Source: Virgibacillus doumboii (GTDB lineage Bacteria > Bacillota > Bacilli > Bacillales > Amphibacillaceae). From it: DNA of 64,000 nt. Position numbers and translations under genes: made by a program. The DNA lies in the NCBI RefSeq assembly GCF_902806455.1, contig NZ_CADCWQ010000001.1, positions 930,001-994,000 of the forward strand, in the 5' to 3' direction. Positions 1-64,000 of this stretch are shown here, piece after piece (within the stretch, counting starts at the first letter, position 1; the number at the start of each line of letters is the position of its first letter). The notes under the pieces are model-generated. The model had not been told where the DNA came from and did not search any database. It was given only the letters and a program-made list of their open reading frames with translations.

Positions 1-818
1 GTACCGGCCACGTGATTGAGTATACAGGAGATGCAATTCGCAACTTGTCCATGGAAGGAAGAATGACTGTGTGCAACATGTCGATTGAAGCCGGGGCCAG
101 AGCTGGTCTGATCAGTCCGGATCAAACAACAGTTGATTTTTTGCGGGGCCGGGCACATGTACCCGGGGGCGATGATTTTGAACAGCTTGCGGATAAATGG
201 CTGGACCTGGCTACAGATGAGGACGCCGTTTATGACCAGACAGTTACGATTAAAGCGTCTGAAGTCGAACCACAAGTATCCTGGGGGACGAATCCGGGAA
301 TGTGTGTCCCTGTAAGTGGTTCCACTCCGTCCTTGGGTGATGCGGAATATAAGGAAGATGTGGAGCGGGCACTTGATTATATGGGATTGGATGAAAATCA
401 GCCGATTACCTCAATTGAAATCGATCATGTTTTTATCGGTTCGTGCACCAATTCACGGTTAGGCGACCTGCAAAAAGCTGCATCAGTTGTTCAAGGAAAA
501 AAAGTGAACCCGAATGTGCGAGCAATTGTCGTTCCAGGTTCATTTTTGGTAAAAATGGAGGCTGAAAAAGCAGGATTGGATCAGGTTTTCAAGGAAGCTG
601 GATTTGAATGGCGGGAAGCTGGCTGCAGTATGTGTCTGGCGATGAATGATGATATTGTTCCCCCTGGTGGAAGGTGTGCGTCGACCTCGAACCGAAATTT
701 TGAAGGACGGCAGGGGAATGGTGCCAGAACCCATCTGGTTAGTCCGGAAATGGCGGCTGCGGCAGCAATTGAGGGACGTTTTGTGGATGTACGTAACTAT
801 GCAGGAATAATGCAATAG
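1..818 (+). CDS. leuC: 3-isopropylmalate dehydratase large subunit, LeuC (5' truncated by window edge)
   Basis: This is the C-terminal ~270 residues of the large, iron-sulfur subunit of isopropylmalate isomerase, which interconverts 2- and 3-isopropylmalate in leucine synthesis. The reading frame is open from base 3, so the gene enters from the left. Visible family signatures are IGSCTNSR and CSMCLAMN, which supply the three cysteines of the 4Fe-4S cluster, and [14 protein letters not shown] near the C-terminus. It ends at TAG 816-818 and leuD follows with a 12-nt gap to its ATG, so the two subunits are co-transcribed and probably translationally coupled. Identification is secure; the N-terminal part cannot be judged. 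Confidence 0.97.
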
Positions 819-830
819 GAGGTGAACGGT

Positions 831-1415
831 ATGGAGGCAATTCGAGAGCATTCAGGAAAGGTATTTCCATTAAATCGTACAAATGTTGATACAGACCAGA
901 TTATACCGAAACAGTTTTTAAAACGGGTTGAACGGACAGGATTTGGACAGTTTCTGTTTTATAATTGGCGGTTTGATGATGATGGCAATAAGCGCCCTGA
1001 TTTTAACCTGAATGATGAAAAATATGCGGATTCTTCCATCTTACTGGGAGGTGAAAATTTCGGCTGCGGGTCATCCCGTGAGCATGCGCCATGGTCCTTA
1101 TTGGATTACGGATTCCGGGTAATTATTGCACCCAGTTTTGCCGATATTTTTTACAATAATGCATTAAAGAATGGGATCATCCCAGTGAGAATGGAAGAAA
1201 CCCAAGTTAATAAATGGATGAAACAAGCGGAGGAATCAGAGATTCTTTTAAAAGTGGATTTGGAGAGTCAGCAAATTATGGATGAGGAAAATTGGGTAGT
1301 CCCATTTACAATTGATAATTACCATAAGGAAAAATTGCTGAATGGCTGGGATGATATCGCCCTTACGTTGCAGTTGGAAGATAAAATTACTGCGTATGAA
1401 AACAAAGGAGTGTGA
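831..1415 (+). CDS. leuD: 3-isopropylmalate dehydratase small subunit, LeuD
   Basis: Small swivel-domain subunit that pairs with LeuC, 194 residues, a normal length for the family. The stretch GENFGCGSSREHAPW is the diagnostic small-subunit motif, and the N-terminal NVDTDQIIPKQFLK segment is also typical. A GTG at 822 is in frame, but the strong site GGAGGTG at 818-824 lies about 6 nt before ATG 831, so 831 is chosen. The next gene's ribosome site (AAAGGAG at 1404-1410) overlaps the end of leuD, which suggests one transcript with the following threonine dehydratase. Confidence 0.97.
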   Translation: MEAIREHSGKVFPLNRTNVDTDQIIPKQFLKRVERTGFGQFLFYNWRFDDDGNKRPDFNLNDEKYADSSILLGGENFGCGSSREHAPWSLLDYGFRVIIAPSFADIFYNNALKNGIIPVRMEETQVNKWMKQAEESEILLKVDLESQQIMDEENWVVPFTIDNYHKEKLLNGWDDIALTLQLEDKITAYENKGV

Positions 1416-1445
1416 GACTTTGGGAATTGCTTAACCGGCGAGACG

Positions 1446-2408
1446 GTGTACAGTGCATGGAAGCGGCTTGAGCCGTTTGTCCATCGTACACCGTTATTAA
1501 CTTCGTCTACCACCAATCAAATGGTCGGGAAAAACGTATATTTTAAAATGGAAAATCAGCAGAAAACAGGTGCATTTAAATTCAGAGGAGCTACGTTTAA
1601 ACTCATGCAGCTGTCTAAAGAACAATTGCGGAACGGCGTGATCACTGCTTCTGCAGGGAACCATGCGCAAGGGGTGGCATATGCCGCCGCAAAATTGGGA
1701 GCATACGCCACCATATTCATGGCAGAAGGGACGCCGCTTGCAAAAATAAATGCTACAAAAGCATATGGTGCAGAGGTCGTCCTTGTTGGCGAGTCGTTTC
1801 AGGAGGCATATGAAGCTTCATTAAAAAGGCAACGAGATACAGGAGCGGCTTACATTCATCCATTTGATGATTACGATGTTATGGCAGGACAGGGTAGCAT
1901 TGCAATGGAAATGCTAAGGCAGGAAGACCGGATGGATACGATTATTGTGCCAATCGGCGGCGGTGGATTAATCAGTGGTATTTCAACAGCAGTAAAACAT
2001 ATCAACCGGTCGATTCGGGTAATTGGTGTGCAGGCAAGCGGAGCAGCTGCAATGCATGAAAGCTTTCATCATAACAAAGTGGAGAATTTGAATTCGGTTC
2101 AAACGATTGCAGAAGGCATTGCAGTGAAACAGCCTGGAAAACGAACACTGCCGATTATTCGAAAATATGTCGATGATATCGTTACTGTTAGTGATGAGGA
2201 GATTGCCTCAGCGATTGTTTATATGCTGGAGCGGAACAAAACATTAATGGAAGGGGCAGGCGCCGCATCGCTGGCTGCATTGTTTAAGTATCATGAAGAA
2301 ATCCCATCAAGGCATTGTGGAATGGTAATCAGTGGGGGTAATTTAGATATCGGGATGTTGCCGATGATTCAAAAATTAGCGGGCAGACTGAATTCCTTTG
2401 CATCTTAG
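1446..2408 (+). CDS. ilvA: Threonine dehydratase (short TdcB-like type), start probably frameshifted
   Basis: PLP-dependent threonine ammonia-lyase making 2-oxobutanoate, the entry to isoleucine synthesis. The PLP lysine lies in GAFKFRGA, the phosphate-binding glycine loop is GGGGLISG, and SAGNHAQG is conserved. The protein ends after the catalytic domain (320 residues), without the C-terminal ACT-like regulatory domain of long IlvA, so it resembles catabolic/TdcB-like forms. The only in-frame start is GTG 1446, which has no ribosome site and starts about 15 residues inside the family N-terminus. A good site (AAAGGAG) serves TTG 1420, but that frame stops at TAA 1432; one extra base near 1431 would join it to this frame. 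Placement after leuCD points to branched-chain synthesis. Confidence 0.85.
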   Translation: MYSAWKRLEPFVHRTPLLTSSTTNQMVGKNVYFKMENQQKTGAFKFRGATFKLMQLSKEQLRNGVITASAGNHAQGVAYAAAKLGAYATIFMAEGTPLAKINATKAYGAEVVLVGESFQEAYEASLKRQRDTGAAYIHPFDDYDVMAGQGSIAMEMLRQEDRMDTIIVPIGGGGLISGISTAVKHINRSIRVIGVQASGAAAMHESFHHNKVENLNSVQTIAEGIAVKQPGKRTLPIIRKYVDDIVTVSDEEIASAIVYMLERNKTLMEGAGAASLAALFKYHEEIPSRHCGMVISGGNLDIGMLPMIQKLAGRLNSFAS

Positions 2409-2415
2409 TAAAATT

Positions 2416-2434
2416 TGGGGAAAGCCCCCCCTTT
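2416..2434 (+). terminator. Probable intrinsic terminator after the leuCD-ilvA unit
   Basis: A short G4/C4 stem with an AAAG loop is followed by extra C and a short T run. It lies 8 nt after the threonine dehydratase stop and before the ribosome site of the aminotransferase. The stem is short, so read-through is likely. Confidence 0.45.
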
Positions 2435-2488
2435 ACAGCCCCGTAAAACATCGTTATGATTAACACCAACTAAAGGGAGGGAAGCAGC

Positions 2489-3661
2489 TTGAGGAGATTT
2501 GAACAATCAGCTATGCTGAAGCGACTGCCTGAGCAGTTTTTTGCCAAGCTGGTGAAAAAAACGCAGGAAATGAAGGAACAGGGTCACGATGTTATCGTCC
2601 TTGGCCAGGGGAACCCGGACCTGCCAACTCCCCAGCACATTGTGAAGGCATTACAGGACGCTGCAGAGAAGCCGATTAACCATAAATATACGCCGTTTCA
2701 GGGCTTTACGTATTTGAAAGAGGCAGTGGCGGAGTTTTACCAAAGAGAATATGGAGTTACGGTGAACCCGGAAACGGAAGTGGCTATCTTATTCGGGGCG
2801 AAAACAGGACTTGTGGAACTGAGTCAGTGTCTATTGAACCCGGGTGATTTGGCATTGCTTCCGGACCCGGGCTATCCGGACTATATGTCGGGTACGGCAA
2901 TGGCTGATGCGGAAAAAGCATTGATGCCACTGCGGGAGGAAAATGGGTTTTTGCCCGATTACAGTGAGCTTGAGAAGGATGAATTGGACCGGGCCAAGCT
3001 GATGTTTTTAAATTATCCGAACAACCCGACTGCGGCAACAGCAAGTCATTCATTTTTTGATAAAACGATTGAGCTTGCTGACAAACATGATATTTGTGTT
3101 GTGCACGATTTTGCCTATGCAACAATCGGTTTTGATGGAGAAAAGCCGATGAGTTTTCTTCAATCGGCCGGTGCAAAAAATGTTGGAATTGAAATTTATA
3201 CTTTATCCAAGTCATACAGTATGGCAGGATGGCGAATAGCGTTTGCGGTAGGAAATCCTTCCGTTATCGAAAGCATCAATCTGGTGCAGGATCACCTTTA
3301 TGTCAGTTTGTTTGGTTCGGTTCAGGAGGCGGCTGCTGCAGCACTGTTAGGTGATCAGACAGCGGCTAATGATCTAGTCGATACATATGCAAGCCGCCGG
3401 GAACGGTTCTTTGCTGCGTTGGACCGGATTGGCTGGAAAGCAGATGCGCCAAAAGGAACCTTCTTTGCATGGCTGCCGGTTCCAGCGGGGTATTCGTCAG
3501 AGGAATTTGCCGATTTACTGTTGGAAAAAGCACATGTTGTCGTCGCCCCGGGAAATGGATTTGGTCCTCAGGGGGAAGGCTATGTTCGGGTCGGCTTGCT
3601 TGAATCAGAAGCACGACTGGAGGAAGCGGTTGACCGGATTGGGAAATTAGGGATATTTTAA
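2489..3661 (+). CDS. PLP-dependent aminotransferase, MtnE-like (methionine/aromatic transaminase)
   Basis: Fold-type I class I/II aminotransferase of 390 residues. Visible signatures are GQGNPDLPTP near the N-terminus, PDPGYPDY, the NYPNNPT substrate/cofactor motif, and YTLSKSYSMAGWRIAF, whose lysine forms the Schiff base. The overall pattern (MLKRLPEQFFAKLVKK, HKYTPFQGF) is closest to Bacillus MtnE (YkrV), which transaminates 2-oxo-4-methylthiobutanoate in methionine salvage. No other salvage genes are next to it, so the substrate is an inference. Start is TTG 2489 with AGGGAGGG at 2474-2481. It ends just before the IS cluster. Confidence 0.85.
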   Translation: MRRFEQSAMLKRLPEQFFAKLVKKTQEMKEQGHDVIVLGQGNPDLPTPQHIVKALQDAAEKPINHKYTPFQGFTYLKEAVAEFYQREYGVTVNPETEVAILFGAKTGLVELSQCLLNPGDLALLPDPGYPDYMSGTAMADAEKALMPLREENGFLPDYSELEKDELDRAKLMFLNYPNNPTAATASHSFFDKTIELADKHDICVVHDFAYATIGFDGEKPMSFLQSAGAKNVGIEIYTLSKSYSMAGWRIAFAVGNPSVIESINLVQDHLYVSLFGSVQEAAAAALLGDQTAANDLVDTYASRRERFFAALDRIGWKADAPKGTFFAWLPVPAGYSSEEFADLLLEKAHVVVAPGNGFGPQGEGYVRVGLLESEARLEEAVDRIGKLGIF

Positions 3662-3806
3662 AATAAGGCTCTTTTTTTGACACAAAAGATATAAAATGCG
3701 CAATAACCCTCGTGTTTGATTACCGTTGGGACAGGGTTTAGTCAAGTCCTTTTTATTGTGTAAATTCCCAAATACAAGTTTACCGCCACATTATAGTATT
3801 TAGTTG

Positions 3807-3854
3807 AATTTGTTTTGGTAGGAAGGGGGTACCCCCTTCCTACCAAAACAAATT
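3807..3854. repeat. 48-bp perfect palindrome inside the IS256-like element
   Basis: Two 24-bp arms meet without a spacer at 3830/3831, with the centre GGGGGTACCCCC and outer bases AATTTGTTTTGG. It lies 20 bp after the transposase stop (minus strand) and inside the left terminal repeat. As RNA it would form a very stable hairpin and could block read-through from outside; as DNA it could extrude a cruciform. Neither strand has a clean U-run, so it is not a standard terminator. Confidence 0.85.
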
Positions 3855-3873
3855 TTCGCGCGCGATTTGTCCC

Positions 3874-5046
3874 CTACTTTTCCCTATAAAAGATTGGCCT
3901 TTTCTTCTGCTCTTCCTCTTCATAATCCATCAATACTGCCCCAATTAATCGAAAAGCTGATTGCGTATTAGGAAATATGCGTATTACTCTTTCTCTTCGT
4001 CTTACCTCTTGGTTTAGGCGTTCAAGGGAATTTGTACTACGAATATGCTTTTGGTACTCCGGTGGTTCGTTTAGATACTGGATGGCGTCATCAAAGCCAT
4101 CCTCCAGGTTGTTAATTACCTTTACCAGTTTAGAATTATCTTGGTTACGATTAATAAACTCATCTTTCAATTTCCTTGCATCCTCAGGCGTTTCTACATC
4201 AAAAATTTGCTTTATTTCTTCTTTTACATCTTGCATACCCTTCTTTGGCAGCTCATCAAAGAGATTCTTTTTAAAATGAACCGTACAGCGCTGCCAAGAT
4301 GTACCGATAAATACTTTCTGGATAGCTCTTTTAAGGCCGGAATGAGCATCTGAAATGATCAGATTTGGTGATTGTAAACCGCGTGCTATTAGTTCCTTTA
4401 AAAATTCCTGCCAGGCTTCAAAGCTTTCCTCATGACTCACTTTCAAACCAAGTACTTCTCTTTTATTCCCTTCGTTTAGCCCAGTAGCTATATAAACCGC
4501 TTTAGACACAACTTTATGATGTTCACGAACTTTAATATACATGGCATCCACGTATACATATCGATAGTATTCTGTGTTTAACGCACGGTTTGCCCACTCA
4601 TTTACAATTGGATCAAGTTTCTCAGTGAGTGAGGATACAAAGGACTTTGAAACATATTCCCCGCACAACTGTTCAACAACGTTTTTAATCTTTCGAGTAG
4701 ACACACCATTTACTACCATTTCAAGCATGGATAACGCAAATGCCTGATCACATCGTCTATATTTTTCAAAAACGGTTGGTGAAAATTCTCCGCTGCGAGT
4801 ACGAGGAACGCGCAACTTAATTTTTCCAATACTCATCATATAATCCCGCTCATAGTAGCCATTACGATAATCATGACGCTCTTCTGAACGTTCATAAGCC
4901 TTTGTATTTAAATACGCATCACGTTCTTTTTCCATATACTCATTCAACACTAAAACAATAGTAGATTTAACGACATTATCGATATTTGAATTCATTATGG
5001 ATTCTTTTAAAAAGTCCATATCTAGGTTAAACTGTAATTGGGTCAT
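3874..5046 (-). CDS. IS256-family transposase
   Basis: Mutator/IS256-type DDE transposase of 390 residues, a normal full length. Features include a YRNGYYER segment near the N-terminus, the first catalytic Asp in VDAMYIKV, the second in ISDAHSGLKRA followed by WQRCTVHFKKN, and the catalytic Glu in RSTNSLERLN. An upstream ATG at 5091 is in frame, but ATG 5046 has AAGGAGGA at the proper distance and is chosen. No internal stops or frameshifts are seen, so it should be active. Confidence 0.95.
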   Translation of the reverse strand: MTQLQFNLDMDFLKESIMNSNIDNVVKSTIVLVLNEYMEKERDAYLNTKAYERSEERHDYRNGYYERDYMMSIGKIKLRVPRTRSGEFSPTVFEKYRRCDQAFALSMLEMVVNGVSTRKIKNVVEQLCGEYVSKSFVSSLTEKLDPIVNEWANRALNTEYYRYVYVDAMYIKVREHHKVVSKAVYIATGLNEGNKREVLGLKVSHEESFEAWQEFLKELIARGLQSPNLIISDAHSGLKRAIQKVFIGTSWQRCTVHFKKNLFDELPKKGMQDVKEEIKQIFDVETPEDARKLKDEFINRNQDNSKLVKVINNLEDGFDDAIQYLNEPPEYQKHIRSTNSLERLNQEVRRRERVIRIFPNTQSAFRLIGAVLMDYEEEEQKKRPIFYREK

Positions 5047-5188
5047 AATTAATTCCTCCTTGTTTTTCGTGGTTGTAAAACATTGTATCATAAGGAATTA
5101 ATTTGGCCCTTTTTCTTTTTACACAATTATATGGGCTTAATCCAGGGTTTTGGTAGTGTTGGTTTAGTGTAGCTATTAGATGACGGAA

Positions 5189-5256
5189 GCGGACATATAT
5201 TCCGCTAATCACTCCAAAATCACTGTTTTAGCAGGATTTGCGGACATATTTTCCGC
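5189..5256. repeat. Palindromic intergenic repeat, two units
   Basis: Two 17-bp dyads, GCGGACATATATTCCGC at 5189-5205 and GCGGACATATTTTCCGC at 5240-5256, about 51 bp apart. Two more units of the same motif occur on the other side of the IS3-like element (6708-6775). They look like copies of a genome-specific palindromic intergenic repeat that the IS has split or joined. Confidence 0.6.
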
Positions 5257-5429
5257 TATTCAGCAAAAATCATGTGAAATCGAGTCGATCTTGGACTTCT
5301 GTCAAGAAAACGGACACATTACTTTGGTTAATCCATAAATTCAAAACAACTACCGCGCTTCGCTTGCTGAGACTTTAGAAATGATAAGTCAAAAACCATG
5401 ACTTATCATTTCTAAAGCCAATTGGTTAA

Positions 5430-6275
5430 TTAAGAGCTAAGTTCCAGTTGTGCTGCTTGGTACTTTCGCTCATATTTATTTGGTGAACAATATCCTAAAG
5501 ATGAATGCTTTCTTCTTTCATTGTAGCGGCTGCCTATGTAATAGTTTACCGCTTTAATTGCTTCTGACCGAGTCTTAAAACGTCTACGATATACCAGTTC
5601 CTTTTTAATCGTTGCGTGAAATGATTCAATGCAAGCATTATCATACGGGTTTCCTGTCCTGCTCATACTTATTTGAATTTTATTTTCTTTTAACACATCG
5701 GTATAATCGTACGAACAATATTGGGAGCCACGATCCGAATGATGAATTAACTTCTCTTCTATGGGCTGCCTGGTGGTGATTGCCATATTCAAAGCCTTTA
5801 AAGGTAATGCGGTTTTCATGTGAGACGCCATACTCCATCCAACAATCTTTCTTGAAAACAAATCCATAATGGTAGATAAATAAAGCCATCCTTCAAGTGT
5901 CCAAATATAAGTGATATCGGAAACCCAGACCCGGTCCGGTTCATCAACATCAAATTTTTGATTTAGAAGATTTGGGTAAACATACATATTATGATTCGAA
6001 TCCGTTGTGACAATATATCTTTCTTTAGGAGTAGCTCTCAGACCCATTTCCCTCATTTTTCGTGCTACCGTTGTTTGAGAGATTGAATATCCCCACTCAT
6101 CTAAATCATCATACACTCTGGGACTACCATAAGATTCTTCACTTTCATAAAACGATTTTTTAATCTTCTGCCTTATGTCCCCGTCTTTAGCTTCTTTATC
6201 CGAAATTTTGTCTTTGGTTTCTAACCAGGTATAATAACCGCTCTTCGAAACGTCTAGTACAGTGCACATTTTCAC
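5430..6275 (-). CDS. IS3-family transposase OrfB (DDE integrase domain)
   Basis: rve-type integrase core with HTH_21-like N-terminus. Catalytic Asp is in WVSDITYI, the second in HHSDRGSQYCS, and the Glu in NACIESFHATIKKE; SRTGNPYDN and the C-terminal YNERRKHSSLGY are typical. ATG 6275 is internal: the same frame continues upstream, encoding RDKYCFILAHRGEYSIVK, so the working protein is almost surely an OrfAB fusion made by -1 frameshifting near the A-rich run at 6336-6340. No stops interrupt it. Confidence 0.93.
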   Translation of the reverse strand: MKMCTVLDVSKSGYYTWLETKDKISDKEAKDGDIRQKIKKSFYESEESYGSPRVYDDLDEWGYSISQTTVARKMREMGLRATPKERYIVTTDSNHNMYVYPNLLNQKFDVDEPDRVWVSDITYIWTLEGWLYLSTIMDLFSRKIVGWSMASHMKTALPLKALNMAITTRQPIEEKLIHHSDRGSQYCSYDYTDVLKENKIQISMSRTGNPYDNACIESFHATIKKELVYRRRFKTRSEAIKAVNYYIGSRYNERRKHSSLGYCSPNKYERKYQAAQLELSS

Positions 6276-6322
6276 AATACTGTATTCACCTCGATGAGCC
6301 AGGATGAAACAGTATTTATCTC

Positions 6323-6676
6323 TTACGCTTGGTTTTTCGTGAAAATGTGCATAGCTTTTTTTAATATTTCGTTTTGCTCCCTCAAATCACGTATTTCTTT
6401 TTCATGCTGTTTTTTAATCTTCTCAAATTCTGCAGGTGTAATATACTGTTCAGGAGCCTTCTCACGCTCTTTTTTCTTTTTATAGTTGGATACCCACTTA
6501 TAAACAGTTGAATCAGATAGATCCATTTCACGAGCTACCTCCCGGGCCACCCTCCCCTCTTCAACTATTAATTTAGAAACATACTCTCTGAATTCCGGTT
6601 CCTTCCATTTCCCCAATATGAACACGTCCTTTTCTTTAATTAAATTATACATGATTAACCATTTTGACGTGTCCAT
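6323..6676 (-). CDS. IS3-family transposase OrfA (helix-turn-helix)
   Basis: Short DNA-binding partner with an HTH (AREMDLSDSTVYKWVSNY) and a C-terminal leucine-zipper-like coiled coil (KIKKQHEKEIRDLREQNEILKKA cut at about 23 residues, residues ~85-107), as in IS3 orfA. The ATG at 6676 sits inside the terminal repeat; TTG 6616, preceded by AAAAGGACG, is an alternative start that gives MGKWKEPEFREYV. It ends 47 nt before the internal ATG of orfB, and orfB is in the -1 frame relative to it. Confidence 0.9.
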   Translation of the reverse strand: MDTSKWLIMYNLIKEKDVFILGKWKEPEFREYVSKLIVEEGRVAREVAREMDLSDSTVYKWVSNYKKKKEREKAPEQYITPAEFEKIKKQHEKEIRDLREQNEILKKAMHIFTKNQA

Positions 6677-6707
6677 TATTTAGACTAACTTTAATCTTTG
6701 GTCAATA

Positions 6708-6775
6708 GCGGAAAATATGTCCGGTTACAGGGTGGAATTCACTTAAATGTTAATAATAACGGAAAATATGTCCGC
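6708..6775. repeat. Palindromic intergenic repeat, two further units
   Basis: Units GCGGAAAATATGTCCGG at 6708-6724 and ACGGAAAATATGTCCGC at 6759-6775 are reverse-complement matches to the units at 5189-5256. They lie just outside the right end of the IS3-like element. Confidence 0.6.
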
Positions 6776-6846
6776 CTGCCCTGATTATTATCTGCCCGAG
6801 GATTGAATGCTCCGTGTGGAGGCTGAGATTGAATACTAACTTTCAT

Positions 6847-6880
6847 TTACTACCTGGTCCTAATTATGCTACATTATAAT
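6847..6880 (+). promoter_or_regulatory. FapR-type operator and -10 box of fabI
   Basis: TTACTACCTGGTCCTAAT at 6847-6864 matches the Bacillus FapR operator (TTAGTACCTRRTCTTAAT) at 16 of 18 positions from memory of the consensus. A TATAAT box follows at 6875-6880, so bound repressor would cover the core promoter. FapR represses fatty-acid synthesis genes, including fabI, until malonyl-CoA rises. Confidence 0.75.
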
Positions 6881-6913
6881 AAGAACATAACCATTCCAAT
6901 CGGAGGTACATAA

Positions 6914-7693
6914 ATGAATTCACTACTGAAAAATAAAAACATTGTCGTGATGGGTGTTGCGAACAACCGCAGTATTGCCTGGGGGATAACAAAGTCACTC
7001 CATAATGCCGGGGCGAACCTTATTTTCACCTACCGCCAGGAACGTTCGAAGCAAAAACTGGAAAAACTCCTCGACAAAAATGAAATCGAAGCAAAACAAA
7101 TCGTTTCGTGTGACGTTGAAAATGATGAGAGCATCGTGAACGCTTTTAAAGAAATCGGCGAAGAAGTTGGTACCATTCACGGTCTTGTTCATTCCGTAGC
7201 GTTTGCCAATCGGGATGAATTGACTGGTGAATATGCAGATACTTCGCGTGATGGCTATCTGCTGGCGCAAAACATTAGCGCATATTCGCTTGTCGCAGTA
7301 ACCCGTGAAGCGAAAAAAATCATGTCCGAGGGTGGCGGCATTGTTACGCAGACATATCTTGGTGCGGAACGAGTTGTGCCGAACTACAATGTAATGGGAG
7401 TTGCTAAAGCGGCACTTGAGGCAAGTGTGCGTTATTTGGCAGAAGATGTTGGCAAGTATGGAATTCGTGTCAATGCGGTATCAGCCGGACCGATTCGTAC
7501 GTTATCTGCTAAAGGTGTTTCCGGCTTTAATGAGAAAATGTCGGTGATCGAGGAAAAAGCACCGCTTCGGAGACAAATTGATCAGGATCAGGTCGGCGAT
7601 GCCACGCTATTTTTACTGAGTGAACTGGCTCGTGGTGTTACCGGCGAAGTCCTGCACGTTGATTCCGGTTTTCATATAGTTGCAGGATCTTAA
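6914..7693 (+). CDS. fabI: Enoyl-[acyl-carrier-protein] reductase (NADH/NADPH), FabI
   Basis: Short-chain-dehydrogenase-type enoyl-ACP reductase of 259 residues, the last step of each fatty-acid elongation cycle. The cofactor loop is GVANNRSIAWGI, typical of FabI. The catalytic Tyr-x6-Lys lies in YNVMGVAKAALE, with the second tyrosine nearby in TQTYLGAERVVPNYN; SAGPIRTLSAKG is the substrate-loop region where triclosan-type inhibitors act. Start ATG 6914 follows CGGAGGTA. It is monocistronic, with its own FapR-like operator before it and a terminator after it. Confidence 0.97.
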   Translation: MNSLLKNKNIVVMGVANNRSIAWGITKSLHNAGANLIFTYRQERSKQKLEKLLDKNEIEAKQIVSCDVENDESIVNAFKEIGEEVGTIHGLVHSVAFANRDELTGEYADTSRDGYLLAQNISAYSLVAVTREAKKIMSEGGGIVTQTYLGAERVVPNYNVMGVAKAALEASVRYLAEDVGKYGIRVNAVSAGPIRTLSAKGVSGFNEKMSVIEEKAPLRRQIDQDQVGDATLFLLSELARGVTGEVLHVDSGFHIVAGS

Positions 7694-7698
7694 TATTG

Positions 7699-7731
7699 GG
7701 CGGGTATCCCGACACGGGGTGCTCGCCTTTT
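7699..7731 (+). terminator. Intrinsic terminator of fabI
   Basis: A 13-bp stem allowing G-U pairs (GGCGGGTATCCCG with CGGGGTGCTCGCC), an ACA loop and TTTT directly after the fabI stop. The remaining bases to 7959 show no gene I can support. Confidence 0.75.
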
Positions 7732-7959
7732 CATTCATCTGCCAAGATTATTCCAACCCCCTACAGATGCATTACGATTTCCTACACACCTTTGCATATA
7801 CTGAAGTATACAAGCATACAATCTCGTTCCTCGTAAAACGACCACTGAATCTCCACCGGTTTTAAAAATAATCCCAATTTCTTATAGTCTAAAAGGATTA
7901 GCAAAAACTTGTACCACAATAATAAACCAAACATTTGTTCGTATTTTTGCCGAAAATTA

Positions 7960-7968
7960 TGCTATACT
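7960..7968 (+). promoter_or_regulatory. Extended -10 promoter for the holin-like toxin gene
   Basis: TGC followed by TATACT, an extended -10 element about 65 nt before the toxin start. No good -35 is seen, which is normal for extended -10 promoters. The 5' leader between them contains an inverted repeat (TTAGGGAATGGGTCGGCTAA region, 7990-8010) that may control access to the ribosome site. Confidence 0.5.
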
Positions 7969-8033
7969 ATCTAGTAGATAATGTTCCTTTAGGGAATGGG
8001 TCGGCTAACCCTTAGTCAAAGGGGGTGAAGCCT

Positions 8034-8129
8034 TTGAACATTTTTGAAGTGCTTATGGTACTGATTGGGTTTGGTACCTTAATGATTGGATTTCTGACGC
8101 TGGTTGTTGAAATGATCAACAGAAAATAG
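8034..8129 (+). CDS. Putative holin-like toxin peptide (type I toxin, Hol-Tox family)
   Basis: A 31-residue peptide beginning MNIFEVLMVLIGFGTL, with one hydrophobic transmembrane segment (residues ~5-27) and a short polar C-terminus ending EMINRK. The FEVLM..IGFGTL pattern is that of the Bacillus/Lactobacillus putative holin-like toxins (TxpA/BsrG-like). Start is TTG 8034 with AAAGGGGGTG at 8017-8026. A terminator stem follows at 8215-8242, and an opposing promoter at 8265-8273 would make an antisense RNA over the 3' end, the usual type I layout. Toxicity is inferred, not shown. Confidence 0.75.
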   Translation: MNIFEVLMVLIGFGTLMIGFLTLVVEMINRK

Positions 8130-8258
8130 ACCTCCCTGATAACCCGTCAAAACGCAGTTGGTGGAGGTCTATTCTGCAGGATAGCTGATCCCCTGGGGGA
8201 ACCGCTTATCATAGGACCACAGTTGCAGCTGTGGTCTTTTTATTATATGCATATTTCT
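8120..8258 (-). ncRNA. Putative antisense antitoxin RNA of the type I module
   Basis: On the minus strand an extended -10 (TGG TATAAT, 8273-8265) should start an RNA near 8258. It would run back over the toxin 3' UTR and last codons, and could end at a stem of AGACCTCC (8128-8135) with GGAGGTCT (8163-8170), followed on that strand by TATTTTCT. The size, about 130-140 nt, and the 3'-3' overlap match RatA and SR4/SR5 antitoxins. It is predicted only from promoter and terminator signals. Confidence 0.55.
8215..8242 (+). terminator. Terminator of the toxin mRNA
   Basis: GACCACAG and CTGTGGTC form an 8-bp stem around TTGCAG, followed by T5. It lies about 85 nt after the toxin stop and within the predicted antisense RNA. 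From 8274 to 8596 I see only AT-rich sequence without clear features. Confidence 0.8.
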
Positions 8259-8596
8259 GCCTATATTATACCACATACAAGCTTACTGAAAAGGAAAAAG
8301 AATCCTTAGCACAAACTATCAGAAAAAACAATATTTTTTTGTGTACCCCGCTTGATTTATTTATACAATGTTCACAAAAAATACAAATTTTTTCATTTTG
8401 ATTGAAATATGTATTATATTGGAAAAATTACGACCTTATTTACCCGGAAAACGTCATAAAGCTACATTATTCGACATTATTTTACATAGATAAGGGTTGT
8501 GATATTGACATTCGACAATATTTGCAGAATCGAGGCTGGAATTCCCCATAGTGTATAATAGTATTGGGGGCAAAAAACATCGAAAGAAGGGAGAAC

Positions 8597-9052
8597 ATGA
8601 AAAAAGTTGAGTTACTTTCATTCATCGAGGTTTTGGAACAGCACGAGGATTGGGTTAATTTTTTTATTCACAAACTAGGTATTTATGACCAGTATGGTGA
8701 ATATTATCAGGAGGGTTTGGTTGCGTTGTGGAATGCATATAACATATTTGATACTTCGCAAGGTGCATTTCATACATACGCTAATAACCAGATTGAAATC
8801 CGGTTGGCTGAAATGAAACTGAAAAATTCAGGGCGATTCAGCAAGGACAAGTTTCTGGTTGAAGTATTTAATGGTGATATAAAACAGACATTGACAGATT
8901 CACCGAAATCCCAATTTTTATGGGAAAAGGTTCAATCACGGATGATGGTTAACCGGTGGAAATGGTTCTATAGCAATATTCTTATGGATCATTTGCTGAA
9001 GCGGGACAACTCGCTTCGAACTATGGAAAGCTGGGATGAAACTGCCAGCTAG
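8597..9052 (+). CDS. Sigma-70-like protein with region 2 and a short region 4
   Basis: A 151-residue protein. Residues ~25-80 (DQYGEYYQEGLVALWNAYNI and following, then FHTYANNQIEIRLAE) look like sigma-70 region 2, which binds core polymerase and the -10 element. The C-terminal part (RWKWFYSNIL through LRTMESWDE) resembles a shortened region 4 HTH, with several residues missing around its first helix. It may be an alternative sigma factor like those found singly in Bacillaceae, or a decayed one. Start ATG 8597 has AGAAGGGAG before it; an upstream in-frame GTG/TTG near 8564 lacks such a site. Target genes cannot be told from here. Confidence 0.65.
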   Translation: MKKVELLSFIEVLEQHEDWVNFFIHKLGIYDQYGEYYQEGLVALWNAYNIFDTSQGAFHTYANNQIEIRLAEMKLKNSGRFSKDKFLVEVFNGDIKQTLTDSPKSQFLWEKVQSRMMVNRWKWFYSNILMDHLLKRDNSLRTMESWDETAS

Positions 9053-9151
9053 ATATCGCGATAATTTGAACTGCTGAATGGCTTGGGATGATCCAAGGTT
9101 CTTTCCACAGGATTCGATAATTATTTCCTGGGCAATATTTCACATTATAAT

Positions 9152-9186
9152 GGGGGGACGTGTACTATGCGTCCCTCTATTTTTGT
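9152..9186 (+). terminator. Intrinsic terminator after the sigma-like gene
   Basis: GGGACG (9155-9160) pairs with CGTCCC (9170-9175), with C-T-rich sequence and ATTTTT after it. Confidence 0.6.
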
Positions 9187-9275
9187 GGAATTAATTTTAA
9201 AAGGCCGATTTGTTAAATTCGATGCTGCGTTTATGCTATATTAATAGGTAGAACTTTTTGGAAGGAACATTTTTA

Positions 9276-10490
9276 ATGACAGATGAACAATCAAAGCAAA
9301 ATACAAAGCAATTATATTATTTTCTGCTGCTTGTAGCAGGAATTATAATCGTAGCGTTTAATTTACGACCGGCGATTACCTCGGTAGGACCGTTGATAGG
9401 CATTATCCGTGATGATGTGGGCCTTTCCAACTGGAGTGCGGGGATTTTGACGAGTTTGCCGCTGGTTGCGTTTGCGATCATGTCACCAGTAGCACCGAAG
9501 CTTGGGAATCGATTTTCAAATGAACGGACCTTATTGCTGGGTCTTGTTCTTCTTTTATTGGGTATCTCTGTTCGTTCGATTTCCCTCGTGTCATTGTTGT
9601 TTATCGGTACGTTATTTGTCGGGCTCGGGATCGCAATCTGTAATGTGCTTTTACCTGGAGTGGTTAAGGAGAAATTCCCGGCTAAGGTCGGGTTAATGAC
9701 CAGTGTCTACTCAACATCAATGGGGATTTTTGCTGCGACAGCTTCCGGGTTAAGTATACCATTTGCCCGTGGGTTCGATATGGGGTGGCAGCTGGCATTG
9801 CTGTTCTGGACCATCCCGGCAATTCTTGGCGTCATTATCTGGATCTATATTTCGAAAAAAGATAAAGCAGACAGAGATGCAGAAATGAAATATGTGGATG
9901 TGGGCAGCAATCGCATGTGGAAGTCACCGCTTGCATGGCAGGTGGCATGTTTTATGGGACTGCAGTCGTTTTTATTTTATGTAACGATTTCATGGCTGCC
10001 GGAAATTTTGCATGACTATGGTGTTTCGATGGCGACGGCCGGATGGATGCTTTCGTTTATGCAGTTTATTGGATTACCGGCAAGCTTTCTCGTTCCGGTA
10101 ATTGCCGGTAAGCTAAAGTCACAGCGTGTCATCGTGTTCGTTATGGTCGCATGTGCAATTGGAGGTTATGGCAGCCTGCTGATTGGGGAATCGTTTACGG
10201 TAATGGTTATCAGCACCATATTAATCGGGATTACGCTTGCCGGCAGCTTTGCACTGGCGCTTGCTTTCCTGGGAATGCGGGCCCGTAATGCACGGGATGC
10301 TGCTGAATTATCGGGGATGGCGCAGTCTTTTGGCTACACGCTGGCAGCAGTCGGTCCGATGTTAATCGGGTATTTATATGACATCACACATGTCTGGACG
10401 ACACCACTTTTGACATTAATCGGCGTATCTGTACTGGTGTTTATTTTTGGTATGGGTGCTGGTCGAAACAAGTATGTACTGGATGAATAA
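9276..10490 (+). CDS. MFS transporter, CynX/NimT family
   Basis: Twelve-segment major facilitator of about 404 residues. The N-terminal FNLRPAITSVGPL in the first membrane segment is the hallmark of the CynX/NimT/YycB group (cyanate, 2-nitroimidazole-type or unknown small-molecule carriers). A hydrophilic loop with KKDKADRDAEMKY (about residues 195-207) separates the two six-helix halves. TTG 9258 overlaps the ribosome site GGAAGG, so ATG 9276 is the better start. It ends 18 nt before the next MFS start, so the two carriers form an operon. The substrate cannot be assigned. Confidence 0.85.
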   Translation: MTDEQSKQNTKQLYYFLLLVAGIIIVAFNLRPAITSVGPLIGIIRDDVGLSNWSAGILTSLPLVAFAIMSPVAPKLGNRFSNERTLLLGLVLLLLGISVRSISLVSLLFIGTLFVGLGIAICNVLLPGVVKEKFPAKVGLMTSVYSTSMGIFAATASGLSIPFARGFDMGWQLALLFWTIPAILGVIIWIYISKKDKADRDAEMKYVDVGSNRMWKSPLAWQVACFMGLQSFLFYVTISWLPEILHDYGVSMATAGWMLSFMQFIGLPASFLVPVIAGKLKSQRVIVFVMVACAIGGYGSLLIGESFTVMVISTILIGITLAGSFALALAFLGMRARNARDAAELSGMAQSFGYTLAAVGPMLIGYLYDITHVWTTPLLTLIGVSVLVFIFGMGAGRNKYVLDE

Positions 10491-10508
10491 CTTTTGGATG
10501 TGAGCGCA

Positions 10509-11687
10509 ATGCAGCAACGAGCATACACAATCAGAGATTTATATTTTTGGCGGATCACGTTAAGCCTGGCCTTGGCTTCATTTTTTGTGTTTGCCAGCAT
10601 GTATTCGGTACAGCCGCTTCTCCCAGTATTTGTAAAAGAATTCGGAGTAACTGTTTCTGAATCGAGTCTTGCACTGTCCCTTACGATTGTTGGCTTAATT
10701 GTCGGCCTGGTCGTTTTGGGCTTTCTTTCTGACCGGAATGGACGAACCGTTTTTATCAATTTTTCACTGGCAGGGTCGGTTCTGCCGTTTTTGTTAATTC
10801 CGCTGACTGATTCGTTTTATATTTTACTTATTTTGCGGCTTATACAGGGCTTTGCTTTGGCAGGCCTGCCTGCTGCAACACTTGCTTATCTCAGTGAGGA
10901 AATTGACCGGAGAAGTGTACATGTAGCAACGGCCCTCTATATATCCAGCAATGCGCTTGGAGGGATGATGGGGCGCGTGTTAACCGGGTATATTACTGAC
11001 CACTTTTCCTGGGAAATGGCGTTTTATTTTTTTGCCGCAGTTGGCGTAGTTATTTTGGCGGCAGTATTTTTCATGCTGCCGAAATCACGATTCTTTACAC
11101 CGAGTAATGAGACGTTTTCCCGTGACATGGAAGGCTTTGTGTTCCATTTAAAAAATCCTGCCTTACTGCTTGCGTTTGGACTCGGCGTTGTTCTGCAGTT
11201 TTCGTTCACCGGGTTATGGACATACTTGCCGTTTTATTTGCAGGAGCCGCCTTTTTCATTGTCGCTTGCAGTAATTTCTTATACGTTTTTTGCTTATGGA
11301 TTAGGTGTTGTCGGCTCACCACTTGCCGGCTGGCTCGCAGGGAAAGTTGGGTTAAGCCCGGTTCGGATATCAGGAATAATCGTCCTTTCTGTGGGAATGT
11401 TCATGACATTGAGTCCATCCTTTTGGTTAATCGTTACAGGGCTTTGTGTGACCTGTCTTGGATTCTTTACCGCACATTCCCTGACAGCAGCATCGGTCAG
11501 TGAACAGGCGACTCACCATAAGGGAAGTGCGTCGAGTTTGTATCTTGTTTCCTATTATATTGGTGTCACGCTCGGCAGTTCAGCGCTTGGGCCAGTCTGG
11601 AGCTTGACCGGCTGGACCGGACTTGTGTTGCTGATTTCCAGCCTGCCGGTTATTTACTTTGCATTTGTAAAGGTCATATCCAGATAA
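10509..11687 (+). CDS. MFS transporter, YnfM/AraJ-like efflux type
   Basis: Twelve-segment MFS protein of about 392 residues. Signatures include MYSVQPLLPVFVKEFGV in segment 1, GFLSDRNGRT (the loop 2-3 motif), and LRLIQGFALAGLPA in segment 4, as in the YnfM/sugar-efflux group. ATG 10509 with GGATGTGAG before it is chosen; TTG 10494 is also possible and would leave only 3 nt after the upstream gene. Substrate unknown. The gene ends 5 bp before a long repetitive element. Confidence 0.82.
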   Translation: MQQRAYTIRDLYFWRITLSLALASFFVFASMYSVQPLLPVFVKEFGVTVSESSLALSLTIVGLIVGLVVLGFLSDRNGRTVFINFSLAGSVLPFLLIPLTDSFYILLILRLIQGFALAGLPAATLAYLSEEIDRRSVHVATALYISSNALGGMMGRVLTGYITDHFSWEMAFYFFAAVGVVILAAVFFMLPKSRFFTPSNETFSRDMEGFVFHLKNPALLLAFGLGVVLQFSFTGLWTYLPFYLQEPPFSLSLAVISYTFFAYGLGVVGSPLAGWLAGKVGLSPVRISGIIVLSVGMFMTLSPSFWLIVTGLCVTCLGFFTAHSLTAASVSEQATHHKGSASSLYLVSYYIGVTLGSSALGPVWSLTGWTGLVLLISSLPVIYFAFVKVISR

Positions 11688-11691
11688 TGAA

Positions 11692-11943
11692 GCTGGGACA
11701 TAACAAAAAAGTGTTGCACAAAAGACGAACAATGTATGGAAACAGCGGAGGGAATATACGTAGACTCCTGGGGGAGGCTCACCAGCCGTCCCCGGCTAAG
11801 AAGACACTGCGAAAATGCACTTTTTGAGCAGATGTCGCCTTGGTACCCGGAGGTGTGAAAGCGAAGTATATTCCCGGAGCAGTTTTATACACCATTTCCA
11901 CTATGTTCGGTTTCTGTTTTTGATAAAACATTTTTGTCCCAGC
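11692..11943. repeat. ~250-bp repetitive intergenic element, copy 1
   Basis: The element begins GCTGGGACATAAC and ends TTTTTGTCCCAGC, so its tips are inverted repeats. Inside, GGGAATATACGTAGACTCC is matched by GAAGTATATTCCCGGAG, giving a nested fold. A diverged second copy stands at 48213-48449. This copy has a private middle part (11797-11860) with AAGACACTGCGAAAATGC that copy 2 lacks. Related sequences are common in Bacillaceae intergenic DNA; function unknown. Confidence 0.75.
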
Positions 11944-11953
11944 CGCTTGTATG

Positions 11954-13600
11954 TTACTGTTTCATCATATCCGGAATTTCAGTCAGGTTAAGTCCCCATA
12001 CGGCAGGCAGCAGGAAGTAAATGGCGAGTGTAACAATGATTACACCAAGAATATTAAGTGCTATACCTGCTTTCGCCATGTCCGGTATACGTAAATAGCC
12101 GGAACCGAAAACAACGGCGTTTGGCGGGGTTGCAACAGGCAGCATGAATGCACATGATGCGGCTACACCGGCTGCAATCATGACGGCGTAAGGATGCACA
12201 CCCAACGCAACGGCCAGTGATGCCATGATTGGATACATCATCGAAGCGGTTGCCGTATTTGATGTTATTTCGGTCAGGAAAATAACCAATGCAGCAACAA
12301 CGATCAGGATAATGAATATATTCACACCTTCAAGGACACTCAACTGGTTACCAATCCACTCCGACAGTCCCGACTCTTTAAATCCGGAAGCAATCGCAAG
12401 ACCTCCGCCGAACAGCAGCAGGATTCCCCACGGAAGTTTTACCGCAGTATCCCAATCCAGGAGTTTATCACCTGCTTTATTTTTAGCAGGAATGATAAAT
12501 AAAATAATAGCGGCAGTCATAGCGATCGTTGCGTCACCAATATTCTCATTGATTTCTGCCAAAATAAACGAGCGGCTGATCCATGACAGGGCTGCCGCGA
12601 CAAACACGACGAAAACCGCTTTTTCCTCAAACGATGGAGCTCCAAGATCTTTCTTTTGGGAATGGATAACTTCCCGACCACCCGGTAATTGCTTCAATTT
12701 CAATGGATAGGCTATTTTTACTAAATAAAACCACGCGATAAAAATAAAGATCCAGGCAACCGGAACACCGAAAAGCATCCATTTTGCAAATGATAGTTCG
12801 ATACCATACAGATTATTAATCGTGCCTGCCAGCACAGTGTTCGGTGGTGTCCCAATCAGTGTGGCGATACCGCCGATTGACGCAGAATAGGCGATACTCA
12901 GCATCAGTGCTTTTCCGAAGCCAAAGTTTTCTTTTGACGTGTCAATCTCATCGTTATCTTTTAACGATTCCGACACCTGGTAAATAATCGCCAGACCAAT
13001 CGGCACCATCATCATGGCTGTTGCTGTATTGGAAATCCACATTGATAAAAATCCCGTAGCTACCATGAATCCGAGAATGATTCGTTCGGTGTTCGTCCCG
13101 ATTACAGAAATAATTGATAAGGCAATTCGCTTATGGAGATTCCATTTTTCCATTGCCAGTGCGATCATAAACCCGCCCATAAACAGGAAAATGGTGTCGT
13201 CACCATACGAAGATGTCGTCAGACCAACGTCCAAACCGCCTGTCAGCGGGAAAAGAATAATCGGCAATAGTGATGTTGCCGGAATTGGAATTGCTTCGGT
13301 AATCCACCAGACAGCAATCCAAATGGTACTTGCTAAAATGGCCTGCGCGGCATCAGACAATCCTTCAGGCTGGAAAAATAATAATGTAAGTACAAAAAGA
13401 ATAGGGCCTAAAAAAAGTCCGATAAACTGTCTCGGGCTGTACGATCGTTTGTCACCACCACCGTTATTGCCTGAAGTACCTTCTGCAGTTGTACTGCTTC
13501 CCGAACCGAGGCTTGAAGAATTCGGTCGGACAAAAAAGCTCAATAAATCTTTTGCCTGGTCGTGCTTATCCCACAACCAGTTCCACGTGCTGGTTATCAT
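11954..13600 (-). CDS. SLC13/DASS-family sodium:dicarboxylate symporter
   Basis: Membrane carrier of 548 residues for di/tricarboxylates such as succinate, malate or fumarate, driven by sodium. The two SNT sodium/substrate motifs of the family are present in the repeated halves: WISNTATAMMMVP and ITSNTATASMMYP; GTPPNTVLAG and the C-terminal VATPPNAVVF are the matching second motifs. The first ~60 residues are hydrophilic, with a Ser/Gly-rich linker. Start ATG 13600 follows AAGGAGGATG. It is divergent from pxpB and convergent with the MFS pair across the repeat element. Confidence 0.93.
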   Translation of the reverse strand: MITSTWNWLWDKHDQAKDLLSFFVRPNSSSLGSGSSTTAEGTSGNNGGGDKRSYSPRQFIGLFLGPILFVLTLLFFQPEGLSDAAQAILASTIWIAVWWITEAIPIPATSLLPIILFPLTGGLDVGLTTSSYGDDTIFLFMGGFMIALAMEKWNLHKRIALSIISVIGTNTERIILGFMVATGFLSMWISNTATAMMMVPIGLAIIYQVSESLKDNDEIDTSKENFGFGKALMLSIAYSASIGGIATLIGTPPNTVLAGTINNLYGIELSFAKWMLFGVPVAWIFIFIAWFYLVKIAYPLKLKQLPGGREVIHSQKKDLGAPSFEEKAVFVVFVAAALSWISRSFILAEINENIGDATIAMTAAIILFIIPAKNKAGDKLLDWDTAVKLPWGILLLFGGGLAIASGFKESGLSEWIGNQLSVLEGVNIFIILIVVAALVIFLTEITSNTATASMMYPIMASLAVALGVHPYAVMIAAGVAASCAFMLPVATPPNAVVFGSGYLRIPDMAKAGIALNILGVIIVTLAIYFLLPAVWGLNLTEIPDMMKQ

Positions 13601-13747
13601 AATGCATCCTCCTTTCCATAGTTATTTTTCCAATTTGGGCCTAAACAAAACGTCGAATATGTATGCGTTTTCCCAGGAGGTACTGTTACCCGTAAGTAGA
13701 ATATATGCTATTATTTCTATAATAGGGTTATTATTGGAGGAAGTCGG

Positions 13748-14458
13748 ATGAATTATTCCTTACAGGCAATTGGTGATGCTGCGATTAAAATTGAATTTTC
13801 GGATGCTTTGTTACCTGAATTGAATAGGGAAGTCCAGCTTTTTTGCCGGAAAATGGAGGAATGTGCTCCGCTTCCGGGAATGATTGAATGGGTTCCTGCA
13901 TTTGATTCAGTAACGATTTATTATGAACCGCATTCCTTAAGTTACCAGGAATGCTGTGAAAAAATGCATCAGATCCAACAAATGACGATTGAAGCGGCTG
14001 AAATCGAGCCACGCTGTGTGTCCGTACCGGTTTTGTACGGCGGTGATTATGGACCTGATCTGGAACGTGTTGCAGAAGTGAACGGGCTGACGCCGGATGA
14101 AGTTGTGTCCATTCATTGTGAGGGAGATTATTCCGTTTATATGCTGGGTTTCCTGCCTGGTTTTCCGTATTTAGGCGGTTTGGATAAACGAATTGCCACA
14201 CCACGTCTGGAAGAACCCCGCGCCAAGGTGGCGGCCGGCGCGGTCGGAATCGCACATGAACAGACAGGAATTTATCCGCTTGATTCACCAGGAGGTTGGA
14301 ATATCATCGGAAAAACACCTTTAACATTATTTGAAAGGAACCGTGAGGATACTTTTTTATTTCGTGCCGGTGACCGGGTGCGATTTTATGAGGTGTCAGA
14401 AGATGAATTGGCGGCAATCGGCAAAGGGAGGGTGGTTAACGATGGCAAAACGCGTTGA
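13748..14458 (+). CDS. pxpB: 5-oxoprolinase subunit B, PxpB (KipI-like)
   Basis: 236-residue carboxyltransferase-like subunit of the prokaryotic ATP-dependent 5-oxoprolinase PxpABC, which opens 5-oxoproline to glutamate. LGFLPGFPYLGGL is the key family motif, along with PRAKVAAGAVGIA and TGIYPLDSPGGWNIIG. In B. subtilis the homolog KipI also inhibits the sporulation kinase KinA. Start ATG 13748 has TTGGAGGAAG before it. It overlaps pxpA by 17 nt, indicating translational coupling. Confidence 0.95.
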   Translation: MNYSLQAIGDAAIKIEFSDALLPELNREVQLFCRKMEECAPLPGMIEWVPAFDSVTIYYEPHSLSYQECCEKMHQIQQMTIEAAEIEPRCVSVPVLYGGDYGPDLERVAEVNGLTPDEVVSIHCEGDYSVYMLGFLPGFPYLGGLDKRIATPRLEEPRAKVAAGAVGIAHEQTGIYPLDSPGGWNIIGKTPLTLFERNREDTFLFRAGDRVRFYEVSEDELAAIGKGRVVNDGKTR

Positions 14459-15212
14459 TATGAACTGTGATATGGGGGAAAGCTTTGGTGCGTACATAAT
14501 CGGTTCGGACGAGGAGCTTCTTAAACACGTCACATCAGCAAATATTGCATGCGGCGCCCATGCCGGTGACCCCACAGTGATGGACACAACGGTTCGCTTG
14601 GCAAAAGAACATGGAGTAGCTGTCGGCGCACACCCAGGCTTTCCTGATATATCCGGCTTTGGTCGGCGGATGATCGATTTTTCCCCGGATGAAATTTACC
14701 GGATGGTCGTTCATCAAATTGGTGGATTACAGGCATTCTGCAGGATTCATGATGTCTGGATGCAACATGTAAAACCGCATGGTGCATTGTATAATCTGGC
14801 GGGCCGGAATCGTGCTGCGGCGGATGCGATTGCCCGTGCCGTTTATGATGTTGACCACGGATTAATTCTTTTCGGATTAGCCGGAAGTGAGTTGCTTGAT
14901 GCCGGTCGGGGTGTCGGCTTGCAAGTTGCATCGGAGGCTTTCGCTGATCGGTCATATCAGGCGGATGGAAGTTTGACACCACGAGAGGATACAGGAGCGG
15001 TTATTGAAGACGTGGCTGAGGCAATTGCGCAGGTGGAGCGGATGGTGAATGATGGTGTCGTTCGTGCTGTTACAGGTGAACTGATTGGTTTAGAGGCGGA
15101 TACAATTTGTGTTCATGGGGATGGCAAGAATGCTGTTCAGTTTGCGGAGCAGTTACGTAAGGCGCTGGAGCGTAAGGGGCTTGAAGTTGCTGCGATTGGG
15201 GATGTGGATTAG
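14442..15212 (+). CDS. pxpA: 5-oxoprolinase subunit A, PxpA (LamB/YcsF family)
   Basis: 256-residue LamB/YcsF protein. The N-terminus RVDMNCDMGESFGAY and the segment NIACGAHAGDP are diagnostic, as are VGAHPGFPD and VKPHGALYN. It acts with PxpB and PxpC; a reading upstream at 14331 is only the out-of-frame extension inside pxpB. Start ATG 14442 has AAAGGGAGGGT about 8 nt before it. The usual order pxpB-pxpA-pxpC is kept, but 350 bp of repeat-rich DNA separates it from pxpC. Confidence 0.96.
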   Translation: MAKRVDMNCDMGESFGAYIIGSDEELLKHVTSANIACGAHAGDPTVMDTTVRLAKEHGVAVGAHPGFPDISGFGRRMIDFSPDEIYRMVVHQIGGLQAFCRIHDVWMQHVKPHGALYNLAGRNRAAADAIARAVYDVDHGLILFGLAGSELLDAGRGVGLQVASEAFADRSYQADGSLTPREDTGAVIEDVAEAIAQVERMVNDGVVRAVTGELIGLEADTICVHGDGKNAVQFAEQLRKALERKGLEVAAIGDVD

Positions 15213-15320
15213 TTTTTGCATGGGATTTTGAGAAACGTGCGGGAATACAAAATGTCAATGGAAATATTTTAAAATTAAAAACTCGGGAGAGAGCATAATA
15301 AAGTCGGGGAACAACTATCC

Positions 15321-15515
15321 CAACTTGCGTGACAGCTATCGAAATTCGAGTAAGAACCAATCCATCCCGCGCGACAGTGGAGAGGACTCGCGCAAAGAGG
15401 GTCCAAACCCGCGCGATAACAGGGAGGACTCGCGCAATAAGCGGCTTAACTTGCGCGACAGCAGGAAAACTCGCGCAATGTGCACCCAAACTCGCGCAAT
15501 AGCAGCCCCGACCCG
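15321..15515 (+). repeat. Tandem ~21-nt repeats with ACTCGCGCAA core (cluster A1)
   Basis: About eight degenerate units with the core CGCGCRAYAGC recur about every 20-21 nt. They fill most of the gap between pxpA and pxpC. The same core recurs at 45885-46045. Translation in some frames gives repetitive Arg/Asn/Ser peptides, which I regard as artefacts. Confidence 0.8.
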
Positions 15516-15562
15516 AATAGAATTGCACAAGACCAGAGCAAAAAATACCAAGTGGTGATATT

Positions 15563-16495
15563 ATGCAAAGCCAAAAAATATTTCATGTCATCAAGCCCGG
15601 TGTCCTGACGACGTTCCAGGATCTGGGCAGAACCGGCTATCAAAAATATGGTGTGCCTGTTTCGGGGGCGATGGATACATATGCATTGCAAATCGCTAAC
15701 ATTCTTGCTGGCAACCCACGCAACAAAGTCTGTCTGGAGGTGACACTGGTCGGCCCGCAGCTTGAAATGACTGCGCCCCACCCGATAACAGTTGCTATTA
15801 CCGGTGCAGCACTCGAGCCTAAACTCAACAACAAGCCGATTCAAATGTGGAAGTCGTTTAAAATGGAGCCTGGTGACCAATTAACGTTTGGGAAGCATCA
15901 ATCGGGTGTACGGGCTTATATCGCAGTGGCAGGCGGGTTTGGCGCTCCAGCCTTTTTCCATAGTCAGTCGACAGATGTGAACAGTGGGTTTGGCCGTTCG
16001 CTTGCGGGTGATGATTCGATTTACGGATTTCCAGTCCAGTCAAAACACGGTGTTGGCATTTCAATTACCCCTACATACGAAAAGTCGATTGAAGTAGCCG
16101 TTATAGAGGGGCCACACACGGATTCTTTTACGAAAGAAGGCCGATATATTTTTTTCAACACAACCCATATTGTTGATGCCAATTCCAACCGGATGGGATA
16201 CCGTCTGAAGTCGAAGCAAGTCACCCATGAAAAAAACATGGACATCTGGTCTGATGCGGTGCCGTTTGGCGGGATTCAGGTACCCAAAAACGGAATGCCG
16301 ATAATCCTGATGGCTGACAGGCAGACGACCGGGGGCTACCCGCGGATTGGCACCGTCATATCAAGTGATCTGCCTAAAATCGCCCAGCTGATTCCACAAG
16401 GGGAAATCCGCTTCACGCCGATATCGGTAGATGAAGCGCAGGAGAGAGCAAGAAAAATAGAGAAATTTCTATACCAGCTGGAGCAATTCCGATAA
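15563..16495 (+). CDS. pxpC: 5-oxoprolinase subunit C, PxpC (KipA-like)
   Basis: 310-residue biotin-dependent-carboxyltransferase-like subunit completing the PxpABC 5-oxoprolinase. VIKPGVLTTFQDLGRTGYQ at the start and PVSGAMDTYALQIAN are diagnostic; YIAVAGGF and ADRQTTGGYPRIGTV also fit. In B. subtilis KipA counters KipI. Start ATG 15563 is preceded by GTGGTGAT. It shares its strand with pxpBA; whether one mRNA crosses the repeat cluster is unknown. Confidence 0.95.
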   Translation: MQSQKIFHVIKPGVLTTFQDLGRTGYQKYGVPVSGAMDTYALQIANILAGNPRNKVCLEVTLVGPQLEMTAPHPITVAITGAALEPKLNNKPIQMWKSFKMEPGDQLTFGKHQSGVRAYIAVAGGFGAPAFFHSQSTDVNSGFGRSLAGDDSIYGFPVQSKHGVGISITPTYEKSIEVAVIEGPHTDSFTKEGRYIFFNTTHIVDANSNRMGYRLKSKQVTHEKNMDIWSDAVPFGGIQVPKNGMPIILMADRQTTGGYPRIGTVISSDLPKIAQLIPQGEIRFTPISVDEAQERARKIEKFLYQLEQFR

Positions 16496-16511
16496 TAGAG
16501 AGGAGAATACA

Positions 16512-17006
16512 ATGAAAAAGCATCCGAAAATCAAGGTTCCCGCTACAAAGTGGGAAAAGCTTTTTAATTTCTTATCCGTAATCTTACTTATTAGTTTAAT
16601 AGTATATGTCGTCATGGCGTATAACAGTTTGCCGGAAAAAGTCCCGACCCACTTTAATGCCCAGGGTGAGGCAGATGACTGGGGAAACAAGGTAACCGTT
16701 CTGATCATGCCGGGGGTTGCACTGGTTTCATTTATTATCATGTATTTTGTAACAAAAGCACCGCATGTATATAACTATACGGTAGAGATAACTGAGGAAA
16801 ACGCACCAAGGCTGTATCCCCTGGCACGTACATTTATGGCGACGATTAACTTCGAAATGGTTGCGATTTTATCCTATATTGCGTGGGGTATGGTGCAGTC
16901 TGCCAAAAGCGGGACAGGGCTTGGCATGAGCTTTATTTTCTTCGTAATAGTTGTTCCAGTTGTTACAATTATTATTTTCATGATTCGAATGAATAAGGTG
17001 CAATAA
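16512..17006 (+). CDS. DUF1648-domain membrane protein
   Basis: 164-residue protein with about four membrane segments (residues ~20-40, 66-86, 115-135, 140-160). LPEKVPTHFNAQGEADDWG is the DUF1648 signature, found also at the N-terminus of SdpI-type immunity proteins, though the SdpI domain itself is absent. AGAGGAGAA precedes ATG 16512, 16 nt after pxpC, so it may be read with it. Function unknown. Confidence 0.75.
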   Translation: MKKHPKIKVPATKWEKLFNFLSVILLISLIVYVVMAYNSLPEKVPTHFNAQGEADDWGNKVTVLIMPGVALVSFIIMYFVTKAPHVYNYTVEITEENAPRLYPLARTFMATINFEMVAILSYIAWGMVQSAKSGTGLGMSFIFFVIVVPVVTIIIFMIRMNKVQ

Positions 17007-17047
17007 CATTGATTAGACTCCCGAAATGTATTAAAATGAGCTGAGAT

Positions 17048-18253
17048 TTGGAAAAATGGGTGATCGGATTGCCTAAATATGTTTGGCTGTTAGTAATCGG
17101 GACGACAATTAATGTAACCGGCGCATCCTTTTTGTGGCCGTTGAACACGATTTATATGCACAATGAGCTCGGTAAAAGTCTAGCTTTTGCCGGGTTCATT
17201 TTGATGTTTAACCAGGGTGCCTCCATTGGCGGAAATTTGATTGGCGGGATGCTGTTTGATAAATTCAGTGCATACAAAACAATTCTGATTGGTACGGGAA
17301 CTGCCTTTATTTCAGCAATCATCCTGGCATTCTTTCACAGTATCGTACCATATTCCATTTTACTTGTGCTGATAGGCTTTGGATCAGGAATGACGTGGCC
17401 GGTTATGTTTGCGATGGCTGGTTCAGTCTGGCCGGAAGGAGGCAGGCGCACGTTTAATGCTATTTACGTTGCCCGAAATCTGGGTGTAGCGCTTGGAGCA
17501 TCAATCGGTGGTTATGTTGCAAGCATCTCATTTGATTACATATTTATCGCGAATGCGGCGTTATTTGGTATTTTTTTATTAATGGTTGTTTTAACGTATA
17601 AACCGATGGACAAAGAACAGAATCATCAAATGCATACAACGGTTCTGGAACAGGGGAAAAAAATCCAGGATAAATCCGCGTTTGTTGCTTTGCTTATTTT
17701 GTGCAGCGGATTGCTTATCAGCTGGATTGCGTACAGCCAATGGCAGTCGACAATTGCATCACATACCCAGAATTTAGGGATTCCACTTGATCTGTACAGC
17801 ACATTATGGACAATAAATGGTTTGCTTATAGTCGGTGGACAACCTCTGATAAAATGGATAACAGGGAAGATTACATCGCTGAAATTGCAAATATATCTTG
17901 GAACTATTATTTTCATAGGTTCATTTGTGATTGTGATGTTTGCTGAGGATTTTACATTTTTTGCAGTGGCAATGGTTATTTTAACAATAGGTGAAATGCT
18001 TGTATGGCCTGCAGTACCTACGTTGGCAAATGATTTGGCTCCGGCTGGACGGGCCGGTTTCTATCAGGGAATTGTCAACAGTGTCGGTGCAGCCGGCCGG
18101 ATGACGGGACCGTTTCTTGGCGGGCTGATTGTTGATATGTACAATATAGAGTTATTATTTTTTATCATATTAATTTTACTGCTTATCCCGTTTGTGACAA
18201 CAAGGATATTTGATAAAGGAGTAACTGGAGAAGAGGAGCGTATAAATGGATAA
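17048..18253 (+). CDS. MFS transporter (YttB-like)
   Basis: Twelve-segment carrier of about 400 residues. It shows MLFDKFSAYKT after segment 2, and GFGSGMTWPVMFA and PVMFAMAGSVWPEG around segments 4-5. It looks like the Bacillus YttB group of unknown substrate. The start is uncertain: TTG 17048 lacks a good ribosome site, and TTG 17069 (giving MPKYVWLLVIG), after GGTGATCGG, is an alternative. Its last 8 nt overlap the HAD gene, so the two are coupled. Confidence 0.8.
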   Translation: MEKWVIGLPKYVWLLVIGTTINVTGASFLWPLNTIYMHNELGKSLAFAGFILMFNQGASIGGNLIGGMLFDKFSAYKTILIGTGTAFISAIILAFFHSIVPYSILLVLIGFGSGMTWPVMFAMAGSVWPEGGRRTFNAIYVARNLGVALGASIGGYVASISFDYIFIANAALFGIFLLMVVLTYKPMDKEQNHQMHTTVLEQGKKIQDKSAFVALLILCSGLLISWIAYSQWQSTIASHTQNLGIPLDLYSTLWTINGLLIVGGQPLIKWITGKITSLKLQIYLGTIIFIGSFVIVMFAEDFTFFAVAMVILTIGEMLVWPAVPTLANDLAPAGRAGFYQGIVNSVGAAGRMTGPFLGGLIVDMYNIELLFFIILILLLIPFVTTRIFDKGVTGEEERING

Positions 18254-18977
18254 AATTAAATTGATCGCATTGGATATGGATGGAACGTTATTAAACAGTG
18301 AAGAGGAAATTTCGGACTACACAAAAGAAGTGATTGCCAAAGCACTGGAAAAAGATGTACACGTCGTACTGAGTACAGGGCGCTGGCTGGAATCTTGTTT
18401 TCCGTATGCGGAATCGCTTAAGCTTGATTCATACCTGATCACGGTTAATGGCGGTCAAATATGGACGATGGAAAGAAATCTGATTGATGAGTATCAGCTT
18501 CATCCGGAACGCGTGAAAATGATGTACGAATTGGCCGAGCAAATGGGAGTGAATATCTGGATGGTCTCAACAGATCGTGTTTGGCGCGAGAAGGGACCTG
18601 AGGATTTTTTTGCCCATGAATGGCTGAAATTCGGCTGTGATTCACTTGATACAAAAAAACTTGATGAAATAGTTGAAGAATTATCCCATTATGAGGAGCT
18701 TGAGCTTACCAATTCGCTGCCAACGAACATTGAAGTGAATCCAATAGGGGTAAACAAAGCAAGTGCTCTAAGAAAAGTGTGTGATGAAATTGGTATTTCC
18801 ATGAACAATGTCATATCGATTGGTGACAGCCTGAATGATATAAAAGCGATCCAGCAGTCCGGCATTGGTGTTGCGATGGGCAATGGACAGGAAGCAATCA
18901 AAAAAGTTGCGGACTATGTGACTGATACGAACAATAATGATGGGGTTGCCAAAGCTATAGAGCGATTTGTGGTGTAA
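18246..18977 (+). CDS. Cof-type HAD-superfamily phosphatase
   Basis: 243-residue HAD hydrolase, class IIB (Cof). Motif I is ALDMDGTLLNS with the nucleophilic Asp; motif II is VVLSTGR; the basic residue is in VNKASALRK, and motif IV is SIGDSLNDIKAI. The cap sits between motifs II and III. Members dephosphorylate sugar phosphates or flavin/PLP precursors; the substrate here is unknown. It is coupled to the preceding MFS gene by an 8-nt overlap. Confidence 0.9.
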   Translation: MDKIKLIALDMDGTLLNSEEEISDYTKEVIAKALEKDVHVVLSTGRWLESCFPYAESLKLDSYLITVNGGQIWTMERNLIDEYQLHPERVKMMYELAEQMGVNIWMVSTDRVWREKGPEDFFAHEWLKFGCDSLDTKKLDEIVEELSHYEELELTNSLPTNIEVNPIGVNKASALRKVCDEIGISMNNVISIGDSLNDIKAIQQSGIGVAMGNGQEAIKKVADYVTDTNNNDGVAKAIERFVV

Positions 18978-19118
18978 TGGGTTGTGGTGAAAACGGCATG
19001 TCCTGCAGGTATTTTTTAGCCGATTAATGGTTAAAATGGATTAATATGAGCCTGTTCCCTTCCTTTATTAGTCATAAAGGAGTATAATGGAATGAGTACC
19101 TTGAAAGGGGATGCTGTC

Positions 19119-19301
19119 ATGTCGTTTTCACGTGGACCAAAAGAACCCGTTAAGGAAGTGGAAACCAATGTGTGGTCTTGCTCAAATGGAGACTGTTCAG
19201 GTTGGATGAGAGAATCATACAGTTTTGAAGAAGAGCCTGAATGTCCATTATGTAAATCTTCAATGGAACAGGAAGTACGTATCTTGCCGGAGTTGAAGTA
19301 A
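19119..19301 (+). CDS. YdjO-like cold-inducible zinc-ribbon protein
   Basis: Small protein of 60 residues with two Cys pairs, CSNGDC and CPLC, and the segment GWMRESYSFEEEPECPLC, which matches Bacillus YdjO (PF14169-type cold-inducible proteins). Start ATG 19119 has GAAAGGGGATG before it. ATG 19092 is in frame with its own AAGGAGT and would add nine residues. Its role in B. subtilis is not well known. Confidence 0.8.
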   Translation: MSFSRGPKEPVKEVETNVWSCSNGDCSGWMRESYSFEEEPECPLCKSSMEQEVRILPELK

Positions 19302-19385
19302 ACAACACGGTATTAAGCTGAAGCCAGAAAAAAATATTAATATTTTTAGATCCAGGATGTCAGAGAAGGCATCTTTTTATAATTG

Positions 19386-19470
19386 TTTTGGCGCCGGGAA
19401 ACTGGCGTCTTTTACTATATGGATTCAGCCTATGTGAACCAGCTTCTTTTAAAGAGGCTGGTTTATTTAA
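19386..19470 (+). terminator. Two stem-loops with T-runs after the ydjO-like gene
   Basis: GGCGCC/GGCGTC followed by TTTT (19390-19414), and AACCAGCTTCTTT paired with AAAGAGGCTGGTT followed by TATTT (about 19437-19470). The second is a good intrinsic terminator. Apart from these and the cre site, 19302-19692 shows no gene. Confidence 0.6.
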
Positions 19471-19653
19471 TGGGTATGAATTTTATATGAAATATTGGGC
19501 GATTTGGATCCGTGGAAAGCGAGTGTCAGGAACGGAAATCAACAACAATGATACATAATTTTCAAATAAAAAGTTTCAAACAGTTGTCATAATTCAAAAA
19601 TTATTGATATAATCTAAAATAGAGACTCCATCAAGTATCCTTCATCATTTGTT

Positions 19654-19667
19654 TGTAAGCGTTTACA
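19654..19667 (+). promoter_or_regulatory. cre site (CcpA) before the aldehyde dehydrogenase
   Basis: TGTAAGCGTTTACA is a perfect 14-bp match to the palindromic catabolite-responsive element. It lies 39 nt before the ATG, between or over the promoter and the ribosome site, a position that normally gives repression when preferred sugars are present. Confidence 0.8.
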
Positions 19668-19692
19668 AAAAAGAAGAGGAGGAATGATTTGG

Positions 19693-21213
19693 ATGAGATA
19701 TGCAAATCCAAATACAGAAGGGGCAAAAGTAACATTTCAGGAACGGTATGACAACTATATAGGAGGGGAGTACAGACCGCCTGCCAACGGGAAATATTTT
19801 GAGAATGTAAGTCCTGTTACAGGAAAAGTTTTTTGTTCACTCGCCCGTTCGACAAAGGAGGACGTGGAAGCGGCAGTTGATGCGGCATATGCTGCTAAAG
19901 ACGCTTGGGGAAAAACGTCCGTGGCAGAACGCGCGAATATTTTAAATAAGATTGCCGATCACATGGAGGAAAATCTGGAGACGCTGGCTGTTGCTGAAAC
20001 ATGGGACAACGGTAAGGCAGTCCGGGAACCATTGAATGCAGACATCCCGCTGGCAATTGACCACTTCCGTTATTTTGCCGGAGCGATTCGTGCACAGGAA
20101 GGCGGAATCAGTCAGATTGATAATGACACAGTGGCATACCATTTTCATGAGCCGCTAGGTGTTGTCGGGCAGATTATTCCGTGGAACTTCCCGATTCTGA
20201 TGGCAACGTGGAAACTGGCGCCGGCACTTGCCAGCGGTAACTGTGTTGTATTGAAACCAGCAGAGCAAACGCCTGCTTCGATTCATGTGCTGCTTGATCT
20301 TATAAAGGATCTTTTGCCGGCTGGTGTTTTAAACGTTGTGAATGGTTTTGGCGTGGAAGCAGGGAAACCACTGGCATCAAACAGCCGTATTTCCAAAATT
20401 GCCTTTACAGGTGAAACTACGACTGGACGTCTGATTATGCAGTATGCTTCGGAAAATATTATTCCGGTTACATTGGAACTTGGCGGAAAGTCGCCGAATA
20501 TTTTCTTCCCGGATGTCATGGACAAAGATGACGGATTTTTGGATAAAACAATCGAAGGACTCGTTATGTTTGCACTGAACCAGGGTGAAGTTTGTACATG
20601 TCCATCAAGGGCTTTGGTCCATGAATCGATATATGATGAATTTATGGAGCGGGCAATTAAGCGAGTAAAGGAAATCAACATCGGCCATCCACTCGATACC
20701 GACACGATGATGGGTGCACAGGCTTCTATGGAACAAATGGAAAAAATCAAATCGTATCTGGATATTGGCAAGCAGGAGGGTGCGGAAGTCCTTGTCGGCG
20801 GTAACGTGAATCAGCTTGATGGCGAGATGGCTGACGGTTACTATATTGAGCCGACCATCTTTAAAGGTGACAACAAAATGCGTGTTTTCCAGGAAGAAAT
20901 TTTTGGACCGGTGCTGTCGGTTACAACCTTTAAAGATGATGATGAAGCAATGGAAATCGCAAATGATACATTGTACGGACTTGGTGCAGGCGTATGGACA
21001 CGAAATATTAATACGGCATATCGTTTTGGCCGTGGCATTGAGGCAGGCCGTGTCTGGACTAACTGCTATCACCAGTACCCAGCACATGCTGCATTCGGCG
21101 GCTATAAGAAATCCGGTATCGGACGTGAAAATCACCAAATGATGCTTGACCATTACCAGCAAACGAAGAACCTGTTAATCAGCTATAGTGAAGATGTTGC
21201 AGGATTCTTTTAA
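19693..21213 (+). CDS. NAD-dependent aldehyde dehydrogenase (acetaldehyde type, AcoD/ExaC-like)
   Basis: 506-residue ALDH. The oxyanion Asn is in PWNFPILM, the catalytic Glu in [10 protein letters not shown], and the nucleophilic Cys in [13 protein letters not shown]. This CTCPSR form is typical of the acetaldehyde-oxidizing AcoD/ExaC/AldB group. GAGGAGG at 19676-19682 favours ATG 19693 over ATG 19684. The DUF779 gene directly downstream is the usual partner of this ALDH type. The cre site suggests use in alcohol or acetaldehyde catabolism under carbon limitation. Confidence 0.93.
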
Positions 21214-21283
21214 AATATTGCAGCTTACAGGGGGTTAACGCATATATTATACGGAAAGATTTTAAGTAGAAAGGGTGTGAAAA

Positions 21284-21637
21284 ATGGTTGAACGGGTAAC
21301 AGCAACGGACGAAGCACTTCAATTGATCAACACGCTAATTGAAACACACGGACCGCTTATGTTCCACCAATCAGGCGGCTGTTGTGACGGCAGCTCACCA
21401 ATGTGCTATCCACGAGGCGAATTTCGTGTTGGTGAATCAGATGTGCTTCTGGGCGAAATCGGCGAAACACCTTTCTATATGTCAAAAGATCAATACGAAT
21501 ATTGGAAACATACCCAGCTGATCATTGATGCTGTTGATGGACGCGGCGGGATGTTTTCACTCGAAGGACCCGAGGGGAAACGGTTCCTGACGAGATCCAG
21601 GGTGTTTAGCGAGAAAGAACGAGCGGAAATGAAATAA
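21284..21637 (+). CDS. DUF779 protein, partner of acetaldehyde dehydrogenase
   Basis: 117-residue protein with HQSGGCCDGSSPMCYP, a conserved cysteine motif of DUF779, and CYPRGEFRVG after it. The family is found next to AcoD-type dehydrogenases, as here (70 nt gap), but its action is not established. Start ATG 21284 has AAAGGGTGTG before it. Confidence 0.9.
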   Translation: MVERVTATDEALQLINTLIETHGPLMFHQSGGCCDGSSPMCYPRGEFRVGESDVLLGEIGETPFYMSKDQYEYWKHTQLIIDAVDGRGGMFSLEGPEGKRFLTRSRVFSEKERAEMK

Positions 21638-21651
21638 GTTTAAAAGAGTCA

Positions 21652-21682
21652 TGCAGTTCGTGCGCTGCATGGCTTTTTTTAT
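21652..21682 (+). terminator. Intrinsic terminator of the ALDH-DUF779 unit
   Basis: CATGCAG/CTGCATG stem with a seven-T run after it. Confidence 0.85.
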
Positions 21683-21763
21683 GTTATGTGACTTGGATGG
21701 GCAGCGGTGGTTAATTGGTACCAAGGTGGTTATTCGAACTTGACCTGTAGGAGTAAGTGCGTT

Positions 21764-21868
21764 TTCGCTGAAATTGTCACAGAATCCGCTGAAGTTTATG
21801 CGAAATCCGCTGAAGTGTTCACAGAATCCGCTGAAGTTCACAACCTTTTCGCTGAAGTTCACAATTTG
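21764..21868. repeat. Five tandem 21-nt repeats with TCCGCTGAAG core (cluster C)
   Basis: Units begin at 21764, 21785, 21806, 21827 and 21848 with exactly 21-nt spacing. The first nine to ten bases (TYCGCTGAAR) are kept, and the rest drifts around TTCACAGAA. It lies between the ALDH terminator and the ABC genes. The remainder of 21869-22042 shows no clear feature besides a weak promoter-like AT-rich stretch. Confidence 0.85.
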
Positions 21869-22042
21869 TTCGTGTATTTTTGCCGGGCGGTCCCGGGAAT
21901 TAGCAGAGTCTTTTCAGCTTCATTTTTCCCGGCTTTCGTTATCTCATCCTTAAGACCGAGCAAGAAAACATCAATCGACTGATGTATTATTCGAAAGAAT
22001 CAGTATAATGGAATTAACAAAGATTGGAAGGGGCATTGGAAC

Positions 22043-22996
22043 ATGGAAAGTATTATTACAGTGGATGGTCTTAAGAAAAAGTATAAAAAACGAAAATCCA
22101 AAGAAGAATTCGTTGCCGTTAAAGGGGTTTCTTTTGAAGTTGCCAAAGGTGAAATCGTCGGGTTACTTGGACCAAACGGCGCCGGCAAAACAACGACAAT
22201 TAAAATGATTTGCGGACTGCTTGTACCTGATGAAGGATCGGTTACGATAAACGGGTTTGACAGCCTGAAAGATCGCAATAAAGCACTAAGACATATCAGT
22301 GCAGTGTTGGAAGGGAACCGGAACATTTACTGGCGTATGACCGTATTGGAAAACCTTCAATATTTTGCAGGGAATCGTGGAGTTCCAAAAAAAGAAATTA
22401 AACAGCGTGTTGAAGAACTGCTGACTTTGTTTAAACTGCAGGACAAAAAACTTGAGCTGGTTAACAATCTATCACGCGGGATGCAGCAAAAACTGGCGAT
22501 TTGCGTGGCGATGCTGGCGGACACCGATGTGATACTGTTGGATGAACCGACACTTGGACTCGATGTGGAAACCGGGTATGAGGTGCGTGGACTGCTGCGA
22601 AAAGTTGCTCGTGAACAAGGCAAAACAATTATCATCAGCACACATGACATGCCGGTAGTTCAGGACTTATGTCAGCGGACAATCATCATTAATTCCGGCA
22701 GAGTGATTGCCGATGAACGGGTTGATCAGCTGCTCCGTCTGTTTGAAACGAGTGCATATCATGTTCACTTAAAAGAGGAACTGACCGATGAGCAGCAGGA
22801 TATGTTAAGTCTGCAATTCCCGATACATACATGGGATGGTCTGAATCTTGAAGTGAGTCTCGAACAGGAAGAAGATATCTATGAACTTATGGAAATCTTT
22901 AATAAAAACAAGACACCAATTGAAACCATTAACCGCACAGAAATTAACTTTGAACAAGTATTCATGAAACTGGTCAAACAGGAGGTGGCATCATGA
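22043..22996 (+). CDS. ABC transporter ATP-binding protein
   Basis: 317-residue ATPase. Walker A is GPNGAGKTTT, the signature is NLSRGMQQKL, Walker B is VILLDEPTLGLD, and the switch histidine is in STHD. The first 20 residues are lysine-rich. The C-terminal ~80 residues look like the regulatory extension of NatA/DrrA-type exporters. Start ATG 22043 follows GGAAGGGG. It overlaps the permease start by 4 nt (ATGA). Substrate unknown. Confidence 0.92.
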   Translation: MESIITVDGLKKKYKKRKSKEEFVAVKGVSFEVAKGEIVGLLGPNGAGKTTTIKMICGLLVPDEGSVTINGFDSLKDRNKALRHISAVLEGNRNIYWRMTVLENLQYFAGNRGVPKKEIKQRVEELLTLFKLQDKKLELVNNLSRGMQQKLAICVAMLADTDVILLDEPTLGLDVETGYEVRGLLRKVAREQGKTIIISTHDMPVVQDLCQRTIIINSGRVIADERVDQLLRLFETSAYHVHLKEELTDEQQDMLSLQFPIHTWDGLNLEVSLEQEEDIYELMEIFNKNKTPIETINRTEINFEQVFMKLVKQEVAS

Positions 22997-23769
22997 CAAC
23001 ATTCTGGAATGTATTACGAGTCAACACGATGCTCGAGTATGTTGAACTGAAGCGGTATAAAGCAGATACGATAAGTCTTATGCTGACATTTTACTGTATT
23101 TTTCTCGCATTGATGTTCGGAATCCAGGTTATTGGTGATCCTGCCCAGGCCAGTACGAACATACAATATGTCATTGTCAATTATATTTTCTGGTATTTCG
23201 GCATGATGACATTGCAATCGATTGGCTGGACGATTTCCGATGAAGCGATGAAGGGAACGCTGGAGCAGCTATTCATGTCACCGGTTCAACCATGGAAAAT
23301 ACTCCTTTCCAGATTGATGGGCACGGTCTTCAGCCACTTTGTTCTGGTTGTCTTTCTGTTATTCGTGTCCATGGCAACAGCAGGCGAATGGCTGAACCTG
23401 AATCCCTTTACTATCCTGCCGATTCTGCTATTAACCCTGGCAAGTATGATCGGAACAAGTTTTATCGTAGCTGGAATGGCTCTTATTTTTAAGCAAATTA
23501 ACGCATTCCTGCAAATCCTGCAGTTTATTGTAGGCGGATTGACTTTTGTACCGTTATCCGTAGCTCCATTCATGGTCATCGCCCCTTTTGTCAAAGGAGT
23601 CGATATGACACGGATGGTTATGATTAAAGGCTACACACTGGCAGATTTCACAATCGGTGATTTTGCCTGGCTGATCGGTAACGCGGTTGTCTACGGAGTC
23701 ATCGGTATTGCAATATACCTAGCCTGCGAAAAATATGCCATGAAAAAAGGGTTACTCGGACATTATTAA
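22993..23769 (+). CDS. ABC-2 type transporter permease
   Basis: 258-residue integral membrane protein with about six segments and the ABC-2 EG-type segment EAMKGTLEQLFMSPVQPW. It follows and overlaps the ATPase, so the pair makes a two-gene exporter. An efflux role for a drug, lipid or peptide is an inference from family only. Confidence 0.88.
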   Translation: MTTFWNVLRVNTMLEYVELKRYKADTISLMLTFYCIFLALMFGIQVIGDPAQASTNIQYVIVNYIFWYFGMMTLQSIGWTISDEAMKGTLEQLFMSPVQPWKILLSRLMGTVFSHFVLVVFLLFVSMATAGEWLNLNPFTILPILLLTLASMIGTSFIVAGMALIFKQINAFLQILQFIVGGLTFVPLSVAPFMVIAPFVKGVDMTRMVMIKGYTLADFTIGDFAWLIGNAVVYGVIGIAIYLACEKYAMKKGLLGHY

Positions 23770-23772
23770 GGT

Positions 23773-23808
23773 AAAAAAATCGTTATCCAGAGAGGTGACG
23801 ATTTTTTT
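23773..23808 (+). terminator. Intrinsic terminator of the ABC pair
   Basis: AAAAAAATCGT pairs with ACGATTTTTTT around a 14-nt loop. The stem can work in both directions. Confidence 0.75.
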
Positions 23809-23978
23809 AATGTACCGATTATGATAGGTTTGAGTCAGGGAACTATGCTGTATACTATAAATCGTTTCTCAAGTGGAATTGGTGGCATTTTTTAAAAATA
23901 TAATTCTATATGCCACTTTTTGCTGCTGAGGTTCGATTATAATAGTAAGAAAAAGAATTACGATGTGGAGGTTTGTTT

Positions 23979-24761
23979 ATGAAGAAAAAAATAGCAATGA
24001 TTCAGATGGATGTCATTTATGGTGATCCGAAAGTGAATTTTGCTCATGTTTCCAAAAAGATTATGGAAGCTGAACAAATGGATGCTGATATTATTTTGCT
24101 GCCGGAGTTATGGGATACAGGGTATGATTTGGAGCGTTTTGATGAACTTGCCGATAAAGACGCCAGAGCATCGACGGAGTTTTTAAGCGATATGGCAAAA
24201 GATTTGGATGTTACAATTATCGGCGGTTCTGTGGCTGAATTAAGTGACGATGGTATGCGAAACACAATGCTGATAGTTAATCAAAACGGTGAACTCGTTC
24301 ATAAATACAGCAAACTGCATCTGTTTCAGCTTATGGATGAACACTTACATCTAGTCGAAGGACAGGATGAAGCTGATTTTGAATTGGATGGTGTTCCGTC
24401 AGCAGGATTTATTTGCTACGACATACGATTCCCGGAATGGATGCGCAAGTCAGCAGTAAACGGTGCGAAGGTTATGTACGTTGTGGCAGAATGGCCTGAG
24501 CCTCGTATTGATCACTGGCGGGCATTATTACAGGCACGTGCAATTGAAAATCAGTGTTATGTAGTTGCATGTAACAGGGTTGGTGCTGATCCCAAAAATG
24601 AATTTGGCGGCATGTCGATGATTGTTGATCCGTGGGGTGAAATTGTTACTGAAGGTGGTACTGATGAAGGGATTGTGCTGTCTGAGATAGATTTGGATAA
24701 GGTGGATGAGGTGCGGAACAGGATACCGATTTTTCGGGATAGGCGGGAGGAGAGGTATTAA
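23979..24761 (+). CDS. Carbon-nitrogen hydrolase (nitrilase superfamily amidase, MtnU/Nit-like)
   Basis: 260-residue amidase with the nitrilase triad: Glu43 in LPELWDTGY, Lys112 in SKLHLF, and Cys146 in ICYDIRFPEW. The order and spacing fit omega-amidase or Nit-type enzymes, such as MtnU, that deamidate 2-oxo acids or deaminated glutathione. A link to the MtnE-like gene at 2.5 kb is possible but they are not adjacent. GGAGG at 23967-23971 favours ATG 23979 over TTG 23973. Confidence 0.88.
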   Translation: MKKKIAMIQMDVIYGDPKVNFAHVSKKIMEAEQMDADIILLPELWDTGYDLERFDELADKDARASTEFLSDMAKDLDVTIIGGSVAELSDDGMRNTMLIVNQNGELVHKYSKLHLFQLMDEHLHLVEGQDEADFELDGVPSAGFICYDIRFPEWMRKSAVNGAKVMYVVAEWPEPRIDHWRALLQARAIENQCYVVACNRVGADPKNEFGGMSMIVDPWGEIVTEGGTDEGIVLSEIDLDKVDEVRNRIPIFRDRREERY

Positions 24762-24836
24762 ATTTTTAAGGTGTGCATTTTTTTGTATAGGTAATTTGAT
24801 AAGGTTAGATTAGACTTAATTAATTGTTATTTTTTG

Positions 24837-24886
24837 TAACATATTTGTTAGAAAAGTAACAAAATTGACTGAAAATGTCGTATAAT
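24837..24886 (+). promoter_or_regulatory. Promoter region of the cas operon with a dyad
   Basis: TAACATATTTGTTA (24837-24850) is a dyad with 5-bp arms. A TATAAT box lies at 24881-24886. A TTGACT at 24865-24870 is too close (10 nt) to be its -35. The dyad could be an operator, but no regulator gene is nearby. Confidence 0.4.
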
Positions 24887-24913
24887 TTTATTTAGTAGAA
24901 AGGTGGTGAGAAA

Positions 24914-25630
24914 TTGAGAGTTAAATTAGTATTTGATATGAAATCTATTCCTATTGCGTATAGGCTGGGTACATTGTCGATTTTAAAAGAAATGATCAAA
25001 AGCGGATCACAAACATATTATGATAAGCTATTTGCCCAAAATAAACAAAAAATGAAATCGTTCACATATTCGACTTATATAGTTAATCTTGATATAAAAA
25101 AAGATAAAATATACGGAAAAGAACTACACATGAGCATATCAAGTTCAAGCTATGAGTTTATAATGCACCTCATGAATGGTTCAAAAAAAGGTCAATCATA
25201 CTTCATTAAAGATTCGCAACTAGTTTTAAAATCGAAAAGCTTGTTACCGAAAAAGTCTATAACAAATAGTGTTGTCTTATTTAAGACATTATCACCAATA
25301 TTAATAGAGTCGAAAGATCAGAAACCGTTATTAGCTACTGACGACCATTTTGGTAAAGAACTTCAATATATTGCAAATCTTATCCTCCAAGAAGTGTCTA
25401 ACCGAGAGCCCAAACAGCCCATCAAAGTTCTGCAAACAATGATGACGAAACAAGTCCTAAAAGAAAATCTGCATCAGACACAAAACGAACCATTATTTTT
25501 AACAGCGAATAAAGGATTGATACAACTCCAAGGTGAACCTGAAGATCTTCAATCCTTATACGAAAATGGGTTAAGTATGCGGAGGTCGCTTGGGCTAGGA
25601 TTATTGGAAATCGAAGAGGAGGTGAGATGA
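24914..25630 (+). CDS. cas6: CRISPR-associated endoribonuclease Cas6
   Basis: 238-residue RAMP protein that cuts the precursor crRNA within each repeat. The C-terminal glycine-rich loop GLSMRRSLGLGLLEIEEE is the Cas6 hallmark, and the two ferredoxin-like halves fit the length. The start is TTG 24914 after AAAGGTGGTGAG. It is first in the cas operon; its stop TGA is directly followed by the GTG of cas8. The AT-rich code matches the rest of the cas operon and differs from the neighbouring metabolic genes, consistent with transfer as a unit. Confidence 0.92.
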   Translation: MRVKLVFDMKSIPIAYRLGTLSILKEMIKSGSQTYYDKLFAQNKQKMKSFTYSTYIVNLDIKKDKIYGKELHMSISSSSYEFIMHLMNGSKKGQSYFIKDSQLVLKSKSLLPKKSITNSVVLFKTLSPILIESKDQKPLLATDDHFGKELQYIANLILQEVSNREPKQPIKVLQTMMTKQVLKENLHQTQNEPLFLTANKGLIQLQGEPEDLQSLYENGLSMRRSLGLGLLEIEEEVR

Positions 25631-27328
25631 GTGAATAAAGTCGACGTTTCCATGAATGAATGGGCTCTTACGCAAGGTATGGTCGGATATAAGAGAATAT
25701 TAGAATCTTACGGTGTAAATGTTCCAACAACGAATGATGGTTTAACTGTTACAAAAGAACAATTAAAGATATTACCTGAAGCGTTTTTCGATTACTTTTT
25801 GAAAAAATACAGTGTTGCCAAAAGGCATGAAAAAGTGCTCGGAAATTGGCACAGCCGCTGGAGAAAAGGGGAGAAAAAGTTTAAATCGGATTTAAACAAA
25901 CGGCTGAAAGATATCGAAACAAAGGTCGGCAAGTATTTTAAAGAGCATGATTCTGGACGCAACGTGATTGATAAAGTAAATCTATATCGGAATGAAAAAG
26001 CGTATAAAGAAGAAATGGACCAATGGCTGGATGAAATAATTGAAGGGCTTAAAATAAAAGAAATAGATGAAAAACTAACTTGCAATACATTTAAAGCAGT
26101 GTATTTCCAACCATATTTTGGTCAACCCAGCTTTTTGAATGTATCCAAGAATTCTCTAACTGTTCATGAACAAAAAGAGTTATTTTCATATGATTACGTT
26201 AAGCCGGTTCTGGATGAATGGGATTTTATGAGACTGATAGAACAAGAAGAACATGAGAAAAGTCTGGAATTATTAAAAAAAGCCAGCAACAAACACCCAC
26301 TTTCATCTTTTAAACAAACATTTAAGAACAAAAGCATTCAAGAGATAAATCAATACATTAACGATGAAATTCTTAAATGTAGTTTGACAGATTTTCCATT
26401 GGGGCTATTTTCATTTGAAGAAAGTGTCTTTTCACCCTTGGCGTTGAGCCTCGGAAATTCCCTGAACTCTACTTGGAATAGTGAAGGCAAGAACTTTTTT
26501 CCAATTAGCGCTCTGGCTAAGTTAGTATTATTTTGCGCACCTGCCGGGGCAACAGTTTCAAATGGCAAGTCTGTGTTTGTGCAGTTTGATGGCTCTTTTG
26601 ATCAAGTTTACCACGCCAATGAACACTATAATACAGAATCTGATGAAGAAAAGCCATTTGATGAAGTCATTTTTGACCTTGTGAGTGAGCAGAAGTTAAG
26701 AGCAGATATGCTTAATAAAAATTATCTTATTCTAGAGTATGAATCGGATTATCAGGCAAAAAAAACGTTATTGGATTATATGATTCTAACCCCAAATCTA
26801 GTAAATCTATTTGAAAGGCACAGTAAGTTGTTTAGTTATTTATTTTATCGGAATCGGGTGACTTTCATCAAATACTTGCTTAAGACAATAGATACGAAAG
26901 CATTTATTTTTGAAACACTTCGGGATAAAATTAAGAACAATTATTCACCATTAGAAGTAATGTTCATGACGATACTGAGGCACTATAATCAATTTTATTT
27001 AAAGGAGGGCGTAAATTATATGGATCCCGAAAAGCAGCAAAAATATATTTGGGTGTTGTATAAGAGTGCAGAAAATGTACGAAATAAAATTGGGCTTAAG
27101 AAAGCTCAAAGAATCGCTTATCGTTTATTAAATTCTGTTCAGGCAGGAAACAGGAATACATTTATGGACACCGTTATGAGAGTCTATATTTCTAGTGACT
27201 TGGAGATGCCGACACTTCTTCTGGAAGCATTACATGAAAAGAACATGGAATTTGAAACAGTTGCAAACGCATGGATTTCCGGATTAATTTCTAAACCAAA
27301 TGAGGAAGGGGAAGTTAAAAATGCCTAA
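25631..27328 (+). CDS. cas8b: Type I-B Cascade large subunit, Cas8 (Cst1-like)
   Basis: 565-residue protein placed exactly where Cascade large subunits stand, between cas6 and cas7. Its sequence is weakly conserved; the assignment to the Cst1/Cas8b group rests on position, length and its Cst2-type Cas7 neighbour. Residues ~60-130 are lysine-rich and helical. Expected roles are PAM recognition and target opening. Start GTG 25631 follows GAGGAGGTGAG. Its last 8 nt overlap cas7. Confidence 0.82.
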   Translation: MNKVDVSMNEWALTQGMVGYKRILESYGVNVPTTNDGLTVTKEQLKILPEAFFDYFLKKYSVAKRHEKVLGNWHSRWRKGEKKFKSDLNKRLKDIETKVGKYFKEHDSGRNVIDKVNLYRNEKAYKEEMDQWLDEIIEGLKIKEIDEKLTCNTFKAVYFQPYFGQPSFLNVSKNSLTVHEQKELFSYDYVKPVLDEWDFMRLIEQEEHEKSLELLKKASNKHPLSSFKQTFKNKSIQEINQYINDEILKCSLTDFPLGLFSFEESVFSPLALSLGNSLNSTWNSEGKNFFPISALAKLVLFCAPAGATVSNGKSVFVQFDGSFDQVYHANEHYNTESDEEKPFDEVIFDLVSEQKLRADMLNKNYLILEYESDYQAKKTLLDYMILTPNLVNLFERHSKLFSYLFYRNRVTFIKYLLKTIDTKAFIFETLRDKIKNNYSPLEVMFMTILRHYNQFYLKEGVNYMDPEKQQKYIWVLYKSAENVRNKIGLKKAQRIAYRLLNSVQAGNRNTFMDTVMRVYISSDLEMPTLLLEALHEKNMEFETVANAWISGLISKPNEEGEVKNA

Positions 27329-28211
27329 TAATAAAGCGATTACATTTACAGTTGTATTTCGGGCAAATTCATTAAACTATGGTGAAGGAACGGCAAACAT
27401 TTCGGAATTGAAGAAATTCCACCGTGGTGATGGCGGTGTTTACTCTTTTGCATCCAGACAGAGCTTGCGTTATGACATGGTACGTATGGGGAATCAATTT
27501 TTTGACTGGAACCTTGATGTAGTGGACAAAGAACAAAGAGTTATCCAATTTAAGGAGAAATGCACGATTGAAGATTCGGTTGAAATGGATTTGTTTGGCT
27601 ATATGAAAACAAAAGCTAAAACCGGTGCAGCCAAGCGTTCTGCTGTTGTTCGATTAAGTCATGCCATTTCGTTAGAACCATATAAAAGTGATCTTGAGTT
27701 TTTGAATAATATGGGACTTGCTTCACGTATAGACGAAGACTCAAATTTGGCCACAATTGAGCAACATATCAGCTATTATGCTTATACAGCCACAATTGAT
27801 TTATCGCGTGTAGGCATTGATGCGGGCGTTGAGTTAAATACAGAAGAAAAAATCAACCGGGTTAAACAATTTCTTGAAGTGACTAAATTTTTAAATCGGG
27901 AAATTCGAGGCAGACAGGAAAATCTTTCACCATTGTTTGTGATTGGCGGTTCGTACCCAATTCCGAATCCATTCTTCCAAGGTCGGGTATCACTTGATGG
28001 TAAAGATCAATTAAATATTACATCACTGGAAGATACAGTTAATTCAAATGTGTTTGAATCGTCAATTAAAGATAGTACCAATATCGGTTATGTTCGGGGG
28101 ATTTTTGCAAACGAAGAAGAATTTTCTAATATTGCTAACACAGGATCTGTTGATGAATTTTATAAGAAACTGGCAAAACAGGTTGATGAGTATTATGGTG
28201 TTTCAGTATGA
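27321..28211 (+). CDS. cas7: Type I-B Cascade backbone subunit Cas7 (Cst2/DevR family)
   Basis: 296-residue RAMP-fold subunit that binds the crRNA spacer in multiple copies. FRANSLNYGEG, SFASRQSLRYDMV and AAKRSAVVRLSHA are typical of the Cst2/DevR branch, which sets this locus in subtype I-B (Tneap). ATG 27321 with GGAAGGGGAAG is preferred over ATG 27300, which lies inside the cas8 frame overlap. It overlaps cas5 by 4 nt. Confidence 0.93.
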   Translation: MPNNKAITFTVVFRANSLNYGEGTANISELKKFHRGDGGVYSFASRQSLRYDMVRMGNQFFDWNLDVVDKEQRVIQFKEKCTIEDSVEMDLFGYMKTKAKTGAAKRSAVVRLSHAISLEPYKSDLEFLNNMGLASRIDEDSNLATIEQHISYYAYTATIDLSRVGIDAGVELNTEEKINRVKQFLEVTKFLNREIRGRQENLSPLFVIGGSYPIPNPFFQGRVSLDGKDQLNITSLEDTVNSNVFESSIKDSTNIGYVRGIFANEEEFSNIANTGSVDEFYKKLAKQVDEYYGVSV

Positions 28212-28918
28212 AAGTATTGAGAATCAAAGCCTTTCAGGAAACCGTGTGCTATAAAAAACCTTTTGCTAATAAGGTAACCGAAACTTACCCGCTCCCGCCT
28301 TATTCGACCGTAAAAGGAATGCTACACGCTGTTTTGAATGCGGACAGGTTGATACCATTTTCGTTATCCGTACAAGGGGATTTTGAAAGTCAGCTTGTTG
28401 ATTATCGAAAAACGTATTTTGTAAAGAAGCATGAATTTGCAATGCCTATTGTTTTAGATGGAATTGTGAGTGAAGCGCCTTCTTACTCGAGTAATGTTAT
28501 GACGTCTATGCCACTGTATACTCATATGCTGTATAATGTGCAGCTCGTAGTCCATATCAAAGCCGAGGAGCGAATTTTGGATGAAATATATGATGGTTTC
28601 AAGAAAATAAGCTCATTTTTATCATTAGGCAGACATGAGGATTTGCTTCGTGTTGATGAGGTTGAGTTTGTTGAGCTTAAGGAGACAGATGAATGTACGA
28701 CGAAGCATTCCATTTATATACCAAAGGAATATGTAGAAGAAGAAGGTTTGGGAGTTCCATATTTATTAAACTGGACTTACACAATTAAAAAAGGTATTAG
28801 GGAGTGGGATAAAATACCGTCTATTTATATTCCACAGAATGAAGAAATTAATGAAGAGTATTTTAACAATCAAATCTTTGTTGACAGTGATAACTATCCG
28901 GTTTTCTGGAACCAGTAG
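28208..28918 (+). CDS. cas5: Type I-B Cascade subunit Cas5
   Basis: 236-residue Cas5, which binds the 5' tag of the crRNA. The N-terminal segment LRIKAFQETVCYKKPFANKV followed by YPLPPYSTVKGMLHAVL is the Cas5 family pattern (PPYSTVKGML in particular). It is coupled to cas7 by ATGA overlap. A stem-loop separates it from cas3. Confidence 0.93.
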   Translation: MKVLRIKAFQETVCYKKPFANKVTETYPLPPYSTVKGMLHAVLNADRLIPFSLSVQGDFESQLVDYRKTYFVKKHEFAMPIVLDGIVSEAPSYSSNVMTSMPLYTHMLYNVQLVVHIKAEERILDEIYDGFKKISSFLSLGRHEDLLRVDEVEFVELKETDECTTKHSIYIPKEYVEEEGLGVPYLLNWTYTIKKGIREWDKIPSIYIPQNEEINEEYFNNQIFVDSDNYPVFWNQ

Positions 28919-28923
28919 ACAAC

Positions 28924-28951
28924 AGCCAATGGGTTCTGTCCCCCATTGGCT
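28924..28951 (+). terminator. Stem-loop between cas5 and cas3
   Basis: AGCCAATGGG and CCCATTGGCT form a perfect 10-bp stem with an 8-nt loop, followed by ATTTTG. It starts 5 nt after the cas5 stop. The T-run is weak, so it may be an attenuator or an mRNA-stabilising hairpin that lowers cas3 relative to Cascade. Confidence 0.6.
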
Positions 28952-28973
28952 ATTTTGTAAAGAGGTGATTAAA

Positions 28974-31199
28974 ATGCTGATTGCAAAAACGTGGCCTAGG
29001 CTGGAAACTTTGATGGAACATACGGACGAGCTATTGGATAGGTTTAATGTTTTGAAAAGAGCATACTATGAAAAAATTCCTGATGAGAGAATATGGGGTA
29101 TTTTGTATAAGGCAGCACAATATCATGATCTAGGAAAAATAAATAATGATTTTCAGGTAAAAATGCATAATGCACTTAAAACAAATGAAGTGGTTCATCC
29201 ATCTAAATTTGGTCATATTCCACATAATTATTTATCACCATTCTTCTTACCTGTTTCCAATTGGGATCTCAGTAAAGATGAAAGAAGGGTGCTTGTGCAG
29301 GCAATTGCCTATCACCATGAGCGAAATACACAACCGGATGTAACATTTTTAACTAAGGTTTATGAGGAAGAACTCATGAATCACTTCAATAAGATTGCAT
29401 GTGAAATGGAAGTAGATGTACCAGAAAAGAATCAAAAAAAATATAAAATCACTAATCCTTTAAAGCCTAAGGACCGAATTACAGAAATAAAAGATGGCAA
29501 GGACACATATTACCTGTACATCCTAATAAAAGGATTACTTCATCGCTTAGACCACGCAGCGTCTGCCCATGTTCCAATAGAAGTTGACACCGATGTTAAT
29601 ATCGCTGAATTAACCTACAATTATATGCAGGAAAACTTTGGCCGGAAAGCACTTCGACCACTCCAAGAATTTACATACAAAAATCAGGATAAGAATCTCA
29701 TTATAATCGCCCAGACAGGAATGGGGAAAACAGAAGCCTCCTTGCTTTGGGCCGGGAAAGATAAAACATTTTTTACTCTTCCGATACGCGTTTCATTAAA
29801 TGCACTTTTTGATCGAGTTCATAGTGATATAAATTATAAAAATGTTGGATTGCTGCATGGGACCAGTGCTTCACACCTTGATAAAAATGGTGAAGAGGAC
29901 TGGGAAGTGATTTATGACCAGTCCAAAAACTTTTCAAATAAGCTATTGTTCACAACGATTGATCAAATATTGAAATTTCCGTTTAAGTTTAAAGGCTATG
30001 AGAAGTTTTTTGCTACAATGGCTTATTCCAAAGTCATTATTGATGAAATACAGGCATACAACCCGTGGATAGTTGCGGTACTTCTCAAGGCAATTGAGAT
30101 GATTCATAAAATTGGTGGAAAATTCATGATTATGACGGCCACAATGCCGCAAATCTATTTGGATGAATTGGCTGAAAGAGGGGTCCTAGATGAAAACACG
30201 ATAAATAATGGATTTGTAGATGAATCTTTTATTAGGCATAGAATAAGCTTACAAGATATGGCGATTAGTAGAGATGCAGATCTCATAATAGAAATGGCAT
30301 CAAATCAAAAGGTACTGGTTATTGTTAATACTGTTGATCGTGCAATAGAACTTTATAAGCAATTTGAGGGTAAAAACGTTCATTTATTGCATTCCCGATT
30401 TATACAACGTGATCGTGCTCTGTTAGAAAATGAGATAAAACGATTTGCTGATGAAGAAGAAAATGGTATTTGGATTACTACACAACTGGTAGAAGCGTCA
30501 ATAGATATTGACTTTGATGTCTTATTTACTGAGCTTTCTACCATTGACAGTTTATTACAACGGTTTGGCCGTTGCTATCGCAAACGGAAACTGGATCATG
30601 ATAATCCAAATGTATTTATTTATACGGAAGATGTATCCGGTAGAAAGTATGTTTACGATGAAGATATTTTAGATTTAACTGAAAAGTATATACTATCATT
30701 CAATGGAAAACAATTAAACGAAAAGGACAAGGTTGATCTAGTAAAAAGAATATATTCAAAAGAAGAATTGAACGGCACAAAATTTTATGAGGATTTCCAA
30801 CATGCTGTCCATAAATTAAATCACTTAGAGGATTACCAATATACAAATGATGAGGCTCAAAAAATTCTTCGTGGAATTCAATCGGTTAATGTTATTCCAA
30901 GAAATATATATGATGAACTAATAGATTTGCTTGAAGCTTTGGAAAAAGAAAAAGATTCAAAGAAACGTACGGGGCTACGACTAGAGATAGATAAATATAC
31001 GCTCTCTATTCCAGATTATAAACATAAAAATGAAAGAACGCCAATTGATTTTTATCAGACAGGTAAAGACGGGCGAAAATACAATATACTGCCAAACATT
31101 GAAGTATTAGATGTTGACTATGAGTTTGATCTTATCACCTTGAGTGGGACAGGTTTGAGCGGAAATACTGAATCGGGAAACACAATAATATTTGATTGA
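28974..31199 (+). CDS. cas3: CRISPR-associated helicase-nuclease Cas3 with HD domain
   Basis: 741-residue effector that degrades DNA opened by Cascade. The HD nuclease is N-terminal (AAQYHDLGKINNDF; AIAYHHERN). The helicase core follows, with Walker A in AQTGMGKTEA, motif II IIDEIQAY, motif III MTATMP and motif VI QRFGRCYRKR. ATG 28974 with AGAGGTGAT is the true start; the open frame back to 28839 runs inside cas5 and is not used. The stop overlaps the cas4 leader. Confidence 0.95.
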   Translation: MLIAKTWPRLETLMEHTDELLDRFNVLKRAYYEKIPDERIWGILYKAAQYHDLGKINNDFQVKMHNALKTNEVVHPSKFGHIPHNYLSPFFLPVSNWDLSKDERRVLVQAIAYHHERNTQPDVTFLTKVYEEELMNHFNKIACEMEVDVPEKNQKKYKITNPLKPKDRITEIKDGKDTYYLYILIKGLLHRLDHAASAHVPIEVDTDVNIAELTYNYMQENFGRKALRPLQEFTYKNQDKNLIIIAQTGMGKTEASLLWAGKDKTFFTLPIRVSLNALFDRVHSDINYKNVGLLHGTSASHLDKNGEEDWEVIYDQSKNFSNKLLFTTIDQILKFPFKFKGYEKFFATMAYSKVIIDEIQAYNPWIVAVLLKAIEMIHKIGGKFMIMTATMPQIYLDELAERGVLDENTINNGFVDESFIRHRISLQDMAISRDADLIIEMASNQKVLVIVNTVDRAIELYKQFEGKNVHLLHSRFIQRDRALLENEIKRFADEEENGIWITTQLVEASIDIDFDVLFTELSTIDSLLQRFGRCYRKRKLDHDNPNVFIYTEDVSGRKYVYDEDILDLTEKYILSFNGKQLNEKDKVDLVKRIYSKEELNGTKFYEDFQHAVHKLNHLEDYQYTNDEAQKILRGIQSVNVIPRNIYDELIDLLEALEKEKDSKKRTGLRLEIDKYTLSIPDYKHKNERTPIDFYQTGKDGRKYNILPNIEVLDVDYEFDLITLSGTGLSGNTESGNTIIFD

Positions 31200-31213
31200 C
31201 AGGAGTTGATGAA

Positions 31214-31708
31214 ATGGTTAGTGGCGTTCATATCCAGTATTATTTTGTTTGTCATCGGAAGCTTTGGTTATTCTCCAAAAACATTCAACTCGAAGAAGGT
31301 CATGAACGTGTACAAACGGGGAAAATATTACATGAACGTGCTTATAAAAATTCAGACAAGAAAGAACTTGCAGTGGATAATTTAAAAATAGATGCAATTG
31401 ATGGTGAGTATGTAAGGGAAGTCAAAGTTTCAAGCAAAATGACTAAGGCAGATAGATTGCAGTTATTGTTCTATCTATATGAACTCAAAAAACGCGGACT
31501 AAACAAAAAAGGCTTAATCAGTTATACCAAAGAAAAAAGAACGGAAGAGGTAGTTTTAAAAGAGGAAGACGAAAAAGAATTGGAAAACATAATTGAAGAT
31601 ATTTATCAGATTATGGAACAGCCTTATCCACCTGAAGTCATTAATTCGCCTATTTGCACAAAGTGTGCCTATTATGATTTTTGTTATGCGGAAGAAGGTG
31701 AGGAGTAA
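31214..31708 (+). CDS. cas4: CRISPR adaptation exonuclease Cas4
   Basis: 164-residue RecB-like, iron-sulfur protein that trims prespacers and helps choose the PAM. The lone N-terminal Cys is in FVCHRKLW, the C-terminal cluster in CTKCAYYDFC, and the nuclease residues in DAIDGEYVREVKVS. ATG 31214 after AGGAG is preferred over TTG 31196. The cas1 ATG follows the stop without a gap. Confidence 0.93.
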   Translation: MVSGVHIQYYFVCHRKLWLFSKNIQLEEGHERVQTGKILHERAYKNSDKKELAVDNLKIDAIDGEYVREVKVSSKMTKADRLQLLFYLYELKKRGLNKKGLISYTKEKRTEEVVLKEEDEKELENIIEDIYQIMEQPYPPEVINSPICTKCAYYDFCYAEEGEE

Positions 31709-32698
31709 ATGAATAAAGATTATTTTATTTTTAATAGCGGCCGAATGCGAAGGAAGAATAATACGTTCTACTTTATAGATGAAGAAGAAAATAAAAAATC
31801 GTTGCCTGTTCATCAGATGGAAAACATATATGTATTTGGCAAGGTAGATTTCAATACTAGCTTTTTAGATTTGCTTACAAAACATAATGTCAGGATTCAC
31901 TTCTATAATTATTACGGTTTTTATTATGGCACGTATTATCCTCGTTCAAAGAAAGTTTCTGGTTTTACAGTCGTTAATCAAAGCAGACATTATTTAGAAA
32001 AGGATAAAAGGGAATATCTGGTAAAGCAATTTGTTTATAGCAGTGCTTTTCACATGCTTCGTAATCTAAGGAATTATAAAAAGTACGAAGAAGTAAATTT
32101 GGTGATTGAGAATATTCAATCAAATCTTGAATTATTAAAGAATGTTAAGCGTGTGCCTGAAATTATGGGTGTTGAAGGAACGCTGAGACAACTCTATTAT
32201 TCTGCCTTTAATTATTTTTTACCGGAAGAATTTGCATTTGACACAAGGACAAAACGACCACCTAAAGACCCCCTTAACGCTTTAATTTCGTTCGGGAATA
32301 GTATGTGTTATACAACCGTGTTAACCGAGATCTATAAAACTCATTTGGACCCGACGGTTAGTTTTTTGCATGAACCATCAACTAAAAGATTTTCATTAAG
32401 TTTGGATATTGCAGAGATTTTCAAGCCGTTATTAGTGGATTCGGTTATTTTTGCATTACTCAATCGAAAACAAATAAATATATCAGATTTTGAATTTTTG
32501 GAGGAAATGGTCATACTTAATGATTCAGGGAAGAAGAAGTTTATTAAGGAATGGAATGATAAACTGGGCACAACTATACGACATCGGAAGCTAAAGCGAA
32601 ATGTTTCCTATAAGTATTTCATCAGATTAGAGTGCTATAAGCTGATAAAGCATTTTATTGGTGATCAAAACTATAAACCTTTAAAAGCGTGGTGGTAA
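31709..32698 (+). CDS. cas1: CRISPR integrase Cas1
   Basis: 329-residue integrase of new spacers, metal-dependent. The N-terminal beta domain begins YFIFNSGRMRRKNN. Catalytic residues are visible as Glu in PEIMGVEGTLR, His in VSFLHEPSTKRFS, and the following LDIAEIFKPLLVD. Length is standard. The cas2 ATG overlaps its stop (TAATG). Confidence 0.97.
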   Translation: MNKDYFIFNSGRMRRKNNTFYFIDEEENKKSLPVHQMENIYVFGKVDFNTSFLDLLTKHNVRIHFYNYYGFYYGTYYPRSKKVSGFTVVNQSRHYLEKDKREYLVKQFVYSSAFHMLRNLRNYKKYEEVNLVIENIQSNLELLKNVKRVPEIMGVEGTLRQLYYSAFNYFLPEEFAFDTRTKRPPKDPLNALISFGNSMCYTTVLTEIYKTHLDPTVSFLHEPSTKRFSLSLDIAEIFKPLLVDSVIFALLNRKQINISDFEFLEEMVILNDSGKKKFIKEWNDKLGTTIRHRKLKRNVSYKYFIRLECYKLIKHFIGDQNYKPLKAWW

Positions 32699-32964
32699 TG
32701 ATGTACGTTATCATAACATATGATGTTGGGGTCAAGCGTGTCGGGAAAGTGTGCAAAAAGTTAAAAGAGTATCTTACCTGGTCGCAAAATTCCGTGTTTG
32801 AAGGAGAAATTACGAAAACATTATTACTTCAATGTATGAACGAACTTGAATCAATAATCAATCCAAATGTAGATTCTATATATCTATATGAAGTACGAAA
32901 TCCGAACCATATTAAAAAGACAGCATACGGTGTGGAAAAGTCATTTGACGACATGTTTTTATAA
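32698..32964 (+). CDS. cas2: CRISPR adaptation protein Cas2
   Basis: 88-residue Cas2 with the N-terminal beta strand MYVIITYDVGVKR and the following RVGKVCKKLKEYL, the usual ferredoxin-fold pattern; EGEIT is kept. It bridges two Cas1 dimers in the adaptation complex. ATG 32698 overlaps cas1, and ATG 32701 is an equally possible start. It is the last cas gene before the leader. Confidence 0.97.
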   Translation: MMYVIITYDVGVKRVGKVCKKLKEYLTWSQNSVFEGEITKTLLLQCMNELESIINPNVDSIYLYEVRNPNHIKKTAYGVEKSFDDMFL

Positions 32965-32971
32965 GCTGTAC

Positions 32972-33142
32972 TTGCAGTAAACCTTCAATTTATAGAAATA
33001 ATGTAAAAACATTGATATACTGGGATTGAGGATTTGTTTTCTCAGTATTTTGTATTTAAGACTAGTGGTTTACTGCAAAAGTGACTTAATCTTAGTTCCA
33101 TGAATGTTGATTTCATGGGGTTTTTTAGGTGAATTTTGTAGG
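32972..33142 (+). promoter_or_regulatory. CRISPR leader
   Basis: The 178 nt between cas2 and repeat 1. It contains an extended -10 (TGA TATACT, 33013-33021), a 12-bp inverted repeat TTGCAGTAAACC (32972-32983) and GGTTTACTGCAA (33067-33078), and a hairpin CCATGAA/TTCATGG followed by GGTTTTTT (33098-33126). The last looks like a terminator only 16 nt before the array. Leader-end position agrees with the degenerate repeats at the far end. Confidence 0.8.
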
Positions 33143-36100
33143 GTTATATCTGAACATAGTGGGATATAAAGAAAGAAAGGCGACGGAACACAAATGGACT
33201 GTTGTAAGTTATATCTGAACATAGTGGGATATAAAGACACAAACCGAAGAATTAATTGAAATAATCAAATCCGTTATATCTGAACATAGTGGGATATAAA
33301 GATTAAATAATTACTTTATAATAGGGGCGTGTTATAGTTATATCTGAACATAGTGGATATAAAGAAAACAGTAGATATTATTAAAGAGTACATTGATAAT
33401 GTTATATCTGAACATAGTGGGATATAAAGAGACCTTTCATGGAGCGAATTAAGTTGTCTTTTTCGTTATATCTGAACATAGTGGGATATAAAGTTTATTA
33501 ATATTGTAGGACGTACTGCGTGCCAGTTAACGTTATATCTGAACATAGTGGGATATAAAGACGCAACCCGATATGCTTTTTCCGTTTCTGCTTTTTGTTA
33601 TATCTGAACATAGTGGGATATAAAGCTGATTTAAAAGCGATTGTGCGCTTTCTTTTAGACTGTTATATCTGAACATAGTGGGATATAAAGAATAAAGTAT
33701 CTAAAATAAATGGGAATTGTTACAAGTTATATCTGAACATAGTGGGATATAAAGGGAGCAATAATTTGAGAGTTTGACAATACATTACTCAGTTATATCT
33801 GAACATAGTGGGATATAAAGACATCATCATTCCATCTCCTTTACTGTTCAAAACCAGTTATATCTGAACATAGTGGGATATAAAGAAACTACCAAAGGGA
33901 ATATTAAAACGTGGTGATCGTGTTATATCTGAACATAGTGGGATATAAAGTATACTCGAAGAAATTCGCAACGATCAAGGCGAATTAGTTATATCTGAAC
34001 ATAGTGGGATATAAAGCTAGTTTTTCGTATATGCTCATTTCCATCCTCCTTAAAGTTATATCTGAACATAGTGGGATATAAAGTAACAAATACGTTGAAC
34101 CGATTACTGAAATCGAATACCAGTTATATCTGAACATAGTGGGATATAAAGACGCATTGAACGCCTCTTTGAACAGTCGGTCTGTTCGTTATATCTGAAC
34201 ATAGTGGGATATAAAGCTAGATGATTTTACATTAATAGTAGAAACATCTGTAAAGTTATATCTGAACATAGTGGGATATAAAGACGGATATGAGCGCTCA
34301 AGTTCCGACGGCGCAGACGTTATATCTGAACATAGTGGGATATAAAGTTGCTAGGTTAGGGGGCTGCTCCTCAACAACCCCAGTTATATCTGAACATAGT
34401 GGGATATAAAGCTAGCAGACGTGGACAATTCTTTGCAAGGGCGACCAGTTATATCTGAACATAGTGGGATATAAAGATAGTTTTCGTACTCTCATTTGAC
34501 TTTTCGCTTGGTTTGTTATATCTGAACATAGTGGGATATAAAGTCTGCAACAATTCTTGCACGTCTGGGGTTTGTCCGGGTTATATCTGAACATAGTGGG
34601 ATATAAAGCAATAAATTCCGGCGGGTAAATCAAACATCGTTTCGTTATATCTGAACATAGTGGGATATAAAGAAAGCAAAGTGAGATTTCATGGTGGAGG
34701 TACTTGAACGTTATATCTGAACATAGTGGGATATAAAGTTTTCCCGAATATGCCAGTACAATGATATTAGCAACGTTATATCTGAACATAGTGGGATATA
34801 AAGAAGTCCATTTTGTGTATATCGCTCAATGCGCCCTCTTGTTATATCTGAACATAGTGGGATATAAAGAACCCACCAGTAAAAGCATATAATTTTTCGT
34901 TTACTTGTTATATCTGAACATAGTGGGATATAAAGCTGGCAGATGTGGACAATTCTTTGGTAGGTCGCCCAGGTTATATCTGAACATAGTGGGATATAAA
35001 GACAATAATTTCAGCAGACAAACCGTTGTTATAATACGTTATATCTGAACATAGTGGGATATAAAGACGCATTGAACGCCTCTTTGAACAGTCGGTCTGT
35101 TCGTTATATCTGAACATAGTGGGATATAAAGTTGACTGTTGTATTGGTGCTTTAGCTTTGCTGATCGAGTTATATCTGAACATAGTGGGATATAAAGTTG
35201 TAAAATACGGGGATTACCACGATTGCGATAACGTTATATCTGAACATAGTGGGATATAAAGGGAACATTCAACAAAGAGAAATACATGATTTAACCGAGT
35301 TATATCTGAACATAGTGGGATATAAAGACTAATCCGCAATGTCACATATTCGTCGTCCTCGACGTTATATCTGAACATAGTGGGATATAAAGATGAAAAG
35401 AGCGATAAATGCTAGGTTGAAAGATTATGTTATATCTGAACATAGTGGGATATAAAGATATTATCCATGGGGTGTGTGGGTAACGGCATATGCGTTATAT
35501 CTGAACATAGTGGGATATAAAGCTCCATGCTTTCGCTGTGATTCCCTCGAATGTACATGTTATATCTGAACATAGTGGGATATAAAGCCGGTAGTGAAAT
35601 ACGAGCAACTGAATGTGACTTTTCGTTATATCTGAACATAGTGGGATATAAAGTTGGAAACCAAAACAAGCTACAACGAAAACATTCCGGTTATATCTGA
35701 ACATAGTGGGATATAAAGACGCATTGAACGCCTCTTTGAACAGTCGGTCTGTTCGTTATATCTGAACATAGTGGGATATAAAGATTGTTGGATTAGGTGC
35801 TCTAGCGGTTGAATCAACGTTATATCTGAACATAGTGGGATATAAAGTATGAAATAGCTTCATGTATTGGTAGATTGTTTGAGTTATATCTGAACATAGT
35901 GGGATATAAAGATAATCGGTGATAATGTTGGCAGCATGGAGAACAGAGTTATATCTGAACATAGTGGGATATAAAGGGCGACACATTAACCAAAATTGCA
36001 GAAATGTACGGGTTATATCTGAACATAGTGGGATATAAAGTATTGAACGCTGACCCCTCGTCCTTTGGATGCATAGGTTATATCTGAACATAGTGGGATA

Positions 36101-36621
36101 TAAAGACATGAATTCGCCTGCTTTACCTGCACCCTGAAGTGGTTATATCTGAACATAGTGGGATATAAAGTCTCCTCACTCATTCGTGACCCCCTAACAT
36201 TACGACAGTTATATCTGAACATAGTGGGATATAAAGGTCACTGTTTTAAGAATTCTTAAAAACCCCGCTTTGTGTTATATCTGAACATAGTGGGATATAA
36301 AGTTAGTCTCCAACATTCTAAAGGTGTTAGTTTTCTGAGTTATATCTGAACATAGTGGGATATAAAGCAGATTAATCGTCCAAAGCGGTATGGATGAAAA
36401 CGTGTTATATCTGAACATAGTGGGATATAAAACGCGCTTATTTGAGAATATGTCGTATACTACTTGCATTTTTATCTGAACGTAGAGGGATATAAAGCTA
36501 TACCAAATTCTGAGAAGGTGTTAAAACGATTATATCTGAACATAGAGGGATATGAAGTTTATAATTTTAACCCACAGAATCAAGTGAGATATTTGTTATA
36601 TCTGAACATAGAGATACAAAG
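33143..36621 (+). CRISPR. CRISPR array, 54 repeats of 29 nt (three terminal ones degenerate)
   Basis: Counted by hand: repeats start at 33143 and recur every 64-67 nt to 36595. The repeat begins GTTATATCTGAACATAG and ends TGGGATATAAAG; TTATATC and GATATAA can pair into the stem that Cas6 recognises. Repeat 4 (33337) lacks one G. Repeat 51 (36404) ends in A, and repeats at 36469, 36529 and 36595 are diverged, marking the old end. The 53 spacers are mostly 35-38 nt. Spacers 16, 30 and 40 (34152-34187, 35067-35102, 35719-35754) are identical. Spacers 20 and 28 are diverged versions of one coding sequence. Confidence 0.98.
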
Positions 36622-36724
36622 GCGCTTGATTTGCTTTTGTGTTAACACTGTAAACTTTCACTTTGTTTCAGGTTGTGATTTTCAAATTACTTCATATGCA
36701 TAAACTGCATAAAATGCGCTGCAC

Positions 36725-36830
36725 GGCTTGATATGGAGAAGTGGGCATGCTAGCCTATTCGGCAAGCCAAGTCTTTAGACTACTGGCCCTAGGCTAGAAA
36801 TGCATGCCCACAGAGGCTCCATGTCAAGCC
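36725..36830. other. ~106-nt near-perfect long stem-loop of unknown role
   Basis: Outer arms GGCTTGATATGGAG (36725-36738) and CTCCATGTCAAGCC (36817-36830) differ at one position. Next come TGGGCATGC (36742-36750) with GCATGCCCA (36802-36810), then TAGCCTA (36751-36757) with TAGGCTA (36790-36796). The loop carries CCAAGTC-TTTA-GACTACTGG. No T-run follows and no gene overlaps it. The rest of 36622-37139 is AT-rich with nothing I can name. Confidence 0.8.
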
Positions 36831-37139
36831 ACTCCGGTATAAATATACATTTAATGCGGGTTATATTCATTTAAACTTTGTGAAAAAACTTGCTTAATTT
36901 GAACAAAAACCACTGATTTTGGCTGGAATAATGTGTATCTTTACATTAACATGTTTGAATTGTTTGTATACAAATAATAATACCAATGTGTTAATAGTAG
37001 CCAGTAGGGTTCACGTTGTACGGCATTAAATTTTATAGAAACCATGGTTATAAATAAGCCCACACCCTTCACAAATCCATCGCCCACATCATATACTAAA
37101 TAGGCAATACTTTAAATTTTTTTATAAGGAAGTGTTACT

Positions 37140-38156
37140 ATGACTGATTTGCAATATTGGATTACAGGTAACACCGCTGAGGGGTTTGTGAATTTTCTTG
37201 ACACCAATTTACTGGGAATTGATCGTGTTATTGCGCTCAAACATCCTTCAGCAAAACTTAAATCTAAAATTCTGCAAAATCTTATCAATAAATATCGCTC
37301 AGATGACCTTGAAATCCTGCAAAGTGCACTTGGCAGTAAATATTTGGATGGTTTGATTAACCGTGAAAAATCAGTGGCATTTCTAGATGAAAAGATTGCG
37401 AATTCCAGTACAAAAACGATTGACTTGGAAGACCTGCTCCCCGTCTCACAACAGGACCAGGAAGATTTCCAAAGCCTGACTCAAAAGGCGCACGAAAGTT
37501 TTACGACCGGTTTGAAGGTCCATGATGACCTGGAAGAAGTCTATATCAACCAGATGGATTTTGACCGAGCCGACGAATTTGCGAATGAATTTATTTCAGA
37601 TTTACTTAATGATGTCCCTGAAAAAAAACGCAAATCCCACACATACCACAGATTTTTCGGGACGAATACTGCGGATGGTGTGGTAAATGTAGTTCCACAT
37701 CTTACAAGCAATATAAAACATGTCCACTACATTAAAGGCCGGGCAGGCACGGGAAAATCCACAATCATGAAAAAAATTGCGCAGGCCTGCTCTGATCATG
37801 GCTTTGACGTTGAATTGTATCACTGCAGTTTTGATCCGAACAGTATCGATATGGTGCTTGTTCGTGAATTGGACTTCTGTATATTTGACAGTACGGATCC
37901 ACATGAATTTTTTCCGAAACGTGATGGCGAAGTAATTGAGGATTTGTATGGTGAACTTGTTACCCCTGGAACTGATGAGAAATTTAAAACAGAAATCAAT
38001 GATTTAAACAATCACTATAAGTCTTATATGAAACAGGGGATTCGTTACTTAAAAGAAGCGGACAGCTATCTCGAAAAAACCGAGCAAAACTACATGGAAA
38101 ATGTTACCGATCAGGATATAAAAAAAGTGACGAAACACATAGTAAAAAACGTCTGA
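37140..38156 (+). CDS. P-loop ATPase of PRK06851-like type, N-terminal half degenerate
   Basis: 338-residue protein made of two related halves. The C-terminal half has NTADGVVNVVPHL, Walker A GRAGTGKST (about residue 202), VELYHCSFDPNSID and a Walker B-like LDFCIFDST. The N-terminal half repeats the layout (NTAEGFVNFLDTNL, LEILQSALGSKYLDG, SVAFLDEKI), but its P-loop position reads KHPSAKLKS and cannot bind nucleotide. The family is found in Firmicutes and has no firm function. Start ATG 37140 follows AAGGAAGTG. It lies downstream of the CRISPR array but is not a known cas gene. Confidence 0.75.
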   Translation: MTDLQYWITGNTAEGFVNFLDTNLLGIDRVIALKHPSAKLKSKILQNLINKYRSDDLEILQSALGSKYLDGLINREKSVAFLDEKIANSSTKTIDLEDLLPVSQQDQEDFQSLTQKAHESFTTGLKVHDDLEEVYINQMDFDRADEFANEFISDLLNDVPEKKRKSHTYHRFFGTNTADGVVNVVPHLTSNIKHVHYIKGRAGTGKSTIMKKIAQACSDHGFDVELYHCSFDPNSIDMVLVRELDFCIFDSTDPHEFFPKRDGEVIEDLYGELVTPGTDEKFKTEINDLNNHYKSYMKQGIRYLKEADSYLEKTEQNYMENVTDQDIKKVTKHIVKNV

Positions 38157-38162
38157 TAACAT

Positions 38163-38193
38163 TGCTGCTGAATCCGTTTCAGCGGCATTTTTT
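38163..38193 (+). terminator. Intrinsic terminator after the ATPase gene
   Basis: GCTGCTGAA pairs with TTCAGCGGC (one G-U) around TCCG, followed by six T. Confidence 0.85.
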
Positions 38194-38342
38194 GTTAGAG
38201 TAAGGCAACGTATCTAAGGGAAATATAAAGGGAAATATAAAGTTAAGTATTTTCCAAAAATTGTTCTTGTCATTTTGTGCGTTATATAGTAAAATTAATT
38301 TACAGAAAATTATGAGTATATTGTTTTCAGGGAGGTGTGTGA

Positions 38343-38771
38343 ATGGTTACTGTAAAGATGTTGAAGCCTTATTATATGAAAGCAGATGATAATTATGTGA
38401 GGATTGTCCTGGCATATCAATATTTTACGGTATTAATTAATAATCAGGTTTATCAGTTCATTCCAGTTGAGTCGAAGGAAATCAGAATTAACCGCAGAAC
38501 ACAAAAGGTTGAGAATGTTGGCGCGAGATTTGCCTTTCAAAAAGGTAAAGACATCGTTTACATGGCTATTAGCGAACTAATTTCCCTTCCTGACTTCCTG
38601 GTTCATTTACATTCCATTGCCGAACCGTACTATATAAAAAAACAAAAAAGTGATGATCAAACCGCTGTGATTATCGACGAATTGGAACAGATAAATTTGA
38701 AACGATTAATCGATAAAGCGCTGGATAACCGTGATTATGAAGCATTCAAGTCGCTTGTTAAATTACTTTAA
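38343..38771 (+). CDS. IDEAL-domain protein (YpiB-like C-terminus)
   Basis: 142 residues. The C-terminal LIDKALDNRDYEAFKSLVKLL (about residues 120-140; motif IDxALDxxDxExF) is the IDEAL domain found in several small Bacillus proteins. The first 95 residues are a beta-rich part of unknown role (YYMKADDNYVRIVLAYQYF). Start ATG 38343 follows GGGAGGTGTG. A terminator stem with T5 lies at 38792-38825. IDEAL domains mediate protein contacts; no process can be assigned. Confidence 0.7.
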   Translation: MVTVKMLKPYYMKADDNYVRIVLAYQYFTVLINNQVYQFIPVESKEIRINRRTQKVENVGARFAFQKGKDIVYMAISELISLPDFLVHLHSIAEPYYIKKQKSDDQTAVIIDELEQINLKRLIDKALDNRDYEAFKSLVKLL

Positions 38772-38791
38772 AAAGATAGTATCTACTTTTG

Positions 38792-38825
38792 AGCCTATAC
38801 TGCTGCATGGCAGTGCAGGCTTTTT
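38792..38825 (+). terminator. Intrinsic terminator of the IDEAL-domain gene
   Basis: GCCTATACTGC pairs with GCAGTGCAGGC (two mismatches), followed by TTTTTATTTT. Confidence 0.75.
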
Positions 38826-38928
38826 ATTTTGCATGAAAAAGAATCTGGGGAATCTTGACCTGCGTCAAAGAACAATTGAAAAATCCATTCTATACTAAAG
38901 ACATACTAAACCAAAGGAGAGATACAAA

Positions 38929-39138
38929 ATGAAAACAGCTAAATTTCAATTGGAACCACTGACTTGTCCATCCTGCATCAAAAAAATAGAAGGAAAATTA
39001 GGATCAATGCAAGGGGTGGAAGATGCAAAAGTTTTGTTCAGTTCCAGTAAAGTGAAAGCAACTTTTAACACAGACCAGGTGACAGAAGAGCAATTAAAAG
39101 AAACAATCGAAAAACTGGGCTATCCGGTTGTTGCATAA
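38929..39138 (+). CDS. Heavy-metal-associated (HMA) domain protein, CopZ-like
   Basis: 69-residue ferredoxin-fold metallochaperone with the metal site CPSC in LEPLTCPSCIKKIE, GSMQGVEDAKVLFSSSKV in the middle, and EKLGYPV at the end. Methionine before the CxxC, usual in CopZ, is replaced by Leu-Thr, so the metal may not be copper. Start ATG 38929 follows CAAAGGAGAG. The gene is followed by a P1B ATPase that lacks its own HMA domain, so this protein probably serves as its metal donor or sensor. Confidence 0.88.
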   Translation: MKTAKFQLEPLTCPSCIKKIEGKLGSMQGVEDAKVLFSSSKVKATFNTDQVTEEQLKETIEKLGYPVVA

Positions 39139-39144
39139 TCGACA

Positions 39145-39168
39145 GGGCTGCTTTATATAAAGCAGCCC
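39145..39168. repeat. 24-bp perfect palindrome between the HMA gene and the ATPase gene
   Basis: GGGCTGCTTTATATAAAGCAGCCC has 12-bp arms without a spacer and no T-run after it. As RNA it would stabilise the upstream small-chaperone message; as DNA it could be an operator. Confidence 0.6.
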
Positions 39169-39193
39169 CACAAAATCGAAAGGAGTGGATGAA

Positions 39194-41092
39194 ATGGGTA
39201 ATATTAAAAAAATATATGTGGTAATTGTATCAGGAAGCTTAATGGCATTTGCGTTTATTTTACATGTTATGGATCTGGAAATTTGGAAAGATGCCGCTTT
39301 AATTTCAGCAACATTAACAGCGGGGTATTCCATTGCAAAAAAAGCAATTCAATCGGTAATGATGAAAGCATTCAGTATTGAATTACTGGTGACAATTGCT
39401 GTTGCAGGTGCATTAATTATTGGGGAATATGTGGAATCGGCAGCAGTTACGTTCCTCTTTTTATTCGGTGCCTATCTGGAAGCGCGGACACTGGAAAAAA
39501 CCCGTTCGTCGCTTAAGACATTAATGGATATGGCACCTTTGGAAGCGACTGTACTCAAAAATGGAGAACGAACGGTTACGCGGGTTGAAGATATAAATCA
39601 GGGTGACCGAATTCTGATTCAATCCGGTGAAAAGGTCGCGATTGATGGAAAAATTTTTGCAGGGCAGGCGTTTATTAATGAAGCGGCAATCACTGGTGAA
39701 TCTGTGCCAGCAGCGAAAAAAGCTGCAGATCATGTTTTCAGCGGCAGTATTATTGATAACGGATATATCGAAGTGGAAGCAGAAAAAATTGGTGATGATA
39801 CAGCTTTTGCAAAAATCATTGAAATGGTTGAAGAGGCACAGGAGTCTAAAGCAAAAGCACAAAAATTTCTTGATCGCTTTGCAAGCGTCTATACACCGGG
39901 GATCATCGCGCTATCCATTCTTGTTCTCGTCCTGACAGGGAATTTCGAACTGGCAATTACCTTTTTAGTAATCGCATGTCCGGGGGCACTTGTCATTTCC
40001 GCACCGGTATCACTTGTTGCCGGAATAGGCAATGGAGCGAAAAATGGTTCATTGATAAAAGGCGGAGAAGTCATAGAAAATTTTGCAAAGATAGATGTGC
40101 TGGTATTTGATAAAACAGGGACGCTTACCAAGGGACAGCCGGAAGTGACCGGAATAAAAGCCTTTGGAATGAATCCCGATGACTTGTTAAAAATCACTGC
40201 AGAAGTGGAAATTGTTTCGGAACATCATCTTGGCAGAACAATCGTCAGTGAGGCAGAAAATCGCGGTCTTGTACTGATCAATGAACCCTGTAATGTTACG
40301 GTTGAAAAAGGGTACGGATTATATGCAGAAGTTGCCGGCAAGAACGTGGTAATCGGTAACCGGAAACTGTTCAGTAAAAAACAAACCATCATCCCAACGA
40401 ATGCTGAAAACTATGCAATCCGGGAAGAGAAGAATGGCAATACGGTAATCTTTGTCGGAGTCGACAATAAATTTGCCGGGGTTATTTTGATCGCTGACCA
40501 GATCCGCCATGAAGCAATCAATGCAATCAGGCAATTGAAAGAAGCAGGTGTAAAACAAACAGTAATGCTCACAGGTGATAATCGCCACACCGCAGAAAAA
40601 GTTGCGGAACAGCTTGAGATTGATCAGTTTTTTGCTGACATGCTGCCGGAAGAAAAAGTAAATCATATTAAACGGTTAAAAGCAGAGGGGTTCAAAGTGG
40701 CTATGGCAGGTGACGGAATTAATGATGCTCCGGCAATTGCACTATCAGATGTCGGCCTCGCGATGGGTGCTGCAGGAACAGACGCAGCTATGGAAACCGC
40801 TGATGTTGTGTTAATGGACGATAAGTTAAATAAAATTCCTTATGCATATGCGTTGGCTAAAGCAACCGTACGAAATATGAAACAAAATATTTTAATTGCA
40901 GTTGGAACGGTTACCCTGTTGCTTGCTGGAGTACTGACGGGAAAGATTTTCCTGGCGTCCGGAATGCTGATACACGAACTGAGTGTACTGATTGTAATTA
41001 TCAATGCCATTCGCCTGGTTCGCTTTAAACGGACTGATCAAACAATTGATAAAATAATTCCATCCGGTAGCAACTTAAAAAATGTTGCATAA
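39194..41092 (+). CDS. P1B-type heavy-metal-translocating ATPase with CPG motif
   Basis: 632-residue P-type pump without an N-terminal HMA domain. The phosphorylated Asp (about residue 306) is in FDKTGTLTKG, the actuator motif is TGESVP, and the hinge is GDGINDAPA. The ion-binding membrane motif reads CPG (about residue 262, in ACPGALVISAPVS) rather than CPC or SPC. Such CPG pumps are known in Lactobacillales and Bacillales, annotated as cadmium/zinc/cobalt ATPases, but the metal is not certain. ATG 39194 with AAGGAG is preferred over GTG 39185. Confidence 0.92.
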   Translation: MGNIKKIYVVIVSGSLMAFAFILHVMDLEIWKDAALISATLTAGYSIAKKAIQSVMMKAFSIELLVTIAVAGALIIGEYVESAAVTFLFLFGAYLEARTLEKTRSSLKTLMDMAPLEATVLKNGERTVTRVEDINQGDRILIQSGEKVAIDGKIFAGQAFINEAAITGESVPAAKKAADHVFSGSIIDNGYIEVEAEKIGDDTAFAKIIEMVEEAQESKAKAQKFLDRFASVYTPGIIALSILVLVLTGNFELAITFLVIACPGALVISAPVSLVAGIGNGAKNGSLIKGGEVIENFAKIDVLVFDKTGTLTKGQPEVTGIKAFGMNPDDLLKITAEVEIVSEHHLGRTIVSEAENRGLVLINEPCNVTVEKGYGLYAEVAGKNVVIGNRKLFSKKQTIIPTNAENYAIREEKNGNTVIFVGVDNKFAGVILIADQIRHEAINAIRQLKEAGVKQTVMLTGDNRHTAEKVAEQLEIDQFFADMLPEEKVNHIKRLKAEGFKVAMAGDGINDAPAIALSDVGLAMGAAGTDAAMETADVVLMDDKLNKIPYAYALAKATVRNMKQNILIAVGTVTLLLAGVLTGKIFLASGMLIHELSVLIVIINAIRLVRFKRTDQTIDKIIPSGSNLKNVA

Positions 41093-41118
41093 ACTAATAC
41101 CACATCCTTTCGATATTT

Positions 41119-41149
41119 GCGGACAATCATGCAGGTTGTCCGCTTTTTA
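41119..41149 (+). terminator. Intrinsic terminator of the metal ATPase unit
   Basis: GCGGACAA pairs with TTGTCCGC, followed by TTTTT. Confidence 0.88.
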
Positions 41150-41336
41150 TGTTGATGATTAAATTACTGCTTTTGCGGGTAAGTTATACAATGGAAATGT
41201 AATCGTTATTAAACGACATTTTTTTCGTCTGACAGTTGAAAAATATACAAAATATGATAGTATAAAAAAATGCTTGTATTACTTGGAATAACTTGTCCCA
41301 AGTATGAAAATTTTCTAAAAAATGAAGCGGTTCTGT

Positions 41337-41365
41337 CCTTGCTGTGCATACACAGTAAGGTTTTT
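41337..41365 (+). terminator. Terminator-like attenuator in the leader of the OPT gene
   Basis: CCTTGCTGTG and CACAGTAAGG pair with one mismatch around CATA, followed by TTTTT. It lies about 90 nt before the OPT start and about 75 nt after an AT-rich promoter-like stretch (TATGATAGTATAAA near 41253). No uptake-type riboswitch motif was recognised before it. The rest of 41150-41456 holds nothing else clear. Confidence 0.6.
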
Positions 41366-41456
41366 CTATTTACATGAATTTATCATTTTATTGGAAATTG
41401 TCATAACTTTTTGAACCGCAATCATCCAGAATTAACGCTAAGGAAGGTGTTTATTT

Positions 41457-43328
41457 ATGTCAAAGCAGGATCCAAATCCTGGATTCAAGCCGTACGTTCC
41501 TGCCTCTAAAAACCCACCTCAGTTTACATGGGTTGCTATGGTAGTAGGTGCGGTGCTTGCTATCGTTTTTGGTGCAGCAAACGCATACTTAGGTCTTATT
41601 GTTGGGATGACCGTTTCTGCATCAATTCCAGCAGCAGTTATTTCCATGGCAGTACTTCGAATTATTATGAAACGTACTTCCATATTGGAAAATAATATCG
41701 TACAAACCATTACGTCAACTGGTGAATCGCTGGCAGCGGGTGTTATTTTTACATTGCCTGCATTGTTCATCTGGCAGCTTGAGCCAAGTTTGACAACGAT
41801 AGCTATTATTGCATTAGCAGGTGGTATTTTAGGTGTAGTACTTATGATTCCGCTTCGCCGTGCATTAATTGTTAACGAACACGATACACTGCCATACCCG
41901 GAAGGTACCGCATGTGCTGAGGTGCTTCATGCCGGTGAAGAAGGCGGTAAAGGAGCCAAGCTGGTCTTTGCTGGACTAGGTATTGGCGCGTTATTTAAGC
42001 TATTAACCGATGCTGTAAAAGCGTTCCCTTCATCTGTTGAATGGGAGATTTATAAATTTAAGAATGCAGCAATCGGCATGGACACTATGCCAGCATTGCT
42101 TGGTGTTGGTTATATTATCGGTCCTCGCATTGCCGGAATTATGTTTGCCGGTGGTGTCCTTGGCTGGCTTGGAATTATCCCATTAATCAGCTTTATTGGG
42201 GATGTTACAACCACTCCAATCTATCCTGGTGAAATTCCGATTTCGGAAATGGGATTCCATCAAATCTGGGATAACTATCTACGTTATATCGGAGCAGGTG
42301 CAGTTGCTTTTGGTGGTATTATGGGTCTTGTTAAAACATTGCCAACAATTGTGTCTTCGTTTAAGGGATCGGTACAAGGATTTTCAGCAGCAGGGGATGG
42401 AAATGACTTACGAACGGATGAAGACCTTCCGATGACGTTAATTGTTGTATTGACTGTTGTCTTTATGGGTATCTTGTTATTCTGGCCGACGATTAGTATA
42501 GGCATTGTTGGAGCCGTATTGCTGTTTATCTTTGGTTTCTTCTTTGTAACAGTATCTTCCCGTATCGTTGGTATTGTTGGTAGTTCATCCAACCCTGTTT
42601 CCGGTATGACAATTGGGGCACTTATCTTTATTTCCCTTGTGCTGACTGCAATTGGCCAAACTGGACAGGCAGGTGCGACAACAGCGATAATTATCGGTTC
42701 TGTTGTTTGTATTGCAGCAGCAATTGCCGGTGACACGTCACAGGATTTGAAAACAGGTTATATCGTTGGTGCGACACCAAAATGGCAGCAAATTGCTCAA
42801 TTATACGGTGTGTTAATCACAAGTATTATTATTGGATTTATCCTGATCCTGCTTGATAATGCATATGGATTCGGTTCAACCGAACTTCCTGCACCACAGG
42901 CGGTTCTGATGTCCATGGTTGTTGATGGCATTATGAGCGGTGATCTACCGTGGAATTTAATCTTTATTGGAGCAGCAGCGGCGGCAACTGTTGAACTGTT
43001 TGGCATTGGGTCATTACCATTTGCAGTAGGGCTGTATCTGCCAATTCATTTGACATCGCCAATTATGCTGGGCGGGATTATAAATGGAATTATTAAACGC
43101 CGTACGAAAAATAAAGAAGAATATAAAGAGAAAAATGAACGCGGTATTTTGCTTGCGTCAGGTTACATTGCCGGAGAGGCATTAATGGGTGTCTTTGTGG
43201 CTATTGCTGTAACAGCAGGTGTAACATTCCCTGAAGGAACATTCTTCGGACCTGTCGTATCATTAATTGCAATTGGAATTGTAGCATGGTATTTATTCCG
43301 CACTGCAAATAAGAAAGCTGCTAAATAA
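41457..43328 (+). CDS. OPT-family oligopeptide transporter
   Basis: 623-residue membrane protein with about 14-16 segments. Features of the OPT family are NAYLGLIVGMTVSASIPAAV near the N-terminus, NIVQTITSTGESLAAGVIF, and PYPEGTACAEVL. Members take up peptides, often with metals, using the proton gradient. Start ATG 41457 follows AAGGAAGGTG. It is followed by its own terminator, so it appears monocistronic. Confidence 0.93.
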   Translation: MSKQDPNPGFKPYVPASKNPPQFTWVAMVVGAVLAIVFGAANAYLGLIVGMTVSASIPAAVISMAVLRIIMKRTSILENNIVQTITSTGESLAAGVIFTLPALFIWQLEPSLTTIAIIALAGGILGVVLMIPLRRALIVNEHDTLPYPEGTACAEVLHAGEEGGKGAKLVFAGLGIGALFKLLTDAVKAFPSSVEWEIYKFKNAAIGMDTMPALLGVGYIIGPRIAGIMFAGGVLGWLGIIPLISFIGDVTTTPIYPGEIPISEMGFHQIWDNYLRYIGAGAVAFGGIMGLVKTLPTIVSSFKGSVQGFSAAGDGNDLRTDEDLPMTLIVVLTVVFMGILLFWPTISIGIVGAVLLFIFGFFFVTVSSRIVGIVGSSSNPVSGMTIGALIFISLVLTAIGQTGQAGATTAIIIGSVVCIAAAIAGDTSQDLKTGYIVGATPKWQQIAQLYGVLITSIIIGFILILLDNAYGFGSTELPAPQAVLMSMVVDGIMSGDLPWNLIFIGAAAAATVELFGIGSLPFAVGLYLPIHLTSPIMLGGIINGIIKRRTKNKEEYKEKNERGILLASGYIAGEALMGVFVAIAVTAGVTFPEGTFFGPVVSLIAIGIVAWYLFRTANKKAAK

Positions 43329-43337
43329 TTTGTTGGA

Positions 43338-43374
43338 AGAGCCAGTCCTTTTATAGGATTGGCTCTTTTTTTAT
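43338..43374 (+). terminator. Intrinsic terminator of the OPT gene
   Basis: AAGAGCCAGTCCT pairs with AGGATTGGCTCTT, followed by T7. Confidence 0.9.
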
Positions 43375-43409
43375 GTTAAAAGGCTAGCGGTAGACCGACG
43401 ACAGAATGA

Positions 43410-43490
43410 AACATTTGTCCGAGACGCAAAACATCAGCCTGAGAGACGAAACATCAGCCCGAGAGCAACTATATCACCCCGAAGTGAAAA
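43410..43490. repeat. Short tandem repeats with ACATCAGCCCGAGAG core (cluster B1)
   Basis: Three to four degenerate units (AACATCAGCCTGAGAGACGA, AACATCAGCCCGAGAGCAAC, TATCACCCCGAAGTG) spaced 20-22 nt. The same core occurs in a cleaner array at 53281-53420. Confidence 0.7.
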
Positions 43491-43576
43491 TATTTGACGT
43501 GCGTCAAGGAAACATCTTCCCTCGAGTAAGATAATGTAATCAAAGAGAAAGGAATTCAATTTAGGAGGGAAAAGTT

Positions 43577-43906
43577 ATGTTTCAAATATTTATGGAGCAA
43601 TATGCGTTTATTTTCATAGCTGCTATAATAACATTCGGACTTTTGGTTATGCTTCGGTCATTTGCAATGGCGGCATTACAGGTAGTTGTTTTAATGACTA
43701 TGGTAATGATGGCAGGGGTTGAATTTACAGTTTATCCGATGTTTGTAATGGCACAGTTCATTCTCAGCGGATTGGTTATTTATAAATTTTTACAGGCTTT
43801 GGACATGAATTACCGTCTCGTTTTGGAAAAAACACATGAGATAGAACCGAACCTGACAAAACAGGAACACCGGGGAAGCAGATTTTCGTTTTGGAATACA
43901 AAATAA
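43577..43906 (+). CDS. Small membrane protein, unknown
   Basis: 109 residues with about three membrane segments (residues ~8-28, 32-52, 57-77) and a basic tail ending SRFSFWNTK. I do not recognise the family. Start ATG 43577 follows AGGAGGGAAA, and a terminator follows the gene, so it is a real single-gene unit. Confidence 0.65.
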   Translation: MFQIFMEQYAFIFIAAIITFGLLVMLRSFAMAALQVVVLMTMVMMAGVEFTVYPMFVMAQFILSGLVIYKFLQALDMNYRLVLEKTHEIEPNLTKQEHRGSRFSFWNTK

Positions 43907-43916
43907 TAACATTAAA

Positions 43917-43941
43917 ACTGCCCTCATCAGGCAGTTTTTTT
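43917..43941 (+). terminator. Intrinsic terminator
   Basis: AACTGCC and GGCAGTT pair around CTCATCA, followed by T7. Confidence 0.92.
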
Positions 43942-44016
43942 ATTGTATGCCACAAATTGACATAATTTTTTGTTATTATAATAATATATTACTTTTTGCT
44001 TACGGGGGGGAGTTTA

Positions 44017-45441
44017 TTGTATTGCAATGAATGTGGCACGGAAAATGATGACCACGCGATCTATTGTGTGGAGGATGGGTATCCATTACAGCAACCGTCA
44101 TTAGCCGGAAGTCTGCAAATCCGAAATGAGAAATTTTGCGGGAAATGCATGACAGAACGGAAATTTGCTGACAGATATTGCATGGAATGCGGAAATTCGT
44201 TTGATACATATGATTCAGCGAAGCAAGCGTATGAAATTGAACATACATATTTTAATAAGGCTCTTGGAATGAAGGTATTGCCGGGCTTTATCCTGTCAAT
44301 TGCAGTATTGTTTATACTCAATCAAATCTTTGCGTCTCTCATGAAAGCCGGAACTGGTCAATTCAACGGTATTTTTTTAGGACTGAACTTTCCAAACCAT
44401 GAAAAAATAACCACACTGGATTATGTTCTTTTTAGTAATTTGATCTCCACCACTACGACAATGAAAGCGGAGGAATTTTCAAATCAGGTGAGTTATTTGT
44501 CATCCGGAATGATTTTCCCGGTATTGATGGTAATACTGGCGCTGGCAGCTGGGGGATTTTTAATAAAATATCTTCATCCGCAAATTGAAGCGTGGAAAGC
44601 TGCTGCAGTATTTGCAGGAGCTTATGCACTGGTTTTAGGGGCTTTATCGTTTGGTGGTGGAGCAGAATACATGGAAAACATTACAAGGGATACAGTAAGA
44701 CATACATTCCAATTCAGTACCACTAGTGCAATAATTAATGGAATAATCCTCGGTTTCTTTTTCAGTTATGCAGGGATGGCTTTAAAAAGAGGTGTTTTAA
44801 CAAAGAAATTATATGTATTTGCTTACCAGCGGGCTTTATATTTTGGAACATATGCGTTTATAGCTGTGTATGGAGTGCTATTACTTATAACTGCATTTTT
44901 GCATGCTCAGTATGAACCGGAAACGCAAATGAATGTTCAGCGTCCGGAACTTCCGTGGTATACAACAATTGCCATCGTTTCCAAGTTAGCTGTTTATGTG
45001 TTTAATCTGGTTTTTTTCAATACATTTGTGATGAAGGATACTGGTACGGAAAGTGAACCGATTGAATATTCGTTTTTAACAGGTTTATCCGACAAGGAAA
45101 TGGAAGGTCTGCCATTTTTGTTGCCGCCTGAAATGTTTGCATCATATGAGGTCATACTTATTGTTTTGGTGGCGGTTATTTTCCTGTTTATTGGCCGTTT
45201 GCTTGGAGAATCTCAGCAGCATATAATGAAAACTGTCATTATGTACAGTCTTGTATTCGCTGTTTTATTTACCTTTTTCACTTATCATGCGTCCATGAAT
45301 TATCAGGTTGAGCACGACCAAATGATGGAAGAAGCTATGAAAATTTTCGTTGGTTTTGGAACAATTAAGACGTTTGTTATAACTGCACTATACGCTGGTG
45401 TGACTGGATTTATCGGTGCCCAGACGAGAAAGCTGTTTTAG
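44017..45441 (+). CDS. Zinc-ribbon membrane protein
   Basis: 474-residue protein with two N-terminal zinc ribbons (YCNECGTEN...CVEDG and FCGKCMTE...YCMECG) in the first ~65 residues. Then come about eight to nine membrane segments. Such ribbon-plus-membrane proteins are common in Bacillales and mostly unassigned. TTG 44017 directly after GGGGGGAG gives a start with the first ribbon; TTG 43996 lacks a ribosome site. The next gene begins 13 nt later and also carries zinc ribbons, so they form an operon. Confidence 0.72.
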   Translation: MYCNECGTENDDHAIYCVEDGYPLQQPSLAGSLQIRNEKFCGKCMTERKFADRYCMECGNSFDTYDSAKQAYEIEHTYFNKALGMKVLPGFILSIAVLFILNQIFASLMKAGTGQFNGIFLGLNFPNHEKITTLDYVLFSNLISTTTTMKAEEFSNQVSYLSSGMIFPVLMVILALAAGGFLIKYLHPQIEAWKAAAVFAGAYALVLGALSFGGGAEYMENITRDTVRHTFQFSTTSAIINGIILGFFFSYAGMALKRGVLTKKLYVFAYQRALYFGTYAFIAVYGVLLLITAFLHAQYEPETQMNVQRPELPWYTTIAIVSKLAVYVFNLVFFNTFVMKDTGTESEPIEYSFLTGLSDKEMEGLPFLLPPEMFASYEVILIVLVAVIFLFIGRLLGESQQHIMKTVIMYSLVFAVLFTFFTYHASMNYQVEHDQMMEEAMKIFVGFGTIKTFVITALYAGVTGFIGAQTRKLF

Positions 45442-45454
45442 GGGAGGCGATTAG

Positions 45455-45844
45455 ATGAAAAAAGCGATAAAAAACAAACAACAGGTTAATGACCTGACCG
45501 CTGAAAAATCAAGATTGTTAGTTGAACTGGGGCAGGAAGTTTATTTAGCCTACCGGCGGGGTGAGGGGATTGCTCCTCTGATTGAAAAAAAGGGTGAACT
45601 GATAAAGGATTTGGATTCGAAAATATATTCGAGTTTGAAGGAAGCAAAGTCTGAAGAAGGTGAAATGATGGAATGCACTTCCTGCGGTGCTCCAATGGAT
45701 GAGGATGATCTATTTTGCCAGCAGTGCGGGAAAAAGGCAGATGAACCGGAAACTGATTCACCAAAAAAAACATTGTGTTACAGTTGTGGAAATGAAGTGC
45801 CCGCCGGGGTTAAGTATTGCAATGTGTGTGGTGTGAAAATGTGA
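45455..45844 (+). CDS. Double zinc-ribbon protein
   Basis: 129 residues. The N-terminal ~60 are a helical, charged part; two ribbons follow, CTSCGAPM...CQQCG and CYSCGNEV...CNVCG. It is probably a soluble partner of the membrane protein encoded just before it. Start ATG 45455 follows GGGGAGGCG. Function unknown. Confidence 0.72.
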   Translation: MKKAIKNKQQVNDLTAEKSRLLVELGQEVYLAYRRGEGIAPLIEKKGELIKDLDSKIYSSLKEAKSEEGEMMECTSCGAPMDEDDLFCQQCGKKADEPETDSPKKTLCYSCGNEVPAGVKYCNVCGVKM

Positions 45845-45884
45845 GGATTAATTTGTAATAACATGAGGGACTGCCGGAAAATTA

Positions 45885-46045
45885 CAACTCGCGCAATGCA
45901 GCCGGAGAGCCGCGTAATAATCTTACAGCTCGCGCGATACGGTTCAAACTCGCGCGACGCAGCTTCAAACTCGCGCAACAGAGTCCTCAACTCGCGCGAC
46001 GCAGCTTCAAACTCGCGCAATGCAGCACAAACTCGCGCAATAAAA
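45885..46045. repeat. Tandem ~21-nt repeats with ACTCGCGCAA core (cluster A2)
   Basis: Seven to eight units, best seen as ACTCGCGCGACGCAGCTTCAA (21 nt period, shown minus last base elsewhere), between the zinc-ribbon gene and the bidirectional terminator. The core is shared with 15321-15515. Confidence 0.8.
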
Positions 46046-46051
46046 ATAACC

Positions 46052-46090
46052 AAAAAAATCTACCCGGCACCAAAGCCGGGTAGATTTTTT
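46052..46090. terminator. Bidirectional intrinsic terminator
   Basis: ATCTACCCGGC and GCCGGGTAGAT form a perfect stem around ACCAAA, with A7 before and T6 after. It serves the converging zinc-ribbon operon and pbpC-like gene. Confidence 0.95.
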
Positions 46091-46113
46091 CTGGCGCAAT
46101 CAGTCTCACACCA

Positions 46114-48135
46114 TTATTTAATTTCCTTCAAAAGTTCCGTAACTTTCTCAACGGTATATGCACTGCCGCCTTTATCTTCTGTGTGTTCAATCATCATTGC
46201 GATTAAAATGTCCTGATCGTTTGATGGATAACCGACAAACCAGCCGTTCTCGGCACCGGATTCCTCACCGGATTTTTTAAGTTCGGCAGTTCCGGTTTTA
46301 CCGGAAATCGGAAAGTCAGCGTTTTGTGCACCTTTGGCAGTCCCGTTTGGAGCGGCAACTACTTTGCGTAGTGCTTCCCGAATTACGGTTGCTTGCTCAC
46401 TTGTCAGCAGCTGTTCCTGCCACACCTGACCTTTTTCAGCATCGGCAAGAAGTGTCGGTTTAATCAGGTTTCCATCATTTAAAAATGGCGTATATGTTAA
46501 TGCCATGTGAAGTGCGCTTAGCTCCATTTCTCCCTGACCATAACTCGTATCGGCAAGTAAAACCTCATCATTAATCTTTCCGCTTGACGAGACGGTTGAA
46601 TTTGCAATCGGATAGTCAAATGGCAGTTCTTTGCCAAATCCAAATTGTTTCAAGCCATTTACATATTTCTCACTGCCCATTTCAACGGCTTTCATGGCAA
46701 AATAAATATTGTCTGAACGGACCAATGCATTCGTAACATCAACCGGTTTATTCGATTCGGACACACGTCTTACTTCATAGTTTCCCCAGCCTTCACCATT
46801 ACTCCAGGTTAGTCCATCAATCTTGACACCTTCTCCAGGTTTAATCGTTCCATTACTCAGCCCGATTGCTGCAGATACCGGTTTGATTACTGAACCCGGT
46901 GCATAGGTGGATGCAAATCGATTTAATGTAGGTTTTTGCGGGTCATTTTGCAGTTCGTTATATTTTGACTGGGAAATCCCGAATACAAAATCATTTGGGT
47001 CGAATGCAGGGCTGCTTACCAATGCAAGTGTTTCACCCGTTTTAGGGTTGATTGCAGCAGTTGTTCCTGCTTCACCATCATAACTTTGATAAATTTTCTT
47101 CTGTAATTCAGCATCAATCGTAGTCATGATGTTTTCACCGTTTTTCACCGGCTTTTCTGCAAGGACTGTTGCTTCTTCGCCCTCTTTTGAAACGGTTATT
47201 TTAACGCCTTCTTCACCTTTAAGTTTTTCTTCGTACAATTGCTCAAGACCCCGTTGTCCAACTACATCATTCGCATCATATTTGCTGGAGTCCAAGTGTT
47301 CCAGATCCTCTGCGGTAACCTGGCTGACGTAACCGACAAGGTGAGCAGCTGCTTTCCCGTAAGGATAGACACGGCCTGTCACTTCACGTCCCTGGATTGG
47401 ACTGAGCTTCCACAGCTGATTTAATTTCTCTTCAGCGGTTTTTGGAACTTTTTTCAGTGGTACAAACAGGTCGGGCTCTACCCAATCAGCATTCAGACTG
47501 CTGTTAATCGATTCTACGGACATTCCCAGTAGGTCGGCAATTTGTTGTTTTGTTTGTTCAGGGTTTGGTCCCATTTTTCCGGGAACAACGCCGATTTCAT
47601 ATACGATATCATTTAATGCTAAAGGCATTTTATTGCGGTCAAGGATTTCCCCGCGTTTTGGCTCCACGGTTTCCAGTCCAATTTTACCGCCATCTTTTAT
47701 CGCTGGAAAAATAAATCCCGGATCCCATTTCACAAACCAATTGGCTTTTTCTTCTTCACCCTCTTTTATTAGGGTTGCTTCGTAATCAAAGGTTATTGGT
47801 CCGGCAATCGAATCCATTTTAACAGTGAACGGGAATTGGGCAGTACCTTTTTCCATTGCTTTATCCATTTCTTCTTCGGATAATTTTTCATAGGAGATTT
47901 CAAGATTTTCAATGTTCAGGTCGCCGTAAATATTTTTATACCGGTCAACGTATTTTTCGGAAGGATATTTTTCGGTCGATCCGGAAGTGCTCATATCATA
48001 CATTTTGGAGAATTCCTGATTGCTCCAATGCTTGACATACTTATCAAAGCGCTCCTGTGGTGTGATTTCATCGTCTGAACACGCTGTAATTAAAAGAAGC
48101 AGCAATATTGGAAGTAGCGCGATTATTTTTTTCAT
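46114..48135 (-). CDS. pbpC: Lipoprotein penicillin-binding transpeptidase (PBP3/MecA-N type)
   Basis: 673-residue class B PBP that cross-links peptidoglycan outside the membrane. It has a lipoprotein signal with lipobox LITAC (Cys19), an NTF2-like MecA_N domain, a dimerisation/linker domain (KRGEILDRNKMPLA) and the transpeptidase domain with APGSVIKP (active Ser and Lys), RSDN and SGKTGTAEL. This order matches B. subtilis PbpC, a relative of staphylococcal PBP2a, which can bind beta-lactams poorly. Start ATG 48135 follows GAGGGGGTC. Confidence 0.92.
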   Translation of the reverse strand: MKKIIALLPILLLLLITACSDDEITPQERFDKYVKHWSNQEFSKMYDMSTSGSTEKYPSEKYVDRYKNIYGDLNIENLEISYEKLSEEEMDKAMEKGTAQFPFTVKMDSIAGPITFDYEATLIKEGEEEKANWFVKWDPGFIFPAIKDGGKIGLETVEPKRGEILDRNKMPLALNDIVYEIGVVPGKMGPNPEQTKQQIADLLGMSVESINSSLNADWVEPDLFVPLKKVPKTAEEKLNQLWKLSPIQGREVTGRVYPYGKAAAHLVGYVSQVTAEDLEHLDSSKYDANDVVGQRGLEQLYEEKLKGEEGVKITVSKEGEEATVLAEKPVKNGENIMTTIDAELQKKIYQSYDGEAGTTAAINPKTGETLALVSSPAFDPNDFVFGISQSKYNELQNDPQKPTLNRFASTYAPGSVIKPVSAAIGLSNGTIKPGEGVKIDGLTWSNGEGWGNYEVRRVSESNKPVDVTNALVRSDNIYFAMKAVEMGSEKYVNGLKQFGFGKELPFDYPIANSTVSSSGKINDEVLLADTSYGQGEMELSALHMALTYTPFLNDGNLIKPTLLADAEKGQVWQEQLLTSEQATVIREALRKVVAAPNGTAKGAQNADFPISGKTGTAELKKSGEESGAENGWFVGYPSNDQDILIAMMIEHTEDKGGSAYTVEKVTELLKEIK

Positions 48136-48212
48136 GTAGACCCCCTCAATCTTCTAAGAATTTACTATTATTATCATATCATTTTCTATATGCAAAAACA
48201 TGTAGTGAAAAT

Positions 48213-48449
48213 GAGGCTGGAACATAACGAAACGTTTACACAAAAGATGAATGATGCATGGTAATAGCGGAGGAAATATACGTAGACTCCTGCGGGAGGA
48301 AAGGCATAGGTGAGACTCCGAAGCGCGCCAGCGCAAGGAGGCTCACCAGCCGCCCGCGGAAAGCGAAGTATATTTCCGGAGCGGCTTTATGCACCTTTTT
48401 CCAGGTGTTTCGGATTTTTCTTTTAATAAAATACTTTTGTCCCAGCCTC
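48213..48449. repeat. ~240-bp repetitive intergenic element, copy 2
   Basis: Begins GAGGCTGGAACATAACG and ends TTTTGTCCCAGCCTC, so its tips are inverted repeats. Inside, GGAGGAAATATACGTAG is mirrored by GAAGTATATTTCCGGAG. Its middle (48298-48356) has GTGAGACTCCGAAGCGC and CAAGGAGGCTCACCAGCC, which fold together. Copy 1 is at 11692-11943; the outer parts agree, the middle module differs. Confidence 0.78.
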
Positions 48450-48455
48450 AGGAAG

Positions 48456-49403
48456 TTACTGTCCATTCATGTGGTTTTTAATTTCGGTAGTAACTCTGTT
48501 CATTTCTTCATCAGGAACCATGTAGTACCAGATGCCGTCGTCAAGTATTTCACCGCTTCCGCTTATTTCCATTGTGTCAATGTTGTTTCGGGTTTTCCGG
48601 TAATCGGTAAACAGCGTCTGCATTTGTTCAAACTGCAGATTCGTTGTTACGTTGTCGCCTAAGATTTCCAAAATATTCGTGACCTTTGTAATACTGGAAA
48701 AACTGGCCGCTTCACTGATTGCCGCTTTAATAACTTCGCGCTGACGCTGGTTACGGCTGAGATCCCCACCATCCATGCCTTTTCGCTTCCGGATATATTT
48801 TAATGCTTCTTCACCATTCAGATGGATTTCACCTTTTTCAAAATGTTCGCCGCCCTGTGAGAATTCAACGTCATTTGTAACGGTAACACCGCCTAACGCA
48901 TCAACTCCCTGTTTAAAGCCTTCCATATTCACTTTTACATAAAAGTGAACCGGGACATTGAAGTTCTGCTCCACGGTTTGTACGGATAAACCTGCGTCAC
49001 CAAATGCATACGCATGGTTGATCTTATCCATGCCGCGGCCGGGAATATCCACATACGTGTCACGCGGAATACTTAACATTTTCATAGCGTTTGTCTGCGG
49101 ATTTAATGACATCAGAATCATTGTATCCGAACGCCCTTTATCATTTTTCCGTTCATCAACACCAAGTAATAAAATGTTTATCGATTTAGTATTACTAAAA
49201 ATCGAATCGATCTCTTTTTGCCGTTCCGGATTGTCGTCCCTTGCCAACGGCTCATGCATTGTATCAACGGTATCCCCGACTTTATCGTATATATAAACCA
49301 GATATAAACCGATAAGCAATAGGATACCGAGAATAATACCCGCCACCCAAAAGGGCCATTTTCGTTTCTTTTTTTCCTGTCGTTTATTTATTCTTGAGTC
49401 CAC
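48456..49403 (-). CDS. LytR-CpsA-Psr (LCP) family cell-wall polymer ligase
   Basis: 315-residue membrane protein that attaches teichoic acid or other anionic polymers to peptidoglycan. It has a basic N-terminus and one membrane segment (residues ~20-42). The LCP domain shows NILLLGVDER, GRSDTMILMSLNP, LSIPRDTYVDIPGRG, KINHAYAFG and the Arg pair in LKYIRKRKGMDGGDLSRNQRQ. It resembles TagU/LytR. Start GTG 49403 follows AGAGGAG. It is divergent from the c-di-GMP/sinIR unit. Confidence 0.93.
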   Translation of the reverse strand: MDSRINKRQEKKKRKWPFWVAGIILGILLLIGLYLVYIYDKVGDTVDTMHEPLARDDNPERQKEIDSIFSNTKSINILLLGVDERKNDKGRSDTMILMSLNPQTNAMKMLSIPRDTYVDIPGRGMDKINHAYAFGDAGLSVQTVEQNFNVPVHFYVKVNMEGFKQGVDALGGVTVTNDVEFSQGGEHFEKGEIHLNGEEALKYIRKRKGMDGGDLSRNQRQREVIKAAISEAASFSSITKVTNILEILGDNVTTNLQFEQMQTLFTDYRKTRNNIDTMEISGSGEILDDGIWYYMVPDEEMNRVTTEIKNHMNGQ

Positions 49404-49716
49404 TTAAAATTCTCCTCTGCTGTTTCGCAAATAATCAAATTATGGATAGATTATATCGAAATTAGTCCATTTAGTCTATAATATTCGAATGGTCAACACT
49501 TAATAAGACGATAGAGAAGGAAGGAATGTTTCAGATGTTTTGTTTCTGTGTAATTTAATCGGGGTTATCGGGTGCTGAAATTCTTATAAAATGAATCAAA
49601 TGACCTATTTCGATAAAGTATTTTCGGAAAATTACAAAACTAGTTCCATTTAGACAAAAGAAGACACCCAAAACTCCGTGAACGTATAGTATAGTAGTCT
49701 TATACAAACAGAACTT

Positions 49717-49804
49717 CCCCAGTAAAAAGCAAACTTATTGAAAAATAAGGTCGCAAAGTCACGGGTCTAAAGCATTAGTGCTAAGATGGCCGGGCTGCCT
49801 GGGA
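49717..49804 (+). promoter_or_regulatory. Cyclic-di-GMP-I (GEMM) riboswitch
   Basis: The P1 stem is CCCAG (near 49718) with CTGGG (49799-49803). P2 has AGCAAAC...GGTCGCAAAG with the arms CTTATT/AATAAG, and P3 follows with CACGGGTCTAAAG and GATGGCCGGGCTGCC. These are the conserved pieces of GEMM-I, including the CGCAAAG tetraloop-receptor region. P1 ends only about 8 nt before the sinI ribosome site (GGGGGATGGG), and no clear terminator follows, so control may act on translation. 49404-49716 shows no other feature. Confidence 0.9.
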
Positions 49805-49825
49805 TTTTATATGGGGGATGGGAAT

Positions 49826-49951
49826 ATGAGAAATGCGGAGAAGAGTGGAGATCTGTATAATGAATGGGTGGAATTAATGGTGGAAGCGAAAGCGATTGGA
49901 CTGACGGTAGAGGAAATTCGAATGTTTTTAACTGACAATTGTAAAAAATAA
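49826..49951 (+). CDS. sinI: SinI-like antirepressor
   Basis: 41-residue peptide with EWVELMVEAKAIGLTVEEIR, matching the SinR-binding helices of Bacillus SinI (residues 9-39). It is shorter than B. subtilis SinI because the C-terminal tail is missing. It should bind SinR and free the biofilm matrix genes. Start ATG 49826 follows GGGGGATGGG. It stands between the GEMM riboswitch and sinR, as in Bacillus sinIR. Confidence 0.9.
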   Translation: MRNAEKSGDLYNEWVELMVEAKAIGLTVEEIRMFLTDNCKK

Positions 49952-50024
49952 TAAGAATTACTGTGCTTTATATAGAACCAAGCACCTTTTTGTGTTATAA
50001 TCTGCATGAAAGAAGGTGTGTGAC

Positions 50025-50363
50025 TTGATCGGTGAAAAAATAAAGCAATTACGACAAGAGAAAAAGATGTCTATTTCTGAACTGGCCGAGAAAGCTGGAG
50101 TAGCTAAATCCTATTTAAGTTCTATTGAGAGAAGCCTTCAAACAAATCCATCGATCCAGTTTATTGAGAAAATCAGTTCTGTACTGGGTGTATCAGTAAA
50201 TGATTTGATTCGGGAAGATAAATGGAAAGACACAGAAGAACAGTTAGATGGGGAATGGTTGCAAATCGTTCAGGAAGCAATGAATTCAGGCGTTTCAAAA
50301 GAGCAATTTAAAGAATATCTTGAATTTAATAAGTGGCGAAAAAAACAGGAGGATAAACTCTAA
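50025..50363 (+). CDS. sinR: SinR-like transcriptional regulator (biofilm/motility switch)
   Basis: 112-residue regulator. Residues 1-65 are a HTH_3 domain (IKQLRQEKKMSISELAEKAG, then VAKSYLSSIERSLQTNPSIQ), nearly identical in pattern to B. subtilis SinR. The C-terminal SinI-binding helices are EWLQIVQEAMNSGVSKEQF and EYLEFNKWRK. Start TTG 50025 follows AAGAAGGTGTG; GTG 50016 lies inside that site. It represses matrix genes and is antagonised by SinI. The 73-nt gap from sinI contains a TATAAT-like box (about 49996), allowing separate expression. Confidence 0.95.
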   Translation: MIGEKIKQLRQEKKMSISELAEKAGVAKSYLSSIERSLQTNPSIQFIEKISSVLGVSVNDLIREDKWKDTEEQLDGEWLQIVQEAMNSGVSKEQFKEYLEFNKWRKKQEDKL

Positions 50364-50390
50364 CCGTAAAGCTGACGCTTGCGGTTTTTA
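50362..50390 (+). terminator. Intrinsic terminator of sinIR
   Basis: AACCGTAAAGC and GCTTGCGGTT form the stem, followed by TTTTATTTT. It overlaps the sinR stop. Confidence 0.75.
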
Positions 50391-50438
50391 TTTTCGTGAC
50401 AAAGCGGAACAGTGCCGGTCCGGGAAATTGAGAAACTA

Positions 50439-50507
50439 ATGGATGAAGAACAGTACCATCAATTTCACTTAGGCGGAATTGAAGTGTGGAACTTGTATGA
50501 AGAATAG
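50439..50507 (+). CDS. Possible 22-residue ORF or gene remnant
   Basis: An open frame beginning at ATG 50439 codes for MDEEQYHQFHLGGIEVWNLYEE, split here as MDEEQYHQFHL and GGIEVWNLYEE. The frame is open from 50400 and reads like a C-terminal protein fragment (VREIEKLMDEE before the ATG). No good ribosome site is seen. It may be a decayed gene tail. Confidence 0.25.
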   Translation: MDEEQYHQFHLGGIEVWNLYEE

Positions 50508-50518
50508 GTGAATGGATA

Positions 50519-51025
50519 ATGAAAAAATATGCATTTTGGCTGTTGCCGATTTTTTGGATGGGCGTCATCTATTATTCCTCGGCAACGCCGTATGAAGAAC
50601 AGGATATAAAGCCATTTTTGGGAAATACAATTGACTTGTCGTTTTTGACACCTTTTATGGACTGGGTTTCTTTTTCTTATCACAATTCGGAAGTCAGTGT
50701 TTCCGCTTTGGGAATAGAAGGATTTGTTGAATTTTTTGTCCGAAAGGGTGCGCATGTAGGTGTCTTCTTTGTCTTGATGTGCTTATTTTATATTGCGTTG
50801 AAACGGACAAGCAGTTTCGGGATCCGGAAATTATTAATCATATCTTTTTTCCTTACAGTTGCATATGCTGGAATAGATGAATTTCACCAGGGGTTTACTG
50901 CAAATCGTACGCCATATGCCGGTGACGTTGTTCTGGATGGAATTGGGGCAATACTTGCAGCGATATGCTTGCTGTTATTTAGCCGAAGAAGGACAAAAAA
51001 TAGAAATAATCATCGAATAGTATAA
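50519..51025 (+). CDS. VanZ-like family membrane protein
   Basis: 168 residues with an N-terminal membrane segment, then about three more. FVRKGAHVGVFFVLMCLFY and DEFHQGFTANRTPYAGDVVLD are the VanZ family patterns. VanZ of the vancomycin cluster raises teicoplanin resistance, but most members like this one have no known role. Start ATG 50519 follows TAGGTGAATGG. Confidence 0.88.
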   Translation: MKKYAFWLLPIFWMGVIYYSSATPYEEQDIKPFLGNTIDLSFLTPFMDWVSFSYHNSEVSVSALGIEGFVEFFVRKGAHVGVFFVLMCLFYIALKRTSSFGIRKLLIISFFLTVAYAGIDEFHQGFTANRTPYAGDVVLDGIGAILAAICLLLFSRRRTKNRNNHRIV

Positions 51026-51112
51026 AAGTTCTATTGAGTGACAAGATTCGACACCATTCTCTTTTTTTATGTGATATGATAGTTTTATATTTTCAAAAAG
51101 GCGGTATCAAAA

Positions 51113-51259
51113 ATGGTTGAACAAGAGCATTATAAAAATATGCTGAAAAAGATGATTGAAGATACAGAGAACGCAAAATTTGAGTCAACAGAGGAATTGG
51201 TTCAGGCTTTAATTCAGGAATTAAAGCATGGGAGCCCAATTGCAAACAATACAAATTAA
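51113..51259 (+). CDS. Small acidic protein, unknown
   Basis: 48 residues beginning MVEQEHYKNMLKKMIEDT and ending HGSPIANNTN, helical and charged. AAAAGGCGG precedes ATG 51113 and a promoter-like GATATGAT lies upstream. A short inverted repeat and T-rich stretch follow the stop. I do not recognise it; it is likely a real small Bacillaceae gene. Confidence 0.5.
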   Translation: MVEQEHYKNMLKKMIEDTENAKFESTEELVQALIQELKHGSPIANNTN

Positions 51260-51366
51260 TAAACCTTTCAAACTGCATTTCTATCAGGGAAGTGTAGTTT
51301 TTTCTTTCAAAAGTGGTCTTGTTATGCTACTTTTATAGGTAGTAAAAACAAAGGGCTGGTACAATT

Positions 51367-52533
51367 ATGAAAAAGTTATTATATATTAGAAATGTCACTA
51401 TTTACTCGGAATCAGAAGATGTAATTAATGGCTCTTTGCTGATAGCTGATAATACAATTAAAGCGATACATAATAATACGGAAGTACCTCCTCCATCCAA
51501 TGCGGAAGTTATTGATGGGCGGGGATTGAATCTCATCCCCGGTTTTATCGACGGACATATTCATGGAGCGGCTGGTGCTGATGTCATGGATGCGACAGAG
51601 GAAGCGCTGGATACGATGGCAGAAGTGTTGCCTGCTGAAGGAACGACAAGCTTTCTGGCTACAACAATCACACAGTCTCCGGAAAATATTGAAAATGCAC
51701 TTACGAATGTCGCGGACTATGAATCCAGACAGGGGCAGGCGGAAGTGCTGGGTGTTCATCTTGAGGGTCCGTTTATCGAAGAAAGTAAAAAAGGTGCCCA
51801 GCCGCTTGAATATATTACAAAACCGGATATTGAAAAGTTCCAGAAGTGGCAGGACTTCTCAGGTGGTAAGATTAAAACGATAACACTTGCACCAGAGCAT
51901 GATGTTGATGGCTCTTTTATAAACTATTTGTATGCATCCGGTGTCAATGTTTCAGCAGGACACACAGGTACAGGTTTCGAGGGCATGAAAAAAGCTGTTT
52001 CCCATGGAGTGCGTCAGGTAACACATATTTGTAATGCAATGTCAGGGATTCACCATCGTGATATTGGTGTTGTCGGCGCAGCGTTCCGGTTGGAGCAATT
52101 ACGGGCAGAATTGATTGCCGATGGGATTCATGTCGCACCGGAAATGCTCCAGCTCATTTATTTAAATGTGGGAAGTGAACGATTAATCCTGATTACCGAC
52201 GCCATGCGGGCAAAATGTTTACAGGCCGGTGATTATGAATTGGGTGGACAGCCTGTAAACGTATTGGAAGACCGTGCTGTTCTGGAAGACGGTACATTGG
52301 CCGGAAGTATTTTGAAAATGAACGAAGGAGCACGGCAAATGTTGCGATTAAAGGATGTCTCGATCAAAAATATTGTCAAAATGGCATCGGAAAATCCTGC
52401 AAAGCAATTGAACGTGTTTAACACAAAGGGCAGTATCAAAGAAGGTAAGGATGCAGATTTGCTGCTGGTTGATGATGATTTGAATATTAAATATACAATT
52501 TGTCGCGGTGTTATTGCGTACGAGGGGGTATGA
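51367..52533 (+). CDS. nagA: N-acetylglucosamine-6-phosphate deacetylase, NagA
   Basis: 388-residue amidohydrolase that removes acetate from GlcNAc-6-phosphate. Metal-binding motifs are PGFIDGHIHGAAGADVMDA, GVHLEGPFIE, NVSAGHTGTGFEG and VTHICNAMSG, and the catalytic Asp is in LITDAMRA. Its length is standard. The nagB start is 5 nt after the stop, so the two form the amino-sugar operon. No nagR/yvoA gene is in the window. Confidence 0.96.
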   Translation: MKKLLYIRNVTIYSESEDVINGSLLIADNTIKAIHNNTEVPPPSNAEVIDGRGLNLIPGFIDGHIHGAAGADVMDATEEALDTMAEVLPAEGTTSFLATTITQSPENIENALTNVADYESRQGQAEVLGVHLEGPFIEESKKGAQPLEYITKPDIEKFQKWQDFSGGKIKTITLAPEHDVDGSFINYLYASGVNVSAGHTGTGFEGMKKAVSHGVRQVTHICNAMSGIHHRDIGVVGAAFRLEQLRAELIADGIHVAPEMLQLIYLNVGSERLILITDAMRAKCLQAGDYELGGQPVNVLEDRAVLEDGTLAGSILKMNEGARQMLRLKDVSIKNIVKMASENPAKQLNVFNTKGSIKEGKDADLLLVDDDLNIKYTICRGVIAYEGV

Positions 52534-52538
52534 ATTGA

Positions 52539-53264
52539 ATGGAAATCATTAAGGTAAAAAATTATGATGCGATGAGTTTAAAAGCCTGTGAATTAATCTT
52601 AGCTGAAGTGAAAAATAACAGTAAACCGGTATTGGGCCTTGCAACCGGTTCAACTCCGGAGGGTCTGTATCAGCTGCTGATTGAAAGGTACAAAAGTGGA
52701 AATGTTTCTTTTGAGGAGACGACAACCTTCAATCTTGATGAATATGTTGGGCTGCCGGCTGCTGATTCGAACAGTTATTTTTACTACATGCATGAAAAAT
52801 TATTTAACCATATTGATCTGCCTGATACCCGTGCGTTTTTACCGCGCGGGAATGCGTCTGATTTGCAGAAAGAATGTCTGGATTACGAGAAAATAATCCG
52901 AGAGGCCGGAAATATCGACGTCCAGTTGCTGGGTCTCGGGCTGAACGGACATATCGGATTTAATGAACCAGGTACAAGTTTTGACAGCCGTACACATATT
53001 GTGGAATTGGATGAGAGCACCCGTCAGGCAAATTCACGTTTTTTTGCCTCGATGGATGAAGTGCCGACGCAAGCAATTACAATGGGCATCGCCACGATAA
53101 TGGAAAGTAAGAAAATTATCCTGCTTGTTTCCGGCGAGAAAAAAGCTGATGCTGTTTCCAGACTGGTGAACGGGGAAGTCTCCGAGGAATTCCCGGCATC
53201 TGTCCTGCAAAAGCATGAAAACGTCATAATGATTGCAGATGAAGAAGCACTGTCGAAACTTTGA
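52539..53264 (+). CDS. nagB: Glucosamine-6-phosphate deaminase, NagB
   Basis: 241-residue isomerase-deaminase converting GlcN-6-P to fructose-6-P and ammonia. Motifs are GLATGSTPEGLYQ, FNLDEYVGL, LLGLGLNGHIGFNEPG and the C-terminal VSGEKKADAV. It lacks the extra C-terminal allosteric segment of the E. coli enzyme, as in Bacillus. Start ATG 52539 is preceded by GGGGGTATG within nagA. Confidence 0.97.
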   Translation: MEIIKVKNYDAMSLKACELILAEVKNNSKPVLGLATGSTPEGLYQLLIERYKSGNVSFEETTTFNLDEYVGLPAADSNSYFYYMHEKLFNHIDLPDTRAFLPRGNASDLQKECLDYEKIIREAGNIDVQLLGLGLNGHIGFNEPGTSFDSRTHIVELDESTRQANSRFFASMDEVPTQAITMGIATIMESKKIILLVSGEKKADAVSRLVNGEVSEEFPASVLQKHENVIMIADEEALSKL

Positions 53265-53278
53265 GACAGTGCTTCTTC
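53241..53278 (+). terminator. Terminator-like stem overlapping the end of nagB
   Basis: GAAGAAGCACTGTC (coding) and GACAGTGCTTCTTC form a perfect 14-bp stem that includes the nagB stop. The U-run is poor, so it may act mainly as an mRNA 3' protecting hairpin. Confidence 0.6.
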
Positions 53279-53280
53279 TT

Positions 53281-53420
53281 ACATCAGCCCGAGAGCGCAA
53301 ACATCAGCTCGAGAGGCAAAACATCATCCCGAGAGCGCAAACATCATCCCGAGAGCGCAAACATCATCCCGAGAGCGCAAACATCAGCCCGAGAGGCGAA
53401 ACATCCGCCCGAAACTAAAC
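53281..53420. repeat. Seven tandem 20-nt repeats with ACATCAGCCCGAGAG core (cluster B2)
   Basis: Units start at 53281, 53301, 53321, 53341, 53361, 53381 and 53401, exactly 20 nt apart; three in the middle are identical. The last overlaps the 3' end of the yvyE gene. It fills the gap between two converging genes. A related cluster lies at 43410-43490. Confidence 0.92.
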
Positions 53421-54047
53421 ATCAATCTCCACATAAGCTGTTCCCTTTTCGGAAATCGTCACCTGATCACTGGTGAGATTGATAATCCAGTCGTGAAATT
53501 CCTGCTCCTGCCCGTCACGGACATATACGATATACTCCACGTTTTCCAAATAGTTAATTGTTTCCAGGACATGGTCGGAATTGCGCAGTGCATTTTCCAG
53601 TTTGCCGAGCAGCGGGTAGTCCACAACTACAGAAAATCCCTGCATTAATCGGCGTTCCACCACACCGGCAGCTTTTATTGCTTCTGTTGTCGTACTGCCA
53701 TATGCGCGAATCAGGCCCCCTGCACCAAGTTTAATGCCGCCGAAATATCTTGTGACAACGACTACTGTATCTTTCAAATCCTGTTTTTTCAGTACTTCCA
53801 ATATCGGCACACCGGCAGTTCCGCTTGGTTCACCGTCATCATTGGCCTTTTGGATCTGATTATTTTCACCTATCATGTATGCAGAGCAATTGTGTGTTGC
53901 ATCATGATGTTTTTTCTTAATTTGCTGGATGAAGGCTTGTGCGGCTTCTTCTGTTTCCACACGACATACATATCCGATAAATCGTGACTTTTGTATGATT
54001 AACTGCCCCACAGCTTCTTTTTTTACGGTATAATAGTTAGATAGCAT
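53415..54047 (-). CDS. yvyE: YvyE/YigZ (IMPACT) family protein
   Basis: 210-residue protein of the IMPACT/YigZ family. The first domain has KSRFIGYVCRVETEEAAQAF, HNCSAYMIG, DDGEPSGTAGVPILEVL and TRYFGGIKLGAGGLIRAYG; a DUF1949 ferredoxin-like C-terminal domain follows. The eukaryotic homolog regulates GCN2; the bacterial function is unclear. In B. subtilis yvyE also lies close to degSU, as here. Start ATG 54047. Confidence 0.93.
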   Translation of the reverse strand: MLSNYYTVKKEAVGQLIIQKSRFIGYVCRVETEEAAQAFIQQIKKKHHDATHNCSAYMIGENNQIQKANDDGEPSGTAGVPILEVLKKQDLKDTVVVVTRYFGGIKLGAGGLIRAYGSTTTEAIKAAGVVERRLMQGFSVVVDYPLLGKLENALRNSDHVLETINYLENVEYIVYVRDGQEQEFHDWIINLTSDQVTISEKGTAYVEIDV

Positions 54048-54132
54048 CTTGCATTTAACCTCCTAAGCGACCATTATAATACATAGGGGTACTATTTGTC
54101 CTACAGGTTTCAGGATAAAATTTCCTAAAAGT

Positions 54133-55338
54133 ATGCTGAAAGACCCTACAAAAAAATTAGATGACTTCGAACAATTATATCATAGGCTGGTGGGAAGAAT
54201 GGTGCAGAAATTGGAAGAGAAAGCACTGGATTATGTTATTGATGAAATGATCGATGTAGTGCAGAACAGCAAAGATGAAATTTTTAACATTAGTGAAGAA
54301 GCACGAAGCGAACATGAACAGCTTTTTAGAGACTTGGAAGAAACGAAGGAAAACGTAATCGAGCACATTAATGATGGGGATGCGCTGGAACAGAAAGTGC
54401 GATATTCCAGGCAGCGACTGTCTGAAGTAAGCAAGTATTTCGACCGCTATTCGGAAAGTGAAATCCGTGAAGTCTATGAAAATACACACGCTCTGCAAAC
54501 TAGACTGGCAATGCTGCAGCAGGAAGAAAAAGCACTAAGGGACAAGCGGGATGAATTGGAACGGCGTCTCTTGACATTGGACAGCACGATCGAGCGTGCT
54601 GAAAAATTGGCCAGTAAAATATCAGTTGTTCTCAATTATTTAAAGGATGATTTCAGACAAGTAAATGAAATGATTGAAGAGGCAAAAGAAAAACAGGAAT
54701 TCGGGCTGAAAATTATTGAAGCCCAGGAAGAAGAGCGCAGGAAAATATCACGGGAAATCCATGACGGTCCTGCCCAAATGCTTGCGAACATTCTGCTTCG
54801 GTCAGAGCTTGTCGATCGTACATTCCGTAATGGAACTGCGAATGATGCAATTAAAGAAATAAAAAATGTCCGTAAAATGATTCGTTCTTCTTTATATGAA
54901 GTTCGGCGCATCATTTATGATTTACGGCCGATGGCATTGGATGACCTTGGACTGGTACCCACAATTAAAAAGTATGTTGCCACTATCGCAGATTATAATG
55001 ACACCGAAATAGAATTTACATCAATCGGAGAACATAAGCGTTTAAATCAAAAATATGAAATTGCATTTTTTCGTCTGGTGCAGGAAGCATTGCAAAATGC
55101 TATTAAACACGCTGAATCTACTTTAATTAAAGTGAAACTGGAAATCAAAAAGAATAGCATTTCCATGGTAATCAGAGATAATGGTAAAGGGTTTGATCCA
55201 GCATTAAAACGTGATAAATCCTTTGGGTTAATTGGAATGCGGGAACGTGTCGAAATGCTGGAAGGAACATTGTCAATAGATTCAACCATCGGCATGGGTA
55301 CAACAATCCGCATAAATGTTCCATATGATCCCACGTAA
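54133..55338 (+). CDS. degS: Sensor histidine kinase DegS
   Basis: 401-residue cytoplasmic kinase partner of DegU, controlling exoenzymes, competence and motility. There is no membrane segment. The N-terminal sensor and a long coiled coil (residues ~100-190) precede the HisKA_3 domain with EEERRKISREIHDGPAQML (phosphorylated His). The HATPase domain has EALQNAIKHA, DNGKGFDP and GLIGMRERVEML. The ribosome site before ATG 54133 is weak, perhaps keeping expression low. degU follows after 134 nt. Confidence 0.97.
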   Translation: MLKDPTKKLDDFEQLYHRLVGRMVQKLEEKALDYVIDEMIDVVQNSKDEIFNISEEARSEHEQLFRDLEETKENVIEHINDGDALEQKVRYSRQRLSEVSKYFDRYSESEIREVYENTHALQTRLAMLQQEEKALRDKRDELERRLLTLDSTIERAEKLASKISVVLNYLKDDFRQVNEMIEEAKEKQEFGLKIIEAQEEERRKISREIHDGPAQMLANILLRSELVDRTFRNGTANDAIKEIKNVRKMIRSSLYEVRRIIYDLRPMALDDLGLVPTIKKYVATIADYNDTEIEFTSIGEHKRLNQKYEIAFFRLVQEALQNAIKHAESTLIKVKLEIKKNSISMVIRDNGKGFDPALKRDKSFGLIGMRERVEMLEGTLSIDSTIGMGTTIRINVPYDPT

Positions 55339-55472
55339 TATTTACCATTTTCTAAAAGTTCAGGTATACTGGAGAGAAACCGATATAAATAAAAAGTATT
55401 ATTAAACTATCAAAGAAATGTAATAGGGTAAATAAAAATAAATAGATTATTAATCTGGGAGGAACAAATTAA

Positions 55473-56168
55473 ATGAGTTCGAAACAAACGAAAATTGTTT
55501 TAATTGATGACCACAAGTTATTTCGTGAGGGTGTAAAGCGGATCTTGGAGTTTGAACCATCGTTTGAAGTTGTTGCAGAGGGCGATGATGGAATGGTAGC
55601 TTCAAAATTGGTTAAAGAACATAACCCTGAAGTTGTCTTGATGGATATTAACATGCCAACGATGAATGGGGTGCAGGCAACTTCTGATTTAGTCAGACAT
55701 TTTCCAAATACAAATGTTATTATCCTGTCGATTCATGATGATGAAAGCTATGTTACACATGCATTGAAAACCGGTGCGCAGGGTTATTTGCTGAAAGAGA
55801 TGGATTCTGACGCGTTAATTGACGCAATTAAAGTTGTCAGTGAAGGCGGTTCATACCTTCATCCAAAAGTGACACATAATCTGGTTCAGGAATACCGCCG
55901 TTTAGCTCGGGAAAACATGTCCGCTGTTGTAGCAGAAAATGGAATCAACTATCATAAGCCGCTTCACCTGCTAACACGCAGAGAATGTGAGGTATTGCAG
56001 CTGCTTGCCGATGGAAAGAGCAATCGTGCTGTCGCAGAAACGTTGTATATCAGTGAAAAGACGGTGAAAAACCATGTCAGTAATATTTTGCAGAAGATGA
56101 ATGTTAATGACCGAACCCAGGCAGTTGTTTCCGCAATACGAAAAGGCTGGGTGGAAGTATCATATTAA
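55473..56168 (+). CDS. degU: Response regulator DegU
   Basis: 231-residue NarL/FixJ-type regulator. The receiver domain has [15 protein letters not shown], phosphorylated Asp in VVLMDINMP, and the conserved Lys in LLKEMD. The C-terminal LuxR-type HTH is [19 protein letters not shown] followed by [13 protein letters not shown]. Start ATG 55473 follows GGGAGGAAC. It has its own terminator, so degSU is a closed unit. Confidence 0.98.
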
Positions 56169-56209
56169 AATGAAATATTTTGTTCCTTAAACAAATAACA
56201 GCTAATTAT

Positions 56210-56240
56210 ACTCTGTTGCCTCCGGGTGACAGAGTTTTTT
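56210..56240 (+). terminator. Intrinsic terminator of degSU
   Basis: ACTCTGTTGCC pairs with GGGTGACAGAGT, followed by T6. Confidence 0.85.
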
Positions 56241-56319
56241 CTTCTTTATGATGCATTTTTATTTTTCTTCATGTAAAATAAGAAAATAAGTACAAGTTTA
56301 GAAGAGGAGAAGGTGCACG

Positions 56320-57162
56320 ATGGAAGTTGCTATTATGACAGATAGTACGGCATATCTTTCTGAGGAACTGAAAAATCAGCACAATATTCATGTTGTTCCA
56401 TTAAGTGTTGTTTTTGGTGATACTGCTTATCGGGAAGCAATTGATATTACAACCGAAGAATTTTATCAAAAAGTAAAAGAATCCGAGAGCCTTCCAAAAA
56501 CATCACAGCCATCGATTGGTGATATTACAGAAAAATTTGAGGAACTTGCCAACGATTACGATGCTGTTATTTCGGTTCATTTATCAAGTGGTATAAGCGG
56601 CACATACCAGGCTGTTGTCAGTGCTGGCGAGATGGTTGAAGGAATTGACGTTTATCCGTTTGATTCGGAGCTTAGTGCTATGGCTCAGGGGTTTTATGTG
56701 CTTGAGGCTGCGGACATGGCCGAGTCAGGTAAAACACCTGAAGAGATCCTGAATCGTCTCGATGAAGTTAAACAAACGATCCGCGCATACTTTATGGTTG
56801 ATGATTTAAGCAATTTGCAGCGTGGCGGTCGGTTAAATGGTGCACAGGCTATAATCGGAAGCTTGCTGCAGGTTAAGCCAGTTCTTCATTTTGTTGATAA
56901 GAAAATTGTGCCGTTTGAAAAAATCCGCACAAGGAAAAAGGCAATAAATCGGATTGTAGGCATGCTTGGGGATGATGCAAAGCAAGGCAAAAACCTGAAA
57001 GTGGCTATCATCCATGCCAATAACGAGGATTCAGCAATCGAGTTAAAAAAAGAGATTGACTCCATGTATCCCAACATTGACAGCATCATCAGTTACTTTG
57101 GTCCTGTGATTGGTACGCATCTGGGTGAAGGTGCAATTGGTGTCTGCTGGTATAAGCAATAG
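56320..57162 (+). CDS. DegV family fatty-acid-binding protein
   Basis: 280-residue DegV/FakB-type protein (YviA position). IMTDSTAYLSEEL at the start, TSQPSIGD, the HLSSGISGTYQ binding loop and GAQAIIGSLLQVKPVL are typical. Such proteins carry a fatty acid to the kinase FakA. Start ATG 56320 follows GAGGAGAAGGTG. It lies between degU and comFA, as in B. subtilis. Confidence 0.95.
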   Translation: MEVAIMTDSTAYLSEELKNQHNIHVVPLSVVFGDTAYREAIDITTEEFYQKVKESESLPKTSQPSIGDITEKFEELANDYDAVISVHLSSGISGTYQAVVSAGEMVEGIDVYPFDSELSAMAQGFYVLEAADMAESGKTPEEILNRLDEVKQTIRAYFMVDDLSNLQRGGRLNGAQAIIGSLLQVKPVLHFVDKKIVPFEKIRTRKKAINRIVGMLGDDAKQGKNLKVAIIHANNEDSAIELKKEIDSMYPNIDSIISYFGPVIGTHLGEGAIGVCWYKQ

Positions 57163-57250
57163 CAATTATTTATTTATTTTTACGCTGTCAGTCATGCTTC
57201 GGCTGGCAGCTCCTACTTACCCAATTTCCCACAATAAGGAGAGTGTGGCC

Positions 57251-58651
57251 ATGCGCCCGATTGAACCCCAGGCAGCCCCGTTTCCTGAAAATGAATTTAT
57301 TCAACGTTATTCAGGGACACTTTTACTACGCAGGGAAATCCCCATTAATGACTCACCATTTGAACAACTTCTCAAACGCTCTTATTTTACTCCAACATTA
57401 TCCATCAAAAAGAATTTTTTTCACTATCAATGTCAGCGTTGCGGCAACCAAAAACGTTCCTTATTTGGAAATATCCCTTGTATCACATGTGGAAAAGAAC
57501 ATCTTTATTGCCGAAAGTGTATTGAAATGGGGCGTGTGATGGAATGCGAGCCGCTGTATGAGTGGACAGGTCCACAGTCGGAGTGGCCGGAACATGCAAA
57601 CCCCTGTACATGGGATGGTGAGCTGACAGCTGCCCAGCAACATGCTGCAGATCGTATTACACGGGCAATCCAACATAATGAGAAAGAACTCCTCTGTTGG
57701 GCAGTATGCGGAGCTGGGAAAACAGAGATGCTTTTCCCCGGGATCTCTGAGGCGCTTAAACGTGGAAAGCGTATCTGTATTGCTACACCGCGTGCAGATG
57801 TAGTACGCGAATTGCTGCCACGGCTTCGTGATGCTTTTTCAGGTGTTTATGTACAGGGGTTGTATGGCGGGAGTCGGGAAAATGATGGAACTGCCCAGCT
57901 CATTATTGCCACCACACATCAGCTGTTACGATTTAAAAATGCGTTTGATGCTGTAGTTATCGATGAGATTGACGCGTTTCCATACCATGCAGATAAGTCG
58001 CTGCCATTTGCATCCGAACGTTCGAAAAAAACAACCAGTACCACGATTTATTTGACCGCAACCCCTCGACAAAAACATCAAATTTTAATTGCCCGTAAGA
58101 AGCTCCCCCACGTTTTCGTACCCAGTCGTTTCCACGGACATCCATTGCCGGTGCCTGTTTTTAACATGTGTTATTCCTTGCAGAAAGATATGAAAAACTT
58201 TCTCCCGCCAAAGTCATTTATTAACTGGTTTGACAATCGTGATAATCCGGATCGTCAACTTCTCATATTTGTCCCAACCATCAATGCAGCGGAAAAATTA
58301 ACGAAAATCCTTCCTGCTGTATTACATGATGATAATGTAATTGCGGTTCATGCCGCTGATGCTGACCGGGAAGAAAAGGTAGAGCAATTCAGACAGAAGA
58401 AAACGAGAATTTTAGTGACAACAACCATTCTGGAACGTGGTGTTACCTTTCCATCTGTGGATGTGGCAGTGTTGGATTCGGGTCACTCTGTTTTTGATGA
58501 AGCGGCACTTGTACAAATTGCCGGCAGGGCTGGAAGGAGTCCAAAAGACCCGACCGGGGAGGTAGTGTTTTTTCACGATGGCAAAACAGAAGCAATGGCA
58601 GAGTCGGTGCAATCGATTGTTAAGATGAATAAACGGGGAGGTTTTCGATAG
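57251..58651 (+). CDS. comFA: Competence helicase ComFA
   Basis: 466-residue DEAD-type ATPase driving import of transforming DNA. It has a zinc-binding part (CQRCGNQ, CITCGKEHLYCRKC), Walker A WAVCGAGKTEM, motif II VIDEIDAF, motif III LTATPRQ and motif VI QIAGRAGRS. ATG 57251 with AAGGAGAGTG is the start; the open frame from 57110 overlaps degV and is discarded. comFC follows 1 nt after the stop. No comFB is present between them. Confidence 0.95.
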   Translation: MRPIEPQAAPFPENEFIQRYSGTLLLRREIPINDSPFEQLLKRSYFTPTLSIKKNFFHYQCQRCGNQKRSLFGNIPCITCGKEHLYCRKCIEMGRVMECEPLYEWTGPQSEWPEHANPCTWDGELTAAQQHAADRITRAIQHNEKELLCWAVCGAGKTEMLFPGISEALKRGKRICIATPRADVVRELLPRLRDAFSGVYVQGLYGGSRENDGTAQLIIATTHQLLRFKNAFDAVVIDEIDAFPYHADKSLPFASERSKKTTSTTIYLTATPRQKHQILIARKKLPHVFVPSRFHGHPLPVPVFNMCYSLQKDMKNFLPPKSFINWFDNRDNPDRQLLIFVPTINAAEKLTKILPAVLHDDNVIAVHAADADREEKVEQFRQKKTRILVTTTILERGVTFPSVDVAVLDSGHSVFDEAALVQIAGRAGRSPKDPTGEVVFFHDGKTEAMAESVQSIVKMNKRGGFR

Positions 58652-58652
58652 A

Positions 58653-59336
58653 ATGAACTGTCTTTGGTGTGATGGTGAAATAATCACCGAAATCAGCTGG
58701 GACAATTTTTTTACATTATCCAAACCAAAGAACCTTTGTGAGTCATGTGAAAATAAGTTAATTCAATTAAAAGGAAATCGGTGTAAAAAATGCAGCCGGA
58801 TAAGCGAAGAGGCCTTATGTTCAGACTGCAAATGGTGGGAGACGTATGGCGAACAGGATGATCCACTCGTTTTTAATTACTCTGTCTTTCAATATAACGA
58901 GCAGATGCAGGCGATGATTTCCAGGTGGAAGTACCGTGGGGATTATTGTCTCGGAAAGGCTTTTGAACTTTTTTACACAAATGCTTTTCAACAGAATTAC
59001 TCTTTTTTGGCGAAAAATGCAGTGGTTGTTCCGATTCCATTGAGTGATGAGCGATTGAAGGAACGTGGATTTAACCAGGCGCTGACACTGGCGGACTTTT
59101 TGCCATTGGAAACATGTGAAATTATCACACGCGTTCATGGCGAGAAACAATCGAAGAAAACCCGGAAAGAACGAATTATGGCTATCAACCCGTTTAAGAT
59201 GACGGAAACTATAAACAAACCAGCCATTCTTGCCGATGATATATATACAACAGGTGCTACATTACGGCATGCAGCTTCATTGTTAAAAGAGAATGGATGT
59301 CCAGCCGTTTATGCACTTACACTTGCTCGTGGATAA
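58653..59336 (+). CDS. comFC: Competence protein ComFC (phosphoribosyltransferase-like)
   Basis: 227-residue protein. An N-terminal zinc finger (CLWC, CESCENK, CKKCSR, CSDCKWW) precedes a PRTase domain with VVPIPLSDERLKERGFNQA and the PRPP loop ILADDIYTTGATL. It acts on incoming single-stranded DNA together with ComFA and ComEC. Start ATG 58653 follows CGGGGAGG. yvyF follows after 44 nt. Confidence 0.95.
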   Translation: MNCLWCDGEIITEISWDNFFTLSKPKNLCESCENKLIQLKGNRCKKCSRISEEALCSDCKWWETYGEQDDPLVFNYSVFQYNEQMQAMISRWKYRGDYCLGKAFELFYTNAFQQNYSFLAKNAVVVPIPLSDERLKERGFNQALTLADFLPLETCEIITRVHGEKQSKKTRKERIMAINPFKMTETINKPAILADDIYTTGATLRHAASLLKENGCPAVYALTLARG

Positions 59337-59380
59337 CAGATTTAGTGTGCTATAATGATAGAAAAATAGGGGGGAGAACA

Positions 59381-59794
59381 ATGGCCGAGCTTGCAAATTG
59401 TTCCCGCTGTAATGCGGTTTTTGTAAAAACTGTTCGTGATATTTGCCAATCTTGTTATAAAGAAGAGGAAAAAGCATTCCAAACCGTATATCGTTTTCTA
59501 AGTGTACGAGAGAATAGAGAAGCAACGATGCAGGAAATTGTCAAAGCAACGGGCATTGAGGAATACCTGATTATAAAGTTTATAAGAGAAAAACGCCTGT
59601 TGACATCAAAATTTCCGAAACTTGCCTACCCATGTGAAAGATGCGGGGTGGACATTGTTACTGGTAAGTATTGCAGTAACTGTACAGATGAACTGAAAAG
59701 GGATTTGGAAATTCATGAGCGGAATGAAAAAAGAGCCGAACAAAATAAAGACAGAAAAAATATTTATTACACGTTCGAAAAGCATAATAAATAA
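59381..59794 (+). CDS. yvyF: YvyF flagellar operon protein (TIGR03826 type)
   Basis: 137 residues with two zinc-ribbon pairs: CSRCNAVF...CQSCYKEEE and CERCGVDI...CSNCTDEL, and a winged-helix-like middle (MQEIVKATGIEEYLIIKFI). ATG 59381 with AGGGGGGAG is chosen; an open frame from 59297 lies in the comFC end. Fixed position between comFC and flgM in Bacillus. Role in flagellar control is suspected but not settled. Confidence 0.92.
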   Translation: MAELANCSRCNAVFVKTVRDICQSCYKEEEKAFQTVYRFLSVRENREATMQEIVKATGIEEYLIIKFIREKRLLTSKFPKLAYPCERCGVDIVTGKYCSNCTDELKRDLEIHERNEKRAEQNKDRKNIYYTFEKHNK

Positions 59795-59806
59795 TCGTAT
59801 ATACCT

Positions 59807-59833
59807 TTAATATAATTATTTTTGTGCCGATAT
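59807..59833 (+). promoter_or_regulatory. SigD-type promoter before flgM
   Basis: A -10 element GCCGATAT (59826-59833) agrees perfectly with the SigD consensus. The -35 position, 15 nt upstream, reads TTAA (consensus TAAA). It lies about 64 nt before flgM, where B. subtilis has a SigD promoter. Confidence 0.8.
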
Positions 59834-59896
59834 AAATAGTAATGAAAAAGAACGTTTAACAAGAATATTGGCGCAAGAGAGTCGAGGTGATTCTTT

Positions 59897-60163
59897 ATGA
59901 AAATAAATGGTCCAAACCAAACGAATTTTAATCCCTATAAAAATCAGCTGCAAAAACAAATGGACTATTCCAAAGATGTTAATAAAAAGGACCAGCTGGA
60001 GATTTCAAATCAGGCTAAGCAAATGCTTGAAAATGAAAAACCAAGTGCAAAACGTGCTTCATACGTCCAGCAGATTAAAGAGACGATAGATGCTGGTGAG
60101 TATCAGATTAATCATGAAAAAACGGCACAAAAAATGATTGATTTCTGGTCGAAGCAATCATAA
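59897..60163 (+). CDS. flgM: Anti-sigma factor FlgM
   Basis: 88 residues. FlgM binds SigD until the hook is complete. The C-terminal SigD-binding part is KRASYVQQIKETIDAGEYQ and ending TAQKMIDFW. Start ATG 59897 follows CGAGGTGA. The SigD-type promoter before it gives autoregulation. Confidence 0.95.
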   Translation: MKINGPNQTNFNPYKNQLQKQMDYSKDVNKKDQLEISNQAKQMLENEKPSAKRASYVQQIKETIDAGEYQINHEKTAQKMIDFWSKQS

Positions 60164-60177
60164 AGGAGGATGTCAGT

Positions 60178-60669
60178 TTGTCCGTTCAGCCAATTAAAAA
60201 ATCACTGGAAAAGCTAAATTTTTTACATGAGTCCCTGCTTGACATATCCAAGGAGAAAACAGCAATTGTGAAAGAAGGCTCTGTTGATAAGCTGCAATCT
60301 CTTCTTGTGAAGGAACGAAAACATGTACAAGCATTGGAACAAGCAGAAGTAAAGCGTCAAAAAGAGGTCGAGGAATGGTCTGCACAAAACAATATATCAC
60401 TGGAGAATGCAACCATTACGGGAATTTTGGAAGCTATTTCTGATGAGCAGACGAAAGACGAATTGGAAACAGCGGCGATAGATTTAACGAATACAATTAC
60501 AAAATTGAAGCAGCAGGAGCAACTGAATCAGGCACTGATCCAACAATCCAGGCAATTTGTTGAATTATCACTGGACATGATGAAACCTTCCATCCGAAAC
60601 ATGAATTACGGAGGAAAAGAAACAGCTTCCAATTCATCAGAACGGTCTGTCTTCGATTCAAAAGCATAG
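60178..60669 (+). CDS. flgN: Flagellar export chaperone FlgN
   Basis: 163-residue helical protein (YvyG/FlgN family) that guards FlgK and FlgL before export. LHESLLDISKEKTAIVKEG and LQSLLVKERKHVQALEQAE show the coiled-coil FlgN pattern. Start TTG 60178 follows AAAGGAGGATG. It lies directly before its clients flgK and flgL. Confidence 0.92.
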   Translation: MSVQPIKKSLEKLNFLHESLLDISKEKTAIVKEGSVDKLQSLLVKERKHVQALEQAEVKRQKEVEEWSAQNNISLENATITGILEAISDEQTKDELETAAIDLTNTITKLKQQEQLNQALIQQSRQFVELSLDMMKPSIRNMNYGGKETASNSSERSVFDSKA

Positions 60670-60696
60670 TCAGGAACATACGAAAGGAGCAAGTAA

Positions 60697-62259
60697 ATGA
60701 GTACTTTTCATGGGTTGGAAATGGCTAAACAAGCCCTATTTGCACAGCGATCAGCATTGTATACAACCGGACACAACATATCCAATGCCAATACAGAAGG
60801 TTATACGAGACAGCGCGTGAACTTTGAAACGCTGTCAGCCTATCCATCAGCATCACGAAACCGCCCGGAAATGCCAGGTCAGATAGGTACTGGTGTAGAG
60901 GCTGGTTCTGTAGAGCGGATACGCAATAAATTTCTTGATTATCAATATCGTGCGGAAAACAGTAAAGCAGAATACTGGAATACAAAAGCGGATGCTCTCA
61001 GCCGGATGGAAAGTCTGATGAATGAGCCGTCTGAAAATGGTTTATCCAAAACGATGGATAAGTTTTGGCAATCACTCCAGGATTTATCTGTTAATCCGGA
61101 GAATTCCGGTGCACGATCTGTTGTTGCGCAAAGAGGACTTGCAGTGGCAGAAACATTCAATTATTTATCCGACTCACTGAAAGCGATGCGAACCGATCTG
61201 AAAGACCAGATTGATGTTTCGGTCAAAGACGCAAATTCGATACTGAAACAGATAAACTCATTGAATGACCAGATTAAAAACATTGAAACAAATGGAATGT
61301 TACCAAACGACTTATATGATGAACGCGACCGTTTAATCGATGAATTATCAGGAATAGTAAACATCGAAGTAAGCTATACGGATAGCAGTAAAAGTGCGCC
61401 TGCTATGGCTGATGGGTTAGCGACGATTAAATTGATTGGTAAAAACGGGAGCCCATTAGATGATTCAGCAGTTTTGGTTAATGGTAATTTAGACAAGGAT
61501 AAATTGGGATATAACACGATTGAAGTGAATTTCCAGGATGAAGATTCCAATAATAATAGTGTTTATAATGCAGTTGAAACAATTACTTTAAATGGTGAAA
61601 ATGGTGAAGAATATACGTATACGGCAACTGAATTCACTTCGGAGGGTTCACTGAAGGGCTACATTGATTCATATGGGTATACAGATGGTTCAGGAGTCAC
61701 AGGTACATATACTGACATGTTGAATAATCTGGATGAAATGGCTAAGTCCTTCGTTGATGCATTTAATACTGCGCATAAAGGCGGTTATGACCTGAACGGT
61801 GAGCAAGGAGAAAACTTCTTTGAAAGTGTTAGTCTTCAAGGTGCAGCAGGAACAATTGATGTTAAAGATGAAATTTTGGAAAACCCTGACCTGATTGCGG
61901 CTGCCAAAGAGGCGGGTGATTCTGGTGATGGCGGAAATGCTTCAAAATTAGCAGATGTTTTTGACGATGAAGAAGTTAGTATTGGTGGTCCCGACACGAC
62001 TATTAAAAGTTTCTATCAATCAATCATAGGCGATATGGGTGTTGCTGCTGAGGAAGCTAACCGGATGGTTGAAAATTCGGGGATTCTTCGTCAACAGGTC
62101 AATAACCAGCGGATGTCTGTCAGTTCTGTGTCACTGGATGAGGAAATGTCCAATATGATCAAGTTTCAGCATGCATACAATGCGGCTGCGCGAAGTATGA
62201 CAGCAGTTGATGAGATGCTCAATCGCGTTATTAATAATATGGGAATAGTAGGAAGGTAG
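60697..62259 (+). CDS. flgK: Flagellar hook-associated protein 1, FlgK
   Basis: 520-residue hook-filament junction protein. The N-terminal rod motif is SALYTTGHNISNANTEGYTR, and the C-terminal signature is YNAAARSMTAVDEMLNRVI. The central variable region contains an acidic insertion (GDSGDGGNASKLADVFDD). Start ATG 60697 follows AAAGGAGC. Confidence 0.96.
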   Translation: MSTFHGLEMAKQALFAQRSALYTTGHNISNANTEGYTRQRVNFETLSAYPSASRNRPEMPGQIGTGVEAGSVERIRNKFLDYQYRAENSKAEYWNTKADALSRMESLMNEPSENGLSKTMDKFWQSLQDLSVNPENSGARSVVAQRGLAVAETFNYLSDSLKAMRTDLKDQIDVSVKDANSILKQINSLNDQIKNIETNGMLPNDLYDERDRLIDELSGIVNIEVSYTDSSKSAPAMADGLATIKLIGKNGSPLDDSAVLVNGNLDKDKLGYNTIEVNFQDEDSNNNSVYNAVETITLNGENGEEYTYTATEFTSEGSLKGYIDSYGYTDGSGVTGTYTDMLNNLDEMAKSFVDAFNTAHKGGYDLNGEQGENFFESVSLQGAAGTIDVKDEILENPDLIAAAKEAGDSGDGGNASKLADVFDDEEVSIGGPDTTIKSFYQSIIGDMGVAAEEANRMVENSGILRQQVNNQRMSVSSVSLDEEMSNMIKFQHAYNAAARSMTAVDEMLNRVINNMGIVGR

Positions 62260-62268
62260 GTAGTATTT

Positions 62269-63186
62269 ATGCGAATTACGCAAAGTATGCTTTCGAATAA
62301 TATGCTTCGAAATCTTTCAAACAGTTATTCCAAAATGAATACGTATATGGAGCAATTATCTACAGGTAAAAAAATTAACCGTCCTTCCGATGATCCGGTA
62401 ATTGCAATGAAAGGTATGGGCTATCGAACACAGCTTACAGAAGTTCAACAATATCAACGCAATACAAACGAGATGCATAATTGGATGGACAACTCGGATG
62501 CTGCACTTGATAAAGCTACCCAGGCACTGCAGAAATTACGTGAACTCGCAGTGCAGGCAAGTAATGACACGTATGATGAAGAACAGCGTGAAAGTATTAT
62601 GGAAGAGGCTGAGCAACTGAAACAGCATCTAATTGACATTGCCAATACAAATGTGAATGGTAAATATATTTTTAACGGTACAGATACAGATGCAGCACCA
62701 ATTTCTGTAGACGAAAACGGTGATATTACAAAAATTGGAATCAATTCAAATCCGGTAATGATTGAAGTTTCAAATGGAACGAAATTGAAAGCGAATGTTG
62801 ACGCTGGCGAGGTATTCGCTGGTGATTCCAGTAACGACAGTGCTAATGACGTATCAAATATGTTTGATGAAATTGATGATTTTATTGCAGCACTTGGTTC
62901 TGATAAACGGGAAGAAATTGAGAATAGTATCGGAACGCTTGATGCAAATATTGACAATGTCATTAACGCCCGTGCTGATCTTGGAGCACGCATGAATCGA
63001 CTGGATTTAATCGAGAACCGGCTTGGCGAGCAGGAAGTCATTGCTACCAAGACAATGTCCGAAAATGAAGATATCGATTATGAGAAAGTAATAACAGAGT
63101 TGATTACACAAGAAAGTTTACACCGTGCTGCATTATCAGCAGGATCGAGAATTATTCAGCCAACATTGGTGGACTTTCTACGTTAA
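62269..63186 (+). CDS. flgL: Flagellar hook-associated protein 3, FlgL
   Basis: 305-residue flagellin-like junction protein. It starts MRITQSMLSNNMLRNLSNSY, with LSTGKKINRPSDDPV, the standard N-terminal motif. The C-terminal helix region (SLHRAALSAGSRIIQPTLVD) is intact. Start ATG 62269 follows GGAAGGTAGG, 9 nt after flgK. A terminator stem follows it. Confidence 0.96.
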   Translation: MRITQSMLSNNMLRNLSNSYSKMNTYMEQLSTGKKINRPSDDPVIAMKGMGYRTQLTEVQQYQRNTNEMHNWMDNSDAALDKATQALQKLRELAVQASNDTYDEEQRESIMEEAEQLKQHLIDIANTNVNGKYIFNGTDTDAAPISVDENGDITKIGINSNPVMIEVSNGTKLKANVDAGEVFAGDSSNDSANDVSNMFDEIDDFIAALGSDKREEIENSIGTLDANIDNVINARADLGARMNRLDLIENRLGEQEVIATKTMSENEDIDYEKVITELITQESLHRAALSAGSRIIQPTLVDFLR

Positions 63187-63197
63187 TAACCATACCA

Positions 63198-63228
63198 GCC
63201 CTGGCCACAATTGGTACAGGGCTTATTT
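63198..63228 (+). terminator. Partial terminator between flgL and yviE
   Basis: GCCCTG...CAGGGC around CCACAATTGGTA, followed by TTATTTTG. Likely an attenuator allowing some read-through to yviE-fliW. Confidence 0.6.
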
Positions 63229-63246
63229 TGAATAAGGATTGATACG

Positions 63247-63819
63247 ATGCAGTTACCGCAAATCCGAATGGAATCACAAATGGCAAAAATTCAGATACAG
63301 CAGCAGTCAGGTAAACAGCAAATTCAGCAGCCCGAAGCCAAATTGTCAATCAGGCAACCAGAAGCGGACCTTACAATCAATACTACACCTTCCAAGCTGG
63401 ATATTAATCAGACACAGGCCTGGGAGGATATGAATCTGATGCATGTTTTTAAATTGATTGATAAGTTTGCGAACGAAGGCCGGCAGGGGGCTATGGAAGG
63501 AATTGCGCGTCGTGCGCAGGAAGGTCAGCAGCTTATGAAAATTGAGAACAAAGGGAATCCAATCGTAAGTCAGGCAGTTTCAAATGCCTTTGATCAGAAA
63601 AAACAATTGGGTATCAAATTTATTCCATCGACGTTCGCGGTTAAAACGAATTACCAGCCTTCTGAAGTACAAATCGAAGTGAAGGTGAACGAACCAGTCA
63701 TTGATGCAAAACCGCAAAAACCTATTATAAGTTACACGCCAGGCGGAGTGACAACAAGTATAAAGCAATATCAGGATTTGCAAATAGATTTTGTTCACTT
63801 ATTTTCCAAGTCAATTTAA
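63247..63819 (+). CDS. yviE: YviE/DUF6470 family flagellar-region protein
   Basis: 190 residues beginning MQLPQIRMESQMAKIQI and rich in Gln, typical of DUF6470 (YviE). A helical part (LMHVFKLIDKFANEGRQGAM) and a beta-rich C-terminal half follow. Fixed position between flgL and fliW in Bacillus; function unknown. Start ATG 63247 has AAGGATTG before it. Confidence 0.88.
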   Translation: MQLPQIRMESQMAKIQIQQQSGKQQIQQPEAKLSIRQPEADLTINTTPSKLDINQTQAWEDMNLMHVFKLIDKFANEGRQGAMEGIARRAQEGQQLMKIENKGNPIVSQAVSNAFDQKKQLGIKFIPSTFAVKTNYQPSEVQIEVKVNEPVIDAKPQKPIISYTPGGVTTSIKQYQDLQIDFVHLFSKSI

Positions 63820-63840
63820 GAAAGGAAGTTTAAAATAAGC

Positions 63841-64000
63841 ATGATTATACAGACAAAATATTTAGGTGAAATGGAAATAGAAGAAAGCAACGCTATTAAA
63901 TTTCCATCAGGATTGCCGGGTTTTATTGATGAAACTGATTTTGTATTGTTGGGTTTGCCCGGAAACCCTATTTTTAAGGTTTTGCAGTCAACCCGAACTC
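63841..64000 (+). CDS. fliW: Flagellar assembly factor FliW (3' truncated by window edge)
   Basis: First 53 residues of FliW, which binds both flagellin and CsrA to set flagellin synthesis. MIIQTKYLGEMEIEESNAI and FPSGLPGFIDETDFVLL are diagnostic. AAAGGAAG lies about 14 nt before ATG 63841. csrA should follow outside the window. Confidence 0.95.
   Translation, partial: MIIQTKYLGEMEIEESNAIKFPSGLPGFIDETDFVLLGLPGNPIFKVLQSTRT

Follow-up and report, generated by a model that had tools for sequence, protein, structure and literature searches.

In Bacillus subtilis, c-di-GMP mainly restrains motility and has a weak link to matrix genes. In the SinI-SinR pair of this species, sinI is described as being under the control of Spo0A (passages of PMC3163267; structure 1b0n). 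For B. methanolicus MGA3, one table row and one sentence of PMC4342826 name a putative '(c-di-GMP)-sinI' riboswitch before BMMGA3_08510, and these passages give no mechanism, direction, conservation or binding. A survey of antisense riboswitches describes a c-di-GMP-I element beside a SinR-like XRE gene of Paenibacillus and proposes that it acts on this gene in antisense (PMC9943018). In our searches of the open literature these two were the only earlier mentions found, and we saw no prior description of conservation, platforms or direction. Among related systems, the c-di-GMP-I riboswitch of cap/cbpA (Bc2) in the B. cereus group is described as an ON switch in a sessile-life gene (a passage of PMC7423583), and sinI expression went up in B. 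thuringiensis when the cyclase CdgF was overexpressed, the passage leaving the route unstated (PMC7793685).

The window analysed here is a stretch of 64,000 nucleotides from Virgibacillus doumboii (contig NZ_CADCWQ010000001.1, positions 930,001 to 994,000), and it carries a riboswitch of the same kind as that listed for B. methanolicus, directly before sinI. The aptamer shares sequence and structure with the RF01051 (GEMM-I) class and differs from it in target gene and in platform, the P1 5' strand being the predicted anti-SD arm before sinI. The predicted direction is that of Bc2; Bc2, in contrast, is described as transcriptional and controls an adhesin, whereas the window leader would control the antirepressor of a biofilm master regulator (PMC7423583, passage as above). 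The riboswitch class is thus known and the target has been mentioned before, while the extent of the circuit and its likely mechanism appear to be new.

The original prediction, made from the sequence alone, had placed a GEMM-I aptamer directly before a sinI-sinR pair, and both parts were borne out. Scanning the whole window with cmscan, we found a full-length RF01051 match (model span 1-87 of 87) scoring 75.3 bits, far over the gathering score of 35 (E 5.7e-13); with our own model R1, whose training set includes this aptamer, the score was 83.9 bits. In the RF01051 alignment the ligand-contact position is G (GCAAAC from 49729), not the A of cyclic AMP-GMP variants, and the base 5' of GCAAAC is A where the consensus has G. 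We take the G before CAAA to be the ligand-contacting G20 of Vc2, in numbering and in role. The 41-aa ORF that follows matches Pfam SinI (PF08671) at 42.5 bits against a cut-off of 31.4, as the sole family matched and with no HTH, and aligns with B. subtilis SinI (1b0n_B) at 28.4 bits. It falls below the NCBIfam equivalog NF046031 (AntRepSinIBacil; 32.3 vs 80 bits), and by Pfam the product is a SinI-family protein, not that equivalog. The next ORF has the SinR-like architecture of HTH_3 plus a C-terminal SinI domain (Pfam); it can be aligned with residues 1-110 of B. subtilis SinR (1b0n_A, from the SinR-SinI complex; 141 bits), and the SinR of Virgibacillus subterraneus is 90% identical to it. 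Just 5' of the sinR -10 we also noted GTGCTTTATATAGAACC (49963-49979), similar in the five relatives compared. Its TAGAAC resembles what we take to be the reverse of the SinR operator GTTCTYT, so that sinR may repress itself through this site. Elsewhere, at 24914-36432, the window holds a CRISPR-Cas set with Cas6, Cas7/DevR, Cas5, Cas3 and Cas1, presumably of type I-B, with 50 Rfam CRISPR-DR43 repeat matches at 33143-36432.

Table 1. Coordinates in the window of the features around the sinI leader, sinI and sinR.
Feature	Position	Strand	Remark
Conserved upstream box CAAAACTAGT	49635..49644	+	just upstream of the 0A-like box
0A-like (Spo0A) box TTTGTCTAA	49650..49658	-	8/9 to TTTGTCRAA
Candidate -10 of sinI, TATAGT inside TATAGTATAGTAG	49690..49695	+	probable; predicted from motif
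Anti-SD arm TTCCCCA	49715..49721	+	overlaps P1 5' strand; complements 49812-49818
c-di-GMP-I aptamer	49718..49802	+	RF01051
P1 5' strand CCCAG	49718..49722	+	complements 49799-49803
P1 3' strand CTGGG	49799..49803	+	sequence
SD GGGGGA of sinI	49813..49818	+	sequence
sinI, 41-aa antirepressor	49826..49951	+	ATG 49826; Pfam SinI, 1b0n_B
sinR extended -10 promoter TGTTATAAT	49993..50001	+	motif kept in sinI-sinR gaps
sinR	50025..50363	+	probable start TTG 50025; longer ORF from GTG 50016

The aptamer is conserved before sinI among relatives. We drew the family set from 108 genomes of the GTDB family with a PF08671 match and examined 99 of them, window included, each at a single sinR locus; the remaining 9 either fell outside the matches listed or showed no full sinR. 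sinI adjoins sinR in 86 of these loci (phmmer). Searching all 99 with R1, which was built from 28 aptamers, we found an aptamer above 50 bits at 58, window included, and every one lies among the loci with sinI (58/86, vs 0/13 without sinI); the remaining 28 sinI loci have no aptamer above 40 bits. The named loci from the genome collection come in part from genomes of the family set, so they add no independent count; 56 of these 80 gave an R1 match above 39 bits. The aptamer lies upstream of sinR on the same strand in 50 of these 56, in genera that include Lentibacillus, Virgibacillus, Oceanobacillus, Ornithinibacillus, Sediminibacillus, Aquibacillus, Salinibacillus, Salirhabdus and Sutcliffiella, and downstream on the other strand in 6. 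No c-di-GMP-I match was found in 14 control genomes, B. subtilis included. The original prediction named no known riboswitch at sinI of B. subtilis; for B. methanolicus the association had already been listed (PMC4342826, passages as above). Two outcomes that would have spoken against the original prediction, a covariance score under the threshold and a lack of the aptamer before sinI in close relatives, did not occur.

The leader could act on the SD of sinI through P1. We counted 9 nt from the end of P1 to the SD, close to the 8 or so first proposed, and the aptamer match ends 23 nt before the start codon. In what we call the type-A platform, which the window has and the family sinI-sinR loci share in varied form, an often pyrimidine-rich P1 5' strand UUCCNCAG stands opposite an SD such as GGGGGA; genus g33 has a variant with UUCUUC opposite GGAGGG. 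In the window the arm pairing UUCCCCA:UGGGGGA, as computed, overlaps P1, so the two pairings are mutually exclusive. The unconstrained fold paired the SD with the arm at a probability of 0.80, and enforcing P1 raised the probability of a free SD from 0.17 to 0.97 at a cost of 3.0 kcal/mol, which could be met by tight ligand binding. Across 55 type-A leaders the mean probability of a free SD rose from 0.27 to 0.64 with P1 enforced (up in 45, down in 3; no gain in 10), a result to be read as feasibility and not as proof, for an enforced P1 partly guarantees release of the overlapping arm and in some rows the helix picked by the script may differ from the true P1.

On average, arms paired better with the SD of their own leader than did exchanged or shuffled arms. 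Pairing of each arm with its own SD averaged 0.41, vs 0.29 with arms swapped between genera and 0.14 with shuffled arms, and the native value was reached in 0 of 60 rounds of either kind (56 leaders, 21 genera). This test omitted L083, L066 and L042 from the 59 leaders, and the enforced-P1 test dropped one more that lacked P1. Arm-SD pairing was 0.00 in single leaders of genera g13, g38 and g43 and at most 0.02 in 7 of 12 leaders of g24; in some type-A leaders with little arm pairing, the fold has the SD bound up elsewhere in the aptamer. In these models, then, the effect of the type-A platform is not uniform across leaders.

A second platform was found at another sinI of the same genome. This genome has five c-di-GMP-I aptamers, two of them before SinI-family genes, and the second aptamer-sinI unit (at 102714; SinI 35.1 bits) is not linked to the window locus. 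Its leader (G000:C1:102700-102840) is of type B, in which CCUGAAAUAC-loop-GUAUUUUAGG folds into a hairpin of 10 bp, built with the P1 3' strand and taking in the start of the SD. Type B occurs also in Sutcliffiella, Robertmurraya and others, and its signature was absent from all 59 family leaders. From 12 sinI leaders of this type we built a sequence model, R2, and ran it on 397 genomes of the order. All 30 of the best matches lie directly before a SinI ORF, as do 59 of 60 further ones, hand-picked from rank 31 on among the matches listed with some near kin skipped, so that 89 of the 90 examined precede a Pfam SinI gene. In a class-wide run on 398 genomes the same was seen at 12 of 14 loci from other orders; 15 were inspected, of which one (L328) belongs to the same order. 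We first chose these ORFs by the motif W..L...A and checked them against Pfam afterwards, whereupon 102 of 102 (89, 12 and L328) matched SinI at E 0.001 or better. A check with Rfam was made on 20 selected loci, and each of them gave a c-di-GMP-I or c-di-GMP-I-GGC aptamer. As R2 was trained on sinI leaders, its top matches sample c-di-GMP-I riboswitches with a bias; some of them come from the training set (L219, which is this genome's second sinI), and L220, L235, L239 and L242 share their SinI with training loci.

The type-B hairpin is well kept in its pairing, with 97.5% of cells holding standard pairs vs 27-52% when the strands were slid. Covariation is slight: double changes occur at only 2 of the 10 pairs, as many as were reached in 25 of 500 shuffles. 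This alignment has 68 loci, namely the 90 less L304 (no platform found by the script), 17 identical ones, and L275, L300, L303 and L305, which the script had shortened or which have a different hairpin. With P1 enforced, the SD was freed in 71 of 77 type-B leaders and access went down in 2, the other 13 of the 90 having been skipped for lack of a hairpin or P1 anchor that the script could recognise. L303 and L305 represent a third sinI platform, with the P1 3' strand in a short hairpin that ends in UUCAGG and the SD right after (CCUG(G)AAAAAUUCAGG before UUUGGAGG).

Upstream of the aptamer, the leaders share what look like promoter and regulator sites. We scored 0A-like boxes against TTTGTCRAA, which we take as the 0A-box consensus, and found that 54 of the 59 type-A leaders have a box agreeing at 8 or 9 of its 9 positions, against a mean of 6.5 and a maximum of 14 in dinucleotide shuffles; 51 of these boxes are on the minus strand, and 51 lie about 60-80 nt before the aptamer. 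At the same threshold type-B leaders have fewer, 12 of 30 (shuffle mean 3.5, max 7). Spo0A is encoded in the genome of the window (Spo0A_C, 153.7 bits). The box CAAAACTAGT, possibly a further regulator site, recurs in 57 of the 59 type-A leaders if one mismatch is allowed (mononucleotide shuffles gave 0.7 on average and 3 at most), and the candidate sinI -10 motif TATAGTATARTAG in 44 of 59 if two are allowed, mostly 30-35 nt before the aptamer. The separate box predicted before sinR was also found: the extended -10 TGTTATAAT is present with at most one mismatch in 84 of 85 sinI-sinR gaps and perfect in 81 (shuffles: mean 9.2, max 18). The 0A-like box suggests a two-input gate at sinI. The original prediction had set riboswitch control here against Spo0A control in B. 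subtilis; the riboswitch is indeed at sinI, but judging by these boxes Spo0A control has probably been added to and not replaced. The protein pair is that of B. subtilis, where sinI is under Spo0A control and where no c-di-GMP-I match was found; the window has an 0A-like box.

Taken together, the riboswitch-sinI unit is real and conserved, and its function can be predicted. We consider it likely that this c-di-GMP-I riboswitch turns ON the translation of SinI, with Spo0A~P as a further input, and so sets the SinI:SinR ratio. Without c-di-GMP, the P1 5' strand UUCCCCA would pair with the SD UGGGGGA (in type B, the SD would be held in the hairpin with the P1 3' strand), sinI would be poorly translated and SinR would repress its targets. 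Once bound, c-di-GMP would hold P1 (CCCAG/CUGGG) and release the SD, SinI would be made and SinR titrated. Ligand binding by this RNA and the ON direction are what we infer from aptamer and folds; Spo0A binding and a biofilm outcome are what the B. subtilis system leads us to expect. Spo0A~P, acting at the 0A-like box, probably increases transcription of the leader, so that sinI would need both signals, while SinR would be made regardless from its own promoter. Because sinR keeps that promoter, the switch would set the ratio of the two proteins. As P1 frees the SD in both types, both predict an ON response to ligand at the level of translation.

An OFF switch, by which c-di-GMP would lower SinI and favour SinR and motility, seems unlikely to us. 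It could draw on the few leaders in which SD access fell with P1 (3/55 of type A, 2/77 of type B), but access rose in 45 of the 55 and in 71 of the 77, and the OFF sense would run contrary to what is generally known of c-di-GMP. OFF c-di-GMP riboswitches do exist, one being described before B. thuringiensis mcpA (a passage of PMC7793685).

We think it improbable, too, that the switch acts in either direction on transcription, through a terminator or Rho, and not on translation. The cbpA riboswitch of B. thuringiensis is described as transcriptional (a passage of PMC7423583), and our terminator scan of a 1.2-kb region gave 2 candidates vs 0.7 expected from shuffles, among them a lone weak 5-bp stem (49790-49802, then GATTTTATAT) within the 3' end of the aptamer. 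Between aptamer and sinI, however, the scan showed no convincing terminator, as originally predicted: there is no stem with a proper U run, just 23 nt remain to the start codon, and the type-B hairpin holds the SD itself. The proposed action on sinI translation agrees with both sequence and predicted folding.

If SinI translation responds to c-di-GMP, the fate of the aptamer in genomes that lack GGDEF proteins is of interest. No GGDEF match was found in 12 of 159 family genomes, seven of which keep sinI beside sinR; the aptamer is missing from six of the seven and altered in the other (G043, L066). Among sinI genomes it is present in 57 of the 79 that have a GGDEF match (absent in 22) vs 1 of the 7 that have none (Fisher p 0.0043), a value given without kinship correction because the SinR tree is too poorly resolved. 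That tree (86 rows) implies at least 14 aptamer changes and 6 GGDEF changes, its 110 columns are too few, and its well-supported branches yield 1 independent pair differing in GGDEF and 3 differing in aptamer. In G043 two core words of the aptamer are changed (GCAUAC for GCAAAC, UGCAAAG for CGCAAAG), although it scores 60 bits with R1 and passes Rfam (50.1 vs 35 bits); the usual place of the sinI start codon is empty, and a start codon comes only further in. L082 (G153) keeps sinI and the promoter words, with a trace of the aptamer at the expected place (12 bits, alone not significant). A degenerate aptamer of 20.4 bits also precedes sinI at L083 (865-947), in a genome (G100) that keeps 16 GGDEF matches.

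The 28 of 86 family sinI loci that have no aptamer above 40 bits would suit an aptamer that is a mere passenger of common descent, or that mainly stabilises the 5' end, leaving sinI largely outside c-di-GMP control. We hold this to be very unlikely: the aptamer has been retained in various genera and orders along with platforms of two kinds that differ in how they pair the SD, it recurs before the second, unlinked sinI of the genome, and it is altered or gone in all seven sinI genomes examined that have no GGDEF match. The genome of the window has 9 GGDEF matches, and no TasA-like protein (PF12389) was found in it. Of its three remaining c-di-GMP-I aptamers, one precedes an EAL-motA-motB group and another cheX-cheA (both by Pfam), and the last a second EAL group (EAL by Pfam; its motA-motB-cheX look was judged by eye). 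These groups (L135 and L136; G000:C1:541088-549000, 3224545-3231646) could point to feedback on c-di-GMP and motility. Two further sinI-like genes (L137 1437-1562, 51.9 bits to SinI; L138 1287-1499, 46.3 bits) have no RF01051 match beside them.

The 6 opposite-strand loci come from Peribacillus, Robertmurraya (two records of one species), Cytobacillus and two Bacillus sp. records, the aptamer lying just downstream of sinR. That the riboswitch serves there as an antisense element on sinR, as a passage of PMC9943018 infers for the c-di-GMP-I element at the SinR-like gene of Paenibacillus, is the least probable of the readings and hardly to be credited, since all 5 of the loci inspected have a SinI ORF with its own SD directly behind the aptamer, convergent with sinR, which gives the aptamer a sense target, and the tandem layout of the window leaves antisense action inapplicable. 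The Paenibacillus element is of the same class and likewise beside a sinR-like gene (PMC9943018, passage as above). Our loci suggest that where a c-di-GMP riboswitch lies opposite a sinR-like gene, it may control a short sinI gene in the sense direction.

Returning to c-di-GMP as an activator of SinI translation, we lean, with less assurance than for the window itself, towards a broader reading: that this control is an old and widespread start to biofilm formation in Bacilli, forming an AND gate with Spo0A~P, built on at least two SD-masking platforms, and absent as a layer from B. subtilis, the species behind the SinI-SinR paradigm. The prediction is concrete, namely a switch that is ON, translational and in need of Spo0A. 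If true, the sinI riboswitch would connect the SinR master switch, through a single RNA, with a messenger of sessile life that is itself widespread, and it would explain how Bacilli other than B. subtilis couple c-di-GMP to matrix production.
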